From Halopiger aswanensis (GTDB lineage: Archaea; Halobacteriota; Halobacteria; Halobacteriales; Natrialbaceae), in NCBI RefSeq assembly GCF_003610195.1, contig NZ_RAPO01000001.1, positions 1-64,000 on the forward strand: a stretch of 64,000 nt of DNA. The letters run 5' to 3'. A program made the position numbers and the translations under genes. Each line of letters opens with the position of its first letter. Positions within the stretch are counted from its first letter, which is position 1. This document shows, one piece after another, positions 1-64,000 of the stretch. The notes below the pieces were generated by a model. The model worked only from the letters and a program-made list of their open reading frames with translations, was not told where the DNA came from and searched no databases.

Positions 1-112
1 CGTGGACCGGTCGGGCGTCACCGAACTACCAAGGCTCACATCAGATCCCATCTGTACGGAAGACCGCAGGGGTGGAATCCTCATCTCCTTCGGACGTATT
101 CGTAATCCGCGG
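1..112 (-). other. putative rRNA-operon 5' leader (16S gene off left edge)
   Basis: No credible protein gene is present. Read on the minus strand this stretch lies directly downstream of four tandem TATA-like promoters and runs off the left edge. Its sequence (for example GATGTGAGCCTTGGTAG at about 32-48) resembles haloarchaeal pre-16S leaders that fold into the processing stem. The assignment is by inference: the 16S gene itself is not in the window. Confidence 0.5.
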
Positions 113-126
113 AGGGTACTTAACCC
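113..126 (-). promoter_or_regulatory. tandem leftward promoter, proximal (P4)
   Basis: The minus strand reads GGGTTAAGTACCCT, a TTAAGTA-type haloarchaeal TATA element. It is the one closest to the left edge of four similar elements facing the same way. A start site about 25 nt downstream would fall near 90-95. Confidence 0.5.
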
Positions 127-218
127 CTTCGGACCGCGGATCGCGAATCGCCCGAGATGACGACCCGAATTGAACGAGTCGTCGATCACTGTTTCTTTGC
201 AATCCATCCGAGTCCCCG

Positions 219-233
219 GATACACTTAAGGGC
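219..233 (-). promoter_or_regulatory. tandem leftward promoter (P3)
   Basis: The minus strand reads GCCCTTAAGTGTATC, followed by a GC-rich stretch. It shares the GCCCTTA core with the element at 300-314, which suggests repeated copies of one promoter type, as upstream of haloarchaeal rRNA operons. Confidence 0.55.
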
Positions 234-299
234 AACGGATCGCAGCCACGCCGGAAATCGCAGCCGGCGGGCCGATTGCGTGTTACTCGATACGCGCCC

Positions 300-314
300 T
301 GAATATATAAGGGC
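300..314 (-). promoter_or_regulatory. tandem leftward promoter (P2)
   Basis: The minus strand reads GCCCTTATATATTC, a strong TATA box in GC-rich surroundings, about 80 bp upstream of the element at 219-233 and in the same orientation. Confidence 0.55.
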
Positions 315-462
315 CACGTATCGAGTCGATCCGATCACCCTCGAGGCAGCGGCGGATGGCCGCTGGACGAGGAGTGGATGGAGCGCCTGCCTCCGCGCCG
401 GATTTCGGCCGGAGGGAACGTGGCGGAGTACGCCACGTCGTTCGCATTAGTATCGAAGGCCG

Positions 463-480
463 GGTTGATACATAAGGCCG
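463..480 (-). promoter_or_regulatory. tandem leftward promoter, distal (P1)
   Basis: The minus strand reads CGGCCTTATGTATCAACC. The TTATGTA core is like that of known Halobacterium rRNA promoters. This is the most distal element of the series. Nothing recognisable lies between it and the gene ending at 683. Confidence 0.5.
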
Positions 481-682
481 TCGTCTCGAGGGCAGTCTGT
501 ACTACGTTGATTAGTCACGCGGGGTGGAGTACCCCATGAGACGGATAGTCAGGTAGAGAACGTGGTTCGGGAGTCGAACGACCGAAAACGGTCTCGAGAA
601 CACGGGTTCGAGCGAGCAGTTGCAGTCCTACTGAGACAGTACCTAGAACGATCAAAACGCGCAGTCTCGCGGGCAGCGACCG

Positions 683-2146
683 TCAGTCGTCGGTTGCCGT
701 CGGCTCAGTCTGTGCCGTTTGACCGTCGGCTTCGAGGTCGGTCGCGACCGGAGCGTCGGGACGGACGATCGTGCGCTCTGGAATTGACGTCTCGATCGTC
801 GGAGAACGAGTAACGAGCCGTTCAGGGAGAGTGAGCTCCTCCCGAACCGGATCCGATTTCTCGATGTCGCGGTACTCGACGGCAACGCCCTCCGGAGCGG
901 GCGTGATCCGGACGTAGGTCAACCGGAAGGAGGGGTAGAAGACGGCCGGGAGCAGGCCCAAAAACGGTTCCCTGCGGTGGAGGCGCTTGAGCCAGGTGCC
1001 GGTGTTGACCACGAGCCGGTCCTGCAGTTCGGTCACGGACGGCCGGTGGGTGTGGCCGTAGATGAAGACCGCAGTCTCGGGGTGGTCGTCGAAGACCTCG
1101 CGGGCGGCTTCGAGGTAGGGCTCGTCGGGGTTCCCCGGGTCTGGCTCGTCGGTTCTGACGATGCCGAACCGGTCGAGCGTCCGCCTGATGTCGGTCACGA
1201 CGAAGTACAGGGGAATCGAGATGAGGACCAACAGCGCGATGACCGCGAGGTTGACCGCAGCGACGATCTCGACCGCCGACCCGACGGTCCCGAGCCGAGC
1301 CGTGAGTCCCTCGAGGGCGGCGAACGGCCGCGACCAGATCCCGGCGAAATCGAGCAACACGACGAGCAGCAGCAAAACGCTCAGATTGAACAGGAAGAGG
1401 AAGGGTAACGCGGCGTATCGGAGCAGGGGATGCATCTCTCGGTAGAAGTACTTCGAGATGAGCCACTCCGGAATGCGCTCGAGCGGGGCGACGGCTTGGA
1501 TGTCTTTGAGCCAGTTGTAGCGGCCGAGTTCGGAGAGCCGACCCGCTTGTGCGGTTACGCGGCGATTGATGTAGTAGCCGAGCGGGTTCGCGTGGGGGTT
1601 GCCGAAGTCGGGAATGCGGTTGTTCGGATCGCGTTGCATCCCGTGTTCGATCCAGATCGACCGGTCGCCGACCTCGCGGGTAATCGCCTCTTCCTGCTCG
1701 AGCGAGACGTTGTACTCCGAAAATAGGTCGACGTACGCTTCATACGCTGCGAGTTCGTAGTCGTGATTGCCCGGGATGATCGTGATCGGAGTGTTCTCGC
1801 CCGTCGCTTCGAACTGCTCGAATAGTTGGGGGTATCGATCGACGAGCGCGTGAAACTTCTCGATGCCGTCGACGCGGGTGAACTCCCAGAGGCCGAACGC
1901 GTCGCCGTTGATGATTAGTTCGGCGTTCTCGTCCGTGGTCTCGAGATCCTGAAGGAAGGCGAGCAGTTCGTCGAGGAATTCGACGTGCTCGAGCTCCTCG
2001 TCGCCGCCGATGTGGAGGTCGCTGATGAAGTAGTAGACGGGGTCGTCGGTGCTCGCGCCGGCGGCCCCGTCCGCGTTCGCGCCCGTGCGCGTATCGTCTC
2101 CCGTCTCGTCCGATGCAGTGGCCGCGTGCTCGCGGTCCTCGTCCAT
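683..2146 (-). CDS. membrane-anchored calcineurin-like metallophosphoesterase
   Basis: 487 aa. The metallophosphoesterase signature is complete: DLH at 43-45, GDAFG at 81-85, GNHD at 126-129, a His in IEHG near 168 and GHTH at 364-367. These provide the ligands of a two-metal centre. Two hydrophobic segments (about 246-268 and 295-317) interrupt the fold before the last motif, so the enzyme is probably membrane-bound. The first 35 residues are acidic and disordered. The substrate cannot be read from sequence; UDP-diacylglucosamine, nucleotide or phospholipid phosphoesters are all possible. It stands alone, transcribed towards the rRNA promoter region. Confidence 0.85.
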   Translation of the reverse strand: MDEDREHAATASDETGDDTRTGANADGAAGASTDDPVYYFISDLHIGGDEELEHVEFLDELLAFLQDLETTDENAELIINGDAFGLWEFTRVDGIEKFHALVDRYPQLFEQFEATGENTPITIIPGNHDYELAAYEAYVDLFSEYNVSLEQEEAITREVGDRSIWIEHGMQRDPNNRIPDFGNPHANPLGYYINRRVTAQAGRLSELGRYNWLKDIQAVAPLERIPEWLISKYFYREMHPLLRYAALPFLFLFNLSVLLLLVVLLDFAGIWSRPFAALEGLTARLGTVGSAVEIVAAVNLAVIALLVLISIPLYFVVTDIRRTLDRFGIVRTDEPDPGNPDEPYLEAAREVFDDHPETAVFIYGHTHRPSVTELQDRLVVNTGTWLKRLHRREPFLGLLPAVFYPSFRLTYVRITPAPEGVAVEYRDIEKSDPVREELTLPERLVTRSPTIETSIPERTIVRPDAPVATDLEADGQTAQTEPTATDD

Positions 2147-2329
2147 CGGGCTGTAACTGGTAAGCCGGGTAGAAAACGGTTAGTGTCGGTTACGCCGCGA
2201 GGTGCCTCTGAACCGATCGGCGTCGCCGAAGGGCTGCCACCGGTCGACTGAGTCGCGTCGTCGAGTCCGGCCCTGTCGGAACTGACCACGACCACCGTCG
2301 ATTTAGTACCCGGCGCCGTAGGACGAGGT

Positions 2330-2551
2330 ATGAATCGAGCCGGGTTCGTCAAACTCGCCGCGATCGGGTTCGGCCTCGTCGTCTCGAGTTTCGTCGTCCG
2401 CGGCGTCACCCGACTGATCATCGGCAGCGAACTCGCGGAACTGCTCCAGGCGCCGCTGATCTTCGCGGGCTTTGCCCTGCTCGTCTACCTGTTCGTCAGG
2501 GCGACGCTGGACGCCGTCGGCATCTGGCCGGTCGAAGAGTCCGACGGGTGA
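2330..2551 (+). CDS. small two-helix membrane protein, unknown function
   Basis: 73 aa. Two hydrophobic stretches (about 5-24 and 44-63) are joined by a short loop, and the C-terminus is acidic. A TATA-like element (ATTTAGTACC near 2301-2310) sits about 28 nt before the ATG, which fits a leaderless transcript and supports the start. It ends 55 nt before hisD on the same strand. No family was recognised; the coding bias matches its neighbours. Confidence 0.6.
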   Translation: MNRAGFVKLAAIGFGLVVSSFVVRGVTRLIIGSELAELLQAPLIFAGFALLVYLFVRATLDAVGIWPVEESDG

Positions 2552-2606
2552 CCGCGGGCATACGGATAAGGAAACGGTTTTTCGCGCGCCGGCCGAATTC
2601 GGGAGT

Positions 2607-3893
2607 ATGACAATCGACGTAGAGCCGATCGCCGATCTCGGGCCGGACGATCGGACCGCGTTCTTCGAGCGCGACGCCGGTATCGAGGCGGTCAGAAGCG
2701 ACGTACGGGAGATCGTGGACCGCGTCCGCGCGGAAGGCGACGTCGCCGTCCGCGAGTTCACCGAGGAGTTCGACGGCGTCTCGGTCGGCAACCTCGAGAT
2801 CACCGACGAGTGCGAGCGCGCCTACGAGGACCTCGACGACGACCTTCGCGAGGCGATCGAGACGGCCGCGGCCAACGTTCGCGAGTTCCACGAGGCGCAA
2901 GTGCCGGAAGACTGGCGCGAGGCGTTCGACGACGGCCGGGAACTGGGCCGACGCTTCAGACCTCTCGAGCGCGTGGGCGTCTACGTCCCCGGCGGCGCGG
3001 CGGCCTACCCCTCGAGTGCGATCATGGGCGTCGTTCCGGCGGTCGTGGCCGGCGTCGATCACGTCTCGGTCGTCACCCCGCCCGCGGACGAGTTGAATCC
3101 GGTGACGCTGGCGGCGATCCACGCCGCGGGCGCGGACGCGGTCTACAGCGTCGGCGGCGCGCAGGCGATCGCCGGCCTCGCGTACGGCACCGAGACGATC
3201 ACGCGGGTACAGAAGATCGTCGGCCCCGGGAACAAGTGGGTCACCGCAGCCAAGGCGGAAGTCCGCGGGGACGTCGAGATCGACTTCCTCGCGGGGCCGA
3301 GCGAGGTGCTCGTCGTCGCCGACGAGACGGCGGATCCCGACCTCGTCGCAGCCGAGTTGGTCGCACAGGCCGAGCACGATCCGAACGCGTCGGTCGTCGC
3401 GGTGACCGACGACGAGGAGACCGGTGCGGCGGTCGCCGAGTCCGTCGACGAGCAGGCCAACGCGCGCGAGCGCGAAGACGTAATCCGAGAGGCGCTGGCC
3501 AACGACGCCAGCGGCGTCCTGGTCGCCCGATCGATGAGCGAGGCCATCCTCTTCGGCGAGGAGTACGCCCCCGAACACCTCTCGATCATCGCGGACGACG
3601 ACGAGTCGATTCTCGAGCGCATCGACAGCGCGGGCAGCGTCTTCCTCGGGCCGAACACGCCCGTCGCCGCGGGCGACTACGCCAGCGGGACGAATCACGT
3701 CCTCCCCACGAACGGCGGCGCCCGCGTGACCGGCGGCCTCTCCGTCGAGACGTTCGTCCGCTCGACGACGGTTCAGCGCCTCTCGAGCGAGGGACTGGCG
3801 GACATCGGTGACACGATCACGACGCTGGCCGAGGCGGAAGGACTCGAGGCCCACGCCGAGAGCGTTCGGAAGCGACTGACCGACGACGAGTAG
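2607..3893 (+). CDS. hisD: histidinol dehydrogenase
   Basis: 428 aa, the usual length. It performs the last two steps of histidine biosynthesis, oxidising L-histidinol to L-histidine with NAD+. Visible family motifs are YVPGGAAAYPSS, VGPGNKWV (around residue 205), DFLAGPSE, AQAEHDPNA, EYAPEHL and GDYASGTNHVLPT; the Gln/His/Asp/His zinc ligands lie within these. The ATG at 2607 is chosen because family homology starts there; codons upstream in frame are not protein-like. A T-rich element (GGTTTTTCG) about 28 nt upstream may be the promoter. No other his gene lies nearby, as is common in haloarchaea. Confidence 0.95.
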   Translation: MTIDVEPIADLGPDDRTAFFERDAGIEAVRSDVREIVDRVRAEGDVAVREFTEEFDGVSVGNLEITDECERAYEDLDDDLREAIETAAANVREFHEAQVPEDWREAFDDGRELGRRFRPLERVGVYVPGGAAAYPSSAIMGVVPAVVAGVDHVSVVTPPADELNPVTLAAIHAAGADAVYSVGGAQAIAGLAYGTETITRVQKIVGPGNKWVTAAKAEVRGDVEIDFLAGPSEVLVVADETADPDLVAAELVAQAEHDPNASVVAVTDDEETGAAVAESVDEQANAREREDVIREALANDASGVLVARSMSEAILFGEEYAPEHLSIIADDDESILERIDSAGSVFLGPNTPVAAGDYASGTNHVLPTNGGARVTGGLSVETFVRSTTVQRLSSEGLADIGDTITTLAEAEGLEAHAESVRKRLTDDE

Positions 3894-4007
3894 CGCTCCC
3901 GTTTTCGCGCCCGTTCTCGAGTCGTCGGGAACCGAGTTGTCCTGTGCCAGCCGCCCGTCCGAGCGGTCGGCCCCAAAGAATAGGTATCGTTACTCGACAG
4001 ATTAGCT

Positions 4008-5831
4008 ATGGGAAATTCGGTTACTGACATTCTCTCGCGGATCTCTCGAGCGGCGGGCTCCGGGACGTCCGACGAACGAACTGCGTCGGCTACCGAGGAG
4101 ACGGAGACGGCAGCGGCCTCGAGTACCGACGATACGACGAACGACGAACGCGACTCGACGGCCGGCGAGTCGGTATCGGACGCAAATGGCGACGACTCGA
4201 GCAGCAGTCTCTCCGCTGGGGAATCGCCGACCAATAGCAAAGCCGTCGGCGACGGCGGACAGACGGTCGCGGAACCGACGGGCGACGCAACCGGGGCTGG
4301 CGGGGCCGATCTCGAGGACGCCGGTTCGACAGGGGAGCCCGACTCGGACGACACGCTCGGCGGGCGCGACTCCGCCGACGAGGACATCGACATCGGCACG
4401 GACGCCCTGCTGAACACGCTCCCGCAGCCGGCGTTCATGATCGACACCGAACACCGCGTCATCGGCTGGAACCGCGAGGCCGAGGAACTCACGGGTGTCG
4501 ACCGCGAGGACGTCCTCGGGGAAGACGCGGCCGGATCGTTCTTCCGCGACGGGCGGACGACGACCCTGGCCGACGAGGTCGTCGACCACCCCCGCGAGGC
4601 CCACCGCGAGACCGACGCCGAACGGTCGGGCCGCGACCAGCGCGCCTACGAACTCGAGCGCGAACTCGAGAACGCCCGCGGCGAGACGCTGCACGTCCAC
4701 TCGGTGGCGACGCCGATCTACCAACAGGGCGCGCTGCAGGGCGTCATCCAGCTCGTCCAAGACAACACCGAGGTCATCCGTCGGCGCGAGGCGATGGCCG
4801 ACCTCGTGGGCGAGGTCACCGAAACCGGCGAAGCGATCAACGACGGGTCGCTGACGGCGCGGGTCGAGTACACCGACGAGCACGACGTGCTCGACGAGGA
4901 TATCAAGCAGATCACCGCGACGATCAACGAGATCGCGGCCCACGTCGAGGACGTGATCTACGGGCTCAGCGAGGAGGTCGAGGACCTCTCGGCCGACGCG
5001 GCGGAGATCGCCGACTCCGCGAGCGAGGCCGATTCGCAGGTCGGCGACCAGAACGAGGCGATCCGGGCGATCGTCGAGGAGATCAGCGACCTCAGCGCGA
5101 CCATGGAGGAGGTCGCCGCCAGCTCCGATCAGGTCTCGGCCGCGGCCAAGCAGGCCCAGGCCGCCGCCGACGACGGCGTCGAGGCCAGCCAAGAGGCCCG
5201 CGAGGAGATGGACGAGGTGCTCGAGGCGGCCGACGACCTCGTCGAGACGGTCGGCCAACTCGAGGATCGGATGGACGAGATCGACGAGGTCATCGAGGTC
5301 ATCAACGACATCGCCGATCAGACGAACCTGCTGGCGCTGAACGCGAACATCGAGGCGGCCCAGGCCGGCGAGGACGGGGACGGGTTCGCCGTCGTCGCGA
5401 ACGAGGTGCAGTCGCTGGCCAGCGAGACGAAAGAGCACACGAACCAGATCTCCGAGCGCGTCGAGGACCTCCAGATCCGGACCGAGGAGACCGTCGAGGT
5501 CACCGAGGAGACGAACGAACAGGTCGAAGGGGCGAGCGAGCGGATCGACGCGGCGATCGCGAACTTAGAGGAGATCTCGGAAGCGGTCGACGAGGCCGCC
5601 CACGGAATCACCGAGATCGCCGAGACCAACGACGATCAGGCCGCGTCGGTCGAGGAGGTCGCTTCGCAGGCCGACGGCGTCGCGGACGACGCCGACCGGA
5701 TCGAGGAGCTGATCGGGGACGTGACCGAGCGGACGACCGCCCAGCGCGACGCGATCGACGAAATGGTCGACTACCTCGAGCGGCTGGCCGACGAGGAAAC
5801 CGTCGATCGGACGGCCGCTCGCGAAACGTAG
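4008..5831 (+). CDS. soluble methyl-accepting taxis transducer (Htr family) with PAS domain
   Basis: 607 aa with no transmembrane segment, so a cytoplasmic sensor. Order: disordered Ser/Thr/Asp-rich region (1-130), a PAS domain (about 134-258, with IDTEHRVIGWNREAEELTG), a HAMP-like linker (about 265-315), then the long coiled-coil signalling domain. The conserved hairpin tip is at about 428-465 (DQTNLLALNANIEAA and GFAVVANEVQSLA), where CheW and CheA bind. Such transducers report an internal signal to the archaellum motor. The PAS ligand is unknown. No che or arl genes are in the window. Confidence 0.9.
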   Translation: MGNSVTDILSRISRAAGSGTSDERTASATEETETAAASSTDDTTNDERDSTAGESVSDANGDDSSSSLSAGESPTNSKAVGDGGQTVAEPTGDATGAGGADLEDAGSTGEPDSDDTLGGRDSADEDIDIGTDALLNTLPQPAFMIDTEHRVIGWNREAEELTGVDREDVLGEDAAGSFFRDGRTTTLADEVVDHPREAHRETDAERSGRDQRAYELERELENARGETLHVHSVATPIYQQGALQGVIQLVQDNTEVIRRREAMADLVGEVTETGEAINDGSLTARVEYTDEHDVLDEDIKQITATINEIAAHVEDVIYGLSEEVEDLSADAAEIADSASEADSQVGDQNEAIRAIVEEISDLSATMEEVAASSDQVSAAAKQAQAAADDGVEASQEAREEMDEVLEAADDLVETVGQLEDRMDEIDEVIEVINDIADQTNLLALNANIEAAQAGEDGDGFAVVANEVQSLASETKEHTNQISERVEDLQIRTEETVEVTEETNEQVEGASERIDAAIANLEEISEAVDEAAHGITEIAETNDDQAASVEEVASQADGVADDADRIEELIGDVTERTTAQRDAIDEMVDYLERLADEETVDRTAARET

Positions 5832-5943
5832 GGCAAGCGTACCGAAGTCGGTCGAACAGTCCGAAATTGAACGGTTAGCAAACGGATAATTCTCGGAAGG
5901 GACGAACTGGTTTTACGGCGATAGAGCGTAGACTCTAGCTGAG

Positions 5944-6165
5944 ATGCAACCGCGTACCGTCGACCCGACCGATGCGCGGGTCCTCGAACGAAACTACGAT
6001 TACGCCCAGCGGAACGTCCGTCTGCTTTCGATGTGGTACGAGTGTGACTTAGAGCGGATGGTCGAGCTGCTCGCGGAGAACGACATTTCGCTGTCGGCGA
6101 ACGACGAGCGGTTGTTCGGGTCGTACTACCGGTCGGTCAAACGGCGGTCCAGGTCGAGCGCGTAA
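5944..6165 (+). CDS. small hypothetical protein
   Basis: 73 aa with a basic, Arg/Ser-rich C-terminus. The central part looks helical and contains LERNYDYAQRN. It has no signal peptide, metal motif or membrane segment. It stands as a single gene between the transducer and the HesB-like gene. Codon use matches neighbouring genes, which supports it being real; the function is unknown. Confidence 0.55.
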   Translation: MQPRTVDPTDARVLERNYDYAQRNVRLLSMWYECDLERMVELLAENDISLSANDERLFGSYYRSVKRRSRSSA

Positions 6166-6300
6166 CGGGTACGACGCGGCAGTACTGGCAACCGAACCCC
6201 GAGCGGTGAAACTGGTAGCTGACGGCGCTAGCCACGACTCGTTACGTCTTGCCGCTATCGTGGCGTCACTGTTAACATCGTTGCGACGAAAGGGAGTGAT

Positions 6301-6681
6301 ATGAGCACGGACAGCGCGGATAGCGGGCAGCCGGACGCGGAGACCCACCCCGAGATCGAGGTCACCGAGGACGCGGCCGAACAGGCCCTCTCGCTGCTCG
6401 ACGGCGAGGGGCTCGATGCGGACGAGGCGGGACTGCGGCTGTTCGTCCAGCAGGGCGGCTGTGCCGGCCTGTCCTATGGGATGCGGTTCGACGACTCGCC
6501 CGACGAGGACGACACCATCTACGAGCACCACGACCTGCGCGTCTTCGTCGATCCGGCGAGCCTGAAGTACATCGAGGGCAGCATTCTCGATTACGAGAGC
6601 GGCCTCCAGGCCGAAGGGTTCCACGTCGAGAACCCGAACGTCGTCAGCGAGTGCGGCTGTGGCGAATCGTTCCGGACGTAA
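6301..6681 (+). CDS. HesB/IscA/ErpA-type iron-sulfur carrier protein
   Basis: 126 aa. This A-type scaffold family delivers Fe-S clusters to apoproteins. The three conserved cysteines are visible: GGCAGLSYGM (Cys about 59) and the C-terminal CGCGESF pair. A 15-20 residue acidic N-terminal extension precedes the fold. The ATG at 6301 directly follows GGAGTGAT, and a TTAACAT element about 30 nt upstream suggests a short leader. It is not next to the other Fe-S genes of this window (57.2-57.9 kb). Confidence 0.9.
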   Translation: MSTDSADSGQPDAETHPEIEVTEDAAEQALSLLDGEGLDADEAGLRLFVQQGGCAGLSYGMRFDDSPDEDDTIYEHHDLRVFVDPASLKYIEGSILDYESGLQAEGFHVENPNVVSECGCGESFRT

Positions 6682-6936
6682 CGGCCGACGTCAGTCGATC
6701 CGTCAGTCGGTTAGGGAGCTAGTCGGGCTTTTCTCGCCGTCGTTCGGTTCAAAGACGAATCCCACCGTCGATCAGTCACCCGTGTCGCGTTTGTATCGGC
6801 GGTTCGCCGAGCCGCCTCGAGCGATCCGGACCGGCTGCTGTCGAGACGGCCAGCGAAGCGGAATCGTACGAAACTGATGGAAAGGCGACGCGGACGCGAA
6901 CGCTACCACTGGACTGCGCGCCGCGCTGAATCGAAT

Positions 6937-7137
6937 TTACTCCTCGAGTTCGAAGGCGACGGTGACTTCGGCCTGGTACTCGCGGTCCTCGGCGGTCGCG
7001 AGTTCGACGCCGAGTTCGTCGACCTCGACCCACTGGATGTTCTGGAGGGTATCTTCCGCCCGGTCGATGGCGTCGTCGGCCGCTGCGTCGAAGCTCTCGG
7101 GGCTGGTGCCGATGAGCGTGATCTTCTTGAAGACCAT
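6937..7137 (-). CDS. dodecin, flavin-binding protein
   Basis: 66 aa, the typical dodecin size. Family features are [15 protein letters not shown] at the N-terminus, the QNIQWVEV segment carrying the conserved Trp that stacks on flavin, and a [11 protein letters not shown] strand at the end. Dodecins form twelve-subunit shells that store riboflavin or lumichrome; the best-studied one comes from Halobacterium. A TATA box sits about 29 nt before the ATG. Confidence 0.95.
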
Positions 7138-7160
7138 AGCTCGCCGTTCGACACCGCGGG

Positions 7161-7171
7161 ACGTAAAACTG
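7161..7171 (-). promoter_or_regulatory. dodecin gene promoter (TATA box)
   Basis: The minus strand reads AGTTTTACGT, centred about 29 nt upstream of the dodecin ATG. This predicts a nearly leaderless mRNA. Confidence 0.5.
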
Positions 7172-7197
7172 GGTGACAGTTTCGCTGGGTGAGGCGC

Positions 7198-7857
7198 TCA
7201 CTCCCGCCGGGACTCGAGGCGCTCGCCGATCGCGCCGGAGACGTCGCCGAGGTAGGCACCGCCCCAGACGGCGACGACGAGTGCACCGATCGAGTTGAAG
7301 ACGAAATCGAGCATCGTGTCGCCGAGTCCGTACTGGGTGAGCACGGCCTTCACTCCGAGCGCGTCGGCCGACAGCGCGATGGCGAACTCGAGGATCTCCC
7401 AGAGGACGCCGAAGGCGATGACGAAAAGCAGCAGGAAGACGGCGACGAACTTCCGCGGGAGGTGGACGCCGTCGGCGTGTTCGTCGAACGCGCGGACCGT
7501 CGCGTACCCGGCGCCGGCGACCAGCGACGCCGACAGCGCGTGGGTCATGTGGTCCCACCACCAGACCTGGCTGTACAGCGTGGCGGTCGCGCCGGGCAGG
7601 CCGACGGTGCCGAAGGCGTGGAGGAAGACGGCGGTCGTGATCCACAGCGTGAGCCGCGGGTCCATCGGAATCTCGTAGTCGCGCTCGAGCAGCGGCGGGA
7701 GTTGGGTGACCGCCAGCGCGACGCCGGTGTTGACGAGGATGCCGACGTTGCCGCGCTCGACGCCGACGAACAGCATGCCGATCAGACAGATCTCGAGGAG
7801 GTAAGTGAGCCGACGCTGTCCGTCCGGAGAGCGCAGCCAGCCGGTGCGGTTACGCAT
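7198..7857 (-). CDS. DUF2238/YjdF-like integral membrane protein
   Basis: 219 aa with about six hydrophobic segments. The pattern WWWDHMTHALSAS, then GVLWEILEF, then GDTMLDFVFNSIGAL matches the conserved DUF2238/YjdF core, whose His, Glu and Asp are polar residues inside the membrane. The biochemical role of the family is unknown. The start overlaps the end of the upstream membrane-protein gene by 8 nt, so the two are probably translated together. Confidence 0.8.
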   Translation of the reverse strand: MRNRTGWLRSPDGQRRLTYLLEICLIGMLFVGVERGNVGILVNTGVALAVTQLPPLLERDYEIPMDPRLTLWITTAVFLHAFGTVGLPGATATLYSQVWWWDHMTHALSASLVAGAGYATVRAFDEHADGVHLPRKFVAVFLLLFVIAFGVLWEILEFAIALSADALGVKAVLTQYGLGDTMLDFVFNSIGALVVAVWGGAYLGDVSGAIGERLESRRE

Positions 7858-8467
7858 CGTCCACCTCCGGCGCGACGTCGTCCGGCAGCCGCGTCTCGGG
7901 GCGAGCGAGCCGGCGAAAGTACAGTTCGAAGACGATCCCCGCGCCGAGTCCGGCGACCGCGGAGTAGACGAACTCCCACATCACCGCGTCGTGATCGTCG
8001 GTAAAGGGGACCCCGAGCGTCTGCGCGGCGCTCCACCGGAACAGCGCCCAGAGCCCGGCCGCGGCCAGCGTCGCGACGACGACGAAGACGACGGCGAAGC
8101 TTGGGGTCATCCGCACCGACGTAAACGACTGGAGTTCGACCGCGAGGACGAGCGCGATCGCGGCGACCGAGAGGTACGACGCGAAGTGGCCCGTCAGTCG
8201 GTCGGCGCCGAAGGCCATCCCCAGCACGGGAAGCGCAGCCAACAGCAACACCTCCCAGGGGAGCATGGCCGTGGTCGATCGAAAGGCGATCGGCGGGAAC
8301 AATGCCAGGGCCACGAGCACCGCCGCGAACGTCGCCCACAGCAGTCCGCCGGTTAGCAGTTCACCGACGCCAACGACCGCGATCGCGGCGATCAGCATCC
8401 AGGCTAGCGCCGCGTTCGTCCGACCGTCAGCGATCAGTCCCTCGAGCGTAGTCTCCGTCACGTTCAC
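7850..8467 (-). CDS. integral membrane protein, possibly a DUF2238 relative
   Basis: 205 aa with about six hydrophobic segments. Near the C-terminus is DHDAVMWEFVYSAVAGLGAGIVFE, which resembles the WEILEF...FNSIGAL pattern of the next gene. This hints at a diverged paralogue. The first gene of a two-gene unit, overlapping the next by 8 nt. A partner in a heteromeric membrane complex is an inference; no substrate is suggested. Confidence 0.65.
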   Translation of the reverse strand: MNVTETTLEGLIADGRTNAALAWMLIAAIAVVGVGELLTGGLLWATFAAVLVALALFPPIAFRSTTAMLPWEVLLLAALPVLGMAFGADRLTGHFASYLSVAAIALVLAVELQSFTSVRMTPSFAVVFVVVATLAAAGLWALFRWSAAQTLGVPFTDDHDAVMWEFVYSAVAGLGAGIVFELYFRRLARPETRLPDDVAPEVDDA

Positions 8468-8538
8468 TGGTATCGAGTGGTCGTATAAAAGGAATGTCCC
8501 CGACGGACGGACAGTCGACTATTCGTATCACCAGTGTT

Positions 8539-9534
8539 TCACAGCGGCGCGACGAACGTATAGACTGTCGCGTACGCGAGCAGCGCAACCGTGACGGCCC
8601 CAACGGCTGTCAGTGCCCTCTCGAGCAGCGGGCTGGCCGCGGGAATCGGCACGGAGCGGCCGCCATCGGCCCGCAGGGCCGTCGTCGACGGGACCCCGCA
8701 GCTGACACCGCAGAGGGCACCGACCACCAGGATCGAGAAGACGAAGTGGTACGAGACGGCGAGCGTCGGCGGCGTCGCCGCGAGTGCAACGAGACCGTAC
8801 GCGACGCCGGCGCCAGCCCGGCGATCGACGAGCGCGAGGGGGGAGCGGTCGGTGAGTCGGCAGACCGCCGCGAGCGCGAGCCAGATCGTGGCGAGTTCGA
8901 TAGCGAACGCGCCGAGCAGGTGCAGCGTCGGGTCCGCGTGGAGGACGACCCGCGACGCGAGCAGCGACGACTCGAGCGGGTAGAGCCACTCAGGGGGTGA
9001 GCCCGTGACGAGGTCGCCCCACGGGTGGGACCAGAGGCCCCAGAGCGCGGCCAGCGCAACTGCGGCCGGCGAGAGCGACGTCCGCCGAGCGGCGACCGCA
9101 GCGACGAGGACGCCGCTCGCGGCGAACAGCGCCATGACGAACCCGGAGAGCGGACCGTCGACGACGAGTGCGAGCGCGACGAGACCGGCGAGCAGGCCGC
9201 CGCCGACGAGACGGGCGATCCGAGCGCGACTCGAGTCGCGGACGACGAAGAGGGCGAACGCCGGTGCCGCGACGACGCCGACGACAAGTGAGTGGGTGGC
9301 CGACCGGTGGACGGCCCGGCTGGCGTCCCAGAAGGCCGCCGGCGCGCCGAGGGAGCCGCCGAGAAGGCGCCAGTCGGCGAGGCCGACGAGCGCGTACGCG
9401 ACGTCGATGTCCGGAACCGCCGCGAACGCGCCGGCGACGGCGCCGACGAGGAGGGCCCGTCGACCGTTCCAGCCGCGTCGCTCGGCGACGAGCGCCGCAA
9501 CGGCGAACGCGAGCAGAGCGTGACCGACGAACAC
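8539..9534 (-). CDS. YdjM/DUF457-type membrane metal-dependent hydrolase
   Basis: 331 aa. The N-terminus MFVGHALLAFAVAAL, then AVPDIDVAYA, the HRSATHSL motif (about 92-99) and LWSHPWGDLVTG (about 150-160) form the His/Asp metal site typical of this membrane-bound hydrolase family. Many hydrophobic helices follow. Substrates are unproven, although members have been linked to membrane lipid or LexA-regulated stress functions. The ATG at 9534 is close to the first family residues. Confidence 0.8.
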   Translation of the reverse strand: MFVGHALLAFAVAALVAERRGWNGRRALLVGAVAGAFAAVPDIDVAYALVGLADWRLLGGSLGAPAAFWDASRAVHRSATHSLVVGVVAAPAFALFVVRDSSRARIARLVGGGLLAGLVALALVVDGPLSGFVMALFAASGVLVAAVAARRTSLSPAAVALAALWGLWSHPWGDLVTGSPPEWLYPLESSLLASRVVLHADPTLHLLGAFAIELATIWLALAAVCRLTDRSPLALVDRRAGAGVAYGLVALAATPPTLAVSYHFVFSILVVGALCGVSCGVPSTTALRADGGRSVPIPAASPLLERALTAVGAVTVALLAYATVYTFVAPL

Positions 9535-9650
9535 GACGTATCGTGTACGTGATGAGTCGGCTTAAGCGACTCGCCCCGGGGGCTGTGCCTGCTCTCGGTC
9601 TCCGGCAACGATACAGCGACTCCGAGGCGGGCCCGCTCGTTCGCCGTTGT

Positions 9651-9660
9651 CGATAAATCT
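9651..9660 (+). promoter_or_regulatory. TATA box of aminotransferase gene
   Basis: CGATAAATCT is centred about 31 nt before the ATG at 9688, the distance expected for a near-leaderless haloarchaeal mRNA. Confidence 0.45.
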
Positions 9661-9687
9661 TTGCGAGTGGCTATCGATCACACACTC

Positions 9688-10899
9688 ATGGCTCAGGACG
9701 CGTCGAACGAGACAGCCGATGCGCCATCCGTCGACGAACTCACGCCGCCGGACCGAACCCTGATGGGGCCCGGTCCGAGCGACGTCCACCCGCGCGTGCT
9801 GCGCGCGATGAGTACGCCGCTCGTGGGACACCTCGATCCCTCGTTCATCGAGATCATGGACGAGGTCCAGGAACTATTGCGCTACACCTTCCGAACGGAC
9901 AACCGGTGGACCATCCCGGTCTCGGGAACCGGCTCCGCGGCGATGGAGGCCGCAATCGGGAACGTCGTCGAGCCCGGCGATACGATGCTCGTGCCGACGA
10001 ACGGCTACTTCGGCGGCCGAATGGCCTCGATGGCCCGCCGCGCCGGCGGCGAAGTCGTCGAGGTCGACGCGCCGTGGGGTGAACCGCTCGAGCCCGCTGC
10101 GGTCTCCGACGCGCTGGCCGAGCACGATCCCGACGTCTTCGGGTTCGTCCACGCGGAGACGAGTACCGGCGTGCTCCAGCCCGACGTCTCCGAACTGACC
10201 GCGGCGGCCCACGACCACGACGCCCTCGTGATCGCCGACACCGTCACCTCGCTGGGTGGCGTCGAGCTGCGCGTCGACGAGTGGGACGTCGACGTGGCCT
10301 ACTCGGGACCACAGAAGTGTCTCTCCTGTCCGCCGGGCGCGAGCCCCCTCACGCTGTCGGACGCGGCGATGGACAAGGTCCTCTCGCGCGAGGAGGACCC
10401 CCGCTCGTGGTACCTCGACCTCTCCCTGCTCGAGGGCTACTGGGGCGACGACCGCTCGTATCACCACACCGCGCCGATCACGAACGTCTACGCCATCCGC
10501 GAGGCCCTCCGTCTCGTGGCCGAGGAGGGCATCGAACGGCGGTGGGACCGCCACGAACGCACGGCCGGCGCGCTGAAGGCCGGCGTCGAGGCGATGGGCT
10601 TGGAGATGAACGCGCCCGACGAGTACTGGCTGCCGAGTCTGAACGCCGTCCGCGTCCCCGACGGCGTCGACGACGGCGCGGTCTGTGACCGCCTCATCGA
10701 GGAGTACGATCTCGAGATCGCCAGCGGCCTCGGCGATCTGGAGGGCGAGATCTTTCGCATCGGCTGCATGGGCCACTCCGCGCGGCCTGAGAACGTGATC
10801 TACGTCGTGACGGCGCTGGGCGACGTCCTCGAGTCGATGGGTGCGGACGTCGATCCGGGCGCCGGCGTGACGGCGACGCGGCGGGCGCTGGGCGAGTAG
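9688..10899 (+). CDS. class V pyridoxal-phosphate aminotransferase (alanine-glyoxylate / serine-pyruvate type)
   Basis: 403 aa. The fold-type I class V family is shown by LMGPGPSDVHPRVLRAM, VSGTGSAAMEAAIGN, the cofactor Asp in VIADTVTSLGGV, and the PLP lysine K210 in SGPQKCLSCPPG. It probably transaminates glyoxylate, alanine or serine. The ATG at 9688 is preferred over an in-frame TTG at 9661, because the TATA box would then overlap the coding region. Single gene, divergent from the YdjM-like gene. Confidence 0.9.
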   Translation: MAQDASNETADAPSVDELTPPDRTLMGPGPSDVHPRVLRAMSTPLVGHLDPSFIEIMDEVQELLRYTFRTDNRWTIPVSGTGSAAMEAAIGNVVEPGDTMLVPTNGYFGGRMASMARRAGGEVVEVDAPWGEPLEPAAVSDALAEHDPDVFGFVHAETSTGVLQPDVSELTAAAHDHDALVIADTVTSLGGVELRVDEWDVDVAYSGPQKCLSCPPGASPLTLSDAAMDKVLSREEDPRSWYLDLSLLEGYWGDDRSYHHTAPITNVYAIREALRLVAEEGIERRWDRHERTAGALKAGVEAMGLEMNAPDEYWLPSLNAVRVPDGVDDGAVCDRLIEEYDLEIASGLGDLEGEIFRIGCMGHSARPENVIYVVTALGDVLESMGADVDPGAGVTATRRALGE

Positions 10900-10947
10900 C
10901 GACCTGAAAATTGAAACTCGAAGTCGGGACCGCGACTGACCGCTATT

Positions 10948-11271
10948 TTACGCCGAGGCCCGTGGGCCCGGCGGGGCGCGTTCGACCTGATAGTCGTCCC
11001 CGTCGACGACGATAATCGCCCACTCGTAGTTCGGCTCGGCGCTGGTAAGCCGATCCTCGAGGTCGTCGGCGTCGTCCGGTTCGGCGACGAAACAGTGGAA
11101 CTGTCCGGATGCCGACGACGGCAGTTCATCTGTCTCGAGGACTGTATTGACGTGGACGACTTTCCATGCTCGTTCGGCGCGGAACTCGGGGCCGTTGCCC
11201 TCGACGGTGTAGCCGAGGTCGGCGAAGATCGACCTGGCCTGCTCGACGAGTTGCATGTTAACAGGTCCCAT
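10948..11271 (-). CDS. small hypothetical haloarchaeal protein
   Basis: 107 aa, soluble, alpha/beta in appearance (AWKVVHVNTVLET, GQFHCFVAEPDDADDLE, WAIIVVDGDDYQVE). No catalytic motif was recognised. Two ATGs are possible, 11271 and 11256. A TATA box (CGTTTATGATG on the minus strand) centred 30 nt before 11271 favours the longer form as a leaderless message. Confidence 0.75.
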   Translation of the reverse strand: MGPVNMQLVEQARSIFADLGYTVEGNGPEFRAERAWKVVHVNTVLETDELPSSASGQFHCFVAEPDDADDLEDRLTSAEPNYEWAIIVVDGDDYQVERAPPGPRASA

Positions 11272-11296
11272 TCACTACGTTGATACGCGGGCCTCC

Positions 11297-11306
11297 ATCA
11301 TAAACG
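11297..11306 (-). promoter_or_regulatory. TATA box of small hypothetical gene
   Basis: The minus strand reads CGTTTATGAT, about 30 nt before the ATG at 11271. It decides the start-codon choice for that gene. Confidence 0.45.
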
Positions 11307-11469
11307 TTGGTATTGGGTACAGTTTCGCGAGAACAGTTTGACGTTCCCGACCGTTCAACTCCGACGGACGTACGATCGGTGAGAAAATTCGAACCGTGAT
11401 CGATAATTGCGAATTACTTCGAAACGAGTGTCGACGGACGGCGATAGCGGGCGAGGCCGAGCGATCGGG

Positions 11470-11709
11470 TCACTCGTGAGCGGCGTCCCACTCGGTCGGT
11501 TTGCGGAAATTGCCACACTGGTTGCACTTGATGCGGCCCATGGAGTCCATGGCGTTGTCGAAACTCTCGCAGTTCGCGCAGAACCAGCCGTACCGGCGGT
11601 CCGCGTCCTGACTCTCGTAGGCGACGAGGAACGGTCCCTTCGATCCCCTGTCGCCGTCGGTTTTGGACACGTAGACGGTCTCTCCGTCGTCCGTTGCGGT
11701 CCGTTGCAT
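11470..11709 (-). CDS. small zinc-ribbon protein (haloarchaeal, DUF5816-like)
   Basis: 79 aa. Two CxxC pairs (CANC and CNQC) about 20 residues apart form a rubredoxin-type zinc ribbon in the C-terminal half, and a beta-rich segment (ETVYVSKTDGD, GPFLVAYES) precedes it. Haloarchaea carry many such micro-zinc-finger proteins; the molecular partner is unknown. The DUF name is from memory and should be checked. Confidence 0.75.
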   Translation of the reverse strand: MQRTATDDGETVYVSKTDGDRGSKGPFLVAYESQDADRRYGWFCANCESFDNAMDSMGRIKCNQCGNFRKPTEWDAAHE

Positions 11710-11840
11710 AGTGACACCTTCTCGCGCACCGGATAAATGACTGTCCGTCCGCCCTCACGGCATCGGCCGGTCAGGGCCGCAGAACGCGGACCGAGTAATG
11801 CGGTATGAGTCCGTTACTCACCCCTTGCGTCGCTAACTGA

Positions 11841-11850
11841 AACCTTTACC
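11841..11850 (+). promoter_or_regulatory. TATA box of usp gene
   Basis: AACCTTTACC is centred about 29 nt before the ATG at 11875, with GAAA just upstream as a BRE-like element. Confidence 0.5.
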
Positions 11851-11874
11851 CGCACGGGAATCGTCGGTCCGATA

Positions 11875-12285
11875 ATGGCGCTGGTCGTTGTTCCCGTTCG
11901 CTATCCGTTGTCAAAGCACTCGCGACGAACCCTCGAGCGGGCCATCGAGGTCGCTCGCGAGCGGGATGCGGCGTTGACCGTCCTGCACGTGGACCTCTAT
12001 CAGAACGGGAAGAAAGTGACGCGAATCGACCTGAAAGAGGCCGTCGAGCGTGCGTTCGGCCCGCTCGAGAACGCGCGATACGTCGTCCGGACGGGCTTTC
12101 TGGTCGAGGAGAGCATCCTCGACGAGGTGGCGGCCGAGGACGCCGACGTCGTCGTCATCGGCAGTCAGCAGGCGAGCCGATTGCGGCGGATCTTCCGTCG
12201 GTTTACAGACAATCCGGACATCGACCGCTACCTACGGAACCACCTCGACTGCGAAGTGATTACGGTCGAAAGCGCGCGGGCCTGA
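11875..12285 (+). CDS. universal stress protein A family
   Basis: 136 aa, one UspA domain. Visible are the first strand VVVPVRYPLSKHSRRTLERAIEVA, LTVLHVDLY, and DADVVVIGSQQASRLRRIFRR. The glycine-rich ATP loop is weak (GSQQASR rather than GxRGxS...), so nucleotide binding is uncertain. Convergent with the second usp gene, with only 22 nt between stops. A stress-related role is inferred from the family only. Confidence 0.85.
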   Translation: MALVVVPVRYPLSKHSRRTLERAIEVARERDAALTVLHVDLYQNGKKVTRIDLKEAVERAFGPLENARYVVRTGFLVEESILDEVAAEDADVVVIGSQQASRLRRIFRRFTDNPDIDRYLRNHLDCEVITVESARA

Positions 12286-12307
12286 GTCTCGTACCGTTGC
12301 TGCGCAG

Positions 12308-12745
12308 TTACTCGTCTCCTGCGTTGCGCACGACGAAAACCGGAATCGCGGCGTTGTCGACGACGCGTTCCGAAACGCTCCCCAGCGACGTCACCTTCTC
12401 CCGCGGACTCTTGCCTCGCGTCCCGATGACGATGAGATCGATCTCGCGCTGGTCGGCATATTCGAGGATCGTCTTCGCCGGCGTCCCCTGTGCGACCTCG
12501 CCGGCGGTCTCGAGCCCTTCTTCTGCGGCGCGCTCCCGTACCTCGGCGACGGCCTCCTTGCCTTCCGCCTCGAGGGACGGCTCGAGGTCCGCGTCGCTCT
12601 CGCCGGCCGCGGCGGTGATACGGCTGTCGACGACGTACAGCGCGTGGACCGTCGCGTCGTTGTCGGTCGCGATCGGCAAGGCGTGGGCCAGCGTCTCGTC
12701 GACGGTCTCGCTGCCGTCGGTCGGAATGAGAATGTCGTCGTACAT
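12308..12745 (-). CDS. universal stress protein A family, ATP-binding type
   Basis: 145 aa. Canonical UspA: MYDDILIPTDGSETVDETLAHAL at the start and IVIGTRGKSPREKVTSLGSVSERV at the end, which carries the ATP-binding G-2x-G-9x-G-S/T pattern. Unlike its convergent neighbour this copy keeps the nucleotide-binding loop. A TATA box lies about 30 nt upstream of the ATG. Confidence 0.92.
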   Translation of the reverse strand: MYDDILIPTDGSETVDETLAHALPIATDNDATVHALYVVDSRITAAAGESDADLEPSLEAEGKEAVAEVRERAAEEGLETAGEVAQGTPAKTILEYADQREIDLIVIGTRGKSPREKVTSLGSVSERVVDNAAIPVFVVRNAGDE

Positions 12746-12770
12746 CGATAGCCGATAGTTCGGTCAACGA

Positions 12771-12780
12771 ACACATAAAG
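12771..12780 (-). promoter_or_regulatory. TATA box of the ATP-binding usp gene
   Basis: The minus strand reads CTTTATGTGT, centred 30 nt before the ATG at 12745, predicting a near-leaderless mRNA. Confidence 0.5.
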
Positions 12781-12832
12781 CCACCCGCGAGTTCCAGGGT
12801 TGTGGCGTCGCCACCACGGTGAGCGACGCTAC

Positions 12833-13993
12833 TTACTCGCTCCGATCGGCCGATTCGTCCCGGCGCGGGCCCGATGTGTCACGAGCGCCCGTTCGATCGC
12901 GGTCCCGCTCGGTGTCGGCGGTCGGTTCAGTACCGGGGGCCGACTCGGCGGCGGATGCTCGGTCATCGTCTGCCGGCGACTGCTCGGGTCGGCGGCCGTC
13001 GACCGCCATCCGTGCGACGCCGCTGGTTTCGTCGAACACGTGGTGACGCCGCGGGTAGGCGAACTCTACGTCGAGGTCGGCGAAGCGTTCCCGAATGGCC
13101 TCCTGAACGGCCGAGCGGACGACCGCCTGCTTGTAGGGGTGTTTCATCCAGAAGAACAGCTCGAGCAGGATTCCGTTGTCGCCGTACTCGTTGATGGCAC
13201 ACATCGGCGCGGCGCCGTACCGCGCGCTGCCGATTCGGATATCGGGGCCGCCGGAGATGACGGTGTCGACGCTCCGGGCCGCCCGCTCGGCCGCTTGACG
13301 GGCCGCCTCGAGGTCGCTCTCGTAGGTGATCTCGAACTGCAAGGTGATACGCGTCCGCTCGTCCTCCGCGGAGTAGTTGACGACGTCGCGCTGCTGGATT
13401 TCGGAGTTCGGGATGACGATGAAGGTGTTTTGGAGGGTGAAGATCTTGGTGTAGCGGATCGTGATGTCCTCGACGAAGCCGCGGTGGCCCGCGTCGGCGA
13501 CCTCGATCATGTCGCCGATCTCGTAGGGCCGGTCGGCCAGCACGAAGAAGCCGTTGATCAGGCTCCCGACCAGCGGCGCGAGGACGACGGCGATGACGGC
13601 CGACACGACGGCCACCGAGAGGAGGATCTGCGTGTTCCCGACGCCGAGGATGCTGGCGGCGATCCCCAGCGTGACGAGCAGCACGGACACCCGCACGCCC
13701 CGGAGGACGGTTCGCGTGACGCTGGGTCGCTGGATCCGACGGGCGACGGTCCGGCCGGCGAGTCGGACGACGACCTTCGAGAGGTACCAGCCGATGACGA
13801 TCACGACGAGCGCGAGGATGATCTGTGCGGTGTGCTCGGGCGCCCACGTCGGCATGAACTCTTGAAGGCCCTCGACCGGTTCGCTCTCGTTCATCCGGCC
13901 GATGTCGCTCTCGTTCGTCTGGTTGGCCCCGCCCGTGGTGTTCCCGCCGCTCTCGGGGGGATCGCTTCCGTCGGACTGGCCGACCGTGCGCAT
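12833..13993 (-). CDS. MscS-family mechanosensitive ion channel
   Basis: 386 aa. After a disordered N-terminus there are three hydrophobic helices (about 55-75, 100-120, 125-160). The third runs into the MscS signature LVGSLINGFFVLADRPYEIGD. The cytoplasmic beta domain (VEDITIRYTKIFTLQN, VIPNSEI) and alpha/beta tail follow. It would release solutes when salinity drops. The final 60 residues are a charged, disordered extension not needed for the channel. Confidence 0.93.
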   Translation of the reverse strand: MRTVGQSDGSDPPESGGNTTGGANQTNESDIGRMNESEPVEGLQEFMPTWAPEHTAQIILALVVIVIGWYLSKVVVRLAGRTVARRIQRPSVTRTVLRGVRVSVLLVTLGIAASILGVGNTQILLSVAVVSAVIAVVLAPLVGSLINGFFVLADRPYEIGDMIEVADAGHRGFVEDITIRYTKIFTLQNTFIVIPNSEIQQRDVVNYSAEDERTRITLQFEITYESDLEAARQAAERAARSVDTVISGGPDIRIGSARYGAAPMCAINEYGDNGILLELFFWMKHPYKQAVVRSAVQEAIRERFADLDVEFAYPRRHHVFDETSGVARMAVDGRRPEQSPADDDRASAAESAPGTEPTADTERDRDRTGARDTSGPRRDESADRSE

Positions 13994-14017
13994 GGCAACA
14001 CACTCAGTCCCGCGCTG

Positions 14018-14029
14018 GATAAGGGTTCT
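14018..14029 (-). promoter_or_regulatory. TATA box of mscS-type gene
   Basis: The minus strand reads GAACCCTTATCC, centred about 28 nt before the ATG at 13993. Confidence 0.45.
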
Positions 14030-14170
14030 GAACGGTCACGATTTCCGCCCCGACAGTTCAGCCGTCAGAGCCCGCGTACTCGGCCGAATCGGATCGATCG
14101 TACCCGAACGACTCGACGGCGCAATCCGCACGAAACTACCCGATTTCGAAAATAGGTGCTACTCGAGCAA

Positions 14171-14190
14171 TAATAAATAATTTATTCGTA
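14171..14190 (+). promoter_or_regulatory. promoter of TrmB-type regulator gene
   Basis: An AT-only stretch (TAATAAATAATTTATT) is centred about 28 nt before the ATG at 14209, so the message should be leaderless. It contains the inverted repeat AATAAAT/ATTTATT, which could also serve for autoregulation. Confidence 0.5.
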
Positions 14191-14208
14191 GGATTCGTTG
14201 CGAGTGAT

Positions 14209-15273
14209 ATGGCACCAGATGAGCTACGCTCGACCGTCGAGCGAGTCGGGGACCGCTTCAACCTCGGCGAGTACGAAATCGATGCCTATCTCACAGTCTT
14301 GGAGCAGGGGCAGCTCACGGCCAGTGAAATCGCCGATCGGACGGAGATTCCCCAGCCGCGCGTCTACGATACCGTCCGCAGTTTGAGCGACCGCGGACTC
14401 GTCGAACTCCGCGAATCCCGGCCGATGAAGGTCGTCGCGCTCGATCCCGCGGAGGCGTTCGACGACGTCCAAAACTCCTTAGAGCAGATGATCGACGAAC
14501 TCGAGGCGCGCTACACCGCCCCCGCCCGGGACACGGAGGCGGTCTCGCTTGTCAAATCCCGATCGACGATTCTGCGCTATCTCGAGGAGGTCATCACCGA
14601 GGCCGACTACGAGCTCTCGCTGTCGCTGACGCCGGATCTGTTGAGCCGGTTCCGCGAGGAACTCGAGGCGGCGGTCACATCCGGGGTTAGCGTCGACCTG
14701 ATCGTCACACCGGCCGCGGAAGCACCCGATCCCGCCGAATTCGACTACGAGTCGGTCGCGACGTCGGCCCGGGCCCGACGCGGTATCACGACGCCGGTCG
14801 TCGCCGTCGCCGACGGCAACTACTCGGTGTACGCAACTCAGGACGCGCTGCGGGACGACCAGGACCGGTACGGGGTGATCTTCAACCGGTCGGCGCTCGG
14901 CTTTCTGGTCTCGGGCTTCTTCGGGACCGTACTCTGGACGACCGCCGAGCGCACGCTCGGCGAAGACGGCTCGGTTCGGGGCTTCCCGCGCAAGTACGCC
15001 TCGATCCGCCGGTGCGTGAAGGACTTAATCGACGAGGGCGGCGACTTCTACGCGACGATCGAGGGCCGCGACGTCGAAGTCGGCGGCTCCCGGGTCGTGC
15101 AGGGCCGCATCCTCGACGTCTCCTTCGAGGTGAGCGAGGAGGTCGCGGCGCTGACGCTCGAGACCGCGGACGGCGACCACGTTACCGTTGGTGGCCGCGT
15201 CGCCGCCCTCGAGGACGTCGAGGCTCACGAGATCCATATCGGTCGCCACGAACCGCCGGCGGTCGACGACTGA
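14209..15273 (+). CDS. TrmB-family sugar-responsive transcriptional regulator
   Basis: 354 aa. The N-terminal winged helix-turn-helix (about 18-75: [36 protein letters not shown]) matches TrmB. A short coiled coil (about 85-105) follows, then the TrmB effector domain to the end, which binds sugars in characterised members. It lies 544 nt upstream of a CUT1 sugar ABC operon on the same strand, so it is the likely local regulator. Which sugar it senses is not visible. Confidence 0.88.
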
Positions 15274-15817
15274 CGACCGGTGATTGACGACTAGCGAATA
15301 GCGACTAACGACTGACCGCTCGAGCACGAGCGTGAGTTCGAGTCCGATCCCGCCGAATTCGATCCTGTCGCCGCTGTTCGATCGACCCGAATCACTGCAG
15401 CAACCGTTGGTTCGTCCGCCGACTGCCAGTGCGGGTCCGAACCCGTCCGTCAGCGATCCATTGACTTCCCCGAACTGTCGAATCGTCGATTCAGAACCCG
15501 CCCACAGCATCGGCCGCTGTCGACGCCGTCAGTTGCGCCGCTACTAGTCATAATCGCACCACTCGAGACCGCCAGACTGTCGTTTCGGTGGGTACGACCG
15601 GTCGGAATATTGATTATCTGCCGGCAGGTGCCGACCGGCGATCGGCAATAGCCGATTGGGAATTCGAGGTGGCGGCCCTGAAGACGGTACCGAAACGGTA
15701 TCACGCCGGTTTCGATCGGCAGCACGCTCGTAACCGCCACGGAATCGTGAGTGTTACAATTTATTACAGCATTTATTGCCAACAACTAAGTCACCGAACG
15801 TGGACTGATCACTGGTC
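15274..15817 (+). promoter_or_regulatory. 544-nt control region upstream of the sugar ABC operon
   Basis: No convincing gene. The first 50 nt hold a degenerate heptad repeat (units like TAGCGAC, TAACGAC at about 15286-15315). An inverted repeat CGAAAC-N12-GTTTCG spans 15691-15714. AT-rich stretches at 15758-15792 (TTTATTACAGCATTTATTG) probably include the promoter of the gene starting at 15818. An unusually long control region for a haloarchaeal operon. Confidence 0.4.
15691..15714. promoter_or_regulatory. candidate operator, inverted repeat CGAAAC-N12-GTTTCG
   Basis: Perfect 6-bp arms separated by 12 bp, one hundred bases upstream of the sugar-binding lipoprotein gene and downstream of the TrmB-type gene. 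It could bind a dimeric regulator. It is not the TACT-N7/8-GAGTA type described for Halobacterium TrmB, so the assignment is speculative. Confidence 0.25.
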
Positions 15818-17296
15818 ATGGGACGTGATACCGCCGGGAGGCGCGACCGTCCACCAGGGCGCCTGGGACGTCGGTCGTTCCTGAAAGCCGCGTCGGTGAC
15901 AACCGCTACCGGAGCGGTCGCCGTCGCCGGGTGTGTCGGACAGGGTCGGGAATCCGGGACCGTGGTGATGACGGCCGCCACCGACGTCGAGGGCATCATG
16001 CACAGCGACGGCGACGAGCCGTCAGTCCAGCAGGCCCTCTGGGACGCCGGCCTCGACGAGAACATCCGCGTCGAGATCCAGACCGTCGTCAGCGACTCCG
16101 CACAGCGGATGCAGACGACCCAGTCGGCCCTCGAGGCGGGTCGTGCCCCACCCGACATTCACATGATGGACAGCGGGTGGACGATTCCGTTCATCCTCCG
16201 CGATCAGACGGTCAACCTGAGCGAGCACCTCTCGGACGAGACCCTCGAGACCGTCGAGAACGACTACCTCGAGGCGGTCGTCGAGACGGCCCGGCATCCG
16301 GAGACCGACGACCTGCACGGACTGCCGCTGTTTCCCGACCTGGGATTTACGCTGTACCGGCAGGATCTCATCGAGGAGGCGGGCCACGATCCGAGCGGCT
16401 GGGGGGAAGAGCCGCCCAGCTGGGAGGAGTTCGCGACGGCCGTCGCCGACGCGCAGGCCGAAAGCGGCGTCAACTACGGGTACACCACGCAGGGAGCCGC
16501 CTACGAGGGACTGTCGTGTTGTACGTTCAACGAAGTGATGACTTCCTGGGGTGGCGCGTACTACGGCGGCGCCGACAACCTGTTCACCGCCGGCGACCGC
16601 CCGATCACGGTCACGGACGAGAACGTCGTGGACGCGATCCGCATGATGCGGGCGTTCATCGACGGCGACGATCCGAACGCCCTCGACGGCTATCCCGAAA
16701 TCTGCCCGTCGGCGATCGTCCAGTGGACCGAACAGGAGTCGCTGAGCCCGTTCGAGGACGGCGAGGCGGTCGCCCACCGCAACTGGTCGTTCTCGATCGC
16801 TGCGACGGGTTCGGAAGAGGCCTTCGGCGAGCACCTCGGGGTCACGACGAAACCGTACGCGGTCTCACAGGAAGAGGCCGAGTACGGCGGCGTCGGCGGA
16901 ACGACCTCGGCGCTGGGCGGCTGGAACCTCGTCGTGAGTCCGTACTCGGAGCGTCAGGACGAGGCCTTGCAGGTCCTCGAGGCGTTCGCGAGCGAGGAGG
17001 TCATGATGACGATTTTCGAACTGCAGGGATTCCTGCCGCCGATCATCGAACTGGTGACCGAAGCCAGCGAGGAGGAGATCGGGCCGATCGCCCGCTACAC
17101 CGAAACTGTCCAGCGCGCCAGCGAGAACGCGATCCCGCGGCCGGTCACCGACGTCTGGCCGGAGCAGTCGGCGCTGATCTATCAGCAGGTAAACGCGGCG
17201 TATCGAGGCGCAAAATCACCGGAAACGGCGATGAACGATCTCGAGGAGCAGCTAGCACAGAGCGAAACGGAGGTGGCTGAACAGAATGTCGACTGA
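15818..17296 (+). CDS. CUT1-type sugar ABC transporter, substrate-binding lipoprotein
   Basis: 492 aa. The twin-arginine signal RRSFLKAA (19-26) is followed by a lipobox with Cys39 (AVAGC), so the protein is exported folded and lipid-anchored outside the cell. The mature part is an SBP_bac_1-type extracellular solute-binding fold (DIHMMDSGWTIPFI, LFPDLGFTLYRQDLI, WSFSIAATGSEEAFG). Overlaps the first permease gene by 11 nt. It captures a mono- or oligosaccharide; the ligand cannot be named. Confidence 0.9.
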   Translation: MGRDTAGRRDRPPGRLGRRSFLKAASVTTATGAVAVAGCVGQGRESGTVVMTAATDVEGIMHSDGDEPSVQQALWDAGLDENIRVEIQTVVSDSAQRMQTTQSALEAGRAPPDIHMMDSGWTIPFILRDQTVNLSEHLSDETLETVENDYLEAVVETARHPETDDLHGLPLFPDLGFTLYRQDLIEEAGHDPSGWGEEPPSWEEFATAVADAQAESGVNYGYTTQGAAYEGLSCCTFNEVMTSWGGAYYGGADNLFTAGDRPITVTDENVVDAIRMMRAFIDGDDPNALDGYPEICPSAIVQWTEQESLSPFEDGEAVAHRNWSFSIAATGSEEAFGEHLGVTTKPYAVSQEEAEYGGVGGTTSALGGWNLVVSPYSERQDEALQVLEAFASEEVMMTIFELQGFLPPIIELVTEASEEEIGPIARYTETVQRASENAIPRPVTDVWPEQSALIYQQVNAAYRGAKSPETAMNDLEEQLAQSETEVAEQNVD

Positions 17297-18314
17297 CGCC
17301 GATACCCTGACCGGCGGAACGGAGACCGAGCACGACCGTACCGGCAACGCGGTCGTCAACTGGATGGAGAACCTGAGTGAAGCAGCCTACGCGTACCTGC
17401 TGTTGCTGCCGGCGTTCGCGCTATTGGCACTGATCGCGTTCTACCCCCTGATCCGAACGTTCGTGATGTCGCTGCAGGCGGACCAGACTCGGGGGATGAA
17501 TCCGCTCGGCGGGTTCGTCGGCATCGAGAACTACGTCGACATCCTCACGGGGAACGCACGGCTCGCCAGGCAGTTCCTCGACGTCTCGCTGAGCGGTTCG
17601 TTCCCGTTCGTCGAACTCGGCGTTCCCTTCTTCCAGCAGGCGCTGTTCGTCACGCTCGCGTTCGCGGTCATCAGCGTCGTCTTCGAGACGGTGATCGGCT
17701 TCGGTCAGGCGTACGTGCTCGATCAGGACTTCCGGGGTCGCCGGTGGGTTCGCGTGGCGATCATCCTCCCATGGGCGGTGCCGATCGTCATTCAGGGGAT
17801 GATCTTCTTCCTGCTGTTCCAGCCGGAGGTCGGCTTCGGCACCGACCTGATGCAGTGGCTCGGCGTCTTCAGCGCCAGCCCGCTGGCCAACAGCCGCGAC
17901 GCGTTCATCATCATCCTCGTGGCCGACATCTGGAAGTCCTCGGCGTTCATGGCGCTGTTGATCCTCGCGGGGCTCCAGAGCGTCGACCGGAGCCTCTACG
18001 ACGTGGCCCGCGTCGCCGGGGCCTCGCCCTGGCAGCGGTTCAAGCTGATCACGCTGCCGCTCGTGATGCCGGCGCTTTTGGTCGCCATGCTGTTCCGCAC
18101 GATGGACGCCATGCGGGTCTTCGGCCTGATCGAGTCGACGGCCGGTTGTACGACCGTCCCGTCGCTGACCTGCCTGGTCGTCGAGGCGATGTTCGGCGGC
18201 ACCCGTATCTTCGCGACGGCCGCTGCGGTCGCGTTCTCGACGGCGCTCGTGATCGGCATTATCATCGGCGGCTACGTGCTCCTGTTCCGCGACACCGACG
18301 GAGGGCTCTACTGA
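17286..18314 (+). CDS. sugar ABC transporter permease (MalF-like)
   Basis: 342 aa with about six membrane helices. The EAA loop that docks on the ATPase is VARVAGASPWQRFKLITLPL (about 240-260). It starts inside the end of the binding-protein gene and its stop overlaps the next start by one base (TGATG), showing translational coupling. With the following gene it forms the membrane channel of the importer. Confidence 0.92.
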   Translation: MSTDADTLTGGTETEHDRTGNAVVNWMENLSEAAYAYLLLLPAFALLALIAFYPLIRTFVMSLQADQTRGMNPLGGFVGIENYVDILTGNARLARQFLDVSLSGSFPFVELGVPFFQQALFVTLAFAVISVVFETVIGFGQAYVLDQDFRGRRWVRVAIILPWAVPIVIQGMIFFLLFQPEVGFGTDLMQWLGVFSASPLANSRDAFIIILVADIWKSSAFMALLILAGLQSVDRSLYDVARVAGASPWQRFKLITLPLVMPALLVAMLFRTMDAMRVFGLIESTAGCTTVPSLTCLVVEAMFGGTRIFATAAAVAFSTALVIGIIIGGYVLLFRDTDGGLY

Positions 18315-19384
18315 TGACCGAACCGAACGACTCCACCGATCCGACGACCGATCCCGACACCGACGACGGACGCATCGGCGACGCGAACGACGCCGGCGGT
18401 ATCGACGCGCAGCGAGATCCGACGCTCCACCGCCCCGACGGCGGCAGCAACGTCCTCGAGAACGATCGCGACGCGGAACTCGACCGCGGCCCGTTCCAGC
18501 AGTGGGTCGCCAACTCCATCTCGAACCCCGGCCGGGTCTACCGCGCGATGTTCTACGTCGCGGCGATCTTCTTCCTGTTTACGACGCTGTTCCCCTTCTA
18601 CTGGCTGCTCATGGTCGCGCTGACGCCGGAAGGGCAGCTTCAGGACATCCTCTTCACGCCGAACGGGTTCAATCCGGGCTCGTTCGTCGAGGTGTTCCAG
18701 ACCATTCCGTTCCACTGGTACATGTTCAACAGCTTCGTGATCGCGCTGGGGTCGACGGTCGTCGTCCTCGTCGTCGGCAGCCTCGCCGGCTACGCGTTCG
18801 GCCGCCTCGAGTTCCCCGGCCGAACGCCGCTCATGCTGCTCGTGCTGATCATCTCGTTCTTCCCGCCGGCGGCCTTCTTCATCCCCCTGAACGACCTGTT
18901 CAACACGAGCTTCTTCTTCCTCGAGCCGATCACCGGCGACGGCACGCTCTACAACACGCCCTTCGCCCTCGTGACGCCGCTGTCGGCGATCTTCATGCCG
19001 CTGGCGATCTTCATCCTCACGACGTTCTACGCGCAGATTCCGGACGGCCTCGAAGACGCCGCGAGAGTGGAGGGGACGACTCGGCTCGGTGCGCTGTTCC
19101 GGGTCATCATCCCCCTGTCGGCGCCCGGCGTCGCGACCGCCGGCGTGTTGACGTTCATCGCCGTCTACAACGAGTTCTTCTTCTCGTTCCTGATGACCGA
19201 CGGCCAACCGCAGAACTGGGCGCCGATCCTCGAGGGGATCCTCGCCTACCAGGGCCAGTACGAGGTGATGTACCACCTCATGGCCGCCGCGAGCATCATC
19301 GGGGTCATTCCCGTTGCGATTCTCGTGGTGATCGCGCAGGAAAAGATCGTGAGCGGACTGACCGCAGGCGCACTCAAAGAATAA
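18314..19384 (+). CDS. sugar ABC transporter permease (MalG-like)
   Basis: 356 aa. A long acidic, disordered N-terminus (about 70 residues) precedes roughly six helices. The EAA loop is AARVEGTTRLGALFRVIIPL (about 246-265). The ATG at 18314 shares its A with the TGA of the preceding gene, which fixes the start. The hydrophilic N-terminal tail is longer than in bacterial MalG. Confidence 0.92.
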   Translation: MTEPNDSTDPTTDPDTDDGRIGDANDAGGIDAQRDPTLHRPDGGSNVLENDRDAELDRGPFQQWVANSISNPGRVYRAMFYVAAIFFLFTTLFPFYWLLMVALTPEGQLQDILFTPNGFNPGSFVEVFQTIPFHWYMFNSFVIALGSTVVVLVVGSLAGYAFGRLEFPGRTPLMLLVLIISFFPPAAFFIPLNDLFNTSFFFLEPITGDGTLYNTPFALVTPLSAIFMPLAIFILTTFYAQIPDGLEDAARVEGTTRLGALFRVIIPLSAPGVATAGVLTFIAVYNEFFFSFLMTDGQPQNWAPILEGILAYQGQYEVMYHLMAAASIIGVIPVAILVVIAQEKIVSGLTAGALKE

Positions 19385-19388
19385 CACT

Positions 19389-19396
19389 AGGTGATC
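19389..19396 (+). promoter_or_regulatory. Shine-Dalgarno site deciding the ATPase start
   Basis: AGGTGATC matches the haloarchaeal anti-SD (tail GGATCACCT) and lies a few bases before the ATG at 19400. SD sites are found mainly on internal operon genes here. Confidence 0.55.
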
Positions 19397-19399
19397 ACA

Positions 19400-20587
19400 A
19401 TGGCACGCGTACAACTCGAACACGTCACGAAACGCTACGAAGACGTCACGGCAGTCGACGACATCAGTATGGAGATCGAAGACGGCGAGTTCGTCACCTT
19501 CGTCGGTCCCTCCGGCTGTGGCAAATCGACGACGATGGAGACCGTCGCCGGCCTCACGAAGCCGACGGAGGGCCGGGTCTACATCGGCGACGACGACGTC
19601 ACTAATCTCGCGCCGAAGGACCGGGGCGTCGCGATGGTCTTCCAAAACATCGCCTTGTTCCCCCACATGGACGTCTTCGAGAACATCTCCTTCGGCCTCC
19701 GGCTCCGGAAGTACAGCGACGACGAGATCAGACATCGCGTCGAACAGGCCGCCGATATCGTCCAACTCGAGGGGATGCTCGATCGGATGCCCGACGAGAT
19801 GTCCGGCGGACAGCGCCAGCGCGTCGCGATCGCCCGCGCGATCGTGCGCAACCCGGACGTGTTCCTGATGGACGAGCCGCTGGCGAACTTAGACGCCAAG
19901 CTCCGCGTCCACATGCGGACGGAACTCCAGCGACTCCATCGCGAGCTCGGGACGACGATCATCTACGTCACCCACGACCAGGCCGAGGCGATGACCATGT
20001 CCGACCGGATCGCCGTCCTGAACGAGGGCAAACTCCAGCAGATCGCCCCGCCGCTGACCTGCTACAACGAGCCGGCGAACCTGTTCGTCGCCGGCTTCAT
20101 CGGCTCGCCCTCGATGAACTTCGTGGAGGGCGAACTCGCCGCGGACGGCCTCGAGACCAAGAATTTCCGGATCGATCTCCGTCCGGACGACGTCCCGGGT
20201 GCGGCCGTCGGTGACACCGTTACGCTCGGGGTCCGGCCCGAGGACGTCCACCTCGTCGACACGGCCGATTCCCTGGCCGACACGACGACACAGATCGACG
20301 CTCGAACCGACGTCCTCGAGCCGATGGGCGACGAAATCTTCGTCTACCTGCTGCTCTCGGAGGGCGCGGAGAGTTCGATGGAGCAGGATCCGGCGACGTC
20401 GTCCGACCAGTTACTGATGAGCGTCAGCCCCGATACGGAGGTACACGAAGAGGAGGACGTCGACGTCGTCCTCGACCGCTCGAATATTCACCTCTTCGAT
20501 ACCACGACCGGAGAGGCGCTGCGCCACGGCCTGACTGACCGCTCCGAGCGCGAACCCGGAACGACGCCGACGGAAGCGGATAGTTGA
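19400..20587 (+). CDS. sugar ABC transporter ATP-binding protein (MalK/UgpC family)
   Basis: 395 aa. Walker A GPSGCGKST (about 36-44), signature [15 protein letters not shown], Walker B VFLMDEPLANLD and H-loop YVTHDQAEAMT are all intact; a TOBE-type domain fills the last 150 residues. The ATG at 19400 is chosen over an upstream in-frame GTG because AGGTGATC, an exact complement to the 16S tail, lies at 19389-19396. Powers the importer encoded upstream. Confidence 0.93.
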   Translation: MARVQLEHVTKRYEDVTAVDDISMEIEDGEFVTFVGPSGCGKSTTMETVAGLTKPTEGRVYIGDDDVTNLAPKDRGVAMVFQNIALFPHMDVFENISFGLRLRKYSDDEIRHRVEQAADIVQLEGMLDRMPDEMSGGQRQRVAIARAIVRNPDVFLMDEPLANLDAKLRVHMRTELQRLHRELGTTIIYVTHDQAEAMTMSDRIAVLNEGKLQQIAPPLTCYNEPANLFVAGFIGSPSMNFVEGELAADGLETKNFRIDLRPDDVPGAAVGDTVTLGVRPEDVHLVDTADSLADTTTQIDARTDVLEPMGDEIFVYLLLSEGAESSMEQDPATSSDQLLMSVSPDTEVHEEEDVDVVLDRSNIHLFDTTTGEALRHGLTDRSEREPGTTPTEADS

Positions 20588-20727
20588 GATCCAGGCGTGG
20601 AATCGAGCGGCGACGGGGCGGTGACAGCACTGCTGACCGGCTCGATTTCGACGTATCAACGACTGCCCGTCTCGGCTTCACACCCTGCCGTTTGGCAGTG
20701 CACCAAAGGACGTGCAGTACATAGATT

Positions 20728-20754
20728 CGATATAGCAATATCGAGTGTATAGTG
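20728..20754 (+). promoter_or_regulatory. operator-like palindrome and TATA box before dehydrogenase gene
   Basis: CGATAT-AGCA-ATATCG (20728-20743) is a perfect 6-bp inverted repeat, extended by one more T/A pair. It is followed at once by GTGTATAGTG, a TATA-like element about 36 nt before the ATG at 20786. A protein on the palindrome would cover the BRE position and could block or recruit TFB. Confidence 0.45.
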
Positions 20755-20785
20755 CCGGAACTGAACGAGTGACCCAACACGAGCG

Positions 20786-21862
20786 ATGACAATGAATCGA
20801 AGCGACATTAGGACAGGAATCGTCGGCCTCGGTAACATCGGACAGTACCACGCGGAGCGGCTCGTCGACCTCAGCGTCCCGATCGTCGGCGGGATGGACG
20901 TCGCCGCGGAGGCGCGAACGCGGTTCGGCCGCCGCTACGACGTCGAGGTCTACGAGGATCATCAGGAACTGTACGACACCATCGACGCCGTCATCATTAC
21001 GACCCCGAACAAGTACCACGAGGAGTACGCCATCGACGCCTTCGAACGGGATTTACACGTCCTCCTCGAGAAGCCCCTCGCGCACTCGTTAGAGAGCGCC
21101 CAGCGGATCGCCGACGCGGCCGCCGACTCCGAGGGCGTCTCCATGGTCGGCTTTAACAACCGGTTCGCGAACACCGTCCGCATCGTGAAAAACCGGATCG
21201 AACGCGGCGACCTCGGTGACGTGACCCACGTCGAGGCCAACTACGTCCGGCGGCGGGGCATCCCGGGACGGGGCTCGTGGTTCACCCGCAGACAGATCGC
21301 CGGCGGCGGCGCGCTCATCGACCTGGGCGTCCACGCGATCGACCTCGCACTCTACCTGCTGGGCTATCCCGAGGTCAGGGAGGTAAGCGGCGTCACGCGC
21401 GGCGATTTCGGGTCACGAGAGGAGTACGCCTACCTCGAGATGTGGGGCGACGACGCCGGCCCGGACGGGTTCGACGTCGACGACTCCGCCAGCGCGTTCG
21501 TCCGCTGTGCGGACGACCGGACGATCAGCCTCGAGGTGGCGTGGGCGACCAACCGTCCGGCCGACCACGAGTTCGTCATTCAGGGCACCGAGTCGGCTGC
21601 GCGGTTCGACCTGCTCGAGGGCGATCTTAGCTTCCACTCGGCGAGTACGGTCGGCCCCGACCACCTCGAGGATACGTCCGTCGAAACCCGGCAGAACGAC
21701 ACGCACACGGAAGAACAGAAGAACTTCTTCGACGCAATCGTGACGGGTGAGGACCGCGACGACAGCATCGAGCAGGCGCTGTCGGTCCAGCGAATCATCG
21801 ATTCGATCTACCGCTCGAGCGACGAGGGGCAGACGATCACTGTCGACGAACGGGAGCGATAG
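20786..21862 (+). CDS. Gfo/Idh/MocA family NAD(P)-dependent sugar oxidoreductase
   Basis: 358 aa. The N-terminal Rossmann fold has GIVGLGNIGQYHAERL, the cofactor-associated LLEKPLAHS motif contains the catalytic-domain Lys, and the C-terminal half shows DLGVHAIDLALYLLG with the conserved Asp and His. The family oxidises or epimerises sugars, inositols or their derivatives. Its own promoter region and place after the ABC operon suggest it acts on the imported sugar. A second ATG at 20792 is possible. Confidence 0.88.
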   Translation: MTMNRSDIRTGIVGLGNIGQYHAERLVDLSVPIVGGMDVAAEARTRFGRRYDVEVYEDHQELYDTIDAVIITTPNKYHEEYAIDAFERDLHVLLEKPLAHSLESAQRIADAAADSEGVSMVGFNNRFANTVRIVKNRIERGDLGDVTHVEANYVRRRGIPGRGSWFTRRQIAGGGALIDLGVHAIDLALYLLGYPEVREVSGVTRGDFGSREEYAYLEMWGDDAGPDGFDVDDSASAFVRCADDRTISLEVAWATNRPADHEFVIQGTESAARFDLLEGDLSFHSASTVGPDHLEDTSVETRQNDTHTEEQKNFFDAIVTGEDRDDSIEQALSVQRIIDSIYRSSDEGQTITVDERER

Positions 21863-22011
21863 CAGGGACGGCGACGCAGATTGCCGGCCGGCTGCCCGAC
21901 AGACGACCCATTGTCTGGCCCGTCGATTCTCCGACTGTCCGTTCGCGCCGCCTTCAATGCGCGTGCTGCTGCAGGGAACCCGCTTTCCGCATACTCGTGG
22001 TATACTGTCGC

Positions 22012-22326
22012 ATGCAAGTCGAACGATCACTCGCGCTCGAGGTCGCGCGCCACGAGATCGCCGTCGGGACGCCGCTCGTGGTCCGCGTCCGCGATGTCAG
22101 CGGGCGGCCGATCGAGGGGGCGGTCGTCGAAGCCGGTTCGGGAGCGAAACGAAAACGAACCGACGTTCGGGGTCGATGTGAGTTTACGTTCCACGCGCCG
22201 GGGTTCTGGAAACTCGTCGCGCGCAAGGCCGACACCGACCGCGTCGCGTACGATCCGGCGACCGCTCTCGTCAGGGCCGTCCCCGCGTCGACGGTCGGGC
22301 GCGGCCCTCGCATCGCCTCGCGATAA
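22012..22326 (+). CDS. carboxypeptidase regulatory-like (Ig-like beta) domain protein
   Basis: 104 aa. The sequence runs as beta strands: PLVVRVRDVSGRPIEGAVVE, then TDVRGRCEFTFHAPGFWKLVARK, the pattern of carboxypeptidase-regulatory / Ig-like folds. No signal peptide is present, so it is probably intracellular. The ATG at 22012 precedes the conserved part. Convergent with the HalOD1 gene (9 nt between stops). Function unknown. Confidence 0.7.
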   Translation: MQVERSLALEVARHEIAVGTPLVVRVRDVSGRPIEGAVVEAGSGAKRKRTDVRGRCEFTFHAPGFWKLVARKADTDRVAYDPATALVRAVPASTVGRGPRIASR

Positions 22327-22335
22327 CCGCCGGCG

Positions 22336-22641
22336 CTACTCTTCCGCCCGTCGGCCTACTGATTCGTCCGACGACGGGGGATCGTCGACGTCGACGCGGC
22401 CGTCGCTGTGGACGGTGATCGCGTAGCCCGCGTACTCGAGGTGGACGCGGGCGGGGCCGGCGGACGGCCGATCGAACAGTTCGTCGAGCGCCTCCGGGTT
22501 GATGACCGTAAACAGCGGGTCGTACTCCGGGGGCTCGATCTCGGTGACGTCGACGCCCTCGTGGTCGGCGACGGCGGCGATAATCGCCTGACTCGGCGGG
22601 ACCGAATCGCCGGGCGCCGACGGATCCACTGGCGAGGACAT
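22336..22641 (-). CDS. HalOD1 output-domain protein
   Basis: 101 aa. The layout matches the halobacterial output domain HalOD1: a helical start (SQAIIAAVADHEGVDVTEI), PPEYDPLFTVINPEALDELF, then a strand pair VHLEYAGYAITVHSDGRVDV. These small proteins are thought to be output parts of signalling systems. Stand-alone here with acidic tail; partner unknown. Confidence 0.8.
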   Translation of the reverse strand: MSSPVDPSAPGDSVPPSQAIIAAVADHEGVDVTEIEPPEYDPLFTVINPEALDELFDRPSAGPARVHLEYAGYAITVHSDGRVDVDDPPSSDESVGRRAEE

Positions 22642-22716
22642 ATCTCCGGCTAGCGGATACCGCGGGATAAGGGTGGCGCCAACTATGTAGCCGTATAACC
22701 CCTCTACAGGCTCGGT

Positions 22717-24171
22717 TTACGACTCCGAGCCGCGCGCTCGCTCGAACGCCGCGATCGCTCGCTCCCGGCGCTCGGCGTGGTCGACGATCGGCGCGGGGTA
22801 GTCGGGAGCGACCGCAGCGCGCCGGTCCGCGGACAGTTCGTGCCAGTCGTGGATCGCGTCCGGGTCGGCGTCGGCGAGTTCGGGGACGTACTTGCGGATG
22901 TACTCGGCGTCCGGATCGTACTCCCGCCCCTGTTTCATCGGGTTGAACACGCGGAAGTACGGCTGGGCGTCGGGACCGGTCGACGCCGCCCACTGCCAGC
23001 CGGCGGCGTCGTTCGCCGACTCGTGGTCCGCTAGATGCCGCCGGTACCAGTCGTACCCTTCGCGCCAGTCGACGAGCAGATCCGCGGTCAGGAACGAGGC
23101 GACGATCATCCGCACGCGGTTGTGGACCCAGCCCTCGGTCAGTAGCTGGCGCATCCCGGCGTCGACGATCGGATACCCCGTCCGCCCCGCTTTCCAGGCC
23201 GCGAGTTCGTCGGAGTCGTTCCGCCAGTCGATTCCGTTCTCGTACGCAGTGAAGTCCTCGGCGACGAGGGCGGGGTTGAACGCGAGGATGTGGGTGTAAA
23301 ACTCGTGGAACGCGAGCTGCCGGCGAAACGCCGTGACGCCCTCCCGCTGGGCCTCGGTCTCGGCGGCCTCGAGCGCCCGTTCGGTCGCGGCGTACTCCTC
23401 TCGCGGCCCGATCGTGCCCCACTTGTGGTGAACGGACAGCCGAGAGGTGGCATCGGCGGCCGGATCGTCGCGCGTCTCGTCGTACCGGTAGATCGGTTCC
23501 GAACAGAACGACTCGAGGCGCTCCCGGGCGGCCGCGCGGGTGACCGTCGGCGGCGTCGCCTCGGGCTCCTCGAAGCCGAGGTCGGCGAGCGAGGGGATCG
23601 AGCCCGTTCCCGTTCCCGTTCCGGCGTCCGTGCTCGCGTCCGCCCCGTCGACACTCGGATCTGCGAGCTCGCTGGCGGCCGGCGCATCGACTGGGTCCCG
23701 CTTGTCCCGGTCGCGCCACTTCTTCCAGAAGTACGAGAAGACCGAGTAGTGGTCCCCCTGATTCGGCGTGATCGAGCCCGGCTCGTGGTGGAGCGCGTCG
23801 TGAACCGGCCGCGGTTCGATCTCGCGGTCCTCGAGGGCCGCGGTGACGGCCCGGTCGCGGTCGGCGGCGAGGCCGCTGTAGTCCTCGGCCCAGGTGACGG
23901 CGTCGGCGCCGTACTCGTCGGCGAGCCGTGGAATCACCGCGCTCGCTTCTCCCCGAGCGATCACCAGATCGCTGCCTCGTTCGCGGTACCACGCCCGCAG
24001 CGACTCGAGCGCCTCGAGCAGGCACGCCACCCGAATCGGCGAGGCGTGCTCGAGAACGGTTGGATCGAGAACGAAGACCGGAACGACTGCATCCTCAGCG
24101 GTGGTCGCCGCGCGGGCGAGGGCGCGGTTATCCGGACCGCGGAGGTCCCGCCGGTGCCAGTGGAGGTTCAT
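22717..24171 (-). CDS. phr: DNA photolyase / cryptochrome family (CPD photolyase)
   Basis: 484 aa. The start HWHRRDLRGPDNRAL is the Rossmann-like antenna domain. The FAD domain shows FHEFYTHILAFNP, GIDWRNDSDELAAWKAGRTGYPIVDAGMRQL (read in pieces), WVHNRVRMIVASFLTADLLVDWREG and the Trp-rich electron-transfer region. It repairs cyclobutane pyrimidine dimers with blue light. The ATG at 24171 is chosen because homology begins there. A short linker near residue 190 is coded by a GTTCCC-type hexamer repeat. Confidence 0.93.
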   Translation of the reverse strand: MNLHWHRRDLRGPDNRALARAATTAEDAVVPVFVLDPTVLEHASPIRVACLLEALESLRAWYRERGSDLVIARGEASAVIPRLADEYGADAVTWAEDYSGLAADRDRAVTAALEDREIEPRPVHDALHHEPGSITPNQGDHYSVFSYFWKKWRDRDKRDPVDAPAASELADPSVDGADASTDAGTGTGTGSIPSLADLGFEEPEATPPTVTRAAARERLESFCSEPIYRYDETRDDPAADATSRLSVHHKWGTIGPREEYAATERALEAAETEAQREGVTAFRRQLAFHEFYTHILAFNPALVAEDFTAYENGIDWRNDSDELAAWKAGRTGYPIVDAGMRQLLTEGWVHNRVRMIVASFLTADLLVDWREGYDWYRRHLADHESANDAAGWQWAASTGPDAQPYFRVFNPMKQGREYDPDAEYIRKYVPELADADPDAIHDWHELSADRRAAVAPDYPAPIVDHAERRERAIAAFERARGSES

Positions 24172-24296
24172 AGTCGGAGTGAGGAGTCGGGGGTTGAAAA
24201 CGGTCGGACCTAACACTGTCCCAACGGTGTGTGGGTGTGAACCGTGATACGGTGTCGGTGTCGGTCAGAGTTGAACGGTCGCGATATCGGTGCCGG

Positions 24297-25172
24297 TCAG
24301 TCGCCGTCCGTCCGACCGCCGGATCCGAGCCGGGTGCCGAGATAGCCGCGCACGGATTCGGTGGCCTCGCGGACGGTGTAGTTGCGGCCGATATAGACGC
24401 TCACCGCGGCCAGCAGCGTGCCGGCGACGACGTCGGAGAACCAGTGGATACCGAGGTACATCGTCGCCACGACGATGCTGATCGCGAGGACGCCCGCGAC
24501 CGGAACCCACGCGGGATACTTCTCGCGGGTCTGCCACGCGAAGAAGAACACGGTCATCGACAGCGACGTGTGCAGCGACGGAAAGACGTTCGTCGGCTGG
24601 TTGACGTTGCCCGTCAGATCCCGGATGCGGGGGAACGCGTCGTACAGCAGGCCGTCGAACAGTAGCGGATCGAAGTTGCGCGGCCCGTAGGCCATAAAGA
24701 CGACGTAACAGCACAGGCCGATGCCGTAGTTCGCCGTAAACGCGAGGATCAGATCCGCCAGATCGTCCGTATCGTCGAGCGCGAAGTACGCGATAAAGGG
24801 GAACAACAGCAGAAACGCGTAGCCGTAGACGTACGCGAAGACGAAGTACGACGTCAGCGTCGGCGACTGGAACGACTGGAGCAGGCTAACCGGCCCCCCG
24901 GGGCCGAACAGCCGGTCGAAGTCGAACAGCCACTGCGTGATGTTGTTCCCGAAGACGCGACGCTCGAGTCGCAAGACGACGTCGGCCGTCGACCACCGGA
25001 GGATCAACACGCTCGCGAGCGCGAGCAGCGGGATGAAACAGATCTCGAGCCGCCAGCGAAAGTCGCCGAGCGACGAGACGATCCGCCGCGGGCCGACGAT
25101 CACCAGCGACGCAGTCACGAGCATCGTGACGACGACGAGGGCGAGCTCGAGGAGGACGGCGAGGAACGACAT
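24297..25172 (-). CDS. PAP2-superfamily membrane phosphatase / inositol-phosphoceramide-synthase-like protein
   Basis: 291 aa with about six helices. The acid-phosphatase motifs are FPSLHTSLSM (His about 200) and GIHWFSDVVAG (catalytic His and Asp about 246-251). It probably hydrolyses or transfers phospho-groups of lipids such as polyprenyl or archaetidyl phosphates at the membrane surface. A TATA box (TATTAATGCC on the minus strand, 25201-25210) lies 34 nt before the ATG. Confidence 0.85.
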   Translation of the reverse strand: MSFLAVLLELALVVVTMLVTASLVIVGPRRIVSSLGDFRWRLEICFIPLLALASVLILRWSTADVVLRLERRVFGNNITQWLFDFDRLFGPGGPVSLLQSFQSPTLTSYFVFAYVYGYAFLLLFPFIAYFALDDTDDLADLILAFTANYGIGLCCYVVFMAYGPRNFDPLLFDGLLYDAFPRIRDLTGNVNQPTNVFPSLHTSLSMTVFFFAWQTREKYPAWVPVAGVLAISIVVATMYLGIHWFSDVVAGTLLAAVSVYIGRNYTVREATESVRGYLGTRLGSGGRTDGD

Positions 25173-25200
25173 GCGGGTCTCGCGGTACTACGATTGCGAC

Positions 25201-25210
25201 GGCATTAATA
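25201..25210 (-). promoter_or_regulatory. TATA box of PAP2 gene
   Basis: The minus strand reads TATTAATGCC, about 34 nt upstream of the ATG at 25172. Confidence 0.4.
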
Positions 25211-25256
25211 GCGACCGGTTATCTGCTGCCGGAGAAACCGCCAGTAGCCCGCGGGC

Positions 25257-27026
25257 TCAACCGAGTAACGCGCCGTCCTCGTACCGATAGCCGGCGTCTT
25301 CGAAGAGGGTGTGGACCCGGTCAGCGTCGATCTTCCCGTCGGAACCGGGGAAGATCGAAACGGCCGCGCGGTCGTCGAACGTCCACTCCTCGTTGCGAAC
25401 CCCTAGCAGCGAACTGAACTCCGTTGCGGGCTCGCCGTGGCCGTCGAAAAACTCTCTGACGGCGTGTTCCCGATCGATCAGCCGCGCGAGGATCCGTCGG
25501 AAGTTCGGATTCCCGAGGTCGGGGTGCTGACTGCTGTTGAAACCGATCATGTAGAACGCGTTCGTCCGGCCGGTGAGGATCGACGTCTCCTCCCCGCTGC
25601 GGATCCCCTCGAGTTCCGAGGGCGGGACCGGGGACCCGGTGATATCGATCTCGCCGTTTCGGAGCGATTCGATCATCGACCCGGGGTTGGGCTCGATCTG
25701 ATACGTGAGCCCGTCGAACTGCGAGAATCCCTCGAGGACGCCCGGGCGATCGGTCGTTTCGTCGCGGAGGACGTGGTCGGCGAACGGCTCGAGTTCGATT
25801 CCGTCGTCCGTCACGGCGTGTAACTGAAACAGGCCGGACCCCATCGCTTCCACGTTGTCGGTGACGAGCGCTTCGGGCTGGTGCTCGGCGACGATCGCCG
25901 ACCGCGGCTCCCAGATGTGTTGGGGCAGGATCGGCACGGCGAACACGCGGGCCGCAGCCGACCGGGTGGTGTCGCCGAAGGCGAAGCGAACGGTCCTGTC
26001 CCCGACCGCCTCGACCGTCTCGACGAGGGTCTGTCGGTCGCGGTACCGCGGCGCCGGGACGCCGCCCTCGACCTCGCCCATCGAGGTGTCCTGCAGGAAT
26101 CGATAGGTGAAGGCGACGTCGTCCGCGTCGAAGTCCGTCTCGTCGTGCCAGGTGAGTCCCTCTCGAAGCGTGACGGTCGCCTCGAGCGAATCGGACTCCG
26201 TCCAGGTGATCGTCTCCGCTATCCAGGGAACGTACCCGTCCGCTGCGTTCGTGAGACGGGTGTTGCGGCGGCGCGCCAGCGGATCGTACAGCAGTCCCAG
26301 CAACCCGGGAACGCGGTTCCGATCGACGACGATCGGGTTCAACCGCTCGCCGAGCCCGCCGCCGTAGATTCCGACCGTCAGCGGGCCCTCGCGGGGGCCG
26401 TCTTCCGGTTCTCGGCTGAGAAGCTCGACGTAGTCGAGGGGGCGACGCGGCGGCACGCTTGCCGCGACGGCGTCGTGGACGCCCCCGATCCGGTTCGGGA
26501 ACCCAACTGTCGTGTAGGGTGGCGTCTCGCCCAGATACTCGAAGAGGTCGCCGAGCACCTCGCGCCGTTCGGTCCCGCGGGTCGTCCGCTGGCGCTCGAG
26601 GTGGTCGTCGACGGTCACGTCGGTGAAGTGAAAGGGGTTCTGCCAGCCCCGTTCGTTGGCGTACTGCGAGTGAAGCAGCCCGCGGAGCGCGTCGTACTCG
26701 TCGAGGCCGGGGTGGCGAGCGATGAAGACGTCGTAATCGCCCTCGAGCAGGACGCTCCGGTAGAGGTCTGCCTCGTTGACCGGCTCGTGGCTGACGGCGA
26801 TGCCGGCCCGCCGGAGGTTCTCCCGGAACTGACTCATGATCATCGCGGCGATTTCGTCGTCCTCCGTCGGCAGCGTCTTGATCGTGAGTTCGACCTGTTC
26901 GGGGCCGGAGTTTTCCGCTCGCGACCAGAGACGCTCCGAGCAGCCGGCGAGGGCACCGGTCGCTATCCCGGCAGCGCTGGCGAGCACTCCTCGCCGGGTC
27001 CGGGTGATCGACGGAGCGTCGTCCAT
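25257..27026 (-). CDS. peptide/nickel-type ABC solute-binding lipoprotein (SBP family 5), orphan
   Basis: 589 aa. A Tat signal (TRRGVLASAAG) with lipobox ALAGC gives lipid-anchored Cys29. The mature region fits the large family-5 binding proteins (LREGLTWHDETDFDADDVAFTY read in parts; FYMIGFNSSQHPDLGNPNFRRILARLID). Such proteins bind di- or oligopeptides or metal chelates. No permease or ATPase gene is adjacent, so it must share a transporter encoded elsewhere or act as a sensor. Confidence 0.85.
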   Translation of the reverse strand: MDDAPSITRTRRGVLASAAGIATGALAGCSERLWSRAENSGPEQVELTIKTLPTEDDEIAAMIMSQFRENLRRAGIAVSHEPVNEADLYRSVLLEGDYDVFIARHPGLDEYDALRGLLHSQYANERGWQNPFHFTDVTVDDHLERQRTTRGTERREVLGDLFEYLGETPPYTTVGFPNRIGGVHDAVAASVPPRRPLDYVELLSREPEDGPREGPLTVGIYGGGLGERLNPIVVDRNRVPGLLGLLYDPLARRRNTRLTNAADGYVPWIAETITWTESDSLEATVTLREGLTWHDETDFDADDVAFTYRFLQDTSMGEVEGGVPAPRYRDRQTLVETVEAVGDRTVRFAFGDTTRSAAARVFAVPILPQHIWEPRSAIVAEHQPEALVTDNVEAMGSGLFQLHAVTDDGIELEPFADHVLRDETTDRPGVLEGFSQFDGLTYQIEPNPGSMIESLRNGEIDITGSPVPPSELEGIRSGEETSILTGRTNAFYMIGFNSSQHPDLGNPNFRRILARLIDREHAVREFFDGHGEPATEFSSLLGVRNEEWTFDDRAAVSIFPGSDGKIDADRVHTLFEDAGYRYEDGALLG

Positions 27027-27395
27027 ATTGTCACGGATATGCCGTCACGATGTATAGGAGTTACTTTCGAAAGTTGACCCTGAAATTCGGCGTCAGAGGG
27101 GCCGTAACCCAATTTTACACGGTTATTGCACGGATAGAATTAGGTGTTCCCGGGGAGAGAGCAGTATCGAACGACGATAGTCACGAGTTGATGGAAGTCA
27201 TTAATCGACGACTATCCGGAAATAATGAGAGTAGTGAATCGATGAATCTCTTTTCTGCGTTCGTATGATGGCCATAACAATGGCTAACGGGAGGGATCGT
27301 GGAGACGTGGCACCCGTTCCCAACGCCGGGCGATCCGGAACCGTCACGCTCGATCGCGGTCGTGATCGTCCGCAGAACGGCCACGAGAGACAACC
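27027..27395. promoter_or_regulatory. 369-nt divergent control region (SBP lipoprotein / CetZ)
   Basis: No gene supported. Facing left: the TATA box CCTATACAT (27049-27057, minus strand), 28 nt before the SBP start, and directly behind it the perfect 12-bp palindrome ACTTTCGAAAGT (27063-27074). The segment 27075-27260 is AT-richer than its surroundings. A small hairpin GCCAT-AACA-ATGGC lies at about 27270-27283. No clear TATA box is seen at the usual distance from the cetZ ATG. Confidence 0.5.
27063..27074. promoter_or_regulatory. 12-bp palindrome ACTTTCGAAAGT, candidate operator
   Basis: A perfect dyad immediately upstream of the TATA box for the SBP lipoprotein gene, where a regulator would contact or block the BRE. 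Confidence 0.4.
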
Positions 27396-28553
27396 ATGAA
27401 ACTCGCACTCATCGGCTTCGGTCAGGCAGGCGGGAAGATCGTCGACGAGTTCCTGGCGTACGACGACGCGGTCGACGGCGGCTTCGTCGAAGCGGCGATC
27501 GCCGTCAACTCCGCGACGACGGACCTCAAGGGACTCGAGCACGTTCCACAGCAGAATCGCGTTCTCATCGGACAGGCGCGCGTCAAAGGACACGGCGTCG
27601 GCGCCGACAACGAACTCGGCGCGACGGTCACCGAGGAGGACATCGACGAAATCCAGGGCGCGATCGATCGGATTCAGGTCCACGAGATCGACGCCTTCCT
27701 CATCGTCGCCGGCATGGGCGGCGGCACCGGCTCGGGCGGCGCGCCCGTCCTCGCGAAACACCTGCAGCGGATCTACACCGAACCCGTCTACGGGCTCGGC
27801 ATCCTCCCCGGCACGGACGAGGGCGGCATCTACACGCTCAACGCGGCCCGCTCGTTCCAGACGTTCGTCCGCGAGGTCGACAACCTGCTGGTCTTCGACA
27901 ACGACGTCTGGCGCAGCGCCGGCGAGTCCGTCGAAGGCGGCTACGACCGGATCAACAAGGAAATCGTCGAGCGATTCGGTCTCCTGTTCGCCGCCGGTGA
28001 GGTCGGCCACGGCGACCACGTCGCCGAGAGCGTCGTCGACTCCTCCGAGATCATCAACACCCTGGAGGACGGCATCTCGACGATCGGCTACGCGCGCGAA
28101 ACGGTCGACACCTCCGGCGGCCTCCTCTCCTCGTTCCGCGGCGAGGAGGAGTTCGACGAGGGCGCTGCCGTCAACCGGCTGACCAGCCTCGTTCGCAAGG
28201 CGACGCTCGGCCGACTGACCCTCCCCTGTGACGTCTCGAGCGCAGACCGCGGCCTGGTCGTCGCCACCGGCCCGCCGGAACACCTCAACCGCAAGGGCGT
28301 CGAGCGCGGCCGCCAGTGGCTCGAGGACGAGACCGGCAGCATGGAGATCCGCGGGGGCGACTACCCGCGGACGGGTCAGGACGAGGTCGGTGCGATCGTC
28401 CTCCTGTCGGGCGTGACCGACGTGCCCCGCGTCGACCAGCTCCAGCAGGTCGCCATCGAGGCCCAGGAGACGACCGAGACGGTTCGCGCGAACGCTCAAG
28501 AGGAGTTCTCGTCGCTGGTCGACACCGGCGGCGAACTCGACGCGCTGTTCTGA
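27396..28553 (+). CDS. cetZ: CetZ, archaeal tubulin/FtsZ-superfamily GTPase
   Basis: 385 aa. MKLALIGFGQAGGKIVDEFL starts the GTPase domain; the tubulin signature loop is GMGGGTGSGGAP (about 107-118). Further family segments are VYGLGILPGTDEGG and FDNDVWRSAGESVEGGYDRIN, as in CetZ rather than bacterial-type FtsZ. CetZ proteins form membrane-associated filaments that control haloarchaeal cell shape and motility. A TCTCGAGACAACC-like leader precedes the ATG. Which CetZ subgroup this is needs a tree. Confidence 0.93.
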   Translation: MKLALIGFGQAGGKIVDEFLAYDDAVDGGFVEAAIAVNSATTDLKGLEHVPQQNRVLIGQARVKGHGVGADNELGATVTEEDIDEIQGAIDRIQVHEIDAFLIVAGMGGGTGSGGAPVLAKHLQRIYTEPVYGLGILPGTDEGGIYTLNAARSFQTFVREVDNLLVFDNDVWRSAGESVEGGYDRINKEIVERFGLLFAAGEVGHGDHVAESVVDSSEIINTLEDGISTIGYARETVDTSGGLLSSFRGEEEFDEGAAVNRLTSLVRKATLGRLTLPCDVSSADRGLVVATGPPEHLNRKGVERGRQWLEDETGSMEIRGGDYPRTGQDEVGAIVLLSGVTDVPRVDQLQQVAIEAQETTETVRANAQEEFSSLVDTGGELDALF

Positions 28554-28660
28554 CGCGTCGACGTCCTCGCGTTCGATACCCGTAACTCCCATCCATCCGA
28601 CCTCTCCACGCAGCCGATTCGGTCCCCGCTGACGCCGTTCGGTATCCGGCCCTCCGCTCC

Positions 28661-28685
28661 ATCCCATCCCATCCCATCCCATCCC
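28661..28685 (+). repeat. ATCCC pentanucleotide tandem repeat (5 copies)
   Basis: Five perfect ATCCC units in the 252-nt gap after cetZ; GGGAT on the other strand. Nothing else recognisable is in the gap, apart from a possible TTAAGTG promoter element near 28721 for the next gene. Confidence 0.9.
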
Positions 28686-28805
28686 GTTTCTCTCCTTCAC
28701 CGTCCGTTCGCCGCCGACAGTTAAGTGAACTGACGCCATCTGTCGGGCTGGGAACGGTTCGCACGCTGCTCGCCGTTCGGCTGCGTCGTCCCAGTTTCGA
28801 TACCC

Positions 28806-29816
28806 ATGACAGATCGAAGTCTCCACCTTCCGGTCGCAGCACAGCCCAGCCTCGACGCGCTCGTCGACCTCGCTCGGCTCGGCGAGCGCCACGGCTACGA
28901 ATTCGCCTGGCTCCCCGAGACGTGGGGCCGAGACGCCGTCACCATCCTCGCGACGATCGCCCGCGAAACGGAACGGATCGGGATCGGTCCGAGCGTCGTC
29001 AACGTCTACTCGCGCTCGCCCGCGCTGCTAGGCCAGACCGCCGCAACCTTACAAGAGGCCGCCGACGGCCGATTACGAATGGGGATCGCGCCCAGCGGCC
29101 CCGCCGTCGTCGAGGGCTGGCACGGCCTCGAGTTCGACCGGCCGCTGCGACGCACCCGCGAGTACATCGAGATCATGCGAGCGGTGCTTTCCGGCGAGCG
29201 CGTCGAGTACGACGGCGATATATTCTCGCTGTCGGGCTTTCGGCTGCGCTGTGACCCGCCCGAAGAACCGGTCCGGATCGACGCCGCCGGGATGGGGCCG
29301 AAGGCCGTCGAACTCGCCGGCCGCTTCGCCGACGGCTGGCACGCGATTCTCTTCACACCGGAGGGGCTCGAGGAGCGACTCGAGGACCTCCGGCGCGGCG
29401 CCGACCTAGGCGACCGAACTCTGGACGACGTCCGAGTGACCCTCTCCGTGACCGCCTGCGCCCTCGAGGACGGCGACCGGGCCCGCTCGCTGGCTCGCCA
29501 GCACCTCGCGTTCTACGTCGGCGCGATGGGCACCTACTACCGCGAGTCGCTGGCCCGGCAGGGCTACGCGGACGAAGCAAGCGAAATCGCCGCAGCCTGG
29601 GCGAACGGCGATCGAGAGGCGGCGCTCGAGGCGATTCCCGACGCGTTGCTCGACGATCTCGCGGCCGTCGGAACACCCGAACAGGCTCGCGAGGAACTCC
29701 GGAAGTTCGAACGGATCGACGGCGTCGACGAGATCGGGATCGGGTTCCCGCGGGGCGCCTCGAGCGACGAGATCGAGGCGACGATTGCGTCGCTCGCACC
29801 GGACGAGACCGAGTGA
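28806..29816 (+). CDS. coenzyme F420-dependent luciferase-like oxidoreductase
   Basis: 336 aa. Belongs to the luciferase-like / Mer-type family: LARLGERHGYEFAWLPETWG at the start, GIGPSVVNVYSRSPALLGQTA, GLEFDRPLRRTREYIEIMRAV and VRIDAAGMGPKAVELAGRFADG. It resembles the haloarchaeal NP1902A-type group of F420 oxidoreductases. F420 use is a family inference; the substrate is unknown. It ends 135 nt before a small zinc-ribbon gene. Confidence 0.85.
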   Translation: MTDRSLHLPVAAQPSLDALVDLARLGERHGYEFAWLPETWGRDAVTILATIARETERIGIGPSVVNVYSRSPALLGQTAATLQEAADGRLRMGIAPSGPAVVEGWHGLEFDRPLRRTREYIEIMRAVLSGERVEYDGDIFSLSGFRLRCDPPEEPVRIDAAGMGPKAVELAGRFADGWHAILFTPEGLEERLEDLRRGADLGDRTLDDVRVTLSVTACALEDGDRARSLARQHLAFYVGAMGTYYRESLARQGYADEASEIAAAWANGDREAALEAIPDALLDDLAAVGTPEQAREELRKFERIDGVDEIGIGFPRGASSDEIEATIASLAPDETE

Positions 29817-29951
29817 CTCGAGGAGATCCGAGCCGCCGAGAGAAACGAGTACGGTCGTTGTAACCGTCGCTCTGGCGTTAAACGTATCCTACCCCGTGAT
29901 AGTAATAGTAGAAAGACAATAACGAACTATGATATCAGGATGGGGTTGGGT

Positions 29952-30152
29952 ATGAGCGGACAGAAGCAAACGACGCGGACGACGACTCGATCGACGATGC
30001 GAAACGCCGTCAAATCGGTCCTCTTCTCGCGCTCGAGCGAGGACGCGACGACCATCGAGGAGTGTCGACGCTGCGGTAAGACGATCGAATCGCGGGAGGC
30101 GGACTGTCCCGTCTGTGGCTGCGGGGACATCGTCGAGTATCGAATTCAGTAG
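29952..30152 (+). CDS. small zinc-ribbon protein
   Basis: 66 aa. A basic, Thr/Arg-rich N-terminus is followed by CRRCGKTIESREADCPVCGC, which gives two CxxC knuckles, and an EYRIQ end. The ATG at 29952 is preferred to one 12 nt upstream; both give the same ribbon. Possibly a nucleic-acid or protein adaptor; function unknown. Confidence 0.7.
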   Translation: MSGQKQTTRTTTRSTMRNAVKSVLFSRSSEDATTIEECRRCGKTIESREADCPVCGCGDIVEYRIQ

Positions 30153-30200
30153 GACGGCACCGACTCGGCGCTCGCTCTCGAACCCGCTTGTCGCTCGCGC

Positions 30201-30899
30201 TCACTCGACCGGCAGCGGCTCCGTCTCGATCGCATCCCGTCGACCGTCGAGCACCGCAAAGCGCTCGTCGCGGCGCGACTCGAGCCAGTACAGCAGTCGT
30301 TCGGCCCACTCGAGTTTCTGCGCTTTCACGGCATCGACGGTAGAATCGTCGAAGTCCCAGCCGACGAAGGTGAGTTCCGTTGCTCCGAGGTGATCCGCGA
30401 GGAACGCGGCGCGGTCGCCGTCGGTGAATCCCCCAACGTTCCGGACGTGGTCCCGCGGCGCCGCCTGGGTCGTCGGGAGGACGAACTCGCCGGCGCAGTC
30501 CGGGACGACCTCCCGGACAGCGGGGACGTTGTCACCGTGGGCGTGGACCGCGACCGGGACGCCGCCGTCGGTCAACTGCCGAACCGTATCGGGGTTCTTG
30601 TCCAGATCCGTGACCATGCAGTCGACCGTGATATCGTGCGATCGGAGGACGTCCGCCGCCGTCGATGCCGCAACTACGGCGTCGGCCTCGCGGGCGCGCT
30701 CGAGATTCGTCTCATTCTCGAGCGACGGCCCGGCGCCGGCGATCGCGACGGTGGCGCCGCGAACGGACCCCAGCAGCGCGAGATCGAACGGGTCGGTCAG
30801 CGACGCCAGGACGTCGCGCGCTCGTTCGTCGCCGGTACGGTCGTAGCCGAAGTCCCGAAGGATCGCGTCGTAGACCGGCTCCCAGACGTCGAACTCCAT
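30201..30899 (-). CDS. mptE: 6-hydroxymethyl-7,8-dihydropterin pyrophosphokinase, MptE-type
   Basis: 232 aa. The archaeal MptE family (DUF115): VAIAGAGPSLENE (about 50-62), AASTAADVLRSHDITVDCMVTDLD, then VHAHGDNVP and FVGWDFDD. It transfers pyrophosphate from ATP to 6-hydroxymethyldihydropterin, replacing the unrelated bacterial FolK. The next gene upstream on the same strand is folP, the following step, which supports the call. A 252-nt gap separates them. Confidence 0.88.
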   Translation of the reverse strand: MEFDVWEPVYDAILRDFGYDRTGDERARDVLASLTDPFDLALLGSVRGATVAIAGAGPSLENETNLERAREADAVVAASTAADVLRSHDITVDCMVTDLDKNPDTVRQLTDGGVPVAVHAHGDNVPAVREVVPDCAGEFVLPTTQAAPRDHVRNVGGFTDGDRAAFLADHLGATELTFVGWDFDDSTVDAVKAQKLEWAERLLYWLESRRDERFAVLDGRRDAIETEPLPVE

Positions 30900-31029
30900 G
30901 TGTATTAGCCCTCGCTGTCGTGTCGGCGCCGTGGCGACGTAACTGTTCGTCTCCCGTCTCGCAGCAATCGCCGCTCGCGGATCGACTACTCGAGGACTCT
31001 CGATGTATCAGGACAGCGTCGGCACTGGT

Positions 31030-31113
31030 CGACGTAATTGCACAATAATTCCGTGTTGTGGGCCGGGGGTCGCCTCCAAAGTACCCCTACCCGGGAGGCC
31101 GCCCGGCGTCCAC
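31030..31113 (-). ncRNA. candidate structured RNA / long mptE leader
   Basis: The gap between folP and mptE contains a nested inverted repeat: GCCGGG (31062-31067) pairs with CCCGGC (31102-31107), and inside it GCCTCC (31072-31077) pairs with GGAGGC (31094-31099) around a 16-nt loop. A second hairpin CACAA/TTGTG follows (31041-31059). The minus-strand promoter at 31134-31147 predicts a start near 31112, exactly at the foot of the first stem. It may be an independent small RNA or a leader of mptE. No known family was recognised. Confidence 0.35.
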
Positions 31114-31133
31114 TCCCTCATTTCGAAGCCTCC

Positions 31134-31147
31134 GGCATAAGCTTTCT
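31134..31147 (-). promoter_or_regulatory. promoter of the candidate RNA / mptE
   Basis: The minus strand reads GAAAGCTTATGCC: a BRE-like GAAA followed by a TTATG TATA element. The predicted start is about 31112. Confidence 0.45.
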
Positions 31148-31151
31148 CTTA

Positions 31152-32342
31152 CTATAGTACGTTGTCGATTTCCTCGCTTAGTTTCGTCATAACACCGTCT
31201 TCGCCTTGAAGACGCCGTGATACGCCGGAAATCGACGCCGAATTTCCTGCCAGTAATACGTGATTACCGTTACCACAGTACACGGACGCGTCCGAATCCG
31301 CCGCCGTTTCCGTCAGCCGGTCCCGCTGCGCTGCGGGTAATCCCTCAATATCGAGTAGATACGTCGGCCACTCGTCTGCAACACTGCGGTCGATCTCGTA
31401 CTCTGCGAGGTACCTGCGAAACTGACGCTGTGAGTTGATATCGAGCCGGGTCAGCGAGAAGTCGTCCGTCCCGACGCTCGAGCGTTCGGTGAACGCGTCG
31501 CCGATCAGCGCGGCGTCGCGTGTCTCGGCGACGTCGTGGGTGCGGATCACGTGAGCGCCGCGCTCGACGGCCATCGACGTGGCCGCGAGGCTGACCGGCA
31601 GTCGCTCCTCGGTCTCGCGGTCCGCGATCGCCCCGAGGAAGTTCTTCCGGTTGATCGAGACCAACATCGGCCGGTCGAGCGCCCGGAACTCCCGCAGTCG
31701 GCGGAACGTCTCGCGGTCGTCCTCGAGCGTTTGCGCCTCGCTCCAGCCGCCGAACGCGGGGTCGACGATCGTCTTGTCCGTCAGCCCGTTCTGCTTGAGC
31801 GCCTCGTAGACCTGATCGACGTAGTCCGCCTCGGCGGCCCACTCGGCGGACTTGCGGGTCGCCCAATCGGTCTCCTCGACCGCGCCCGGCCGCTCGAGGT
31901 CCGGCGGACTCGCCATCTTCGCGACGGCGACGTCGTGGTCCTCGCAGACGGTCGGTATCTCCGGGTCCGCGAAGCCGCAGATGTCGTTGACCATGTCGAA
32001 CCCCCGCGAGAGGGCCTCGTCGGCGACCTCCGCGTAGCGGGTTTCGATCGAAAAGACGGCGTCGCCGGAGACGCTCTCGATCGTCTCGAGCGCAATCGGA
32101 AGTCGGTCGAGTTCCTCCTCGGCCGAGAGCACCTCGAAGCGCTTGTTCGCCGACTCGAGGCCGATATCGACGATGTCGGCCCCTTCGCCGATCAGTTCCT
32201 CGTCGACGTACGCGGCGGCCTCGCCGGGATCGTCGTAGACGCTCGGATCGTAGGGTGATTCCTCGCTGACGTTCAACACGCCCATGATCCGGGGTGGATG
32301 GTCGTCGCCGATCTTTAGTCCCGCTGCGTCGACCGTGTTCAT
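31152..32342 (-). CDS. folP: dihydropteroate synthase with C-terminal extension
   Basis: 396 aa. The TIM barrel shows the pterin-site motifs IMGVLNVSEESPYD, GADIVDIGLESAN, MVNDICGF and SINRKNFLG, plus HVIRTHDVAETRDA near residue 265. It joins dihydropterin pyrophosphate to p-aminobenzoate or a related amine. About 115 extra residues follow the barrel (from about 282, FSLTRLDINSQRQFRRYL), ending in a small alpha/beta segment (SVYCGNGNHVLLAG). This extension is not part of the bacterial enzyme. Confidence 0.9.
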   Translation of the reverse strand: MNTVDAAGLKIGDDHPPRIMGVLNVSEESPYDPSVYDDPGEAAAYVDEELIGEGADIVDIGLESANKRFEVLSAEEELDRLPIALETIESVSGDAVFSIETRYAEVADEALSRGFDMVNDICGFADPEIPTVCEDHDVAVAKMASPPDLERPGAVEETDWATRKSAEWAAEADYVDQVYEALKQNGLTDKTIVDPAFGGWSEAQTLEDDRETFRRLREFRALDRPMLVSINRKNFLGAIADRETEERLPVSLAATSMAVERGAHVIRTHDVAETRDAALIGDAFTERSSVGTDDFSLTRLDINSQRQFRRYLAEYEIDRSVADEWPTYLLDIEGLPAAQRDRLTETAADSDASVYCGNGNHVLLAGNSASISGVSRRLQGEDGVMTKLSEEIDNVL

Positions 32343-32473
32343 ACCTCGACTGAGGAGTAGAGCCTCAAAGGCGACCCGGTTCCGGAGAACGCGACAGGAA
32401 AGGACGGCAGCGATTTCGTCGGGAGCGAGCGACGATCGACACTCGGTATTCGGTACTCAGTACTCGATACTCG

Positions 32474-33754
32474 TTACGGATGCGGCCCCGAACCGGCGCT
32501 TTCCTCGCGATCAGTGTCGTCCGAACCGTCCGTATCCTCGAGCGGCGCGAGTCGCGCGTCGCGCAACAGCACCTTCTTGACGATCGAGGGGTTCTCGAGC
32601 AGGCGGTGTTTGGCGTGGGCGCCGCGGCCGCGTCCTCGGCCCTCGCGCTCGGACTGGATCACGTTGAGGAAGTTCTGCTCTTGGAGGATCTCCTGGACGC
32701 GGCGCTCGGAGAGGACGTCGAAATCGAGCTGACGGGCGATCTCCTTGTACTGGTTGTAGATGATCTTCGTCGGGAACTCCTTCTCGGAGCTGTTCTCGGT
32801 CAGCAGCGTCAACGCGTAGAGGATGGCCTTGGCCTGCTGGGGCGAGCCCTCGATCAGTTCGTTGAAGCGGTCAGCCTCGGTCTTCTCCTTGGCGTCCCGG
32901 ACGTGCTCGGCGGTGACGCGGGTGTCGTTTTGCTTCTTGGCGATCCGGCCCGCGTTTCGGAGGATGTCGATCGCCTTGCGCGCGTCCCCGTGTTCCTGCG
33001 CCGCGAGTGCCGCGGTCAGGGGGATCACGTCGTCCGAGAGCACTCCGTCGTGAAAGGCGTCGCGGCGCTTCTCGAGGATCTCGACGAGTTGATTGGCGTC
33101 GTACGGCGAGAAGACGAGTTCGTCCCGCGAGAGGCTGGACTTGACGCGCTCGGAGAGGTGATCGGGGAAGTCGATCTTGTTCGAGATGCCGATGATGCCG
33201 ATGCTCGAGTCCGAGATGCGGCGGTTCTCGCCGGCGCGGGAGAGTTTGCGGAGGACCTCGTCGTCCTCGAGCATGTCGATCTCGTCCAAGATGACGATGG
33301 TCACGTCGGTGCAGTGGTCGACGGCCTGCCAGAGGCGCTTGTAGTAGTCGCCGGTGCCGAGACCGCGGTCGGGGACGGAGACGCCGCTCTCGTCGGGTTC
33401 GTTGACGATCTGGGCGATCGTCTTGATGACCGACGCCTCCGTGTTCTGTTCGCCGCAGTCGATGAAGGCGTACTTCACCGTGACGTCGTCGCGGCGGGCC
33501 TCCGAGATCACGCGCTTGGTGACCGACCGCGAGATGAGGGATTTGCCGGTTCCGGTCTTGCCGAAGATGAACAGGTGATTGGGTTCGCTCCCGAAGATAG
33601 CCGGGTTGAGAGCGTCCGCGACCCGTTGCATCTGCTCGTCACGCCCGACGATCCGGTCCGGCCCCGGAAGGTGCGTGATCTCGAGCAGCCGCTCGTCGGC
33701 GAAGACCGGATCGTCGTACCGAAAGAGTGGATCACGATCGTCGTTCGCGGACAT
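32474..33754 (-). CDS. orc1: Orc1/Cdc6 replication initiator
   Basis: 426 aa. The AAA+ core has Walker A GKTGTGKS (about 65-72), Walker B VIILDEIDML and sensor ISNKIDFPDHL. The C-terminal winged helix (about 305-395: IYNQYKEIARQLDFDVLSER) binds ORB elements and is followed by an acidic tail. It is transcribed away from the adjacent 960-bp origin-like region, the usual haloarchaeal origin layout. A TATA box (GCTTTATTTC) lies about 34 nt before the ATG. Confidence 0.95.
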   Translation of the reverse strand: MSANDDRDPLFRYDDPVFADERLLEITHLPGPDRIVGRDEQMQRVADALNPAIFGSEPNHLFIFGKTGTGKSLISRSVTKRVISEARRDDVTVKYAFIDCGEQNTEASVIKTIAQIVNEPDESGVSVPDRGLGTGDYYKRLWQAVDHCTDVTIVILDEIDMLEDDEVLRKLSRAGENRRISDSSIGIIGISNKIDFPDHLSERVKSSLSRDELVFSPYDANQLVEILEKRRDAFHDGVLSDDVIPLTAALAAQEHGDARKAIDILRNAGRIAKKQNDTRVTAEHVRDAKEKTEADRFNELIEGSPQQAKAILYALTLLTENSSEKEFPTKIIYNQYKEIARQLDFDVLSERRVQEILQEQNFLNVIQSEREGRGRGRGAHAKHRLLENPSIVKKVLLRDARLAPLEDTDGSDDTDREESAGSGPHP

Positions 33755-33783
33755 TGCAGTGTCGGGCGACTACTGGCTGGATT

Positions 33784-33794
33784 GAAATAAAGCT
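33784..33794 (-). promoter_or_regulatory. orc1 promoter TATA box
   Basis: The minus strand reads AGCTTTATTTC, about 34 nt before the orc1 ATG. It almost abuts the partial ORB at 33799-33820, so Orc1 could repress its own gene. Confidence 0.45.
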
Positions 33795-33798
33795 ATGG

Positions 33799-33820
33799 AG
33801 ATCGATCGCGGATGTAAATC
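33799..33820 (-). repeat. partial ORB-like element
   Basis: The minus strand reads GATTTACATCCGCGATCGAT: the TTACATCCGCGA half of the motif is intact but the G-string is missing. It lies closest to the orc1 promoter. Confidence 0.5.
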
Positions 33821-33925
33821 GCCTGTGTTAGCATCTAGATGGCGATAATACCCGACGAACGACGGCACCGATACGAATCGCCGCCATCGCGCGTCTAATC
33901 GGCAGTTGCCCTGCCGTTCGCGGAC

Positions 33926-33950
33926 GGACACCCCCGTCGCGGATGTAACC
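33926..33950 (-). repeat. ORB element, left-facing
   Basis: The minus strand reads GTTACATCCGCGACGGGGGT, matching the two right-facing copies at nearly every position, with the G-string on the left. Confidence 0.8.
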
Positions 33951-34098
33951 GCCGAACGTCGCCGCCCTGCCGGATTACGGTCGAAATCCGAGTTCGAGGA
34001 TCGGCGAGCTACTGAACTACGACGAAGAATCCGACTCGACTCGAGCCAAAAACTACGGAAACGCGATTTTCGGATCGGTGCCCGCATTCCGGGCTCGG

Positions 34099-34126
34099 CA
34101 CACACACCACCGTCGCGTATGTAACG
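34099..34126 (-). repeat. ORB element, left-facing, variant G-string
   Basis: The minus strand reads GTTACATACGCGACGGTGGT followed by GTGTG. One G of the G-string is replaced by T. Confidence 0.75.
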
Positions 34127-34194
34127 GGAAATAGGCGGGTGGGGTGTAGGTTGATCCTCGATTTTCTCGAGATTCGGTCCGTCTGTCGCGGTAT

Positions 34195-34218
34195 TTTACA
34201 ACCGCGACGGGGGTGTGT
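34195..34218 (+). repeat. ORB element, right-facing
   Basis: TTTACAACCGCGACGGGGGT then GTG. Inverted relative to the element at 34099-34126, about 70 bp away. Confidence 0.8.
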
Positions 34219-34249
34219 TCCCGTACAGAACCCTCACCCACCGACAAGG

Positions 34250-34274
34250 GGTTACAAACGCGAGGGGGGTGTGT
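34250..34274 (+). repeat. ORB element, right-facing
   Basis: GTTACAAACGCGAGGGGGGT then GTG. Same orientation as the previous copy, 55 bp downstream. Confidence 0.8.
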
Positions 34275-34397
34275 CCCTCCCCACCCTGTCAGATTGCAAT
34301 CTCTGGGATTATCGCTCGAGAATGAGGACGAACTAGATATTCCATGGACCTCTACTCTCGGTTTGTGCAACAGACTTCGGTACAGGTGAATATCTAT

Positions 34398-34492
34398 ACT
34401 AGAGAACTAGATACTAGACGATACTAGACTAGTCTAACGAGATAGAGGAGGAAAGAAGAAAGAGACGAGGAAAGAAAAAGGAGAGAAACTAG
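34398..34492. repeat. ACTAG cluster and polypurine tract in the origin
   Basis: ACTAG occurs at 34398, 34406, 34413, 34423 and 34428, and AACTAGTT at 34486. Between them 34444-34488 is purine on the plus strand apart from a single C. CTAG is otherwise scarce in this window. Probably part of the unwinding or regulatory zone of the origin. Confidence 0.7.
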
Positions 34493-34508
34493 TTCTGATC
34501 TGCAAACT

Positions 34509-34560
34509 CCACCAATCACAACTGTTCGAGGAACCCACCAATCACGACCGCTCGAGGCAC
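34509..34560 (+). repeat. 26-bp imperfect tandem repeat, two copies
   Basis: Two adjacent copies begin CCACCAATCAC and contain TCGAGG. Copy 1 is 34509-34534 and copy 2 is 34535-34560, with four or five mismatches. Not a known ORB type. Confidence 0.7.
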
Positions 34561-34718
34561 CAGTATCTGAGTCCCATCCGCCGTCACGAACGCATCACTT
34601 TTCCACACCCGCTCGATACCTCCCGTATGATCGGATCATCTACGTGGCTTTACGGTCCATCCTCTCGGGGACAGTTGCTCGAGCAATCGCCCACCAAATC
34701 GGACGACGATAGCTAACC

Positions 34719-35531
34719 ATGCCGGACGACACTGATCGCAACCGGTCGGACGACTCCGACACGACGCTCCCTACCGATCGAACGACGCCCGCCGTCGCCG
34801 TCGTCGACGCCCAGTCCCCGGGCAACGTGGGAACGATCGCTCGAGCGATGAAGAACTTCGGGTTCGAGGATCTTCTACTGATCGACCCGCCCGAACTCGA
34901 CCCCGACGGTGAGGCCTACGGCTTCGCGGGTCACGCTCGAGAGGACATCCTGCCGAACGCGACCGAAATCACGTTCGACGACCTCGTCGACAACTACCAC
35001 ACGATCGGCTGTACCGCGGTGACCAACGAGGACGACCGCAGCCACATCCGGTTCCCGTTCTCCACGCCGGCGGACCTCGCCGAGCGATTGCCGACCGTGG
35101 AGGCACCGACGGCGCTGGTGTTCGGCCGCGAGCGCGTCGGCCTGACCAACGAGGAACTCGAACGAATCGACGAAATCTGCTCGATCCCGGCCGCCGAGGA
35201 GTATCCGGTACTCAACCTCGGGCAGGCGGCGACGGTCACGCTCTACGAACTCCGGACGCTGACCCTGGACGAGGGGGACACCCAGCTTCCGGATCTCGAG
35301 CGCGTCCGCGCGCCCGAACCGATGTACGATCGGCTCTACGACCAGTGGGCGGACCTGCTCGAGGAGATCAATCACCCCGACGAGAAACGCGAGAAGACGA
35401 TGCGGATGCTCCGTCGCGTGCACGGCCGCGCCGATCTCACCAAGCGCGAGGCCAACACGCTGCTCGGATTGCTCAGGCGCGCGACGGAACGGCCAGCAGA
35501 ACGGTCGGAAACCGACCAGTCTAGCCGGTAG
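34719..35531 (+). CDS. trmJ: TrmJ-type SPOUT tRNA 2'-O-methyltransferase
   Basis: 270 aa. The SPOUT trefoil knot signatures are DAQSPGNVGTIARAMKNFGF (about 29-48), LVFGRERVGLTNEEL and IPAAEEYPVLNLGQAATVTLYEL. TrmJ methylates the ribose at tRNA position 32. The C-terminal 80 residues (EKREKTMRMLRRVHGRADLTKREANTL, read in parts) form the helical dimer/tRNA arm. It borders the origin region and is transcribed away from it. Confidence 0.9.
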   Translation: MPDDTDRNRSDDSDTTLPTDRTTPAVAVVDAQSPGNVGTIARAMKNFGFEDLLLIDPPELDPDGEAYGFAGHAREDILPNATEITFDDLVDNYHTIGCTAVTNEDDRSHIRFPFSTPADLAERLPTVEAPTALVFGRERVGLTNEELERIDEICSIPAAEEYPVLNLGQAATVTLYELRTLTLDEGDTQLPDLERVRAPEPMYDRLYDQWADLLEEINHPDEKREKTMRMLRRVHGRADLTKREANTLLGLLRRATERPAERSETDQSSR

Positions 35532-35637
35532 CGGTCGAGAGTGGCTCACACCAACCGTCGTCGCCTGTGACCGCGCTGACATATTTTCGGCAAAGAGGCC
35601 AGTACAATAATGTGGGTCTAGCGGCGACTCCTACGGC

Positions 35638-36753
35638 ATGACTACGTTCGATCGACGAACCACGCTGTCGCTCGTCGGCTCCGGAATGCTCGCCCTCGCC
35701 GGCTGTTCGGAAACCGCTGACGACGCCGATGCCGGAACCGCCGACGGCACGGACGACGACGGCACTGAGGAGTCCGACGAAGGGGCTCGAGACGGGCAAT
35801 CGACCGCCGACGCCGACGTCTCGCTCGGAACGGAGCTCCCGTCGTACGCCTCCGTCCTCCCCGAGACGAGCGGAACCGGCTACTTCTACGGGGCGATCGA
35901 CGTCGAGACGATGGCGTCGCTGCTCGAGGGGTCCGACGCCGAGGGCGGCGACGAACCGAGCGACCCGCTGCTCGGCAATCCGATCCTCGTCGCGCTGTAC
36001 TGCTCGCACGCCATCAGTCTGCTCGGGAGCTCGCCGAGCCTCGAGGCGTATCAGGCGAACAGCAAAACCAATCAATCCGATGACACGAAGGAGACGTTCG
36101 TCTTCGCCGACGGCGTCTACGCGTTCGTCGGCGCGTACGACTTCGACGGCCTCACGGCCGACCTCGAGAGTGCGGATGCCTACGACCCCGAAACCGTCTC
36201 CGGCGAGTACGCGACCTATACGGACCCCGAGACCGGCGAGGTCGTCGGGGTCACGGACGAGGTCTTCGCCTTCTCCGCTCCCAGCGGGAGCGACTCGGAC
36301 TTCGATCCGGTCACTGCGGTCGAGCGAACCGTCGCGACGGCCGCCGGCGAGCGCGAGCCGAAACACGCGGTCGATGACGGGTTCGCTGCCCTTCTCCGCG
36401 CGGGCGCGAACGACGGAATCGCACTCGGCCTCTTCACCTCGAACGACGAGTTCGCAGCCGAAACGCTCGAGAGCGCGGCCGACGACGCCGACCAACTCAC
36501 GTTCGCGTTCGACGCGTTCGAGGGAGCAAACGGCCTCCACCAGCACCTCTCGGTCGGGAACGGGGAGAGCAACGACGCCAGCGCACGCGCCATCGCGACC
36601 TACGCCGACGCCGAGCGACTCGACCGCGAGCGCCTCGAGTCGGAATCGTCGCTGGGAGCGGACGCCGATTCGGTCACCGTCGCGGCGGTGCAGGACGGGA
36701 CGACTGCCGTGGTCGACGCCGAGTACGCGGGCGACCTGGTCGACGGCGAATAG
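35638..36753 (+). CDS. Tat lipoprotein of unknown function
   Basis: 371 aa. DRRTTLSLVG is a Tat-like signal and LALAGC a lipobox at Cys23. An acidic linker (25-65) leads to a globular part with two similar halves (ASVLPETSGTGYFYGAIDVETM; FVFADGVYAFVGAYDF). No known domain is recognised; it is probably held on the outer face of the membrane. Convergent with the MFS gene (29 nt between stops). Confidence 0.7.
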   Translation: MTTFDRRTTLSLVGSGMLALAGCSETADDADAGTADGTDDDGTEESDEGARDGQSTADADVSLGTELPSYASVLPETSGTGYFYGAIDVETMASLLEGSDAEGGDEPSDPLLGNPILVALYCSHAISLLGSSPSLEAYQANSKTNQSDDTKETFVFADGVYAFVGAYDFDGLTADLESADAYDPETVSGEYATYTDPETGEVVGVTDEVFAFSAPSGSDSDFDPVTAVERTVATAAGEREPKHAVDDGFAALLRAGANDGIALGLFTSNDEFAAETLESAADDADQLTFAFDAFEGANGLHQHLSVGNGESNDASARAIATYADAERLDRERLESESSLGADADSVTVAAVQDGTTAVVDAEYAGDLVDGE

Positions 36754-36782
36754 CTGGACCGTTCCGTTCTCCTCGGCTTTGT

Positions 36783-37958
36783 TCAACTCGAGGCCGCGTC
36801 CGACGACGGCGCGCTCGGCGTGCCCGTCCAGAGCCACGTCCCCGCGACGGTCGCGAAGAGTGCGGCCGCCAGCGCGACGGTCAGCCAGAGTGCGCGCCCG
36901 ATCCCCGCGAACTCGGCGAGCACGCCGACGATCGCCGGCGCGGTTGCGATCCCGGCGTACGTCGCGCCGGTCGTCAGTGCGGTCAGCGGCCCGCTGTACT
37001 CGGGCGCCGCCTCGACGGCGTAGGCCGACAGCGTCGGGAACACGCTCGAGAGTCCCGCGCCGGCGACGAAGACGGCCAGAAAGAGGACGGGGCCGGTCGC
37101 TCCCGAAAAGGCGACCGCCAACGCCGGAATCGTCGGCAGCGTCGCGACGAGCAACAGCACGAGCGCGGGGACGCGATCGATCACGAACGTGTAGCCCAGG
37201 CGTGCGGGCATGTACGCGAGCAGGTACACCGACAGCAGCAGGTTCGCCGTCGTCGTCGGGTAGAAGGTGCCGGCGTAGTAGGCGAGCCACGTGAAGAGGA
37301 TTCCCTCGACGGCGCCGACCAGCGCCATGCCGACGCAGGCGGCGACGACCGATCGCCGCCGAAGCAGTTCGCCCAGCGCCGCTCGAGAGAGCGATCGTTC
37401 GGCGTCGACCGCCGGGAGTTCGGTTCGGCCCGCGACGAGGATAGTCGGCAGGAAGAAACAGGCGATGGCGACGAACACGGCCCGCCAGTCGGCGACGGTC
37501 AACACGGCGCTGACGAGTTGCGGGCCAAGCACTGCGCCGACGGCCCAGACGAACGCGTAGGCTGCGTACACGCGCCCGCGACGCGCTGCGTGGAGGTGGC
37601 TCAGCACCGCCCGATCGAGGCCACGGAAGGCCCCGGCGGCCCCGCCCTGGACGAGGAGGGCGCCGAGAAAGACGAGGTAGATCGGCGCCGCCGCCATCGC
37701 CGCGAGGGCACAGACGACGCTGATCGCACCGATTGCCAGCATCCGGCGGATCGGAAGCCGACCGGCGAGCAGCCCCGTCGCGACGACCGCGAGGACGAAT
37801 CCCGCAGTCCCCGCCGGCGCGACCAACCCCAGCGCGGCCTCCGAGACGTCGAACGCATCGCTGAGTTCCGCGAGAATCGGCCCTCGTGCCTGCATGGCGA
37901 CCGCGTCGCCGAAGACGAACAGAAAGATACCGAGCGTCCACATCCGAACGCGGTTCAT
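36783..37958 (-). CDS. major facilitator superfamily transporter
   Basis: 391 aa with about twelve hydrophobic helices. Typical MFS features: a start GIFLFVFGDAVAMQARGPIL, the loop-2/3 motif ATGLLAGRLPIRRMLAIGAI, and GRVYAAYAFVWAVGAVLGP in helix 4-5. An exporter or nutrient carrier; no substrate can be given. Confidence 0.88.
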   Translation of the reverse strand: MNRVRMWTLGIFLFVFGDAVAMQARGPILAELSDAFDVSEAALGLVAPAGTAGFVLAVVATGLLAGRLPIRRMLAIGAISVVCALAAMAAAPIYLVFLGALLVQGGAAGAFRGLDRAVLSHLHAARRGRVYAAYAFVWAVGAVLGPQLVSAVLTVADWRAVFVAIACFFLPTILVAGRTELPAVDAERSLSRAALGELLRRRSVVAACVGMALVGAVEGILFTWLAYYAGTFYPTTTANLLLSVYLLAYMPARLGYTFVIDRVPALVLLLVATLPTIPALAVAFSGATGPVLFLAVFVAGAGLSSVFPTLSAYAVEAAPEYSGPLTALTTGATYAGIATAPAIVGVLAEFAGIGRALWLTVALAAALFATVAGTWLWTGTPSAPSSDAASS

Positions 37959-38036
37959 ACTCTCTCTGCTCGCGTGCAGGTGAAAAACGGTCCGGCTACG
38001 GGCCCCGTCCGTCGTCGGGCCCGTCGACAGTCGGAC

Positions 38037-39068
38037 TCAGTCATCCCCCGATTCGAAGTCCACGCCGCCGTCAGTGCGCGTGTGCGCACTCGAGGCGCCG
38101 TCCGCGGCCCGCGAGTCGGTCGTGAACGACGTCGTCCGGCCGATCCCGCTCGAGCGCACGAGGTCGTACAGCGCCCGGCGCTTGATGATGACGAAGCCGG
38201 CGAGGATCGTCAGCAGGCCGACGATCGTCAGCGAGTCGACGACGTAGCCCACGACGACCCAGCTGACGCCCATCGCGACCACCGGTTCGGCGTAGCTGAC
38301 GAGGATGACCTGCGTGGCGCCGCTGCGCTCGAGCAGTTCGAAGTAGAGGAAGAAGGCGAACACGCCGGAGACGAGCGTCAGGTAGCCAAAGGAGAGGACC
38401 GCCTCCGTCGTGTACGCGATCGACGCCATCGACTCGCCGCGGACGCCCGCCCACGCGAGCAGGACGCCGGCACCGATGAGCATGGCCCACGCCTGCAGCG
38501 TCTCGATCGGCAGGTCCGACTTGAACGGTCGAGTGAGTACGCTCCCGAGAGCGAAGGCGATCGCCGAGCCGAACACGAGCGCGACGCCGAGGGTCACCTC
38601 GCTGGTAAAGGCCGACGACGAGGGCTGGACGACGGCAATCACGCCGAGCAGGCCGAGCACGAAGCCGACGACGCCGGCGGGCGCGAGCCGCTCCTCCGGG
38701 AGGATGGCGCCGGCGAACGCCGCGGTGAGGATCGGCGCCGTGCTGACGACCGTCGCCGCGACTGCGCCGGGGACGTAGAGTTCGCCGAGATAGAGGAGTC
38801 CGTGGTAGAGCGCGATGACGAAGACGCCCGCGACGCCTGCTGCGAGCCACTCCGTGCGCGTCTCCGGCCGAACCTGATCGGTCGCGACCGCCGCGTAGCC
38901 GAGCACGATCGCGCCGGCGATCGCGTACCGAAAGCCGGCGAACAGCAGCGGCGGCACGTACTCGAGGCCGACTTCGATCGCGACGAACGAACTTCCCCAA
39001 CAGAGCGCCAGTATCGAAAAGAGCACCGCTTCGCGGTACCCGTCTGGCACTGATCCGAGTAGAGTCAT
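38037..39068 (-). CDS. EamA/DMT-family membrane transporter
   Basis: 343 aa, ten helices made of two EamA repeats (CWGSSFVAIEVGL in the first; SGVFAFFLYFELLERSG and SYAEPVVAMGVSW in the second). DMT carriers export amino acids or other metabolites. The start at 39068 is chosen because earlier in-frame codons are not protein-like. It ends with a charged tail. Divergent from an Lrp-type regulator starting 180 nt away, a common regulator/transporter pairing. Confidence 0.87.
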   Translation of the reverse strand: MTLLGSVPDGYREAVLFSILALCWGSSFVAIEVGLEYVPPLLFAGFRYAIAGAIVLGYAAVATDQVRPETRTEWLAAGVAGVFVIALYHGLLYLGELYVPGAVAATVVSTAPILTAAFAGAILPEERLAPAGVVGFVLGLLGVIAVVQPSSSAFTSEVTLGVALVFGSAIAFALGSVLTRPFKSDLPIETLQAWAMLIGAGVLLAWAGVRGESMASIAYTTEAVLSFGYLTLVSGVFAFFLYFELLERSGATQVILVSYAEPVVAMGVSWVVVGYVVDSLTIVGLLTILAGFVIIKRRALYDLVRSSGIGRTTSFTTDSRAADGASSAHTRTDGGVDFESGDD

Positions 39069-39247
39069 ACTCGATCCGAAAAACCTTCGCCTACTTAGAA
39101 GCTTCTGCCAAACTCCGCGATTTCTCGAATTATGAACCACACATATGGATATAATCCGATTCGCTACCGGATCAAAACCACTATATTGTAGAATACTCCA
39201 ATTGTATCGGGCGAAAGACACACCTTCGCGGGCACGAAACCACCGCT

Positions 39248-39730
39248 ATGGACGAGCGCGACATCCGGCTGCTGAAGGCGATCTCCGAACTCGAGACGGG
39301 CAGCCCCGAACGGCTCCACGAGGAGACCGGCATTCCGGTCTCGACGATCCACTACCGGCTCAACAACCTCCGCGAGGAGGGTGTCATCGAGAACGACCGG
39401 TACGACATCGATCTCGAGGCGTTGGGCCTCGGCGTCACCGTCCTGGTTCAGGTCCACGCCGACTACCAGGGCTCCTACGAGGAGTTCGCGGACCGGCTGC
39501 TGACCGTCGAGGGGGTCACGAACGTCTACTTCACGATGGGCGAGACGGACTTCATCGTCGTCGCCCGGCTGAGCGGCAGCGAGATGGTCGAGCGACTGAT
39601 CGCGGAGTTCGAGCAGATCGAGGGCGTCGAACGCACCGACTCGACGTTCGTCATCTCGGCGATCGAGGAACGGGACGCGCTCCAGAGCTACGAGTTGGAG
39701 ACGCTGCTCGAGGAGCTGGTCGACGACTAA
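39248..39730 (+). CDS. Lrp/AsnC-family transcriptional regulator
   Basis: 160 aa. The N-terminal helix-turn-helix (about 5-50: IRLLKAISELETGSPERLHEE, STIHYRLNNLREEGVIEN) is followed by an AsnC/RAM ligand-binding domain (about 60-145: GVTVLVQVHADYQ, VTNVYFTMGETDFIVVARL). Such proteins sense amino acids. Divergently placed to the DMT transporter, which is its most likely target. Confidence 0.9.
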   Translation: MDERDIRLLKAISELETGSPERLHEETGIPVSTIHYRLNNLREEGVIENDRYDIDLEALGLGVTVLVQVHADYQGSYEEFADRLLTVEGVTNVYFTMGETDFIVVARLSGSEMVERLIAEFEQIEGVERTDSTFVISAIEERDALQSYELETLLEELVDD

Positions 39731-39774
39731 CGGGTCTTGTTTATCCCGAACACACTTCACTACAGGAACAAATT

Positions 39775-40158
39775 GTGCCGACGGTGACACGTAACCGACG
39801 AACGTTCCTCGGTGGCCTTTCGATCGCGGCGGTCGGGACGGCCGGCTGTATGGGCGCGAACGCCGGCGGAACGACGGACATCACCGTTACGAACGAAACG
39901 TCGCAAATAGTATCGGCGAGCCTCCTCGTGACGCGACTGTCCGACGACGCGGAGTTGCTCGAGGACACGATTTCGCTCGACGAAGACGAATCCGAGGCGT
40001 ACGAGGAGGTCGCGAGCGGTGCTCGAGTTAAGGTCCGCCTCGCCGTCGATAACGGACCGGAGAATACCTATGAATGGTCTGACGGAGAGACCGATGCGAG
40101 CGGACTGTACGTCGATATCGAAGCGGACTCGATTACGTTCTCACCGTTCGTTCAATAG
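39775..40158 (+). CDS. small Tat lipoprotein
   Basis: 127 aa from a GTG start at 39775 (another GTG at 39784 is possible). NRRTFLGGLSIAAVGTAGC gives a Tat signal and lipobox with Cys25. The mature part is a single beta-rich domain (TDITVTNETSQIVSASLLVTR and VKVRLAVDNGPENTYEW, read in parts), similar to small haloarchaeal Ig-like lipoproteins. No ATG start exists in this frame near the signal peptide. Confidence 0.7.
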   Translation: MPTVTRNRRTFLGGLSIAAVGTAGCMGANAGGTTDITVTNETSQIVSASLLVTRLSDDAELLEDTISLDEDESEAYEEVASGARVKVRLAVDNGPENTYEWSDGETDASGLYVDIEADSITFSPFVQ

Positions 40159-40179
40159 CACGAAACGATCGATCCGAAA

Positions 40180-42054
40180 TCAGGCTCGCTTCTGGATCTC
40201 CTCGCGCAGCAGTTGGCTCACGAGGTCGCCGTCGGCCTTCCCGCGGAGCGCGCCCATGCACTCGCCCATGAGCCCGGAGAAGGCCTGCATCCCTTCCTCT
40301 TCGACCTGCGCTTCGTTGCGCTCGACGACCTCGACGACGGCCTCGCGGACCTCTTCCTCCTCGGCGCCGCCGAGCCCTTCTTCCTCCGCCGCTTCCTCGG
40401 CAGTTCGGCCCGGCTCTTCGGCCAGCGCCGTCAGGAGGTCGCCCACGCCCTCGTTGGGCAGGTCGCCGTCCTCGACCATCGCGAGGACGCCTTTGAGGTG
40501 CTCGTCTGTCAGGTTCTCGACGGGGACGTCGTCGCGGCGCAGTTCGGTCAGCGTCGACTCGAGGGTGGTCGCGGCCAGCGTCGGATCGACGCCCTCGCCG
40601 ACGACGTCCTCGAACAGCGGCATGTACTCGCCGTAGGCGACCTGCTCGGCCAGGCCGGCGTCCAGATCGTACTCTTCCTGATAGCGCTCGACCTTCTCGG
40701 TCAGCAGTTCGGGCTCGGGGACCTCGCTCGGGTCCGGTTCGACCGGCGGCACGTCCGTTTCGGGGTACATCCGCGCCGCACCCGGGAGGGGCCGCAGGTA
40801 GCGGGTCGTCCCGTCGTCGTTCGCGCCGCGGGTCTCCTCGGGGACGCCCTCGAGGGCGGTTTCGGCGCGCTCGACGACGGCCTCGATGGCGCTCTCGGCG
40901 ACGTCGGTCTCGTCGGCGACGATGGCGACGGCGTCCTCGGGACCGGCACCGACCGCGTCCCGAAGTTCCTCGACTTCGTCTTCGGTAACGCCGTAGGCCG
41001 GCAGTTCGTCGGTGTGGAAGATGCCGCCCGCGCCGTGGCGCTTGGCGTGGTCGGAGAACTCGGTGCCCAGCCGGCGGTCGGGGGCGATCTCGCGGCCGAC
41101 GAGGCCGTCGAAGCCGTACAGCGGGACGCCCATCACGGAGCCGCCGGAGTTCAGCGCGCCCTGGATGACGCCGCTGTCGGTGTCCTCAAAGACCGCAGTC
41201 ACATCTTCGGGCTCGCCGACTTCCGCGTCGCGCTCGATCAGTTCGTCCGCGATTTCGACGAGTTCGACCTGTCGACCGACCTCGTTGCGGACGATGTCGT
41301 CGATGTCGTCCAGACTCTGGACGCCCTTGATCTCGACGCGGGCGCCCTCCTCGATGGAGACGTTGACGTCCTGGCGGATCGTCCCCAGGCCGCGCTTGAC
41401 CTTGCCCGTCGAGCGCAGCAGCATGCCGATCCGCTCAGCCGCTTCGAGGGCCTGCTCGGGCGTCGAGATGTCCGGGCTGGTGCCGATCTCGACCAGCGGA
41501 ATGCCGAGTCGATCGAGGCTGAAGCGCACGCCGTCGTCGGTTTCCTCGACGCGCTGGGCGCTCTCCTCTTCGAGCATGAGGTCCTCGATGCCGACCGCAC
41601 CGTCGTCGGTCTCGATTTCCCCATCCGTGGCGATCAGCGTCGAGCGCTGGAACCCGGTCGTGTTCGAGCCGTCGACGACGATCTTGCGCATGACGTGGGC
41701 CTGATCGACCGGGCTCATGTCCATCAGCTGGGCGATCTCGAGGACGGTGTCGAGGGCCTCGTCGTCGAGTTCGTGGGGCGGTTCGTCGTCCTCCTCGACG
41801 AGACAGGTCGTATCGTACGCGAGGTACTCGAACTCGCGTTCGACCTTGCTCTCCTCTAAGGCGGCCTCGTCGATCTCGCCGAGTTCGCTGCGGGTGGGAT
41901 GGAGGTAGCGCGTGAACGTGCGCTCGGCTTCCTCGGGCTCGCGAAGCTCGGTCGGACACTGGCAGAACAGCTTCGTCGCCGTATCGAGTTGCTGGTGGAT
42001 TTCCAGCCCGGCGACGAGTCCGAGCTCGTCGTAGTCGTACTCGGTCTCAGTCAT
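40180..42054 (-). CDS. gatE: Glu-tRNA(Gln) amidotransferase subunit E
   Basis: 624 aa, full length for GatE. GLEIHQQLDTATKLFCQCP opens the GatB-like cradle; RKIVVDGSNTTGFQRS and VRIEIKG-like VEIKGVQSLDDI follow. An AspRS-type insert (about 275-410) separates GatE from GatB. The tail domain ends in MQAFSGLMGECMGALRGKADG. With GatD it converts Glu-tRNA(Gln) to Gln-tRNA(Gln). GatD is not in the window. A T-rich TATA element lies about 29 nt before the ATG. Confidence 0.96.
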   Translation of the reverse strand: MTETEYDYDELGLVAGLEIHQQLDTATKLFCQCPTELREPEEAERTFTRYLHPTRSELGEIDEAALEESKVEREFEYLAYDTTCLVEEDDEPPHELDDEALDTVLEIAQLMDMSPVDQAHVMRKIVVDGSNTTGFQRSTLIATDGEIETDDGAVGIEDLMLEEESAQRVEETDDGVRFSLDRLGIPLVEIGTSPDISTPEQALEAAERIGMLLRSTGKVKRGLGTIRQDVNVSIEEGARVEIKGVQSLDDIDDIVRNEVGRQVELVEIADELIERDAEVGEPEDVTAVFEDTDSGVIQGALNSGGSVMGVPLYGFDGLVGREIAPDRRLGTEFSDHAKRHGAGGIFHTDELPAYGVTEDEVEELRDAVGAGPEDAVAIVADETDVAESAIEAVVERAETALEGVPEETRGANDDGTTRYLRPLPGAARMYPETDVPPVEPDPSEVPEPELLTEKVERYQEEYDLDAGLAEQVAYGEYMPLFEDVVGEGVDPTLAATTLESTLTELRRDDVPVENLTDEHLKGVLAMVEDGDLPNEGVGDLLTALAEEPGRTAEEAAEEEGLGGAEEEEVREAVVEVVERNEAQVEEEGMQAFSGLMGECMGALRGKADGDLVSQLLREEIQKRA

Positions 42055-42076
42055 TGCCCGAGTCTGGGAGGCGGAG

Positions 42077-42087
42077 GGGTAAAAAAC
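42077..42087 (-). promoter_or_regulatory. gatE promoter TATA box
   Basis: The minus strand reads GGTTTTTTACC, centred about 28 nt before the gatE ATG. Confidence 0.45.
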
Positions 42088-42179
42088 CGTCCAGTTGCGA
42101 GTTGCGTCCGTCCGTTCCGATCTGCGGGTGCGCTCGTCGCTCGAGTCGCCGCGATACCCGTCGGCGCAGCCGCGAATTC

Positions 42180-42797
42180 TTACCCGTGGGACTCGTTGCC
42201 GCCGCCCTCGCTCTCGGACTCGTTCATTCCGTCGTGTCCGTGCTCACCGTGTTCGTCGTGTTCGCCGTGCTCGTGGGGCTCGAGGTCGAACGCCTCGCCG
42301 AGTTCGACGTCCCCGCGCATGCTCTCCGGGTGGTACTCGCAGTAGTACTCGGCCGCGTCTTCACTCGGCTCGAACGTCATCGAGACGGCCTCGCCGGCGG
42401 TCTCCGAAGAGTCGGAGGCCTCGAGTTCTTCGCCGTCCTCGGTTTCGACGATCAGTTCGTGCTCGGCGCCGTCGACGTTGATCCAGACCAGTTCGTACTC
42501 CTGACCGGTCTCGAACTGTAGCGTCGGGTTCTCCTCGCCCTCGATCTCCTCGGGCGCGACGCCGTACCAGTACTCCGTGCGGCCGGCGAGGATGATCGGG
42601 AGCTGGTCCGATTCGCCGTCGTCCCCGTCGGCGGTCGCGTCGGTTTCGTTCCCGTCGCTCTCGGTTTCGTTCTCGGTCTCGTCGTCTTGGGCGGCCACGC
42701 TGGCCGTCAGCCCCGTCGTCGCCGCCGTCGCGCCGAGAATCTTGAGCGCCGTGCGTCGAGTTCGGTCGGGGTCTGCGTCGGTATCGGGGTCGGTCAT
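42180..42797 (-). CDS. halocyanin-like type I copper protein (exported)
   Basis: 205 aa. A Tat signal (RTRRTALKILGATAATT) ends at about residue 36 (SVAAQ) with no lipobox Cys. After an acidic spacer, the cupredoxin domain supplies the copper ligands: His in GAEHELIV and Cys, His, Met in EYYCEYHPESM. A His-rich tail (HEHGEHDEHGEHGHDG) follows. It is likely an electron carrier outside the membrane. The ATG at 42797 is chosen so that the Tat signal is at the N-terminus. Confidence 0.87.
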   Translation of the reverse strand: MTDPDTDADPDRTRRTALKILGATAATTGLTASVAAQDDETENETESDGNETDATADGDDGESDQLPIILAGRTEYWYGVAPEEIEGEENPTLQFETGQEYELVWINVDGAEHELIVETEDGEELEASDSSETAGEAVSMTFEPSEDAAEYYCEYHPESMRGDVELGEAFDLEPHEHGEHDEHGEHGHDGMNESESEGGGNESHG

Positions 42798-43032
42798 CCA
42801 CAGCGACCGACGCCGACGGCGGAGAAAAAGCCGCACTCACGTTTCCGCGTTCAGCAGCCGATTGCGCCCCGAAACGGCGACACATTCGCCCGTCGACCGG
42901 CGCGCCCGCTGTCCCGGACGGCGCTAACGCGTAGTTACGTCCGTTGCACCGACCCCGGCGTCGTCGGCGTCGGTCCGGCGACCGCGTCGCTTCTCCCGAG
43001 CTTCGACGCGCGTAAGTTCGGTTTGAACCGCA
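42798..43032. other. intergenic gap, no gene
   Basis: 235 nt between the cupredoxin start and the btuD stop. No promoter or RNA was recognised apart from general GC-rich sequence. Confidence 0.5.
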
Positions 43033-44409
43033 TCAATCGTCGGTCGAGTCGATCGCCGACGTCGACTGCGGTGGCGACTGGCCGTCCGAGCGATCCGCGT
43101 TCGCCGTCCGAACCGCCTCGAGCACGTCCTCGACCGCTGCGTTCACCGCTCGCTCGCGACGCGTCGCATACTGCTCTCGAGCCGCCGCACCGGCGAAGTT
43201 GCGGTCGGCGAACGGTCGCGTTTCGACGACCACCGTCGGCGTCCCGTCGGGGAGTCGCTCGAGAAGTCCCGCAGTGCCGGTTCCGGCGACGAAATCTGCG
43301 AAGACAATGACGTCACCCTCACGAATCGCGTCGGTGGCCGCCGAGATGTCCGCGTCCGAACCCCCCGCGAACGGATCGACCTCGAGCACGTCCGCCGCGA
43401 GCGAGCGGGCGAGTTCCGCCGCGGCGTCGCCGGCCGGAACCGGGCCGATCGACGCGTCGACGCCGGCGGTCTCGAGGCGGGCGAGGACGCCGGCGGCGGC
43501 GCGGCCGCTCCCGAGGACGTGGACGCGGTCCGGAAGCGGTGGTTCGGTCGGCTCTCCGTCCGCCGTCGCGTTTCTGTCGCCGCCCGCAAGCGCCGTCACC
43601 GTCTCGCTCCCGGTCACCGGGTTCGGCGTCACGACCGTACGCGCGTCGAACGACTCCGCGAGCGCGTCGCCCGTGAGCACGTCCGACGGCGTCCCCTCTC
43701 GGTACACGTCGCCGTCGGCCAGCAGCACGAGCCGATCGCAGTACCGCGCGGCGAGATCCAGGTCGTGGATCGCCGCCACCGCCGTCCGGCCCTCCGACAC
43801 CAGCTCGCGGACCAACTCGAGCGTCTCGACCTGATGGTTGATGTCGAGACTGGCCGTCGGTTCGTCGAGCACGAGCGCGGGCGTCGCCTGTGCGATCGCG
43901 CGAGCGAGGACGACCCGCTGGCGCTGGCCGCCGCTGATCTCGTCGATCGGTCGGTCCGCGAGATCGGCCGTTCGGGTGCGCTCGAGGGCTTGTTCGACAA
44001 TCGCACGGTCCTCGGGCCGCGGCGGTGAGAATCGCGAGCGATGTGGATGACGGCCCATCTCGACGACGTCTCGTACGTCGAAGGAAAAGGAGAGCGTCGT
44101 GTCCTGCGGGACGACCGCGACGAGCCGGCTCGAGGCTCGCGAGGAAACGTCGTGGACGTCGGTCTCGTCGATTTCGACGGTTCCCGCATCGGGCTCGAGC
44201 GCGCCGCTGATCGTCCGCAGGAGGGTCGTCTTCCCGGCGCCGTTCGGGCCGACGAGGCCGACGAACTCGCCGGGCTCGACGGTCAGCGAGACGTCCTCGA
44301 GGACCGAGAGGTCGTCGAACGCGTGAGAGACGTTTTCGACAGTGATGGGTGCCGGTTCGGGGGTCGCGAGTTCCGCGTCCGCCTCGAGGGTGCGCCCGTC
44401 GTCGTTCAC
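43033..44409 (-). CDS. btuD: cobalamin ABC transporter ATP-binding protein with extra C-terminal domain
   Basis: 458 aa from a GTG start (44409) that overlaps the btuC stop by GTGA, so it is translationally coupled. Walker [10 protein letters not shown], signature [15 protein letters not shown] and Walker [13 protein letters not shown] form a normal FecE/BtuD-type ATPase (about 20-260). A further region of nearly 200 residues follows ([40 protein letters not shown]); it looks Rossmann-like and is absent from bacterial BtuD. B12 is inferred from haloarchaeal gene order; iron-siderophore is the alternative. Confidence 0.83.
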
Positions 44410-45419
44410 ACCGAATGCACCTCCCGTCGCACGAGCAGGAACAGGAAGAAGGGCGCCCCGAGCGCAGCGGTCACGATCCCGACCGGGACCTCGGCCGGCC
44501 CCGCTCGAGCGAGCGTGTCCGTCGCGACGAGAAAGGAGGCGCCGGCGAGCGCGCTGGTCGGCAGCAGGATGCGGTGATCGGGGCCGACGATCAGCCGCAT
44601 GATGTGGGGGACGACGAGGCCGACGAAGCCGATGACGCCCGCGACGGCGACGCCCGCGGCGGTGACGACGCTGGCCAGCGCGAGCAGAAGGAGCTTGGTC
44701 CGCTCGACGTCGACCCCGAGGTGGTGGGCGTCCTCCTCGCCGAGCAGGAGGACGTTCAGGTCGCGGGCGAACGCACAGAGCGCGAGAACGCCGACGAGGG
44801 CGAACGGGAGGGCGAAGCGCACGTCGCCCCAGGTGCTGTTGTGGAGGTGCCCCATCAGCCAGACGACGGCCTCGCGGAGGCTGTCGCCGCTGTGGACGAG
44901 CATGTACGAAATCGCCGCGCCCAGGAACGCCTGCACCGCGACGCCCGCGAGCAGCAACGTCGCGACCGGCGTCCGGCCCCCCTCGGTCGCGATCGCGTAG
45001 ACGAGAAACGCCGTCGCCAGCGCGCCGACGAACGCCGCGAGGTGGAGGCTGCCGAACGGCACGAGCGCCGGGAACGCGATCGCGGCGACCGCGCCGGCCG
45101 CCGCGCCCGAGGAGACGCCGATGATCGACGGATCGGCCAGCGGATTCCGAAAGAAGCCCTGCATGACCGTCCCGGCGGCCGCGAGCGCGAAGCCGACGAC
45201 CGCGGCCAGCGCGATCCGCGGCAGACGAACGTCTACGACGATCGCCTGGTGGGCTGAGGAGATATCGTACGGGCCGGCGCCGACTCGGTTGAGGATCGCC
45301 CGCACCACGGTGAGCGCGTCGATCCGGACGGGGCCGAACATCGCACTGGCGACGACGACGACGAGCAGCACCGCTGCGAGCGCGACCGTCCACGAGAGAA
45401 TGCGGCCCGGCTGCGACAC
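44406..45419 (-). CDS. btuC: cobalamin ABC transporter permease (FecCD family)
   Basis: 337 aa with about ten helices. Family segments: [40 protein letters not shown] and [17 protein letters not shown]. The GTG at 45419 is preferred to a TTG 27 nt upstream, since the shared TATA box (45444-45453) would put the transcript start close to it. Divergent from btuF with one shared promoter. Confidence 0.86.
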
Positions 45420-45443
45420 GATTGCAACCTCGCTTGCAGTAGT

Positions 45444-45453
45444 CAAGTATTTG
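45444..45453. promoter_or_regulatory. shared promoter between btuC and btuF
   Basis: CAAGTATTTG lies about 30 nt from both the btuC GTG and the btuF ATG. One AT-rich element appears to serve both directions, giving near-leaderless mRNAs both ways. Confidence 0.5.
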
Positions 45454-45478
45454 TTGGGCTCGGGTGGAAGTACCGACG

Positions 45479-46714
45479 ATGCGACGACTACTGATCCTGC
45501 TTCTCACCGCGACCGTGCTCCTCGCCGGTGCGGTTCCCGCCGGCGTCGTCGGGAGCCCGTCGGCGACTGCCGGGCAGTCGACGGCAGAGACGGCAGAGAC
45601 GGCACAGACGGTACAGGCGGCACAGCTAGCACAGACACAGGAAGACCCGACCTGCGAGTACCCGCTCACGCTCGAGGACGCGACGGGTGAGGAGATCACG
45701 ATCGAAGAGGAACCCGAGTCGGTCGTGGCGCTCCAGCCCAGCGACGCGCAGACGCTGTTCGAGATCGGCGCCGAGGAGAAGGTCGTCGGCATGCCGGTCG
45801 GCTCGTACACCGACTACCTCGACGCGAGCGCCGACCTCGACATCACCGAAGACGACGGCGTCACGCCCGTCGCCGAGGAGGTCATCGACCGCGAGCCCGA
45901 CGTCGTTCTCGCGGCCAACGCCCTCGAGGGCGACGACGTGATCGACCAGCTCCGCGAGGCCGGGCTGACGGTCTACGTCTTCCCCACGAGTGAGTCGCTG
46001 GACGACGTCGCCGAGAACGTCCGACTCACCGGCGAACTCGTCGGCGAGTGTGAGGGTGCTCAAGAGACTCTCGAGTGGATGGACGAGCGGCTCTCGGTCG
46101 TCGACGAGGCGATCCCCGACGAGGACCGGCCGCTGGCCTACTACGCGATGGGCGGCGGCTACACCGCCGGTAACGGTACCTTCCAGCACGAGATCCTGAC
46201 GACGGCCGGCGTCGACAACCTCGGCGCGGAAGCCGGCATCGAGGGGTGGGCGACCGTTAGCGACGAGGTCGTCCTCGAGCAGGATCCGGAGTGGATCGTC
46301 TACGGCGACTCGATGGACGAACCGCCGGTCAGCGAGGCCGCGGAGTCGACGACCGCCTACGAGAACGAACAGTTCGTCGTGGTCAACGATAACTACATGA
46401 GCCAGCCCGGTCCGCTCGTCGTCACCGCGATCGAGGAGATCGCCAGCGCGGTCCACCCCGACGCCTACGAGGAAGCCGAATCCGACCTCGAGATCGATAC
46501 TGACGTCTCTACCGACGAAAACGAGACGGCGGACAACGGGTCGAACGACGGTTCCGCCGACGAATCGGACGACACGTCCGATGAGGGATCGGCCGATGGG
46601 ACCACTGACGACGAAGACGAGGGCTCGAGCGGCGATTCGATCCCCGGCTTCGGCGCGCCCGTTGCGATCGTCGGCGTGCTCGCCGTTGGGGCACTGCTGA
46701 CCCGCCGACAGTAA
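45479..46714 (+). CDS. btuF: cobalamin-binding protein, PGF-CTERM anchored
   Basis: 411 aa. A Sec signal ([19 protein letters not shown]) and a repetitive Thr-Ala-Glu/Gln linker precede the FecB/BtuF-type binding domain (about 60-330: [36 protein letters not shown]). An acidic Ser/Asp/Glu spacer leads to [23 protein letters not shown] (read in parts), a PGF-CTERM signal cut by archaeosortase A. So the receptor is probably lipid-anchored by its C-terminus, unlike the lipobox proteins nearby. Confidence 0.85.
45581..45640 (+). repeat. 9-bp in-frame repeat inside btuF
   Basis: About six degenerate copies of ACGGCAGAG / ACGGCACAG encode a Thr-Ala-Glu/Gln run just after the signal peptide. Length may vary between strains by slippage. 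Confidence 0.75.
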
Positions 46715-46804
46715 CGCACCCCCGCTTCGAGTTTCGTTTCGCTCGAGTCGCTGCAGCCGAGTCTTTTGAAAAGGATTTACACCACGGCCTACGCAGACGA
46801 ACGT

Positions 46805-47086
46805 ATGGTCGAGAACGTCATCTGGCCCGCCTACCTCGATGCGACCCTGTCGCGATCCGAGGGACGGCGCGTCTCGCAGGACCTGGCAGTCGAGGAGCCG
46901 ACGGTCGACGAGATCGCCAAAGCGGTCCAGCAGATCGGGTACGACGCGACGATCGAGCGGGACAAAGCCTACTCTCGAGAGCCGTGGGCCCAGCGCGGCC
47001 GGGTCGTCGTCCGCGGCGCCGACGACTCGACGAAGAACGATCTCATCCAGGCCGTCGCGGCGTACGTCGTCGCGATGCGGGAGTGA
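46805..47086 (+). CDS. srp19: signal recognition particle 19-kDa protein
   Basis: 93 aa. [21 protein letters not shown] followed by [20 protein letters not shown] is the archaeal SRP19 pattern; the C-terminal part (QRGRVVVRG) contacts SRP RNA. The ATG at 46805 begins the family homology. One base separates its stop from gar1. SRP19 prepares 7S RNA for SRP54 binding during membrane-protein targeting. Confidence 0.92.
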
Positions 47087-47087
47087 G

Positions 47088-47342
47088 ATGCGCCGGATCG
47101 GATCGGTCGTCCGCACCGCCCAGGGGCTGGCCGTGCTGCGGGCGGACGACGCTGACGGCGACGACGCCGACACTGATGCCCACCGTGACGAGATCGGCAC
47201 CACCGTTCTCGACGACAACCTCGAGGAAGTCGGCCGCGTCGTCGACGTCTTCGGGCCGGTCGATCGCCCCTACCTGGCGGTGACGCCGGACGACGACGTC
47301 CACCTGCCGTCGCTGGTCGGGTCGACGCTCTACGCTCGGTAG
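47088..47342 (+). CDS. gar1: Gar1/Naf1-type H/ACA RNP protein
   Basis: 84 aa. MRRIGSVVRTAQGLAVLRAD, VLDDNLEEVGRVVDVFGPVDRPYLAV and PSLVGSTLYAR give the short beta-barrel of Gar1, which supports pseudouridine synthase in H/ACA particles. The start is 1 nt after srp19; the srp19-gar1 pairing is known in archaea. An acidic insert (ADDADGDDADTDAH) is a halophile feature. Confidence 0.88.
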   Translation: MRRIGSVVRTAQGLAVLRADDADGDDADTDAHRDEIGTTVLDDNLEEVGRVVDVFGPVDRPYLAVTPDDDVHLPSLVGSTLYAR

Positions 47343-47464
47343 TCCCGGTAGCGGGCCACAGCGGACGACGTCCGTTCGCGGCCGTTTCCCGACGTTCCCA
47401 GACGTTCCCCGACGAGTATCCGTGTAACAAAAACACCATAGGACCCGGGGCCAAACGCCGCGCT

Positions 47465-48478
47465 ATGAACGACGATCGAAAACGGGTTCTCGTGGCCGTC
47501 GGCGTGACGGTACTGCTCTTTCTCGGCGTCCAACTCGGTGCGCTGGCGCTGCTCGAGCCGTTCTACGAGTCCGAACGGCAGGCCGTCGACGACCCCACGA
47601 ACCCGACTAACAGTATCGTCTACTTCGGCATCATCCTCGTCGCGACCGGATTCATGCTCGCGGCGTTCAAGTACGATCTGCAGGGACTCATCCGCGCGAT
47701 GATCGTCGCCGTCAGCGTCATGCTCGCGTGGTACGTCTTAAGCGAGTTCGTACCCCCGGTCGTCACGGTCGGCTCGACGAACGCCCTCGCCGCGGCGGCC
47801 GCCGCCGGCGTCGGCGCGGCTCTCTACCTCTATCCGGAGTGGTACGTCATCGACGGCGCCGGCGTGTTGATCGGCGCCGGCGCCGCCGCCCTGTTCGGCA
47901 TCAGTTTCGGACTCCTGCCGGCGCTGCTGTTGCTGACCGTGCTGGCGGTCTACGACGCCATCAGCGTCTACGGCACCGAACACATGCTCGACCTCGCCGA
48001 GGGCGTGATGGACCTCAAGATCCCCGTCGTCCTCGTCGTGCCGACGACGCTCTCGTACTCGTATCTCGCGCCCGATAGCAAAGCGGAGACGCTCGAGGAC
48101 GGCGGGAGCGACGGCGCCTCCGATGCAGATAGCGAGGCGCAGGCCAGTGGCGATGCCAACGACGCTGACGAGGACCGAAACATCGACCGCGACGCCCTGT
48201 TCATCGGCCTCGGCGACGCCGTCATCCCCACGATCCTCGTCGTGAGCGCGGCCTTCTTCCTCGAGGCCGGAACGATCGCGGTCCCGCTCATCACGCTGAA
48301 CTGGCCGGCGCTGGGCGCGCTGGTCGGGACGATCGCCGGGCTGCTCGTGCTGATGTACATGGTCCTCAAGGGCCGCGCGCACGCCGGCCTGCCGCTGCTC
48401 AACGGCGGTGCAATCGGGGGCTACCTGCTCGGCGCGCTCGCGAGCGGCCTGTCGATCGCGACCGCAGTCGGACTGTAA
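47465..48478 (+). CDS. presenilin-like intramembrane aspartyl protease (A22 family)
   Basis: 337 aa, about nine helices. The catalytic pair is visible: YD with Asp164 (LAVYDAIS) and GLGD with Asp251 (FIGLGDAVIP). A GLPLLNGG segment near 310 stands where the PAL motif of the family is. An acidic loop of about 40 residues joins the two catalytic helices. It would cut transmembrane substrates, such as remnant signal peptides. It follows gar1 by 122 nt. Confidence 0.88.
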   Translation: MNDDRKRVLVAVGVTVLLFLGVQLGALALLEPFYESERQAVDDPTNPTNSIVYFGIILVATGFMLAAFKYDLQGLIRAMIVAVSVMLAWYVLSEFVPPVVTVGSTNALAAAAAAGVGAALYLYPEWYVIDGAGVLIGAGAAALFGISFGLLPALLLLTVLAVYDAISVYGTEHMLDLAEGVMDLKIPVVLVVPTTLSYSYLAPDSKAETLEDGGSDGASDADSEAQASGDANDADEDRNIDRDALFIGLGDAVIPTILVVSAAFFLEAGTIAVPLITLNWPALGALVGTIAGLLVLMYMVLKGRAHAGLPLLNGGAIGGYLLGALASGLSIATAVGL

Positions 48479-48511
48479 GGCGTCGCTTCTCACCTCGTTC
48501 TCCCGCAGCCG

Positions 48512-49201
48512 TCACGCCTCGCGGATATCGACGTCGACGTCATCGCCGTGCTCGAGGCCGCGGATCAGCGTATCGATCCGTTCGACCTCCGACGCCCGGT
48601 CGAACCCCCGCGCGTCGGGGTAGATGGCGACGACGACGAGGTGGTCGTCGCCGTGGTCGGGCTGCGAGACGTCCAGATAGACGTCGACGTCGTCGTACTC
48701 GCCGAACGTCGCCGTTCCCTCGAAGGTATCGACCGTGATCGCCGTTCCGAGCGTCTCGACCGTTCGCCGACCGATCGGTGCGTCGTCGACCGCGAGGTCG
48801 TCGTACCGGTGCTGGACCTCGAGCGCGATTTCCGCGCGGGACATGTGGCCGACGGGATTGAAGTCCTCGCCGGCGACGCTGACCTTCGGGGTTGTGACGA
48901 CCCCGAAGACGCCGGTTTCGGTCTCCGTCTCGCCCTCGAGATCGGCCAGGGATGCGTCGATCGTCCGCGTGTACTCGCTGCCGTAGTTCGTCGCCTCGAC
49001 GGTCTCGCCGGCGACGGTTTCGGTTTCGACGGTCTCGGCGGTGCCGCGGTACTCGTAGCCGACCTCGTCGGCGGCCGCGTCCGCGACGACGGCCGGCGAC
49101 GCGGCGAACGTCGTCGCGCTCGCGAGGAACCGGTCGAGACAGCCGGCCGTCGCGCCGAGTCCGGTCGCCCCAACTGCCGCGACGAACAGCCGTCGGTTCA
49201 T
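48512..49201 (-). CDS. lipoprotein of unknown function (DUF6517-like)
   Basis: 229 aa. NRRLFVAAVGATGLGATAGC gives a Tat-like signal and lipobox Cys21. The mature part shows VGYEYRGTAETVETETVAGE, TGVFGVVTTPKVSVAGEDFNPVG (read in parts) and a C-terminal VEVERIDTLIRGL-like helix. The family is known only from haloarchaea. Convergent with the protease gene. The DUF number is from memory. Confidence 0.7.
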   Translation of the reverse strand: MNRRLFVAAVGATGLGATAGCLDRFLASATTFAASPAVVADAAADEVGYEYRGTAETVETETVAGETVEATNYGSEYTRTIDASLADLEGETETETGVFGVVTTPKVSVAGEDFNPVGHMSRAEIALEVQHRYDDLAVDDAPIGRRTVETLGTAITVDTFEGTATFGEYDDVDVYLDVSQPDHGDDHLVVVAIYPDARGFDRASEVERIDTLIRGLEHGDDVDVDIREA

Positions 49202-49306
49202 AGCGGAGCGACCACGCTGGGGCGGATAAGTGTCGCGTCGGTCTGCACGCGGTGACTCGCGGTCGAAAGCGCGAAAGCGGTCGAAAAATCAGCGGCGATC
49301 GGGACG

Positions 49307-50803
49307 CTACTCGCCCGACGGCAGTCGGTACGTCGGTCCCTCGTCCGTGTCCTGCACCTCGATGCCGAGCGCCTCGAGTTCGTCGCGCAGTTCGTCGGCG
49401 CGCTCGTAGTTGCCGTCCTCCCGTTCCTGTTCTCGGACCTCGAGCACGAGGTCGACGACGTCGCCGGCGAGTTCGGCCGTCCCCGACGTCTCGTCGGTGA
49501 AGGACAGGCCGAGGACGTCGCCCAGTTCCTCGAGCGTCTCGACGGCCTCGCGGAGCCCGCGGTAGTCGTACTCGTCGTTGTCCTCGACGTGGGCGTTGAT
49601 CTCGCTCGCGATCTCGAGCAGCGCGGACTGGGCCTCGCGCGTGTTGAAGTCGTCGTTCATGGCCTCGACGAACGCCTCGCGGGCCTCGTCGACAGCGTCG
49701 CGGAACGCCGCGTCCTCGACTTTCGTCCGCGCGTCCGGCGAGTCGACCGCCTCGACGGCCGTCTCGTAGGCGCGCTCGAGGCGTTCCCAGCGCTCCTCGG
49801 CCTCGGCGATGGTCTCGTCGGAGTACAGTTGCTTGCTGTTGTAGGAGCCCGCGGTCAGGAAGGTTCGCAGGACGTTCGTGCCCCACTGCTCGACGGCATC
49901 TTCGACGGTGACGAAGTTGCCCAGACTCGAGGACATCTTCTCCTCGTCCATCTGGAACAGTTCGCAGTGGAGCCAGTACTTGGCGAACTGCCGGTCGGTC
50001 GCGGCCTCGGACTGGGCGATCTCGTTTTCGTGGTGCGGGAAGACGAGGTCGCGGCCGCCGACGTGGATGTCGAGCGTCTCGTCTAAGTGGGTCATGCTCA
50101 TGGCCGAGCACTCGATGTGCCAGCCGGGACGGCCCTCGCCCCACGGCGACTCCCAGGTCTGGGACGTTTCGCAGGCCGCCTCGGCGGGCGCCGCGCCCTC
50201 GTGGCGGTGCTCCTCGATCGCGTCGGCGCCGACGCCGCCGGCCTTCCAGAGCGCGAAGTCCGCCGGGTGGCGCTTCTCGGATCGCTCGTCGGGGTCGCCT
50301 TGGGACTCGATCTCCTCGAGTTCCTGGTTCGAGAGCTTGCCGTACTCGTCGAACGCGGTGACGTCGAAGTAGACCGAGCCGTTGGACTCGTAGGCGTAGC
50401 CCTTCTCGACTAAGGTCTCGACGAGGTCGACGATCTCCGGGACGTGTTCGGAGACGCGGGGGTAGACCTCCGCGCGTCGGAGGTTCAGCGAGCGCATGTC
50501 CGCGAGCGTGCGCTCGATGTAGGTTTGGGCGACCTCGTCCTCGCTCTCGCCTAAGTCGTCCTCCCCGACGCGGGCGACGATCTTCTCGTTGATATCGGTG
50601 AAGTTCTCGACGTGACGCACGTCGTAGCCGAGGTACTCGAGCCAGCGGTGCATGACGTCGACGTGGACCCACGACCGCGCGTGGCCCAGGTGGGGCGGGT
50701 CCGAGACCGTCAGGCCACAGTAGTAGAGCAAGACGTTCTCCGGGTCCTGTGGCTCGAACGGCTCCCGTTCGCCCGTCAACGTGTTCGTCACGTGCAGGGT
50801 CAT
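49307..50803 (-). CDS. cysS: cysteinyl-tRNA synthetase
   Basis: 498 aa. The class I motifs are present: CGLTVSDPPHLGHARSWV with HLGH (HIGH box) and KMSSSLGN. Zn ligands include Cys in YYCGLT and the ECSAM/HHENE region (GWHIECSAMS, FPHHENEIAQSEA). The start at 50803 begins MTLHVTNTLTGEREPF; upstream in-frame codons lack homology. It attaches Cys to tRNA(Cys). Divergent from a small HTH-like gene. Confidence 0.96.
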   Translation of the reverse strand: MTLHVTNTLTGEREPFEPQDPENVLLYYCGLTVSDPPHLGHARSWVHVDVMHRWLEYLGYDVRHVENFTDINEKIVARVGEDDLGESEDEVAQTYIERTLADMRSLNLRRAEVYPRVSEHVPEIVDLVETLVEKGYAYESNGSVYFDVTAFDEYGKLSNQELEEIESQGDPDERSEKRHPADFALWKAGGVGADAIEEHRHEGAAPAEAACETSQTWESPWGEGRPGWHIECSAMSMTHLDETLDIHVGGRDLVFPHHENEIAQSEAATDRQFAKYWLHCELFQMDEEKMSSSLGNFVTVEDAVEQWGTNVLRTFLTAGSYNSKQLYSDETIAEAEERWERLERAYETAVEAVDSPDARTKVEDAAFRDAVDEAREAFVEAMNDDFNTREAQSALLEIASEINAHVEDNDEYDYRGLREAVETLEELGDVLGLSFTDETSGTAELAGDVVDLVLEVREQEREDGNYERADELRDELEALGIEVQDTDEGPTYRLPSGE

Positions 50804-50958
50804 TACCGGCACTTCCCCCGGCTGAAAGTTAAGCGGTGTGATGCCCCGCGAACGTCCCGTTCGGGTCTCGCCGACCCGATCTGGCGACCCGGGCGACCGA
50901 CCATTGGACGGATTTGCCAGAACCGCCTTTGACGGCCCCGCCGAAGCCGCGACCGACG

Positions 50959-51300
50959 ATGGTCCGCAACGATTCCGACTCGGCGCTGCCCGTCTCGCTT
51001 CGCGCCCTCCGAGCCGATGAGACGCTCTCCTCCACAACCGAACCGGCCGCGCTCCGCCGACGGTCCCGTCTCCTTTCTCACCTCGAGTCCCGCGGGGGAA
51101 CCGCACCCGTCTCCGCGCTCGTCGACGCACTGGCCGCCGAGGCGGACGCGCCGGCGCTCGAGCGGGACCGCGATCGACTCCGAATCCGACTCGTTCACGT
51201 CGACCTCCCGCGACTCGAGGCGAGGGGAGCCGTCGCCTCCGACGCGGGGGACGTCCGGCTCCTCGAGGCGCCGGACTGGTACCGGCCGACGGACGGCTGA
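50959..51300 (+). CDS. small winged-helix-like protein (DUF7344-type)
   Basis: 113 aa. After a variable start, RRRSRLLSHLESRGGTAPVSALVDALAAE and RIRLVHVDLPRLEARGAVA look like the winged helix of haloarchaeal DUF7344 proteins. No ligand domain follows. It starts 156 nt from cysS on the opposite strand and 115 nt ahead of the large kinase. It may be a transcription factor; its target is unknown. Confidence 0.65.
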   Translation: MVRNDSDSALPVSLRALRADETLSSTTEPAALRRRSRLLSHLESRGGTAPVSALVDALAAEADAPALERDRDRLRIRLVHVDLPRLEARGAVASDAGDVRLLEAPDWYRPTDG

Positions 51301-51414
51301 CCGCCGGCTGGGCCGGCGGTCCCGGCGCGATCGCGTGCACTCCCGGAGGCGATCGACTGTCGATCCGTGCCGACCGGCAGGAGATTTATTCCCGTCAGCG
51401 CCTACTAGGATGAC

Positions 51415-54400
51415 ATGCATACCCAATCGGACGCCACGGGCCCGGGGTTTTGGGGAGGGGCAGACGACGACGTGGCGCTCCAGCGATTTCGGACCCTCGT
51501 CGAGACCATCGACGACGGACTCTATCAACTCGACCGGGACGGCCGCTTCGTCGCGGTCAACGACGCCGTCGTTGAGACGACGGGCTATTCCCGCGACGAA
51601 CTGCTCGGCGAACACGTCTCGCTTCTGCTCGACGGCGCCGATGTCGAGGCTATCGAGCGCGAACTGGCCACCGCCCTCGCCGGCGGGGGCGAGGGCGGGA
51701 CCGCTGTCCCCCTCCCGACCTTCGAACTCGCGATCCGAACCGCCGACGGCGACGCGATCCCCTGCGAACTGCGGGTGTCGCCGATCACAGCGGACGGCGA
51801 ACTGCAGGGGACCATCGGCGTCGCTCGAGACCTCGCGGAGACCAAAGAGCGGCTGCAGACGCTCGAGTCCGTACGGGCACCCGACGGACCGAACGTCGGC
51901 GTCGTCGTACTCGACGACGACCTCGAGGTCTCCTGGGTCGACGACACCGCCGCGGACTTTCTCGACCTCGACCGGGACGCGGTCGTCGGCCGGGACGGCC
52001 GAACGGTAGTCGAGGACACCATCGCGGACCGTCTCGCCGCGCCGGACCCGTTCGTCCGGAGCGTCCGCTCGACCTACGAGGAGGGCAGCTACCTCGATCG
52101 GTACGAGTGTCGCGTGACCGCCGACGACGGGCGGTCACGCTGGCTCGAGTACCAGAGTAAACCGATCGAATCGGGCGAATACGCCGGGGGTCGGATCGAG
52201 TGCTACTACGACATCACCGACCGGAAGCGCTCGGAGAACGATCTCCGGGAGAGCCGGGAGGCGTTCGAGTCGCTGGTCGACGCCGTCGAGGAGTACGCCA
52301 TCTTCCGGCTTGACGCCGACGGCACCGTCATCAGCTGGAACGAGGGCGCAAAACAGATCAAGGGGTACGACGCCGACGAGATCATCGGCGAGCACTTCTC
52401 GAACTTCTACACGCAGGAGGACCGCGCGGCCGGCGTTCCCGAGCGGAACCTCGAGCGCGCCCTCGAGAACGGCTCCGTCGAGGACGAGGGGTGGCGCGTC
52501 CGCAACGACGGTTCGCGGTTCTGGGCGAACGTGACGATCACGCCGGTTCGGGACGCCGACGGGACTCACCACGGCTTCCTGAAAGTGACCCGCGATATGA
52601 CGGACCGCTGGGAGCGCGAGCAGGAACTCGAGAGCGAACTCCAGCGGATCCTCGGCCGGGTCTCGGACGCCTTCTACGCGGTCGACGACGAGTTCCGCTT
52701 TACGCACGTCAACGACCGCGCCGCGGAGCTGCTCGAGCGCTCGGAGGACGACCTGCTCGGCGAGCGCCTCTGGGACGTCTTTCCCGATCTCAGGGACCTC
52801 GACGAGGTCTGGGACGCCTTCCACACGGCCATGGAAACCCAGGAGCCGACCAACTACGAACTCTACTACGATACGCTGGACTTCTGGGTAGAGGCGAGCC
52901 TCTACCCCTCCGAAACCGGTATCTCGGTGTACTTCCGCGACGTCACCGACCGCGTCCGGCGCGAGCGCGAACTCGAGCGGACCGAGCGGCGCTTCGAGGC
53001 GATCTTCGAGGACCCGAACATCCTCGTCGGCCTGCTCGAACCCGACGGGACGGTAATCGACATCAACGGGACGGCGATGGAGTACATCGATTCTGACCTC
53101 GCGGACGTGACCGGCGAACTGTTCTGGGAGACGCCGTGGTGGGGCGAAGGCGACGGCGTGCAGGACGACGTTCAGGAGTGGACCGAGCGGGCGGCCGCGG
53201 GCGAGTACGTGGACTTCGAGGCCGACCTCACGCGGCCGGACGGCAACTGGTATACCCTGAGCGGCTACTTCAGGCCGGTGACGAACGACGAGGGGGACGT
53301 CGTCTCGATCATCGTCTCGGACCGCGACGTTACCGAACGCAAGAAACGCGAGCGCGAACTCGAGGAGTCCGAGCAGCGCTACCGTACCTTAGCCGAGCAC
53401 TTCCCGAACGGGATCGTCACCCTGTTCGACCACGACCTCGAGTACACGCTGGCGGCCGGCCAGGGCTTCGACAAGATCCCCGTCGTTCCCGACGACCTCG
53501 AAGGCGAGAACTTCTACGACGTCTGGCCCGAGGAGACCGTCGACGACCTCGAACCGGCGATCCTGGCCGCGCTCGAGGGCGAGCAGGAGGCGGTCGAACT
53601 CGAGTACGCGGGTCGCGAGTGGGTGCTCTACGCGGTGCCGATCACCGACACCCGCGGCGACGTCTTCGCCGGGGTGACGATGGCCCACGACATCACCGAG
53701 CGCAAGAAGTACCAGCGGCAACTCGAGGAAACGATCGCGCAACTCGAGGAGTCGAACGAACGCCTCGAACAGTTCGCGTACGCCGCCTCCCACGACCTCC
53801 AGGAACCGCTGCGGATGGTCTCGAGCTACCTGCAACTCATCGAGAGCCGCTACGCCGACGCGCTCGACGAGGACGGCGAGGAGTTCCTCGAGTTCGCGGT
53901 CGACGGCGCCGAGCGCATGCGCGACATGATCGAGGGGCTGCTCGCGTACTCGCGGGTCGAAACGCAGGGGGCCCCGCTCGAACCGATCGCCCTCGAGCCG
54001 ATCCTCGAGGACGTGCTCGAGGACCTGCAACTCCAGATCGAGGAGACCGACGCCGAGATCGCGGTCGATTCGCTGCCCCGCGTCGAGGGCGACGCCAGCC
54101 AGTTGCGCCAGGTGTTCCAGAACCTGCTCTCGAACGCCCTCGAGTACAGCGGCGACGCGCCGCCGCGGGTCCGCGTCGACGCCGAACGGCGCGGCGATCG
54201 GTGGCAGATTTCGGTCGCCGACGACGGGATCGGTATCGACGCCGACGAGCAGGAGGCCGTCTTCGACGTGTTCAAACGGCTCCACAGCCGGGACGAACAC
54301 CCCGGCACCGGGATCGGGCTGGCGCTGTGCCAGCGGATCGTCGAGCGCCACGGCGGCGACATCTGGGTCGACTCCGAGCCGGGCGAGGGGTCGACGTTCT

Positions 54401-54435
54401 CGTTTACGCTGCCCGCCGTCGACGACCGGGAGTGA
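51415..54435 (+). CDS. multi-PAS soluble sensor histidine kinase
   Basis: 1006 aa, no transmembrane segment. About six PAS units (20-135, 155-265, 275-395, 405-515, 525-640, 655-765) precede HisKA with phospho-accepting His793 (AASHDLQEPLRMV) and a HATPase_c domain (about 885-1003: GIGIDADEQEAVFDVFKRL, GTGIGLALCQRIVERHGG). One PAS has DPNILVGLLEPDGTVIDING. It would integrate several internal signals, redox or small molecules. No response regulator gene is adjacent. Confidence 0.93.
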   Translation: MHTQSDATGPGFWGGADDDVALQRFRTLVETIDDGLYQLDRDGRFVAVNDAVVETTGYSRDELLGEHVSLLLDGADVEAIERELATALAGGGEGGTAVPLPTFELAIRTADGDAIPCELRVSPITADGELQGTIGVARDLAETKERLQTLESVRAPDGPNVGVVVLDDDLEVSWVDDTAADFLDLDRDAVVGRDGRTVVEDTIADRLAAPDPFVRSVRSTYEEGSYLDRYECRVTADDGRSRWLEYQSKPIESGEYAGGRIECYYDITDRKRSENDLRESREAFESLVDAVEEYAIFRLDADGTVISWNEGAKQIKGYDADEIIGEHFSNFYTQEDRAAGVPERNLERALENGSVEDEGWRVRNDGSRFWANVTITPVRDADGTHHGFLKVTRDMTDRWEREQELESELQRILGRVSDAFYAVDDEFRFTHVNDRAAELLERSEDDLLGERLWDVFPDLRDLDEVWDAFHTAMETQEPTNYELYYDTLDFWVEASLYPSETGISVYFRDVTDRVRRERELERTERRFEAIFEDPNILVGLLEPDGTVIDINGTAMEYIDSDLADVTGELFWETPWWGEGDGVQDDVQEWTERAAAGEYVDFEADLTRPDGNWYTLSGYFRPVTNDEGDVVSIIVSDRDVTERKKRERELEESEQRYRTLAEHFPNGIVTLFDHDLEYTLAAGQGFDKIPVVPDDLEGENFYDVWPEETVDDLEPAILAALEGEQEAVELEYAGREWVLYAVPITDTRGDVFAGVTMAHDITERKKYQRQLEETIAQLEESNERLEQFAYAASHDLQEPLRMVSSYLQLIESRYADALDEDGEEFLEFAVDGAERMRDMIEGLLAYSRVETQGAPLEPIALEPILEDVLEDLQLQIEETDAEIAVDSLPRVEGDASQLRQVFQNLLSNALEYSGDAPPRVRVDAERRGDRWQISVADDGIGIDADEQEAVFDVFKRLHSRDEHPGTGIGLALCQRIVERHGGDIWVDSEPGEGSTFSFTLPAVDDRE

Positions 54436-54583
54436 GCCGCTCCCTCTCGAGCCGATCGCGATCGAACCGTCATTCCGTCGCTCGAGGCTCGAGCCGTCCG
54501 ATTCTACACGATCGTTCGTGTTCCGACCGGCGCCCTTTTCCCTTCCCACCCGCTTGAATGGATAGCCGCGCTCTCCGATCTCA

Positions 54584-56539
54584 ATGAGTAAGACAAATTC
54601 CTCCCCCGCCGACGACGTACTCGACCTCGAGCGCCCGCTGAACGCCCTTGCGACGAGCCCGGATTTTCGCGGCCCCGTCGAACAGGTCGAGGGCGAGTTC
54701 TGTAACGATCACTTCGCGCTGATCTACGACTCTCCCGACGACCAGTTCGCCGCCGTCGTCCCCTTCCTCCGACAGGGCCTCGAGCGCGGCGAGCGGTGCG
54801 TCTACGTCACGGACGAGGATTCGGTGGACGCCGTTCGGACGGCGCTTCGCGACGGCGGAATCGACGTCGACGCCGCCGTCGCGTCAGGGGCGCTGGTCAT
54901 CGAGACGTTCCAGGACACCTATCTCAGGAACGGCTCGTTCGACGTCGACGAGATGATGTCGTTCTACGGCGACGTCATCGACGAGACCGTCGCCGAGTAC
55001 GAGGGCTTTCGCCTGGCGGCCGAGATGTCCTGGATCCTCGAGAGCGACGTCGCGATCGAGGAGACGATGGCCTACGAGAGCAAGGTCAACGCACTCTTCG
55101 ACGACGAGGACGCGGTCGCGGTCTGTCAGTACGATCGCAACCGGTTCCCGCCGGAGATCATCCGCGACGTCGTCCGGGTCCACCCGCACCTCATCTACGA
55201 CGACACCGTCTGTCACAACTTCTACTACACGCCGCCCGAGGAGTTCTGCGGCCCGAACCAGCCGGCCCACGAACTCGACCGGATGCTGGGCACGCTGCGC
55301 GAGCGGACCGAGGCGAAAGCCGAACTGCAGGAGCGAAAGGAGTACCAGCAGCGCCAGAACGAGATCATCGCCGACCCCGACCGTTCGTTCGAGGAAAAGC
55401 TCGACGCGCTGTTCGAGTTGGGCTGCGAGCGGTTCGACCTCGATCTCGGCGGCATGGCCCAGGTCGATCCCGACGACGACCGATTCGAAATCGAGTACGT
55501 CAGCGACGATCACGAGCGCTTCGAATCCGGCGTCGAGCTGCCGCTGTCGGAGACCTTCTGCGCCCTCCCGGCGGAGACGAAAGCGGTCGCGAGCGTCGCC
55601 GATCCCGAATCCGCGGGGTGCGACGACATCGTCGCCTACCGCGAACTCGGCGTCCGGTCGTACCTCGGCACGTACGTCGAGATCGACGGCGGACCCGATC
55701 GGACCATCGCGTTCGTCGGCGAGTCCACGCGCGACGAGGCCTTCTCCGAGGACGAATGCGAGTTCCTTCGCTCGATCGGCCAGTGGGTCACGTACGAACT
55801 CGAGCAACACGAGCGCGAGCGCGAACTCGAGCGCACGGTCGACCGCCTCGAGACCTCGAACGAACGCTTAGAGCAGTTCGCCTACGCCGCCTCCCACGAC
55901 ATGCAGGAACCGCTGCGGATGGTCTCGAGCTACCTGCAACTGATCGAGCGCCGCGACGACGATCTCTCCGCGGAAACGCGCGAGTACCTCGAGTACGCGG
56001 TCGACGGCGCCGAACGCATGCGCGCGATGATCGACGGCCTCCTACGATATTCGCGGGTCCAGTCCCGCGGCGGCCCGCTCGAACCGACCGACCTCGAGGC
56101 CGTCGTCGCGGACGTTCGCGACGACCTGCAACTCCGCCTCGAGGAAACCGACGCGGACCTGACGGTGGGCGACCTGCCTCGGGTCACGGGCGACGCCGAG
56201 CAACTCCGCCAACTGTTCCAGAACCTGTTGGATAACGCGCTCACGTATTCAGGGGACGAGCCGCCACGGATCGATATCGCGGCCGAACGCACCCCCGCCG
56301 GCGACGGGTGGACGATTTCGGTCCGCGACGAGGGGATCGGCATCCCGGCCGCCGAACAGGACCGGATCTTCGCTCTCTTCGACCGCCTCCACAGCCGCGA
56401 CGAGTACGCCGGCACCGGGATCGGGCTGGCGCTCTGTCAGCGGATCGTCGAGCGCCACGGCGGGGCCATCCGCGTCGACTCGGAACCGGGCGACGGATCG
56501 ACGTTCGCCGTTACGCTTCCGGCGGCGAGCGACGAGTAA
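54584..56539 (+). CDS. histidine kinase with MEDS and GAF sensor domains
   Basis: 651 aa, soluble. An N-terminal MEDS domain (about 40-210: HFALIYDSPDDQFAAVVPFL, GERCVYVTDED) is followed by a short coiled coil, a GAF domain (about 265-410) and a kinase core with His438 (AASHDMQEPLRMV) and HATPase_c (about 530-648). The core is nearly identical to that of the preceding kinase, so one arose by duplication. MEDS may bind hydrocarbon-related ligands; no ligand is known here. Confidence 0.9.
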   Translation: MSKTNSSPADDVLDLERPLNALATSPDFRGPVEQVEGEFCNDHFALIYDSPDDQFAAVVPFLRQGLERGERCVYVTDEDSVDAVRTALRDGGIDVDAAVASGALVIETFQDTYLRNGSFDVDEMMSFYGDVIDETVAEYEGFRLAAEMSWILESDVAIEETMAYESKVNALFDDEDAVAVCQYDRNRFPPEIIRDVVRVHPHLIYDDTVCHNFYYTPPEEFCGPNQPAHELDRMLGTLRERTEAKAELQERKEYQQRQNEIIADPDRSFEEKLDALFELGCERFDLDLGGMAQVDPDDDRFEIEYVSDDHERFESGVELPLSETFCALPAETKAVASVADPESAGCDDIVAYRELGVRSYLGTYVEIDGGPDRTIAFVGESTRDEAFSEDECEFLRSIGQWVTYELEQHERERELERTVDRLETSNERLEQFAYAASHDMQEPLRMVSSYLQLIERRDDDLSAETREYLEYAVDGAERMRAMIDGLLRYSRVQSRGGPLEPTDLEAVVADVRDDLQLRLEETDADLTVGDLPRVTGDAEQLRQLFQNLLDNALTYSGDEPPRIDIAAERTPAGDGWTISVRDEGIGIPAAEQDRIFALFDRLHSRDEYAGTGIGLALCQRIVERHGGAIRVDSEPGDGSTFAVTLPAASDE

Positions 56540-56570
56540 CGGACGACTTGCCGGATTCGGCGACAGCGAT

Positions 56571-57101
56571 CTATTCGTCGGCCGTCGATACGACACCCTC
56601 GAGCGCGGCTTCGACCGCCCGCACGGCGTTTGCCCCCTCGAGTCGATCGACGACGAGCACCATGGTTCCCGCTTCCGCTCCGTCTCCTTCGGCGACGGCC
56701 GCCGCCGTCGGCGACACGTCCTCGAGTGCGAGTCGCTCGAGCGCGTGGGCCAGCGCGGCCGGATCCACGTCGCCGGTCGCGATGATCGCGGTCCGATCGC
56801 CGCCGGCAGACCCGAAGGCTGCGCCGCCGACGGCCAGCAGCGCGTCGCGGCTCGCAGCATCCTCGAGCGGGCCGATTCCGCTCTCCATGCGGACCTGCAC
56901 GTCTCGGGACTCGGTCTCGTAGTCGGGCAACTCCTCGGCGTACCGGCGCAGCGCCGTCGCGATCGCGTCGGTGTCGCCGTCGACGCCGTCGGCTGCGAGG
57001 AAGCGAGCGGCGGCGGTGTAGTTGACGACGCCCGCGCGAAGCGCCGTCAGGAGGAACGGGTGGTCGGCGACGGCCCGGCGCGTCTCGGCTGCCAGTGACA
57101 T
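56571..57101 (-). CDS. hypothetical haloarchaeal protein
   Basis: 176 aa, soluble. SLAAETRRAVADHPFLLTALRAGVVNYTAAARFL at the N-terminus looks helical (read in parts), followed by two beta-alpha units (TAIIATGDVDPAALAHALERL; GTMVLVVDRLEGANAVRAVE) that resemble ACT-like folds. The ATG at 57101 is preferred to an upstream one at 57194. Function unknown. Divergent from the NifU-like gene. Confidence 0.65.
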   Translation of the reverse strand: MSLAAETRRAVADHPFLLTALRAGVVNYTAAARFLAADGVDGDTDAIATALRRYAEELPDYETESRDVQVRMESGIGPLEDAASRDALLAVGGAAFGSAGGDRTAIIATGDVDPAALAHALERLALEDVSPTAAAVAEGDGAEAGTMVLVVDRLEGANAVRAVEAALEGVVSTADE

Positions 57102-57231
57102 ATCGGGAGCGCGTCCCGGATCGGCATAAAGTCGCCGCCATTCGCGATGGTCGTCTGGCTCGGCATCTCGAACATGGGCGTCGGCCACGAACACGAACAG
57201 GGCTAAACCCCTGCGTCCCCTCGAGAACGGT

Positions 57232-57567
57232 ATGACCGCGTCCGAACCGGATCACCCCGCTTCCACTACCGAGGACGACGTTCGGGAGGCCGTCTCCCTG
57301 TTCCTCCGGCGGAACTTCCCACAGATCGAAATGCACGGCGGTGACTCGTCGATCACCGAGGTCGACCTCGAGGAACGGCGCGTCGGGATCAACCTCACCG
57401 GCGCCTGCAGCGGCTGCGGCGTCAGTCCGATGACGACCCAGGCGATCCAGCGCCGGCTCCCCGACGAGATCGACGCGATCGATTCGGTCAGCGTCAGTAC
57501 GGGACTCGACGGACTCTCCGAGCAGGGCGGATCGGGTCCGGACGTCCCGCCGGACGTGCCGTTCTGA
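57232..57567 (+). CDS. NifU C-terminal-domain iron-sulfur scaffold
   Basis: 111 aa. Family core: FLRRNFPQIEMHGGDSSITEV and GACSGCGVSPMTTQAIQRRL with the CSGCG (CxxC) cluster ligands. It assembles or hands over [4Fe-4S] clusters. A BolA-like gene begins 74 nt downstream on the same strand; NifU/Nfu and BolA proteins work together in Fe-S handling in other organisms, so a small Fe-S unit is likely. Confidence 0.9.
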   Translation: MTASEPDHPASTTEDDVREAVSLFLRRNFPQIEMHGGDSSITEVDLEERRVGINLTGACSGCGVSPMTTQAIQRRLPDEIDAIDSVSVSTGLDGLSEQGGSGPDVPPDVPF

Positions 57568-57641
57568 GCCGGTGGATCGGGCCGCGACACTCTGGCGCCT
57601 CGACCGCACTCCTTTTGCCGCGAGCGTCCCTTCAACCCCCT

Positions 57642-57896
57642 ATGAAGCCCGACGAGGTCGAGCAACTCATCGAATCGGAACTCGAGGACGCCGAGGCGAC
57701 GGTCACGCACGCCCGCGACGAACACGACGAGGACCACCTCGCGGCGACGGTCGTCTCGCCCGCGTTCGAGGGCCTGCCGCTGGTGCAACAGCACCAGCAG
57801 GTCTACGACGCCCTCGACGACCACATGACGACCGACATCCACGCCCTCGAGCTGTCGACGTACACGCCCGAGGAGTACGAGGACGCCGAGGCCTAG
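57642..57896 (+). CDS. BolA-family protein
   Basis: 84 aa. VEQLIESELEDAEATVTHA, HLAATVVSPAFEGLPLVQQHQQVYDAL and THALEL-like DIHALELSTYTPEEY give the BolA class II KH-like fold. The invariant His after the FxG segment (QQHQQVY) is present. BolA proteins pair with monothiol glutaredoxins around Fe-S clusters; no glutaredoxin is nearby. Confidence 0.85.
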   Translation: MKPDEVEQLIESELEDAEATVTHARDEHDEDHLAATVVSPAFEGLPLVQQHQQVYDALDDHMTTDIHALELSTYTPEEYEDAEA

Positions 57897-57986
57897 GGCG
57901 GACGACCCGATTTCGGGCCGCCCGTCGCACGCCGCGCGACGAAACGCGACCCGCACGTTTATCCACCTCTGCTGATAGGATTGCGT

Positions 57987-58448
57987 ATGGAAGCGCTCAA
58001 CCCCCGAATTCGACTCCTCTGGATCGGACAGGGGCTCCTCGCGGCGATCGTCGTCGGTATCGCCCTCGCGGCCGTCGATCAGTTGTTCGTCGACGTCCCC
58101 ACGGTCGCGATCGTCGGCGTCGCCGCCCTCATTCTCCTGCTCGGCGTCGCCTACGCCGTGCGGCTCTACCAGGTCTGGAAATTCGAACTGCAAGCGGACG
58201 CGCTCTACCTCGAGCGGGGCGTCGTCACGTTCGTCGAAACCGCGGTGCCGTTCGTCCGCGTCCAGCACGTCGACACGCAGTTCGGCCCCGTCGAGCGCGT
58301 GTTCGGCCTCTCGAGCGTGGTCGTCTATACCGCCGGCTCCCGGAACGCGGACGTCCGGATTCCGGGGCTGACGCCGGACCGCGCACGGGAGCTGCAGGAC
58401 ACCCTTCGCGAACTCGCCGTCGAGAGCGAGGCCGAGGACGCCGTCTAA
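57987..58448 (+). CDS. bacterial PH-domain membrane protein (YdbS-like)
   Basis: 153 aa. Two helices (about 10-30 and 35-60) lead to one bPH2 (DUF304) domain: VWKFELQADALYLERGVVTFVETAVPFVRVQHVDT (read in parts). The ATG at 57987 is chosen over a TTG at 57981. It is followed after one base by the larger bPH2 gene, as in the bacterial YdbS-YdbT pair. The role is unknown but membrane-stress or lipid functions are reported for relatives. Confidence 0.82.
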   Translation: MEALNPRIRLLWIGQGLLAAIVVGIALAAVDQLFVDVPTVAIVGVAALILLLGVAYAVRLYQVWKFELQADALYLERGVVTFVETAVPFVRVQHVDTQFGPVERVFGLSSVVVYTAGSRNADVRIPGLTPDRARELQDTLRELAVESEAEDAV

Positions 58449-58449
58449 C

Positions 58450-60168
58450 ATGTCCAGTATGAACCGCTTGCACCCGTTCAGTGCGGTCACGTACTCGCTC
58501 CGGTACGCATTCCTCGGACTCTGGCTCCCACTCTTCTTGGTGGGCGCGCTGGCCGGCGTCTTCGAGCCGATACAGGGAAGCTGGACGGCCGTCGCCGCGC
58601 CGCTCGGCTTCCTGCTCGGGCTCAGCTACGGCGTCGCGTACTACTACCGGTTCGGTTACCAGATAACCGAGGATACCGTCGACGTCGCCTCCGGCGTGTT
58701 CGCCCGCCGCTCTCGAGAGATTCCCTACGGCCGGATCCAGAACGTCGATATCCGCCAGGGCGTCGTCCAGCGCCTGCTCGGCGTCGCCGTCGTTTCGATC
58801 GAAACCGCCGGCGGGGGCGAGACCGAAGCGACGTTGTCCGTCGTCGGCGAGGACGAAGCGGATCGGCTGCAGGCGGAGATCCGCCGGCGTACTGCAAGCG
58901 TCAAGGATCGGCGGCAGGAGCGGGACCAGGATCGAGATCTCGCACCCGAGTCGGACGCGGACGTCGATCCCGGCTCCCAGCCCGACGCCGAATCCGGTCG
59001 TCCTCCCGCCGCCGAACCGGACGGTCCAGCCGGAGCCGACGCCGAATCGGACGCGGTCGCGCCGGACTCGAGTCCGGACACTGGCCAATCGCCCACCGAG
59101 TCGACGGCCCGGCCGAGCCCCCAACAGCGCCGCCAACGGCTGTTCGAACTCGCGGATTCGGAACTGCTGCTGTACGCCTTCACGACGTTCCGACCAGCCG
59201 CCGGCGCCGCCGGACTCTTCCTGTTTTTCTTCGCGACCGACGCGGTGCTCGAGGCCTTCCTCGCCGCCGCGGCACCGTTCGGCGGTCCGCAGGACCTCGC
59301 GTCCGGCGATGCGGGGAGCTACGGCATCCTGACGATCGTCTCGGGACTGATCAGTGTCGGCGTCACGTACCTCCTCAGCGTCGCGTACACGTTCGCGATG
59401 TACTACGGCTTCGAGCTCGGCCGCATCGGCGACGACTTCGTCTACGACCGCGGCCTGTTACAACGGTACAGCGGCTCGATCCCCGCGGAGAAGGTCCAGT
59501 CGGTCACGGTCACCGACAACCCGCTCCAGCGGCTGCTCGGCTACGCCGGGCTGTGGGTCGAGACCGCCGGCTACGGCCCCGACAGCGACGCCGGCAGCCA
59601 GTCGGCCGTCCCGCTGGCGGCCCGCGATCGGATCTATACGTTCACCGAGAACCTCACCGGCGTCGAGACGCCGTCGTTCGAGAGTCCGTCCCCGATCGCC
59701 CGCCGGCGCTATCTGGTGCGGTACTCGCTGATCGCCGCCGTGATCGTCGCCGTCGCCTTCGGCGTGTCGTACGCGACGCCGCTCGAGCGGTGGTACCTCG
59801 CCGCGGTGGTCTTCGTCGCGGTGCCGCCGGCGGCACACCTCCGGTACAAACATTTGGGCTACTTCGTCGGCGACGACCACCTCGTGATCCGCAGCGGGTT
59901 CTGGCGCCGGCGGACGACCGTGATCCCCTACTACCGGATTCAGACGGTCTCGACGCGACGCTCGATCTTCCAGCGCCGGCTCGGCCTCGCCTCGCTGGTC
60001 GTCGATACGGCCAGTTCCCGCTCGTTCGTCTGGTCGTCCTCGACGATTTACGACGTCGCGCTCGAGGACGCCCGCGACGTCCACGGGACAAGTCGCGACC
60101 ACCTCCAGACGGCCCTGCGCGAGCGCAAGGCGGCCGACGACCTGGGCGTCTCCGTCGACTTTACGTGA
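58450..60168 (+). CDS. bacterial PH-domain membrane protein (YdbT-like), three bPH2 units
   Basis: 572 aa. Three bPH2-like blocks are seen: RSREIPYGRIQNVDIRQGVVQ (about 95-115), SGSIPAEKVQSVTVTDNPLQ (about 340-360) and RTTVIPYYRIQTVSTRRSIFQ (about 490-510; each quoted in part). Each is preceded by paired helices. A disordered Asp/Ser/Pro segment (150-230) separates block one from the rest. Operon partner of the preceding gene (1-nt gap). Confidence 0.83.
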   Translation: MSSMNRLHPFSAVTYSLRYAFLGLWLPLFLVGALAGVFEPIQGSWTAVAAPLGFLLGLSYGVAYYYRFGYQITEDTVDVASGVFARRSREIPYGRIQNVDIRQGVVQRLLGVAVVSIETAGGGETEATLSVVGEDEADRLQAEIRRRTASVKDRRQERDQDRDLAPESDADVDPGSQPDAESGRPPAAEPDGPAGADAESDAVAPDSSPDTGQSPTESTARPSPQQRRQRLFELADSELLLYAFTTFRPAAGAAGLFLFFFATDAVLEAFLAAAAPFGGPQDLASGDAGSYGILTIVSGLISVGVTYLLSVAYTFAMYYGFELGRIGDDFVYDRGLLQRYSGSIPAEKVQSVTVTDNPLQRLLGYAGLWVETAGYGPDSDAGSQSAVPLAARDRIYTFTENLTGVETPSFESPSPIARRRYLVRYSLIAAVIVAVAFGVSYATPLERWYLAAVVFVAVPPAAHLRYKHLGYFVGDDHLVIRSGFWRRRTTVIPYYRIQTVSTRRSIFQRRLGLASLVVDTASSRSFVWSSSTIYDVALEDARDVHGTSRDHLQTALRERKAADDLGVSVDFT

Positions 60169-60292
60169 CCTCTTGACGGGTCTCCTTTCCGTCGCTACGC
60201 ATCTGTCTCGAGACCCGAGCCGCCGATACGGTTGCGCCGCGCGGGGACCGCGACGTTTTTGCACCGACCGTTCCACTCGCCGTACATGACAA

Positions 60293-61033
60293 ATGGCGCT
60301 ACCGAGCGCGCCGGTGGTCGAAATGATTAGCGACGCGCTTCGGTATCCCGTCGCCGACGAGGTCGGGCGAGGGGCGTTGCTCAGGTGTCTGCTCGCCGTC
60401 GTCCTGCTCGTCGTCGGCCTGCGGTACGCGGCGGCGCTCGGTCCGCTAGTGGTTGGGCTCGTTCCGGCGGTCCTCGCGCTCGTCGGACTTCTCCTCCTCC
60501 TCGGGACGACCGCGATCCTCCTCGGGGAGCCCGCTCAGCGGGACTGGCCCGGCGTTCGAGGACTGCTTCGGCCCGGACTCGCAGCGCTCGCGTTGTCGAT
60601 CGTGGGACTCGCCCCGCCGCTCGGCCTGCTGGCGCTGTCGGCGATGCAGTCGGTCGACAGCGGGGCACTCGAGGGCGGTGCGGGAGTGCTTACGCTCGTC
60701 TCGACGACGCTGCTGCTCTTTGCGCTGCTGGCGTGTGCGTACGCGTATCCGGCCGCGGTCGCCGCGAGCGTCTCGCACGGGCGGTTGCGCGCCGCCGCCG
60801 ATACCGACATCGTCGTGCCGGTGCTCACCGACGCGACGTATCTCCTCCGCTGGATCGTCGGCTTTTCGCTCGTTCTGCTCGGCACGTGGTGCGCCCTCAT
60901 GACCCTCCAGCGGGGCGACGCAGCGGGGATCCTCGCTGCGGCTGCCGCCGCGTACTTCCTCGTGGCTGGCGCTCGAGCGGTCGGCGTCGGCTACGCTGAC
61001 GCGTCGGGGACCTCGGTCGCGGATTCGCGGTAA
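60293..61033 (+). CDS. DUF4013-family integral membrane protein
   Basis: 246 aa, about six helices. The start EMISDALRYPVADEVGRGAL is typical of haloarchaeal DUF4013 proteins. The C-terminal half contains LTDATYLLRWIVGFSLVLLG. Its function is unknown. The gap to the next gene (61034-61247) holds nothing recognised. Confidence 0.75.
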   Translation: MALPSAPVVEMISDALRYPVADEVGRGALLRCLLAVVLLVVGLRYAAALGPLVVGLVPAVLALVGLLLLLGTTAILLGEPAQRDWPGVRGLLRPGLAALALSIVGLAPPLGLLALSAMQSVDSGALEGGAGVLTLVSTTLLLFALLACAYAYPAAVAASVSHGRLRAAADTDIVVPVLTDATYLLRWIVGFSLVLLGTWCALMTLQRGDAAGILAAAAAAYFLVAGARAVGVGYADASGTSVADSR

Positions 61034-61247
61034 GAAACTGCCGTAGCGGTGGCTGCTTCGTTGGGCCTCGATTGCAATTCAAAGTAGAACGCGGAACTAG
61101 AACGCGGGGAACGAACGGTGCGAGCGAAAGCGACCGATCGCGTCGTACTCGAACGGCCAGCCAGTCGACAGTCGACCGTCGAACAGCGAACGGCGAACGG
61201 CGCCTCGTCAGACTCGAGTCAGATCGAGGCCAGTTTCGAACGGCGGA

Positions 61248-62444
61248 TTAGACGTTCGGGATTCGCGGCTCGGTGTTCTCGACGCGGCGGTTGTGGACCG
61301 CTTCGCCGGTCCGCGCGTCGAAGAGGTGGATCGCGTCTTCGGGGATGTGGGCGACGACGCGGTCGCCGGAGTTGACCGTACTCATCCCGTCGATCGTTGC
61401 GATAATCGATTCGCGGTTGCCTTCCAGCAACTCGGTGTCAGTGTCGAGTTCCTCGTCGCCGAGCATGAGGTAGACGATGTTCTCGTCGCCGGTCGGTTCG
61501 ACGACCGAGACCTGCGCGGCGACCTCGTGGCCGCCCGCCTGTCGTCCCTCGTCGCGCTCGATCTCGATGTCCTCCGGCCGAATGCCGAGGACGACGTCGC
61601 TGCGGCTGCCGATCGAAGTCGCGATATCGTTCGAGATCGGGTACTCGAGGTGTTCGCCGACGAGCGTGGCGCCGTCGGCCGTCTCGCGGACGTCGACGTC
61701 GAGGAAGTTCATCGACGGTTCGCCGATGAAGTTCGCGACGAACTGGTTGGCGGGCTCGTGGTAGCACTCCAGCGGCGTGCCGACCTGCTGGAGTTCGCCG
61801 TCGTTGAGGATCGCGATGCGATCGCCCATCGTCATCGCTTCCGTCTGGTCGTGCGTGACGTAGACCGTCGTCGTGCCGAGTTCCTCCTGGAGCTGCTGGA
61901 GCTCGGTCCGCATCTGCGCGCGGAGCTTCGCGTCTAAGTTCGACAGCGGCTCGTCCATCAGGAAGACCGACGGCTCGCGGACGATCGCGCGACCGAGCGC
62001 GACCCGCTGTTGCTGGCCGCCCGAGAGTTCGCCGGGCTTGCGGTCGAGCAGGTCGCCGATCCCCATCATCTCGGCGGCCTCCTCGACGCGATCGGAGATC
62101 TCGTCGTCCGAGAGCTCCGTCGACTCCTCGAGCCCGAAGGCCATGTTCTCCCGCACGGTCATGTGCGGGTACAGCGCGTAGGACTGGAACACCATCGCGA
62201 TGTCCCGGTCTTTCGCGGGGATGTCGTTGATCACGCGGTCGTCGAGGCTGATCTGACCGTCCGAGATCGTCTCCAGCCCCGCGATCATTCGCAGCGTCGT
62301 CGACTTGCCACAGCCCGACGGGCCGACGAGAACGAGGAACTCCCCGTCCTCGATATCGATCGATACCTCGTCGACGGCAACGATATCGCTGCCGTCGTCG
62401 TCCGTGAAGACTTTCGTTACGTCGTCGAGTTTCGTTTCTGCCAT
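61248..62444 (-). CDS. sugar ABC transporter ATP-binding protein (UgpC/MalK family), second operon
   Basis: 398 aa. Walker A GPSGCGKST, signature LSGGQQQRVALGRAI, Walker B VFLMDEPLSNLD and H-loop YVTHDQTEAMT; TOBE region at the C-terminus (about 240-398). The ATG at 62444 is preceded by GGAGGA with normal spacing, so it is favoured over an ATG at 62498 that would overlap the permease gene. Last gene of a left-going CUT1 operon. Confidence 0.9.
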   Translation of the reverse strand: MAETKLDDVTKVFTDDDGSDIVAVDEVSIDIEDGEFLVLVGPSGCGKSTTLRMIAGLETISDGQISLDDRVINDIPAKDRDIAMVFQSYALYPHMTVRENMAFGLEESTELSDDEISDRVEEAAEMMGIGDLLDRKPGELSGGQQQRVALGRAIVREPSVFLMDEPLSNLDAKLRAQMRTELQQLQEELGTTTVYVTHDQTEAMTMGDRIAILNDGELQQVGTPLECYHEPANQFVANFIGEPSMNFLDVDVRETADGATLVGEHLEYPISNDIATSIGSRSDVVLGIRPEDIEIERDEGRQAGGHEVAAQVSVVEPTGDENIVYLMLGDEELDTDTELLEGNRESIIATIDGMSTVNSGDRVVAHIPEDAIHLFDARTGEAVHNRRVENTEPRIPNV

Positions 62445-62454
62445 CGTCAAATCC

Positions 62455-62460
62455 TCCGTT
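62455..62460 (-). promoter_or_regulatory. Shine-Dalgarno site deciding the ATPase start
   Basis: The minus strand has GGAGGA ten bases upstream of the ATG at 62444, strong for haloarchaea, and it supports the shorter start. Confidence 0.5.
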
Positions 62461-62484
62461 TCCGTATCGGTTGTCGCTGGTCGG

Positions 62485-63411
62485 TCATACTCGGACACCC
62501 TCTGCGAACTGGTCGGCGAACAGCACGTAGACGATCAGTGTCGGCAACGCCGTAATGAACGCCCCTGCCATTCGCAGCGGGTAGTCGACGCCCTCGAGTG
62601 CCTCGCCGAGCCCGGACAAGATTAGTGTGGCGGACGCGGCGGGATCGTTCACGCTGCCGATGATGGTCAGCGAGAACAGGAACTCGTTCCAGATCTGGGT
62701 GAACTGGAAGATGAACACGACGGCGAACATCGGAATCGACAGCGGCAGCACGATCCGGCGGTAGATCCGCCAGACCGACGCGCCGTCGAGTCGGGCCGCC
62801 TCGATCATCTCCCAGGACATCGTCTTGTACTGCGAGCGGAACAGCAGCGTACAGATCGGAATCCCGTACGCCGTGTGCGTGATGATCAACTCGAGGATCG
62901 TCGCGTGATGTTGCTCGAGGAGCGGCAGCGCCCAGAGGAACGAGAGCCGCTGGTCGAACTGGACGTACTGGGTCCAGAACTCGAACAGGGGCACGATCAC
63001 GGCCTGGTACGGGACGAAGATCCCCGCGATGAACAGCGTGAAGACGGCGATTTGTCCACGCCAGTCGACCAGGGTCAGTCCGTACGCCGCCATACTCCCG
63101 AAGATCGCACAGAGGATCGTTGCGGGGATGGTAAACAGCAGGCTGTTGACGAGCCCGCGGCTGAGCGCGTTAAACGCGAACTGCCATTTCTCGAACGTGA
63201 ACCCCTCGAGCCCCGGCGGGATGAACGGGTACGTCGTTCGCAGCGCTTCCGACGTTTTGATCGACGTTACCAGGCCCGATTCGATCGGAATCAGGTAAAA
63301 GCCGATGAGACCGACGAGGGTCACATACAGCACCACTCGCTGGAAGTCGATGGCGTCGGCCCAGCTTTGCTCCGCCGCTTCGGTCGTAACTGATACTGAT
63401 TCCTCGCTCAT
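62485..63411 (-). CDS. sugar ABC transporter permease (MalG-like), second operon
   Basis: 308 aa with six helices. The EAA loop is EAARLDGASVWRIYRRIVLP (about 200-219). The start overlaps the stop of the upstream permease by four bases (ATGA), showing coupling. The periplasmic loop after helix one (SIKTSEALRTTYPFIPPGL) is typical of MalG-type proteins. Confidence 0.9.
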   Translation of the reverse strand: MSEESVSVTTEAAEQSWADAIDFQRVVLYVTLVGLIGFYLIPIESGLVTSIKTSEALRTTYPFIPPGLEGFTFEKWQFAFNALSRGLVNSLLFTIPATILCAIFGSMAAYGLTLVDWRGQIAVFTLFIAGIFVPYQAVIVPLFEFWTQYVQFDQRLSFLWALPLLEQHHATILELIITHTAYGIPICTLLFRSQYKTMSWEMIEAARLDGASVWRIYRRIVLPLSIPMFAVVFIFQFTQIWNEFLFSLTIIGSVNDPAASATLILSGLGEALEGVDYPLRMAGAFITALPTLIVYVLFADQFAEGVRV

Positions 63412-64000
63412 AGGTTACCTTGTTTGTACTGGTTGTACAGGTACGGCGCGATGACGGCCAGCGACACCGCGAACAGCACGAGTGCGATCGCGGAGCCGTA
63501 CGCCCACTCGGACTTGCCGAACGACTCGCGGACCATGAAGGTCGCGAGGATGTCCGCCCCCTTGCGGGGCCGGTAGCCGTCGAAGGTTGCGTACAGGAAG
63601 TCGAAGGCCTTCAGCGCGAACAGCACGAGGGTGACGGAGGCGCTGACCATCGCAGCCCGCAGCTGCGGGATGATGACGCGCCAGTACATCCGGATCGTGC
63701 TCGCACCGTCGACGCGAGCGGCCTCGTACTGGTCGGTCGGAATCGACCGGAGCGCGGCGAGATAGATGACCATCGTGTAGCCGCTGAACTGCCAGACGAG
63801 CGCGAAGATCACGGCCCCGAGGACGAGGCGCGGGTCGCCGAGCCAGTTGTACGGTCCGAGCCCGAACACGCCGATGACCTGATTGATGATGCCGTTGTTG
63901 ACGTTGTACATCCACCGCCAGAACTGTGCCGTGACGATGAACGACAGCGCGAACGGGAGCAGGTAGATCGTCCGGAACGACCGCTCGAAGCGGATCTTGC
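63408..64000 (-). CDS. sugar ABC transporter permease (MalF-like), N-terminus off right edge
   Basis: Partial: about 197 codons to the window edge, still open. Visible from the edge are RTIYLLPFALSFIVTAQFWRW (in parts), then helices and the EAA loop YEAARVDGASTIRMYWRVII, which identifies a CUT1 MalF-type subunit. The substrate-binding protein and start lie beyond 64000. Confidence 0.88.
   Translation of the reverse strand, partial: KIRFERSFRTIYLLPFALSFIVTAQFWRWMYNVNNGIINQVIGVFGLGPYNWLGDPRLVLGAVIFALVWQFSGYTMVIYLAALRSIPTDQYEAARVDGASTIRMYWRVIIPQLRAAMVSASVTLVLFALKAFDFLYATFDGYRPRKGADILATFMVRESFGKSEWAYGSAIALVLFAVSLAVIAPYLYNQYKQGNL

Follow-up and report, generated by a model that had tools for sequence, protein, structure and literature searches.

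It is poorly understood how archaea keep an origin from firing a second time. In haloarchaea, Blow et al. 2016 (PMC4752239, Fig. 6D) described CTAG clusters upstream of orc1/cdc6 genes, at several origins per genome. They related the clusters to an orphan m4C methyltransferase that is conserved, and suggested that they act in replication; the text of that paper prints the motif as CATG, the figure legend as CTAG. Ouellette et al. 2018 (PMC5867850) saw a dense occurrence of CTAG at a single H. volcanii origin only (oriC2) and doubted a replication role, and Fullmer et al. 2019 (PMC6471742) left the function of the orphan methyltransferase open. Another element to be compared is the oriC2D titration region of Haloarcula hispanica, which restrains initiation (PMC3936714) and which, like the array discussed below, is rich in repeats and adjoins an orc1/cdc6 origin. 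It is made up of ORB repeats that titrate Cdc6, however, whereas the array is made up of methylation sites.

The Dam/GATC/SeqA system of E. coli oriC offers a parallel from bacteria, since there too an orphan methyltransferase has its palindromic 4-bp sites clustered at the origin. The haloarchaeal case differs in that the modification is m4C and not m6A, and in that CTAG is rare in the genome while GATC is common. We know of no SeqA homologue or SeqA-like reader for the CTAG system.

Here, we consider a dense CTAG array in a stretch of 64,000 nucleotides of Halopiger aswanensis DNA, called the window below. The array is a well-supported further case of the published haloarchaeal origin clusters, with which it shares the motif, the non-coding place upstream of orc1/cdc6 and the occurrence at several origins: it is a significant non-coding cluster, found in orthologous places (46 of 50 family origins) and at several origins of the genome. 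Clusters and enzyme go together in this genome and across groups, but enzyme-bearing Halorubrum lack CTAG at oriC1. The preliminary description of this DNA had proposed that hemimethylation of the CTAG sites could mark new origins or limit re-initiation, an idea that was already known, as Blow et al. had published it. The main text of that paper gives density plots only, and the present analysis adds Halorubrum counter-examples and a ranking of tetramers. The placement relative to the ORBs, the specificity against AT-matched DNA, the phasing at oriC1, the doublets at the second origin and the turnover of sites with retention of their number are absent from the main texts of the three papers.

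The array and the origin around it

The array occupies positions 34333-34492 (160 bp, unstranded) and contains seven CTAG, at 34333, 34399, 34407, 34414, 34424, 34429 and 34489, each of them preceded by A (ACTAG, 7/7). Its densest part (34399-34432, unstranded) has five sites in 34 bp, including at 34424-34432 a CTAGACTAG doublet, the commonest doublet type among the relatives. A further CTAG is present outside the array at 33835, and all eight positions are exactly those listed in the preliminary description. The window contains 29 CTAG in total, and the 22 outside the array amount to about one per 2.9 kb, very close to the one per 3 kb that had been estimated by eye.

It is important to point out that the motif is avoided across the window, with 29 sites observed against 94 expected from dinucleotide shuffling, and that its background in the genome, taken from 480 kb of samples, is 0.354 per kb. 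The AT content of the array is 59%, compared to 34% for the window. The array could in principle be a by-product, formed where the avoidance of CTAG is relaxed in AT-rich origin DNA, or by local duplication of the site; the avoidance itself, and the short imperfect tandem units at 34396-34429, would be in line with this. The counts, however, are not. Local dinucleotide shuffles yield a mean of 2.0-2.4 CTAG and reach seven in 0.15-0.25% of the trials, and real 160-bp genomic windows of 55-65% AT have a mean of 0.32 and a maximum of 3 (480 kb), which puts the array more than 20-fold above AT-matched DNA of the same genome. The possibility raised in the preliminary description, that its density is normal for intergenic DNA of this genome, did not hold against these AT-matched windows. 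Places where three CTAG follow one another with no gap above 30 bp number only seven in the whole 4.87-Mb genome, and the array is one of them. Formation as a by-product is further contradicted by the recurrence of arrays throughout the family and by the rank of CTAG among the oriC1 tetramers, first in two enzyme-bearing groups and 179th without the enzyme (see below). Chance and base composition are ruled out as the cause by the shuffles, the AT-matched windows and the control blocks described below, and tandem duplication was rejected as the full cause, since imperfect units exist but the spacings differ in the relatives. An origin of the array as a by-product is therefore highly improbable, and is largely refuted by these data.

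Two other features are located at the end of the array. A polypurine tract at 34438-34488 overlaps it, with 97% purine over 40 bp (compared to 75% at the 99.9th percentile of the genome sample), and the CTAG group at C1:731.2 kb is also followed by a similar tract. As a general neighbour of the arrays, such a tract was rejected, a purine content of at least 85% being found at only 7 of the arrays tested. Just past the array, at 34509-34560, a direct repeat of 26 bp, CCACCAATCACRACYGYTCGAGG, occurs twice; it is not an ORB.

The array lies between an orc1/cdc6 family initiator gene (32474-33754, minus strand; 426 aa; TIGR02928, E 2e-124) and, across the origin from it, a gene for a TrmJ/YjtD-family RNA methyltransferase (34719-35531, plus strand; 270 aa). 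The ORB-like repeat sequence of this origin is CACNCCNCCGTCGCGNATGTAA. Nearest to the orc1/cdc6 start is the repeat TCGCGGATGTAA (33803-33818, plus strand), the G-string part of which is weak, and next comes ACACCCCCGTCGCGGATGTAAC (33928-33949, plus strand). An inverted pair follows, with its left arm at 34102-34125 (plus strand), its right arm at 34196-34221 (minus strand) and 71 nt separating the arms, and the last ORB ahead of the array is at 34250-34277 (minus strand). The array begins 56 bp past this last repeat, outside the ORB pair. Within the 1.3 kb upstream of the orc1/cdc6 gene, the 100 bp richest in AT (34380-34480, unstranded) overlap the array, and we take them as a candidate unwinding region. 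No Rfam match to a structured RNA was obtained within 33000-36000, and no excess of bacterial-type promoters or terminators was found.

With its orc1/cdc6 gene and its ORBs, the locus has the parts of an origin, as the preliminary description had called it, but it is not the universal one, which is oriC1 on contig C3. The orc1/cdc6 gene of the window is found in only 82 genomes of the order at E ≤1e-160, compared to 253/253 for the oriC1 gene, and the window origin is therefore a second, lineage-restricted one.

Recurrence of the array at other origins

Four of the seven genomic CTAG triples are upstream of orc1/cdc6 genes, namely the window array and those at C3:504.4-504.6 kb, C1:731.2 kb and C12:14.5 kb. 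The orc1/cdc6 gene on contig C3 encodes the initiator of the universal oriC1. The ORBs there, CCCCTTCGTTTC and GAAACGAAGGGG, are inverted and flank an AT-rich region that holds all seven CTAG, and the groups at C1:731 kb and C12:14.5 kb, with 3-4 CTAG each, are likewise found between ORB-like inverted repeats. These observations bear on the option that the sites control transcription of the adjacent trmJ or orc1/cdc6 gene. While the end of the array is only 227 bp from the start of the downstream trmJ, and CTAG is enriched upstream of genes, in promoter regions, in Haloferax lucertense, the CTAG groups occur at four origins with differing neighbours, in three cases between ORBs, and the AT-rich DNA of the genome in general is without them. 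Such transcriptional control is quite improbable.

Turning to the relatives, we compared 50 family origins, i.e. the window and 49 others, with control blocks from the same loci. At least three CTAG per 160 bp are present in 46/50 of the origins and in 0/227 of the control blocks, and the densities are 4.39 and 0.27 per kb, respectively. The dense block at the origin, to which the preliminary description had drawn attention, is thus a recurring one, and AT-matched windows of the genome contain at most three sites. The exceptions are the loci L033, L055, L056 and L060, and among them L055 and L056 retain a single CTAGaCTAG doublet. The relatives also repeat the layout, with ORBs followed by a CTAG array. 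The inverted ORB pair (355+/441-; 34102-34221 in the window) has a near-constant 77-86 bp between its cores across the family, whereas the other spacers vary widely.

The arrays themselves align poorly between genera, with an identity of 0.58 compared to 0.515 for shuffled DNA and 0.69 for the ORB core. Despite this, each of them has 3-9 sites in 120 bp. The number of sites is thus retained while their positions have turned over, which indicates selection on the CTAG motif. The conserved unit is CTAG with A/T neighbours at very variable spacing, and the close spacings in the window-type arrays are mostly doublets (CTAGACTAG 43, CTAGCTAG 17 and CTAGAACTAG 15). Helical phasing was tested for these arrays and is absent.

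The methyltransferase and the CTAG content of oriC1

The H. aswanensis genome encodes a CTAG-type methyltransferase of 354 aa (C2:17749-18810), of the same group as HVO_0794 (zim) and M.MthZI of pFZ1, with 50% identity to the pFZ1-encoded enzyme over 92% of the length. The pFZ1 gene adjoins a gene for a MjaI-family nuclease. In the H. aswanensis genome, on the other hand, the profile RE_MjaI (PF09568) has no match, while the control genome of M. jannaschii was matched, and the enzyme is thus apparently an orphan. It is present in 47/47 of the named relatives tested and in 231/253 genomes of the order. A conserved and apparently orphan methyltransferase of the Zim type, as the preliminary description had it, is indeed found here. 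None of the neighbours of the methyltransferase gene is conserved across families, so that no reader gene was found among them, and a partner gene beside it was rejected, as none is conserved outside the family.

In H. volcanii, HVO_0794 was identified as the m4CTAG enzyme by homology to M.MthZI and by deletion, which abolished m4CTAG (Ouellette et al. 2018, PMC5867850). Methylation at CTAG has been reported for 97-98.7% of the sites in Natrinema and for 74.5% in Haloterrigena, and judging from such relatives the array sites are very probably methylated in the H. aswanensis strain as well. The other refuting possibility of the preliminary description, a lack of CTAG methylation in the species, did not hold either as far as these relatives go. 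In Haloferax lucertense, low-GC DNA has less-methylated CTAG sites, and the window array may for this reason be undermethylated.

We have also surveyed the ORB-to-ORB interval of oriC1 in 78 genomes, the group names being inferred from named loci, from the numbering and from the lineages published as lacking the enzyme. The CTAG density is 21.6 per kb in Natrialbaceae (n=20), 14.0 in genomes of other families with the enzyme (n=19), 8.1 in Haloferacaceae with the methyltransferase (n=21) and 2.2 in genomes without it (n=18), at an AT content of 0.49-0.52 in all four groups. The count in oriC of relatives that the preliminary description had called for thus gives some 8-22 per kb where the enzyme is present. 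CTAG ranks first among the tetramers of oriC1 in the Natrialbaceae and other-family groups, and 179th in genomes without the enzyme. Within Haloferacaceae, the density difference associated with the enzyme has p=0.001 by genome and p=0.03 by genus. Three enzyme-bearing Halorubrum genomes have no CTAG in the interval at all. It is important to note that the genomes without the enzyme are mostly Halorubrum or its relatives, and the correlation therefore rests on few independent losses. These genomes are also without the window-type origin. That GATC might stand in for CTAG in genomes lacking the enzyme was considered and rejected, as GATC is not raised in their oriC1 intervals (4.4 per kb).

The CTAG sites of oriC1 in Natrialbaceae share one face of the helix. 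They are spaced by 10, 20-22, 31-32 and 41-42 bp, with a helical period of 10.25-10.5 bp (0.36 compared to -0.05 for the null, sd 0.05). The positions are homologous, so that this phasing does not represent many independent events, and in other families it is a weak trend. In an alignment of oriC1, the CTAG columns are conserved above their neighbouring columns (p=2e-4).

Two further features of oriC1 may be mentioned. An element AAACAGTATCCG(T/C)A is conserved in the unwinding region of nearly all Natrialbaceae (L109, ~C3:504520), where it is placed between the first and the second CTAG. The universal Cdc6-1 (C3:502301-503900, L109) has an acidic insertion of ~100 residues within its AAA+ domain, and in most haloarchaea the protein matches end at this same point.

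Possible roles of the methylated sites

The anatomy and the conservation link the array to the origin and reveal selection on CTAG, and the enzyme is encoded in the same genome. That the array is functional and tied to the origin is almost certain: it is a part of orc1/cdc6-type origins that is under selection, and would serve the Zim-type orphan m4C methyltransferase as a substrate cluster. Its role is a matter of smaller probabilities. The reading that we tentatively prefer, at somewhat under an even chance, is that hemimethylation of the array would be read at the origins. The CTAG sites would be fully m4C-methylated between replication rounds, and the passage of the fork would leave the entire cluster hemimethylated for a time. 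This state could alter how the AT-rich region is bound or how it melts, by way of a putative reader protein or else through a changed stability of the duplex, and a new origin copy might in this way be told from an old one and its re-firing limited or timed. It is almost an even question whether the methylation state, rather than the bare sequence, would be what is read, and an effect on the timing of re-initiation is possible, though clearly short of probable.

SeqA in vitro favours GATC pairs 2-3 helical turns apart (PMC5145175), a preference that the phasing at oriC1 resembles; the analogy is closest there and weakest at the array of the window. One can imagine a haloarchaeal m4CTAG hemimethylation switch, evolved separately from Dam/SeqA, in which a putative reader would bind the phased sites of oriC1 and the doublets of the second origin and keep new origins inactive, but this specific scheme is rather unlikely. 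Counter-evidence to any control by hemimethylation comes from the deletion in H. volcanii, from the three enzyme-bearing Halorubrum genomes with no CTAG in oriC1, and from the window array being unphased and outside the ORB pair. In an H. volcanii strain lacking HVO_0794 together with the other RM genes, no growth defect was seen (PMC5867850), though this is a species that can do without its origins.

The main rival to the hemimethylation proposal is that CTAG acts as plain sequence, i.e. as a unit of the unwinding region that melts or that is bound by Orc1/Cdc6, MCM or another protein, with methylation being incidental or protective. This would account for the coincidence of the array with the AT-richest segment, and for the CTAG of oriC1 being between inverted ORBs, where H. 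hispanica has a required AT-rich unwinding region. The helical phasing at oriC1 fits protein binding, TpA steps are flexible and fit melting, and the loss of methylation is tolerated in H. volcanii. It would not account for the CTAG density being lower by fourfold or more without the enzyme, where AT content and ORB layout are unchanged, nor for the conserved unit being the methyltransferase's own site instead of a longer protein site. Taken together, we find this alternative possible but somewhat doubtful.

A third option is that m4C acts directly, by changing the stability of the AT-rich region such that a fully methylated origin would differ in its melting from a hemimethylated one, without a reader protein. 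The coincidence of the array with the AT-richest segment and a density that reaches 22 sites per kb between the ORBs of oriC1 are consistent with this. However, it leaves both the phasing at oriC1 and the CTAG doublets at the second origin unexplained, and is improbable.

What the survey yields is a testable candidate element with exact coordinates and named lineages, which is selected and not an effect of composition. If the methylation state is read, archaea would have in these arrays a counterpart to Dam/SeqA that is put together from other parts; if it is not, the arrays would be a previously unrecognised sequence element of haloarchaeal unwinding regions. In either case, they help to account for the retention of a rare, avoided motif and of an orphan methyltransferase in most haloarchaea (PMC6471742).

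Some CTAG-rich or methyltransferase-bearing places elsewhere deserve a comment. In another genome of the order (G235:C11:370965-371088), 15-bp tandem units CTAGCGACGAAACCT contain nine CTAG, giving seven overlapping triple matches; this run is not an origin-type array. The low-GC, plasmid-like region C5:31000-38000 (L113) of H. aswanensis has 19 CTAG in 7 kb, which means that the avoidance of the motif is much weaker on that replicon. Finally, a second, weakly CcrM-like methyltransferase gene is found in the low-GC region C2:1034854-1041018, 4 kb from two divergent orc1/cdc6-like genes, and this region looks like a mobile element.
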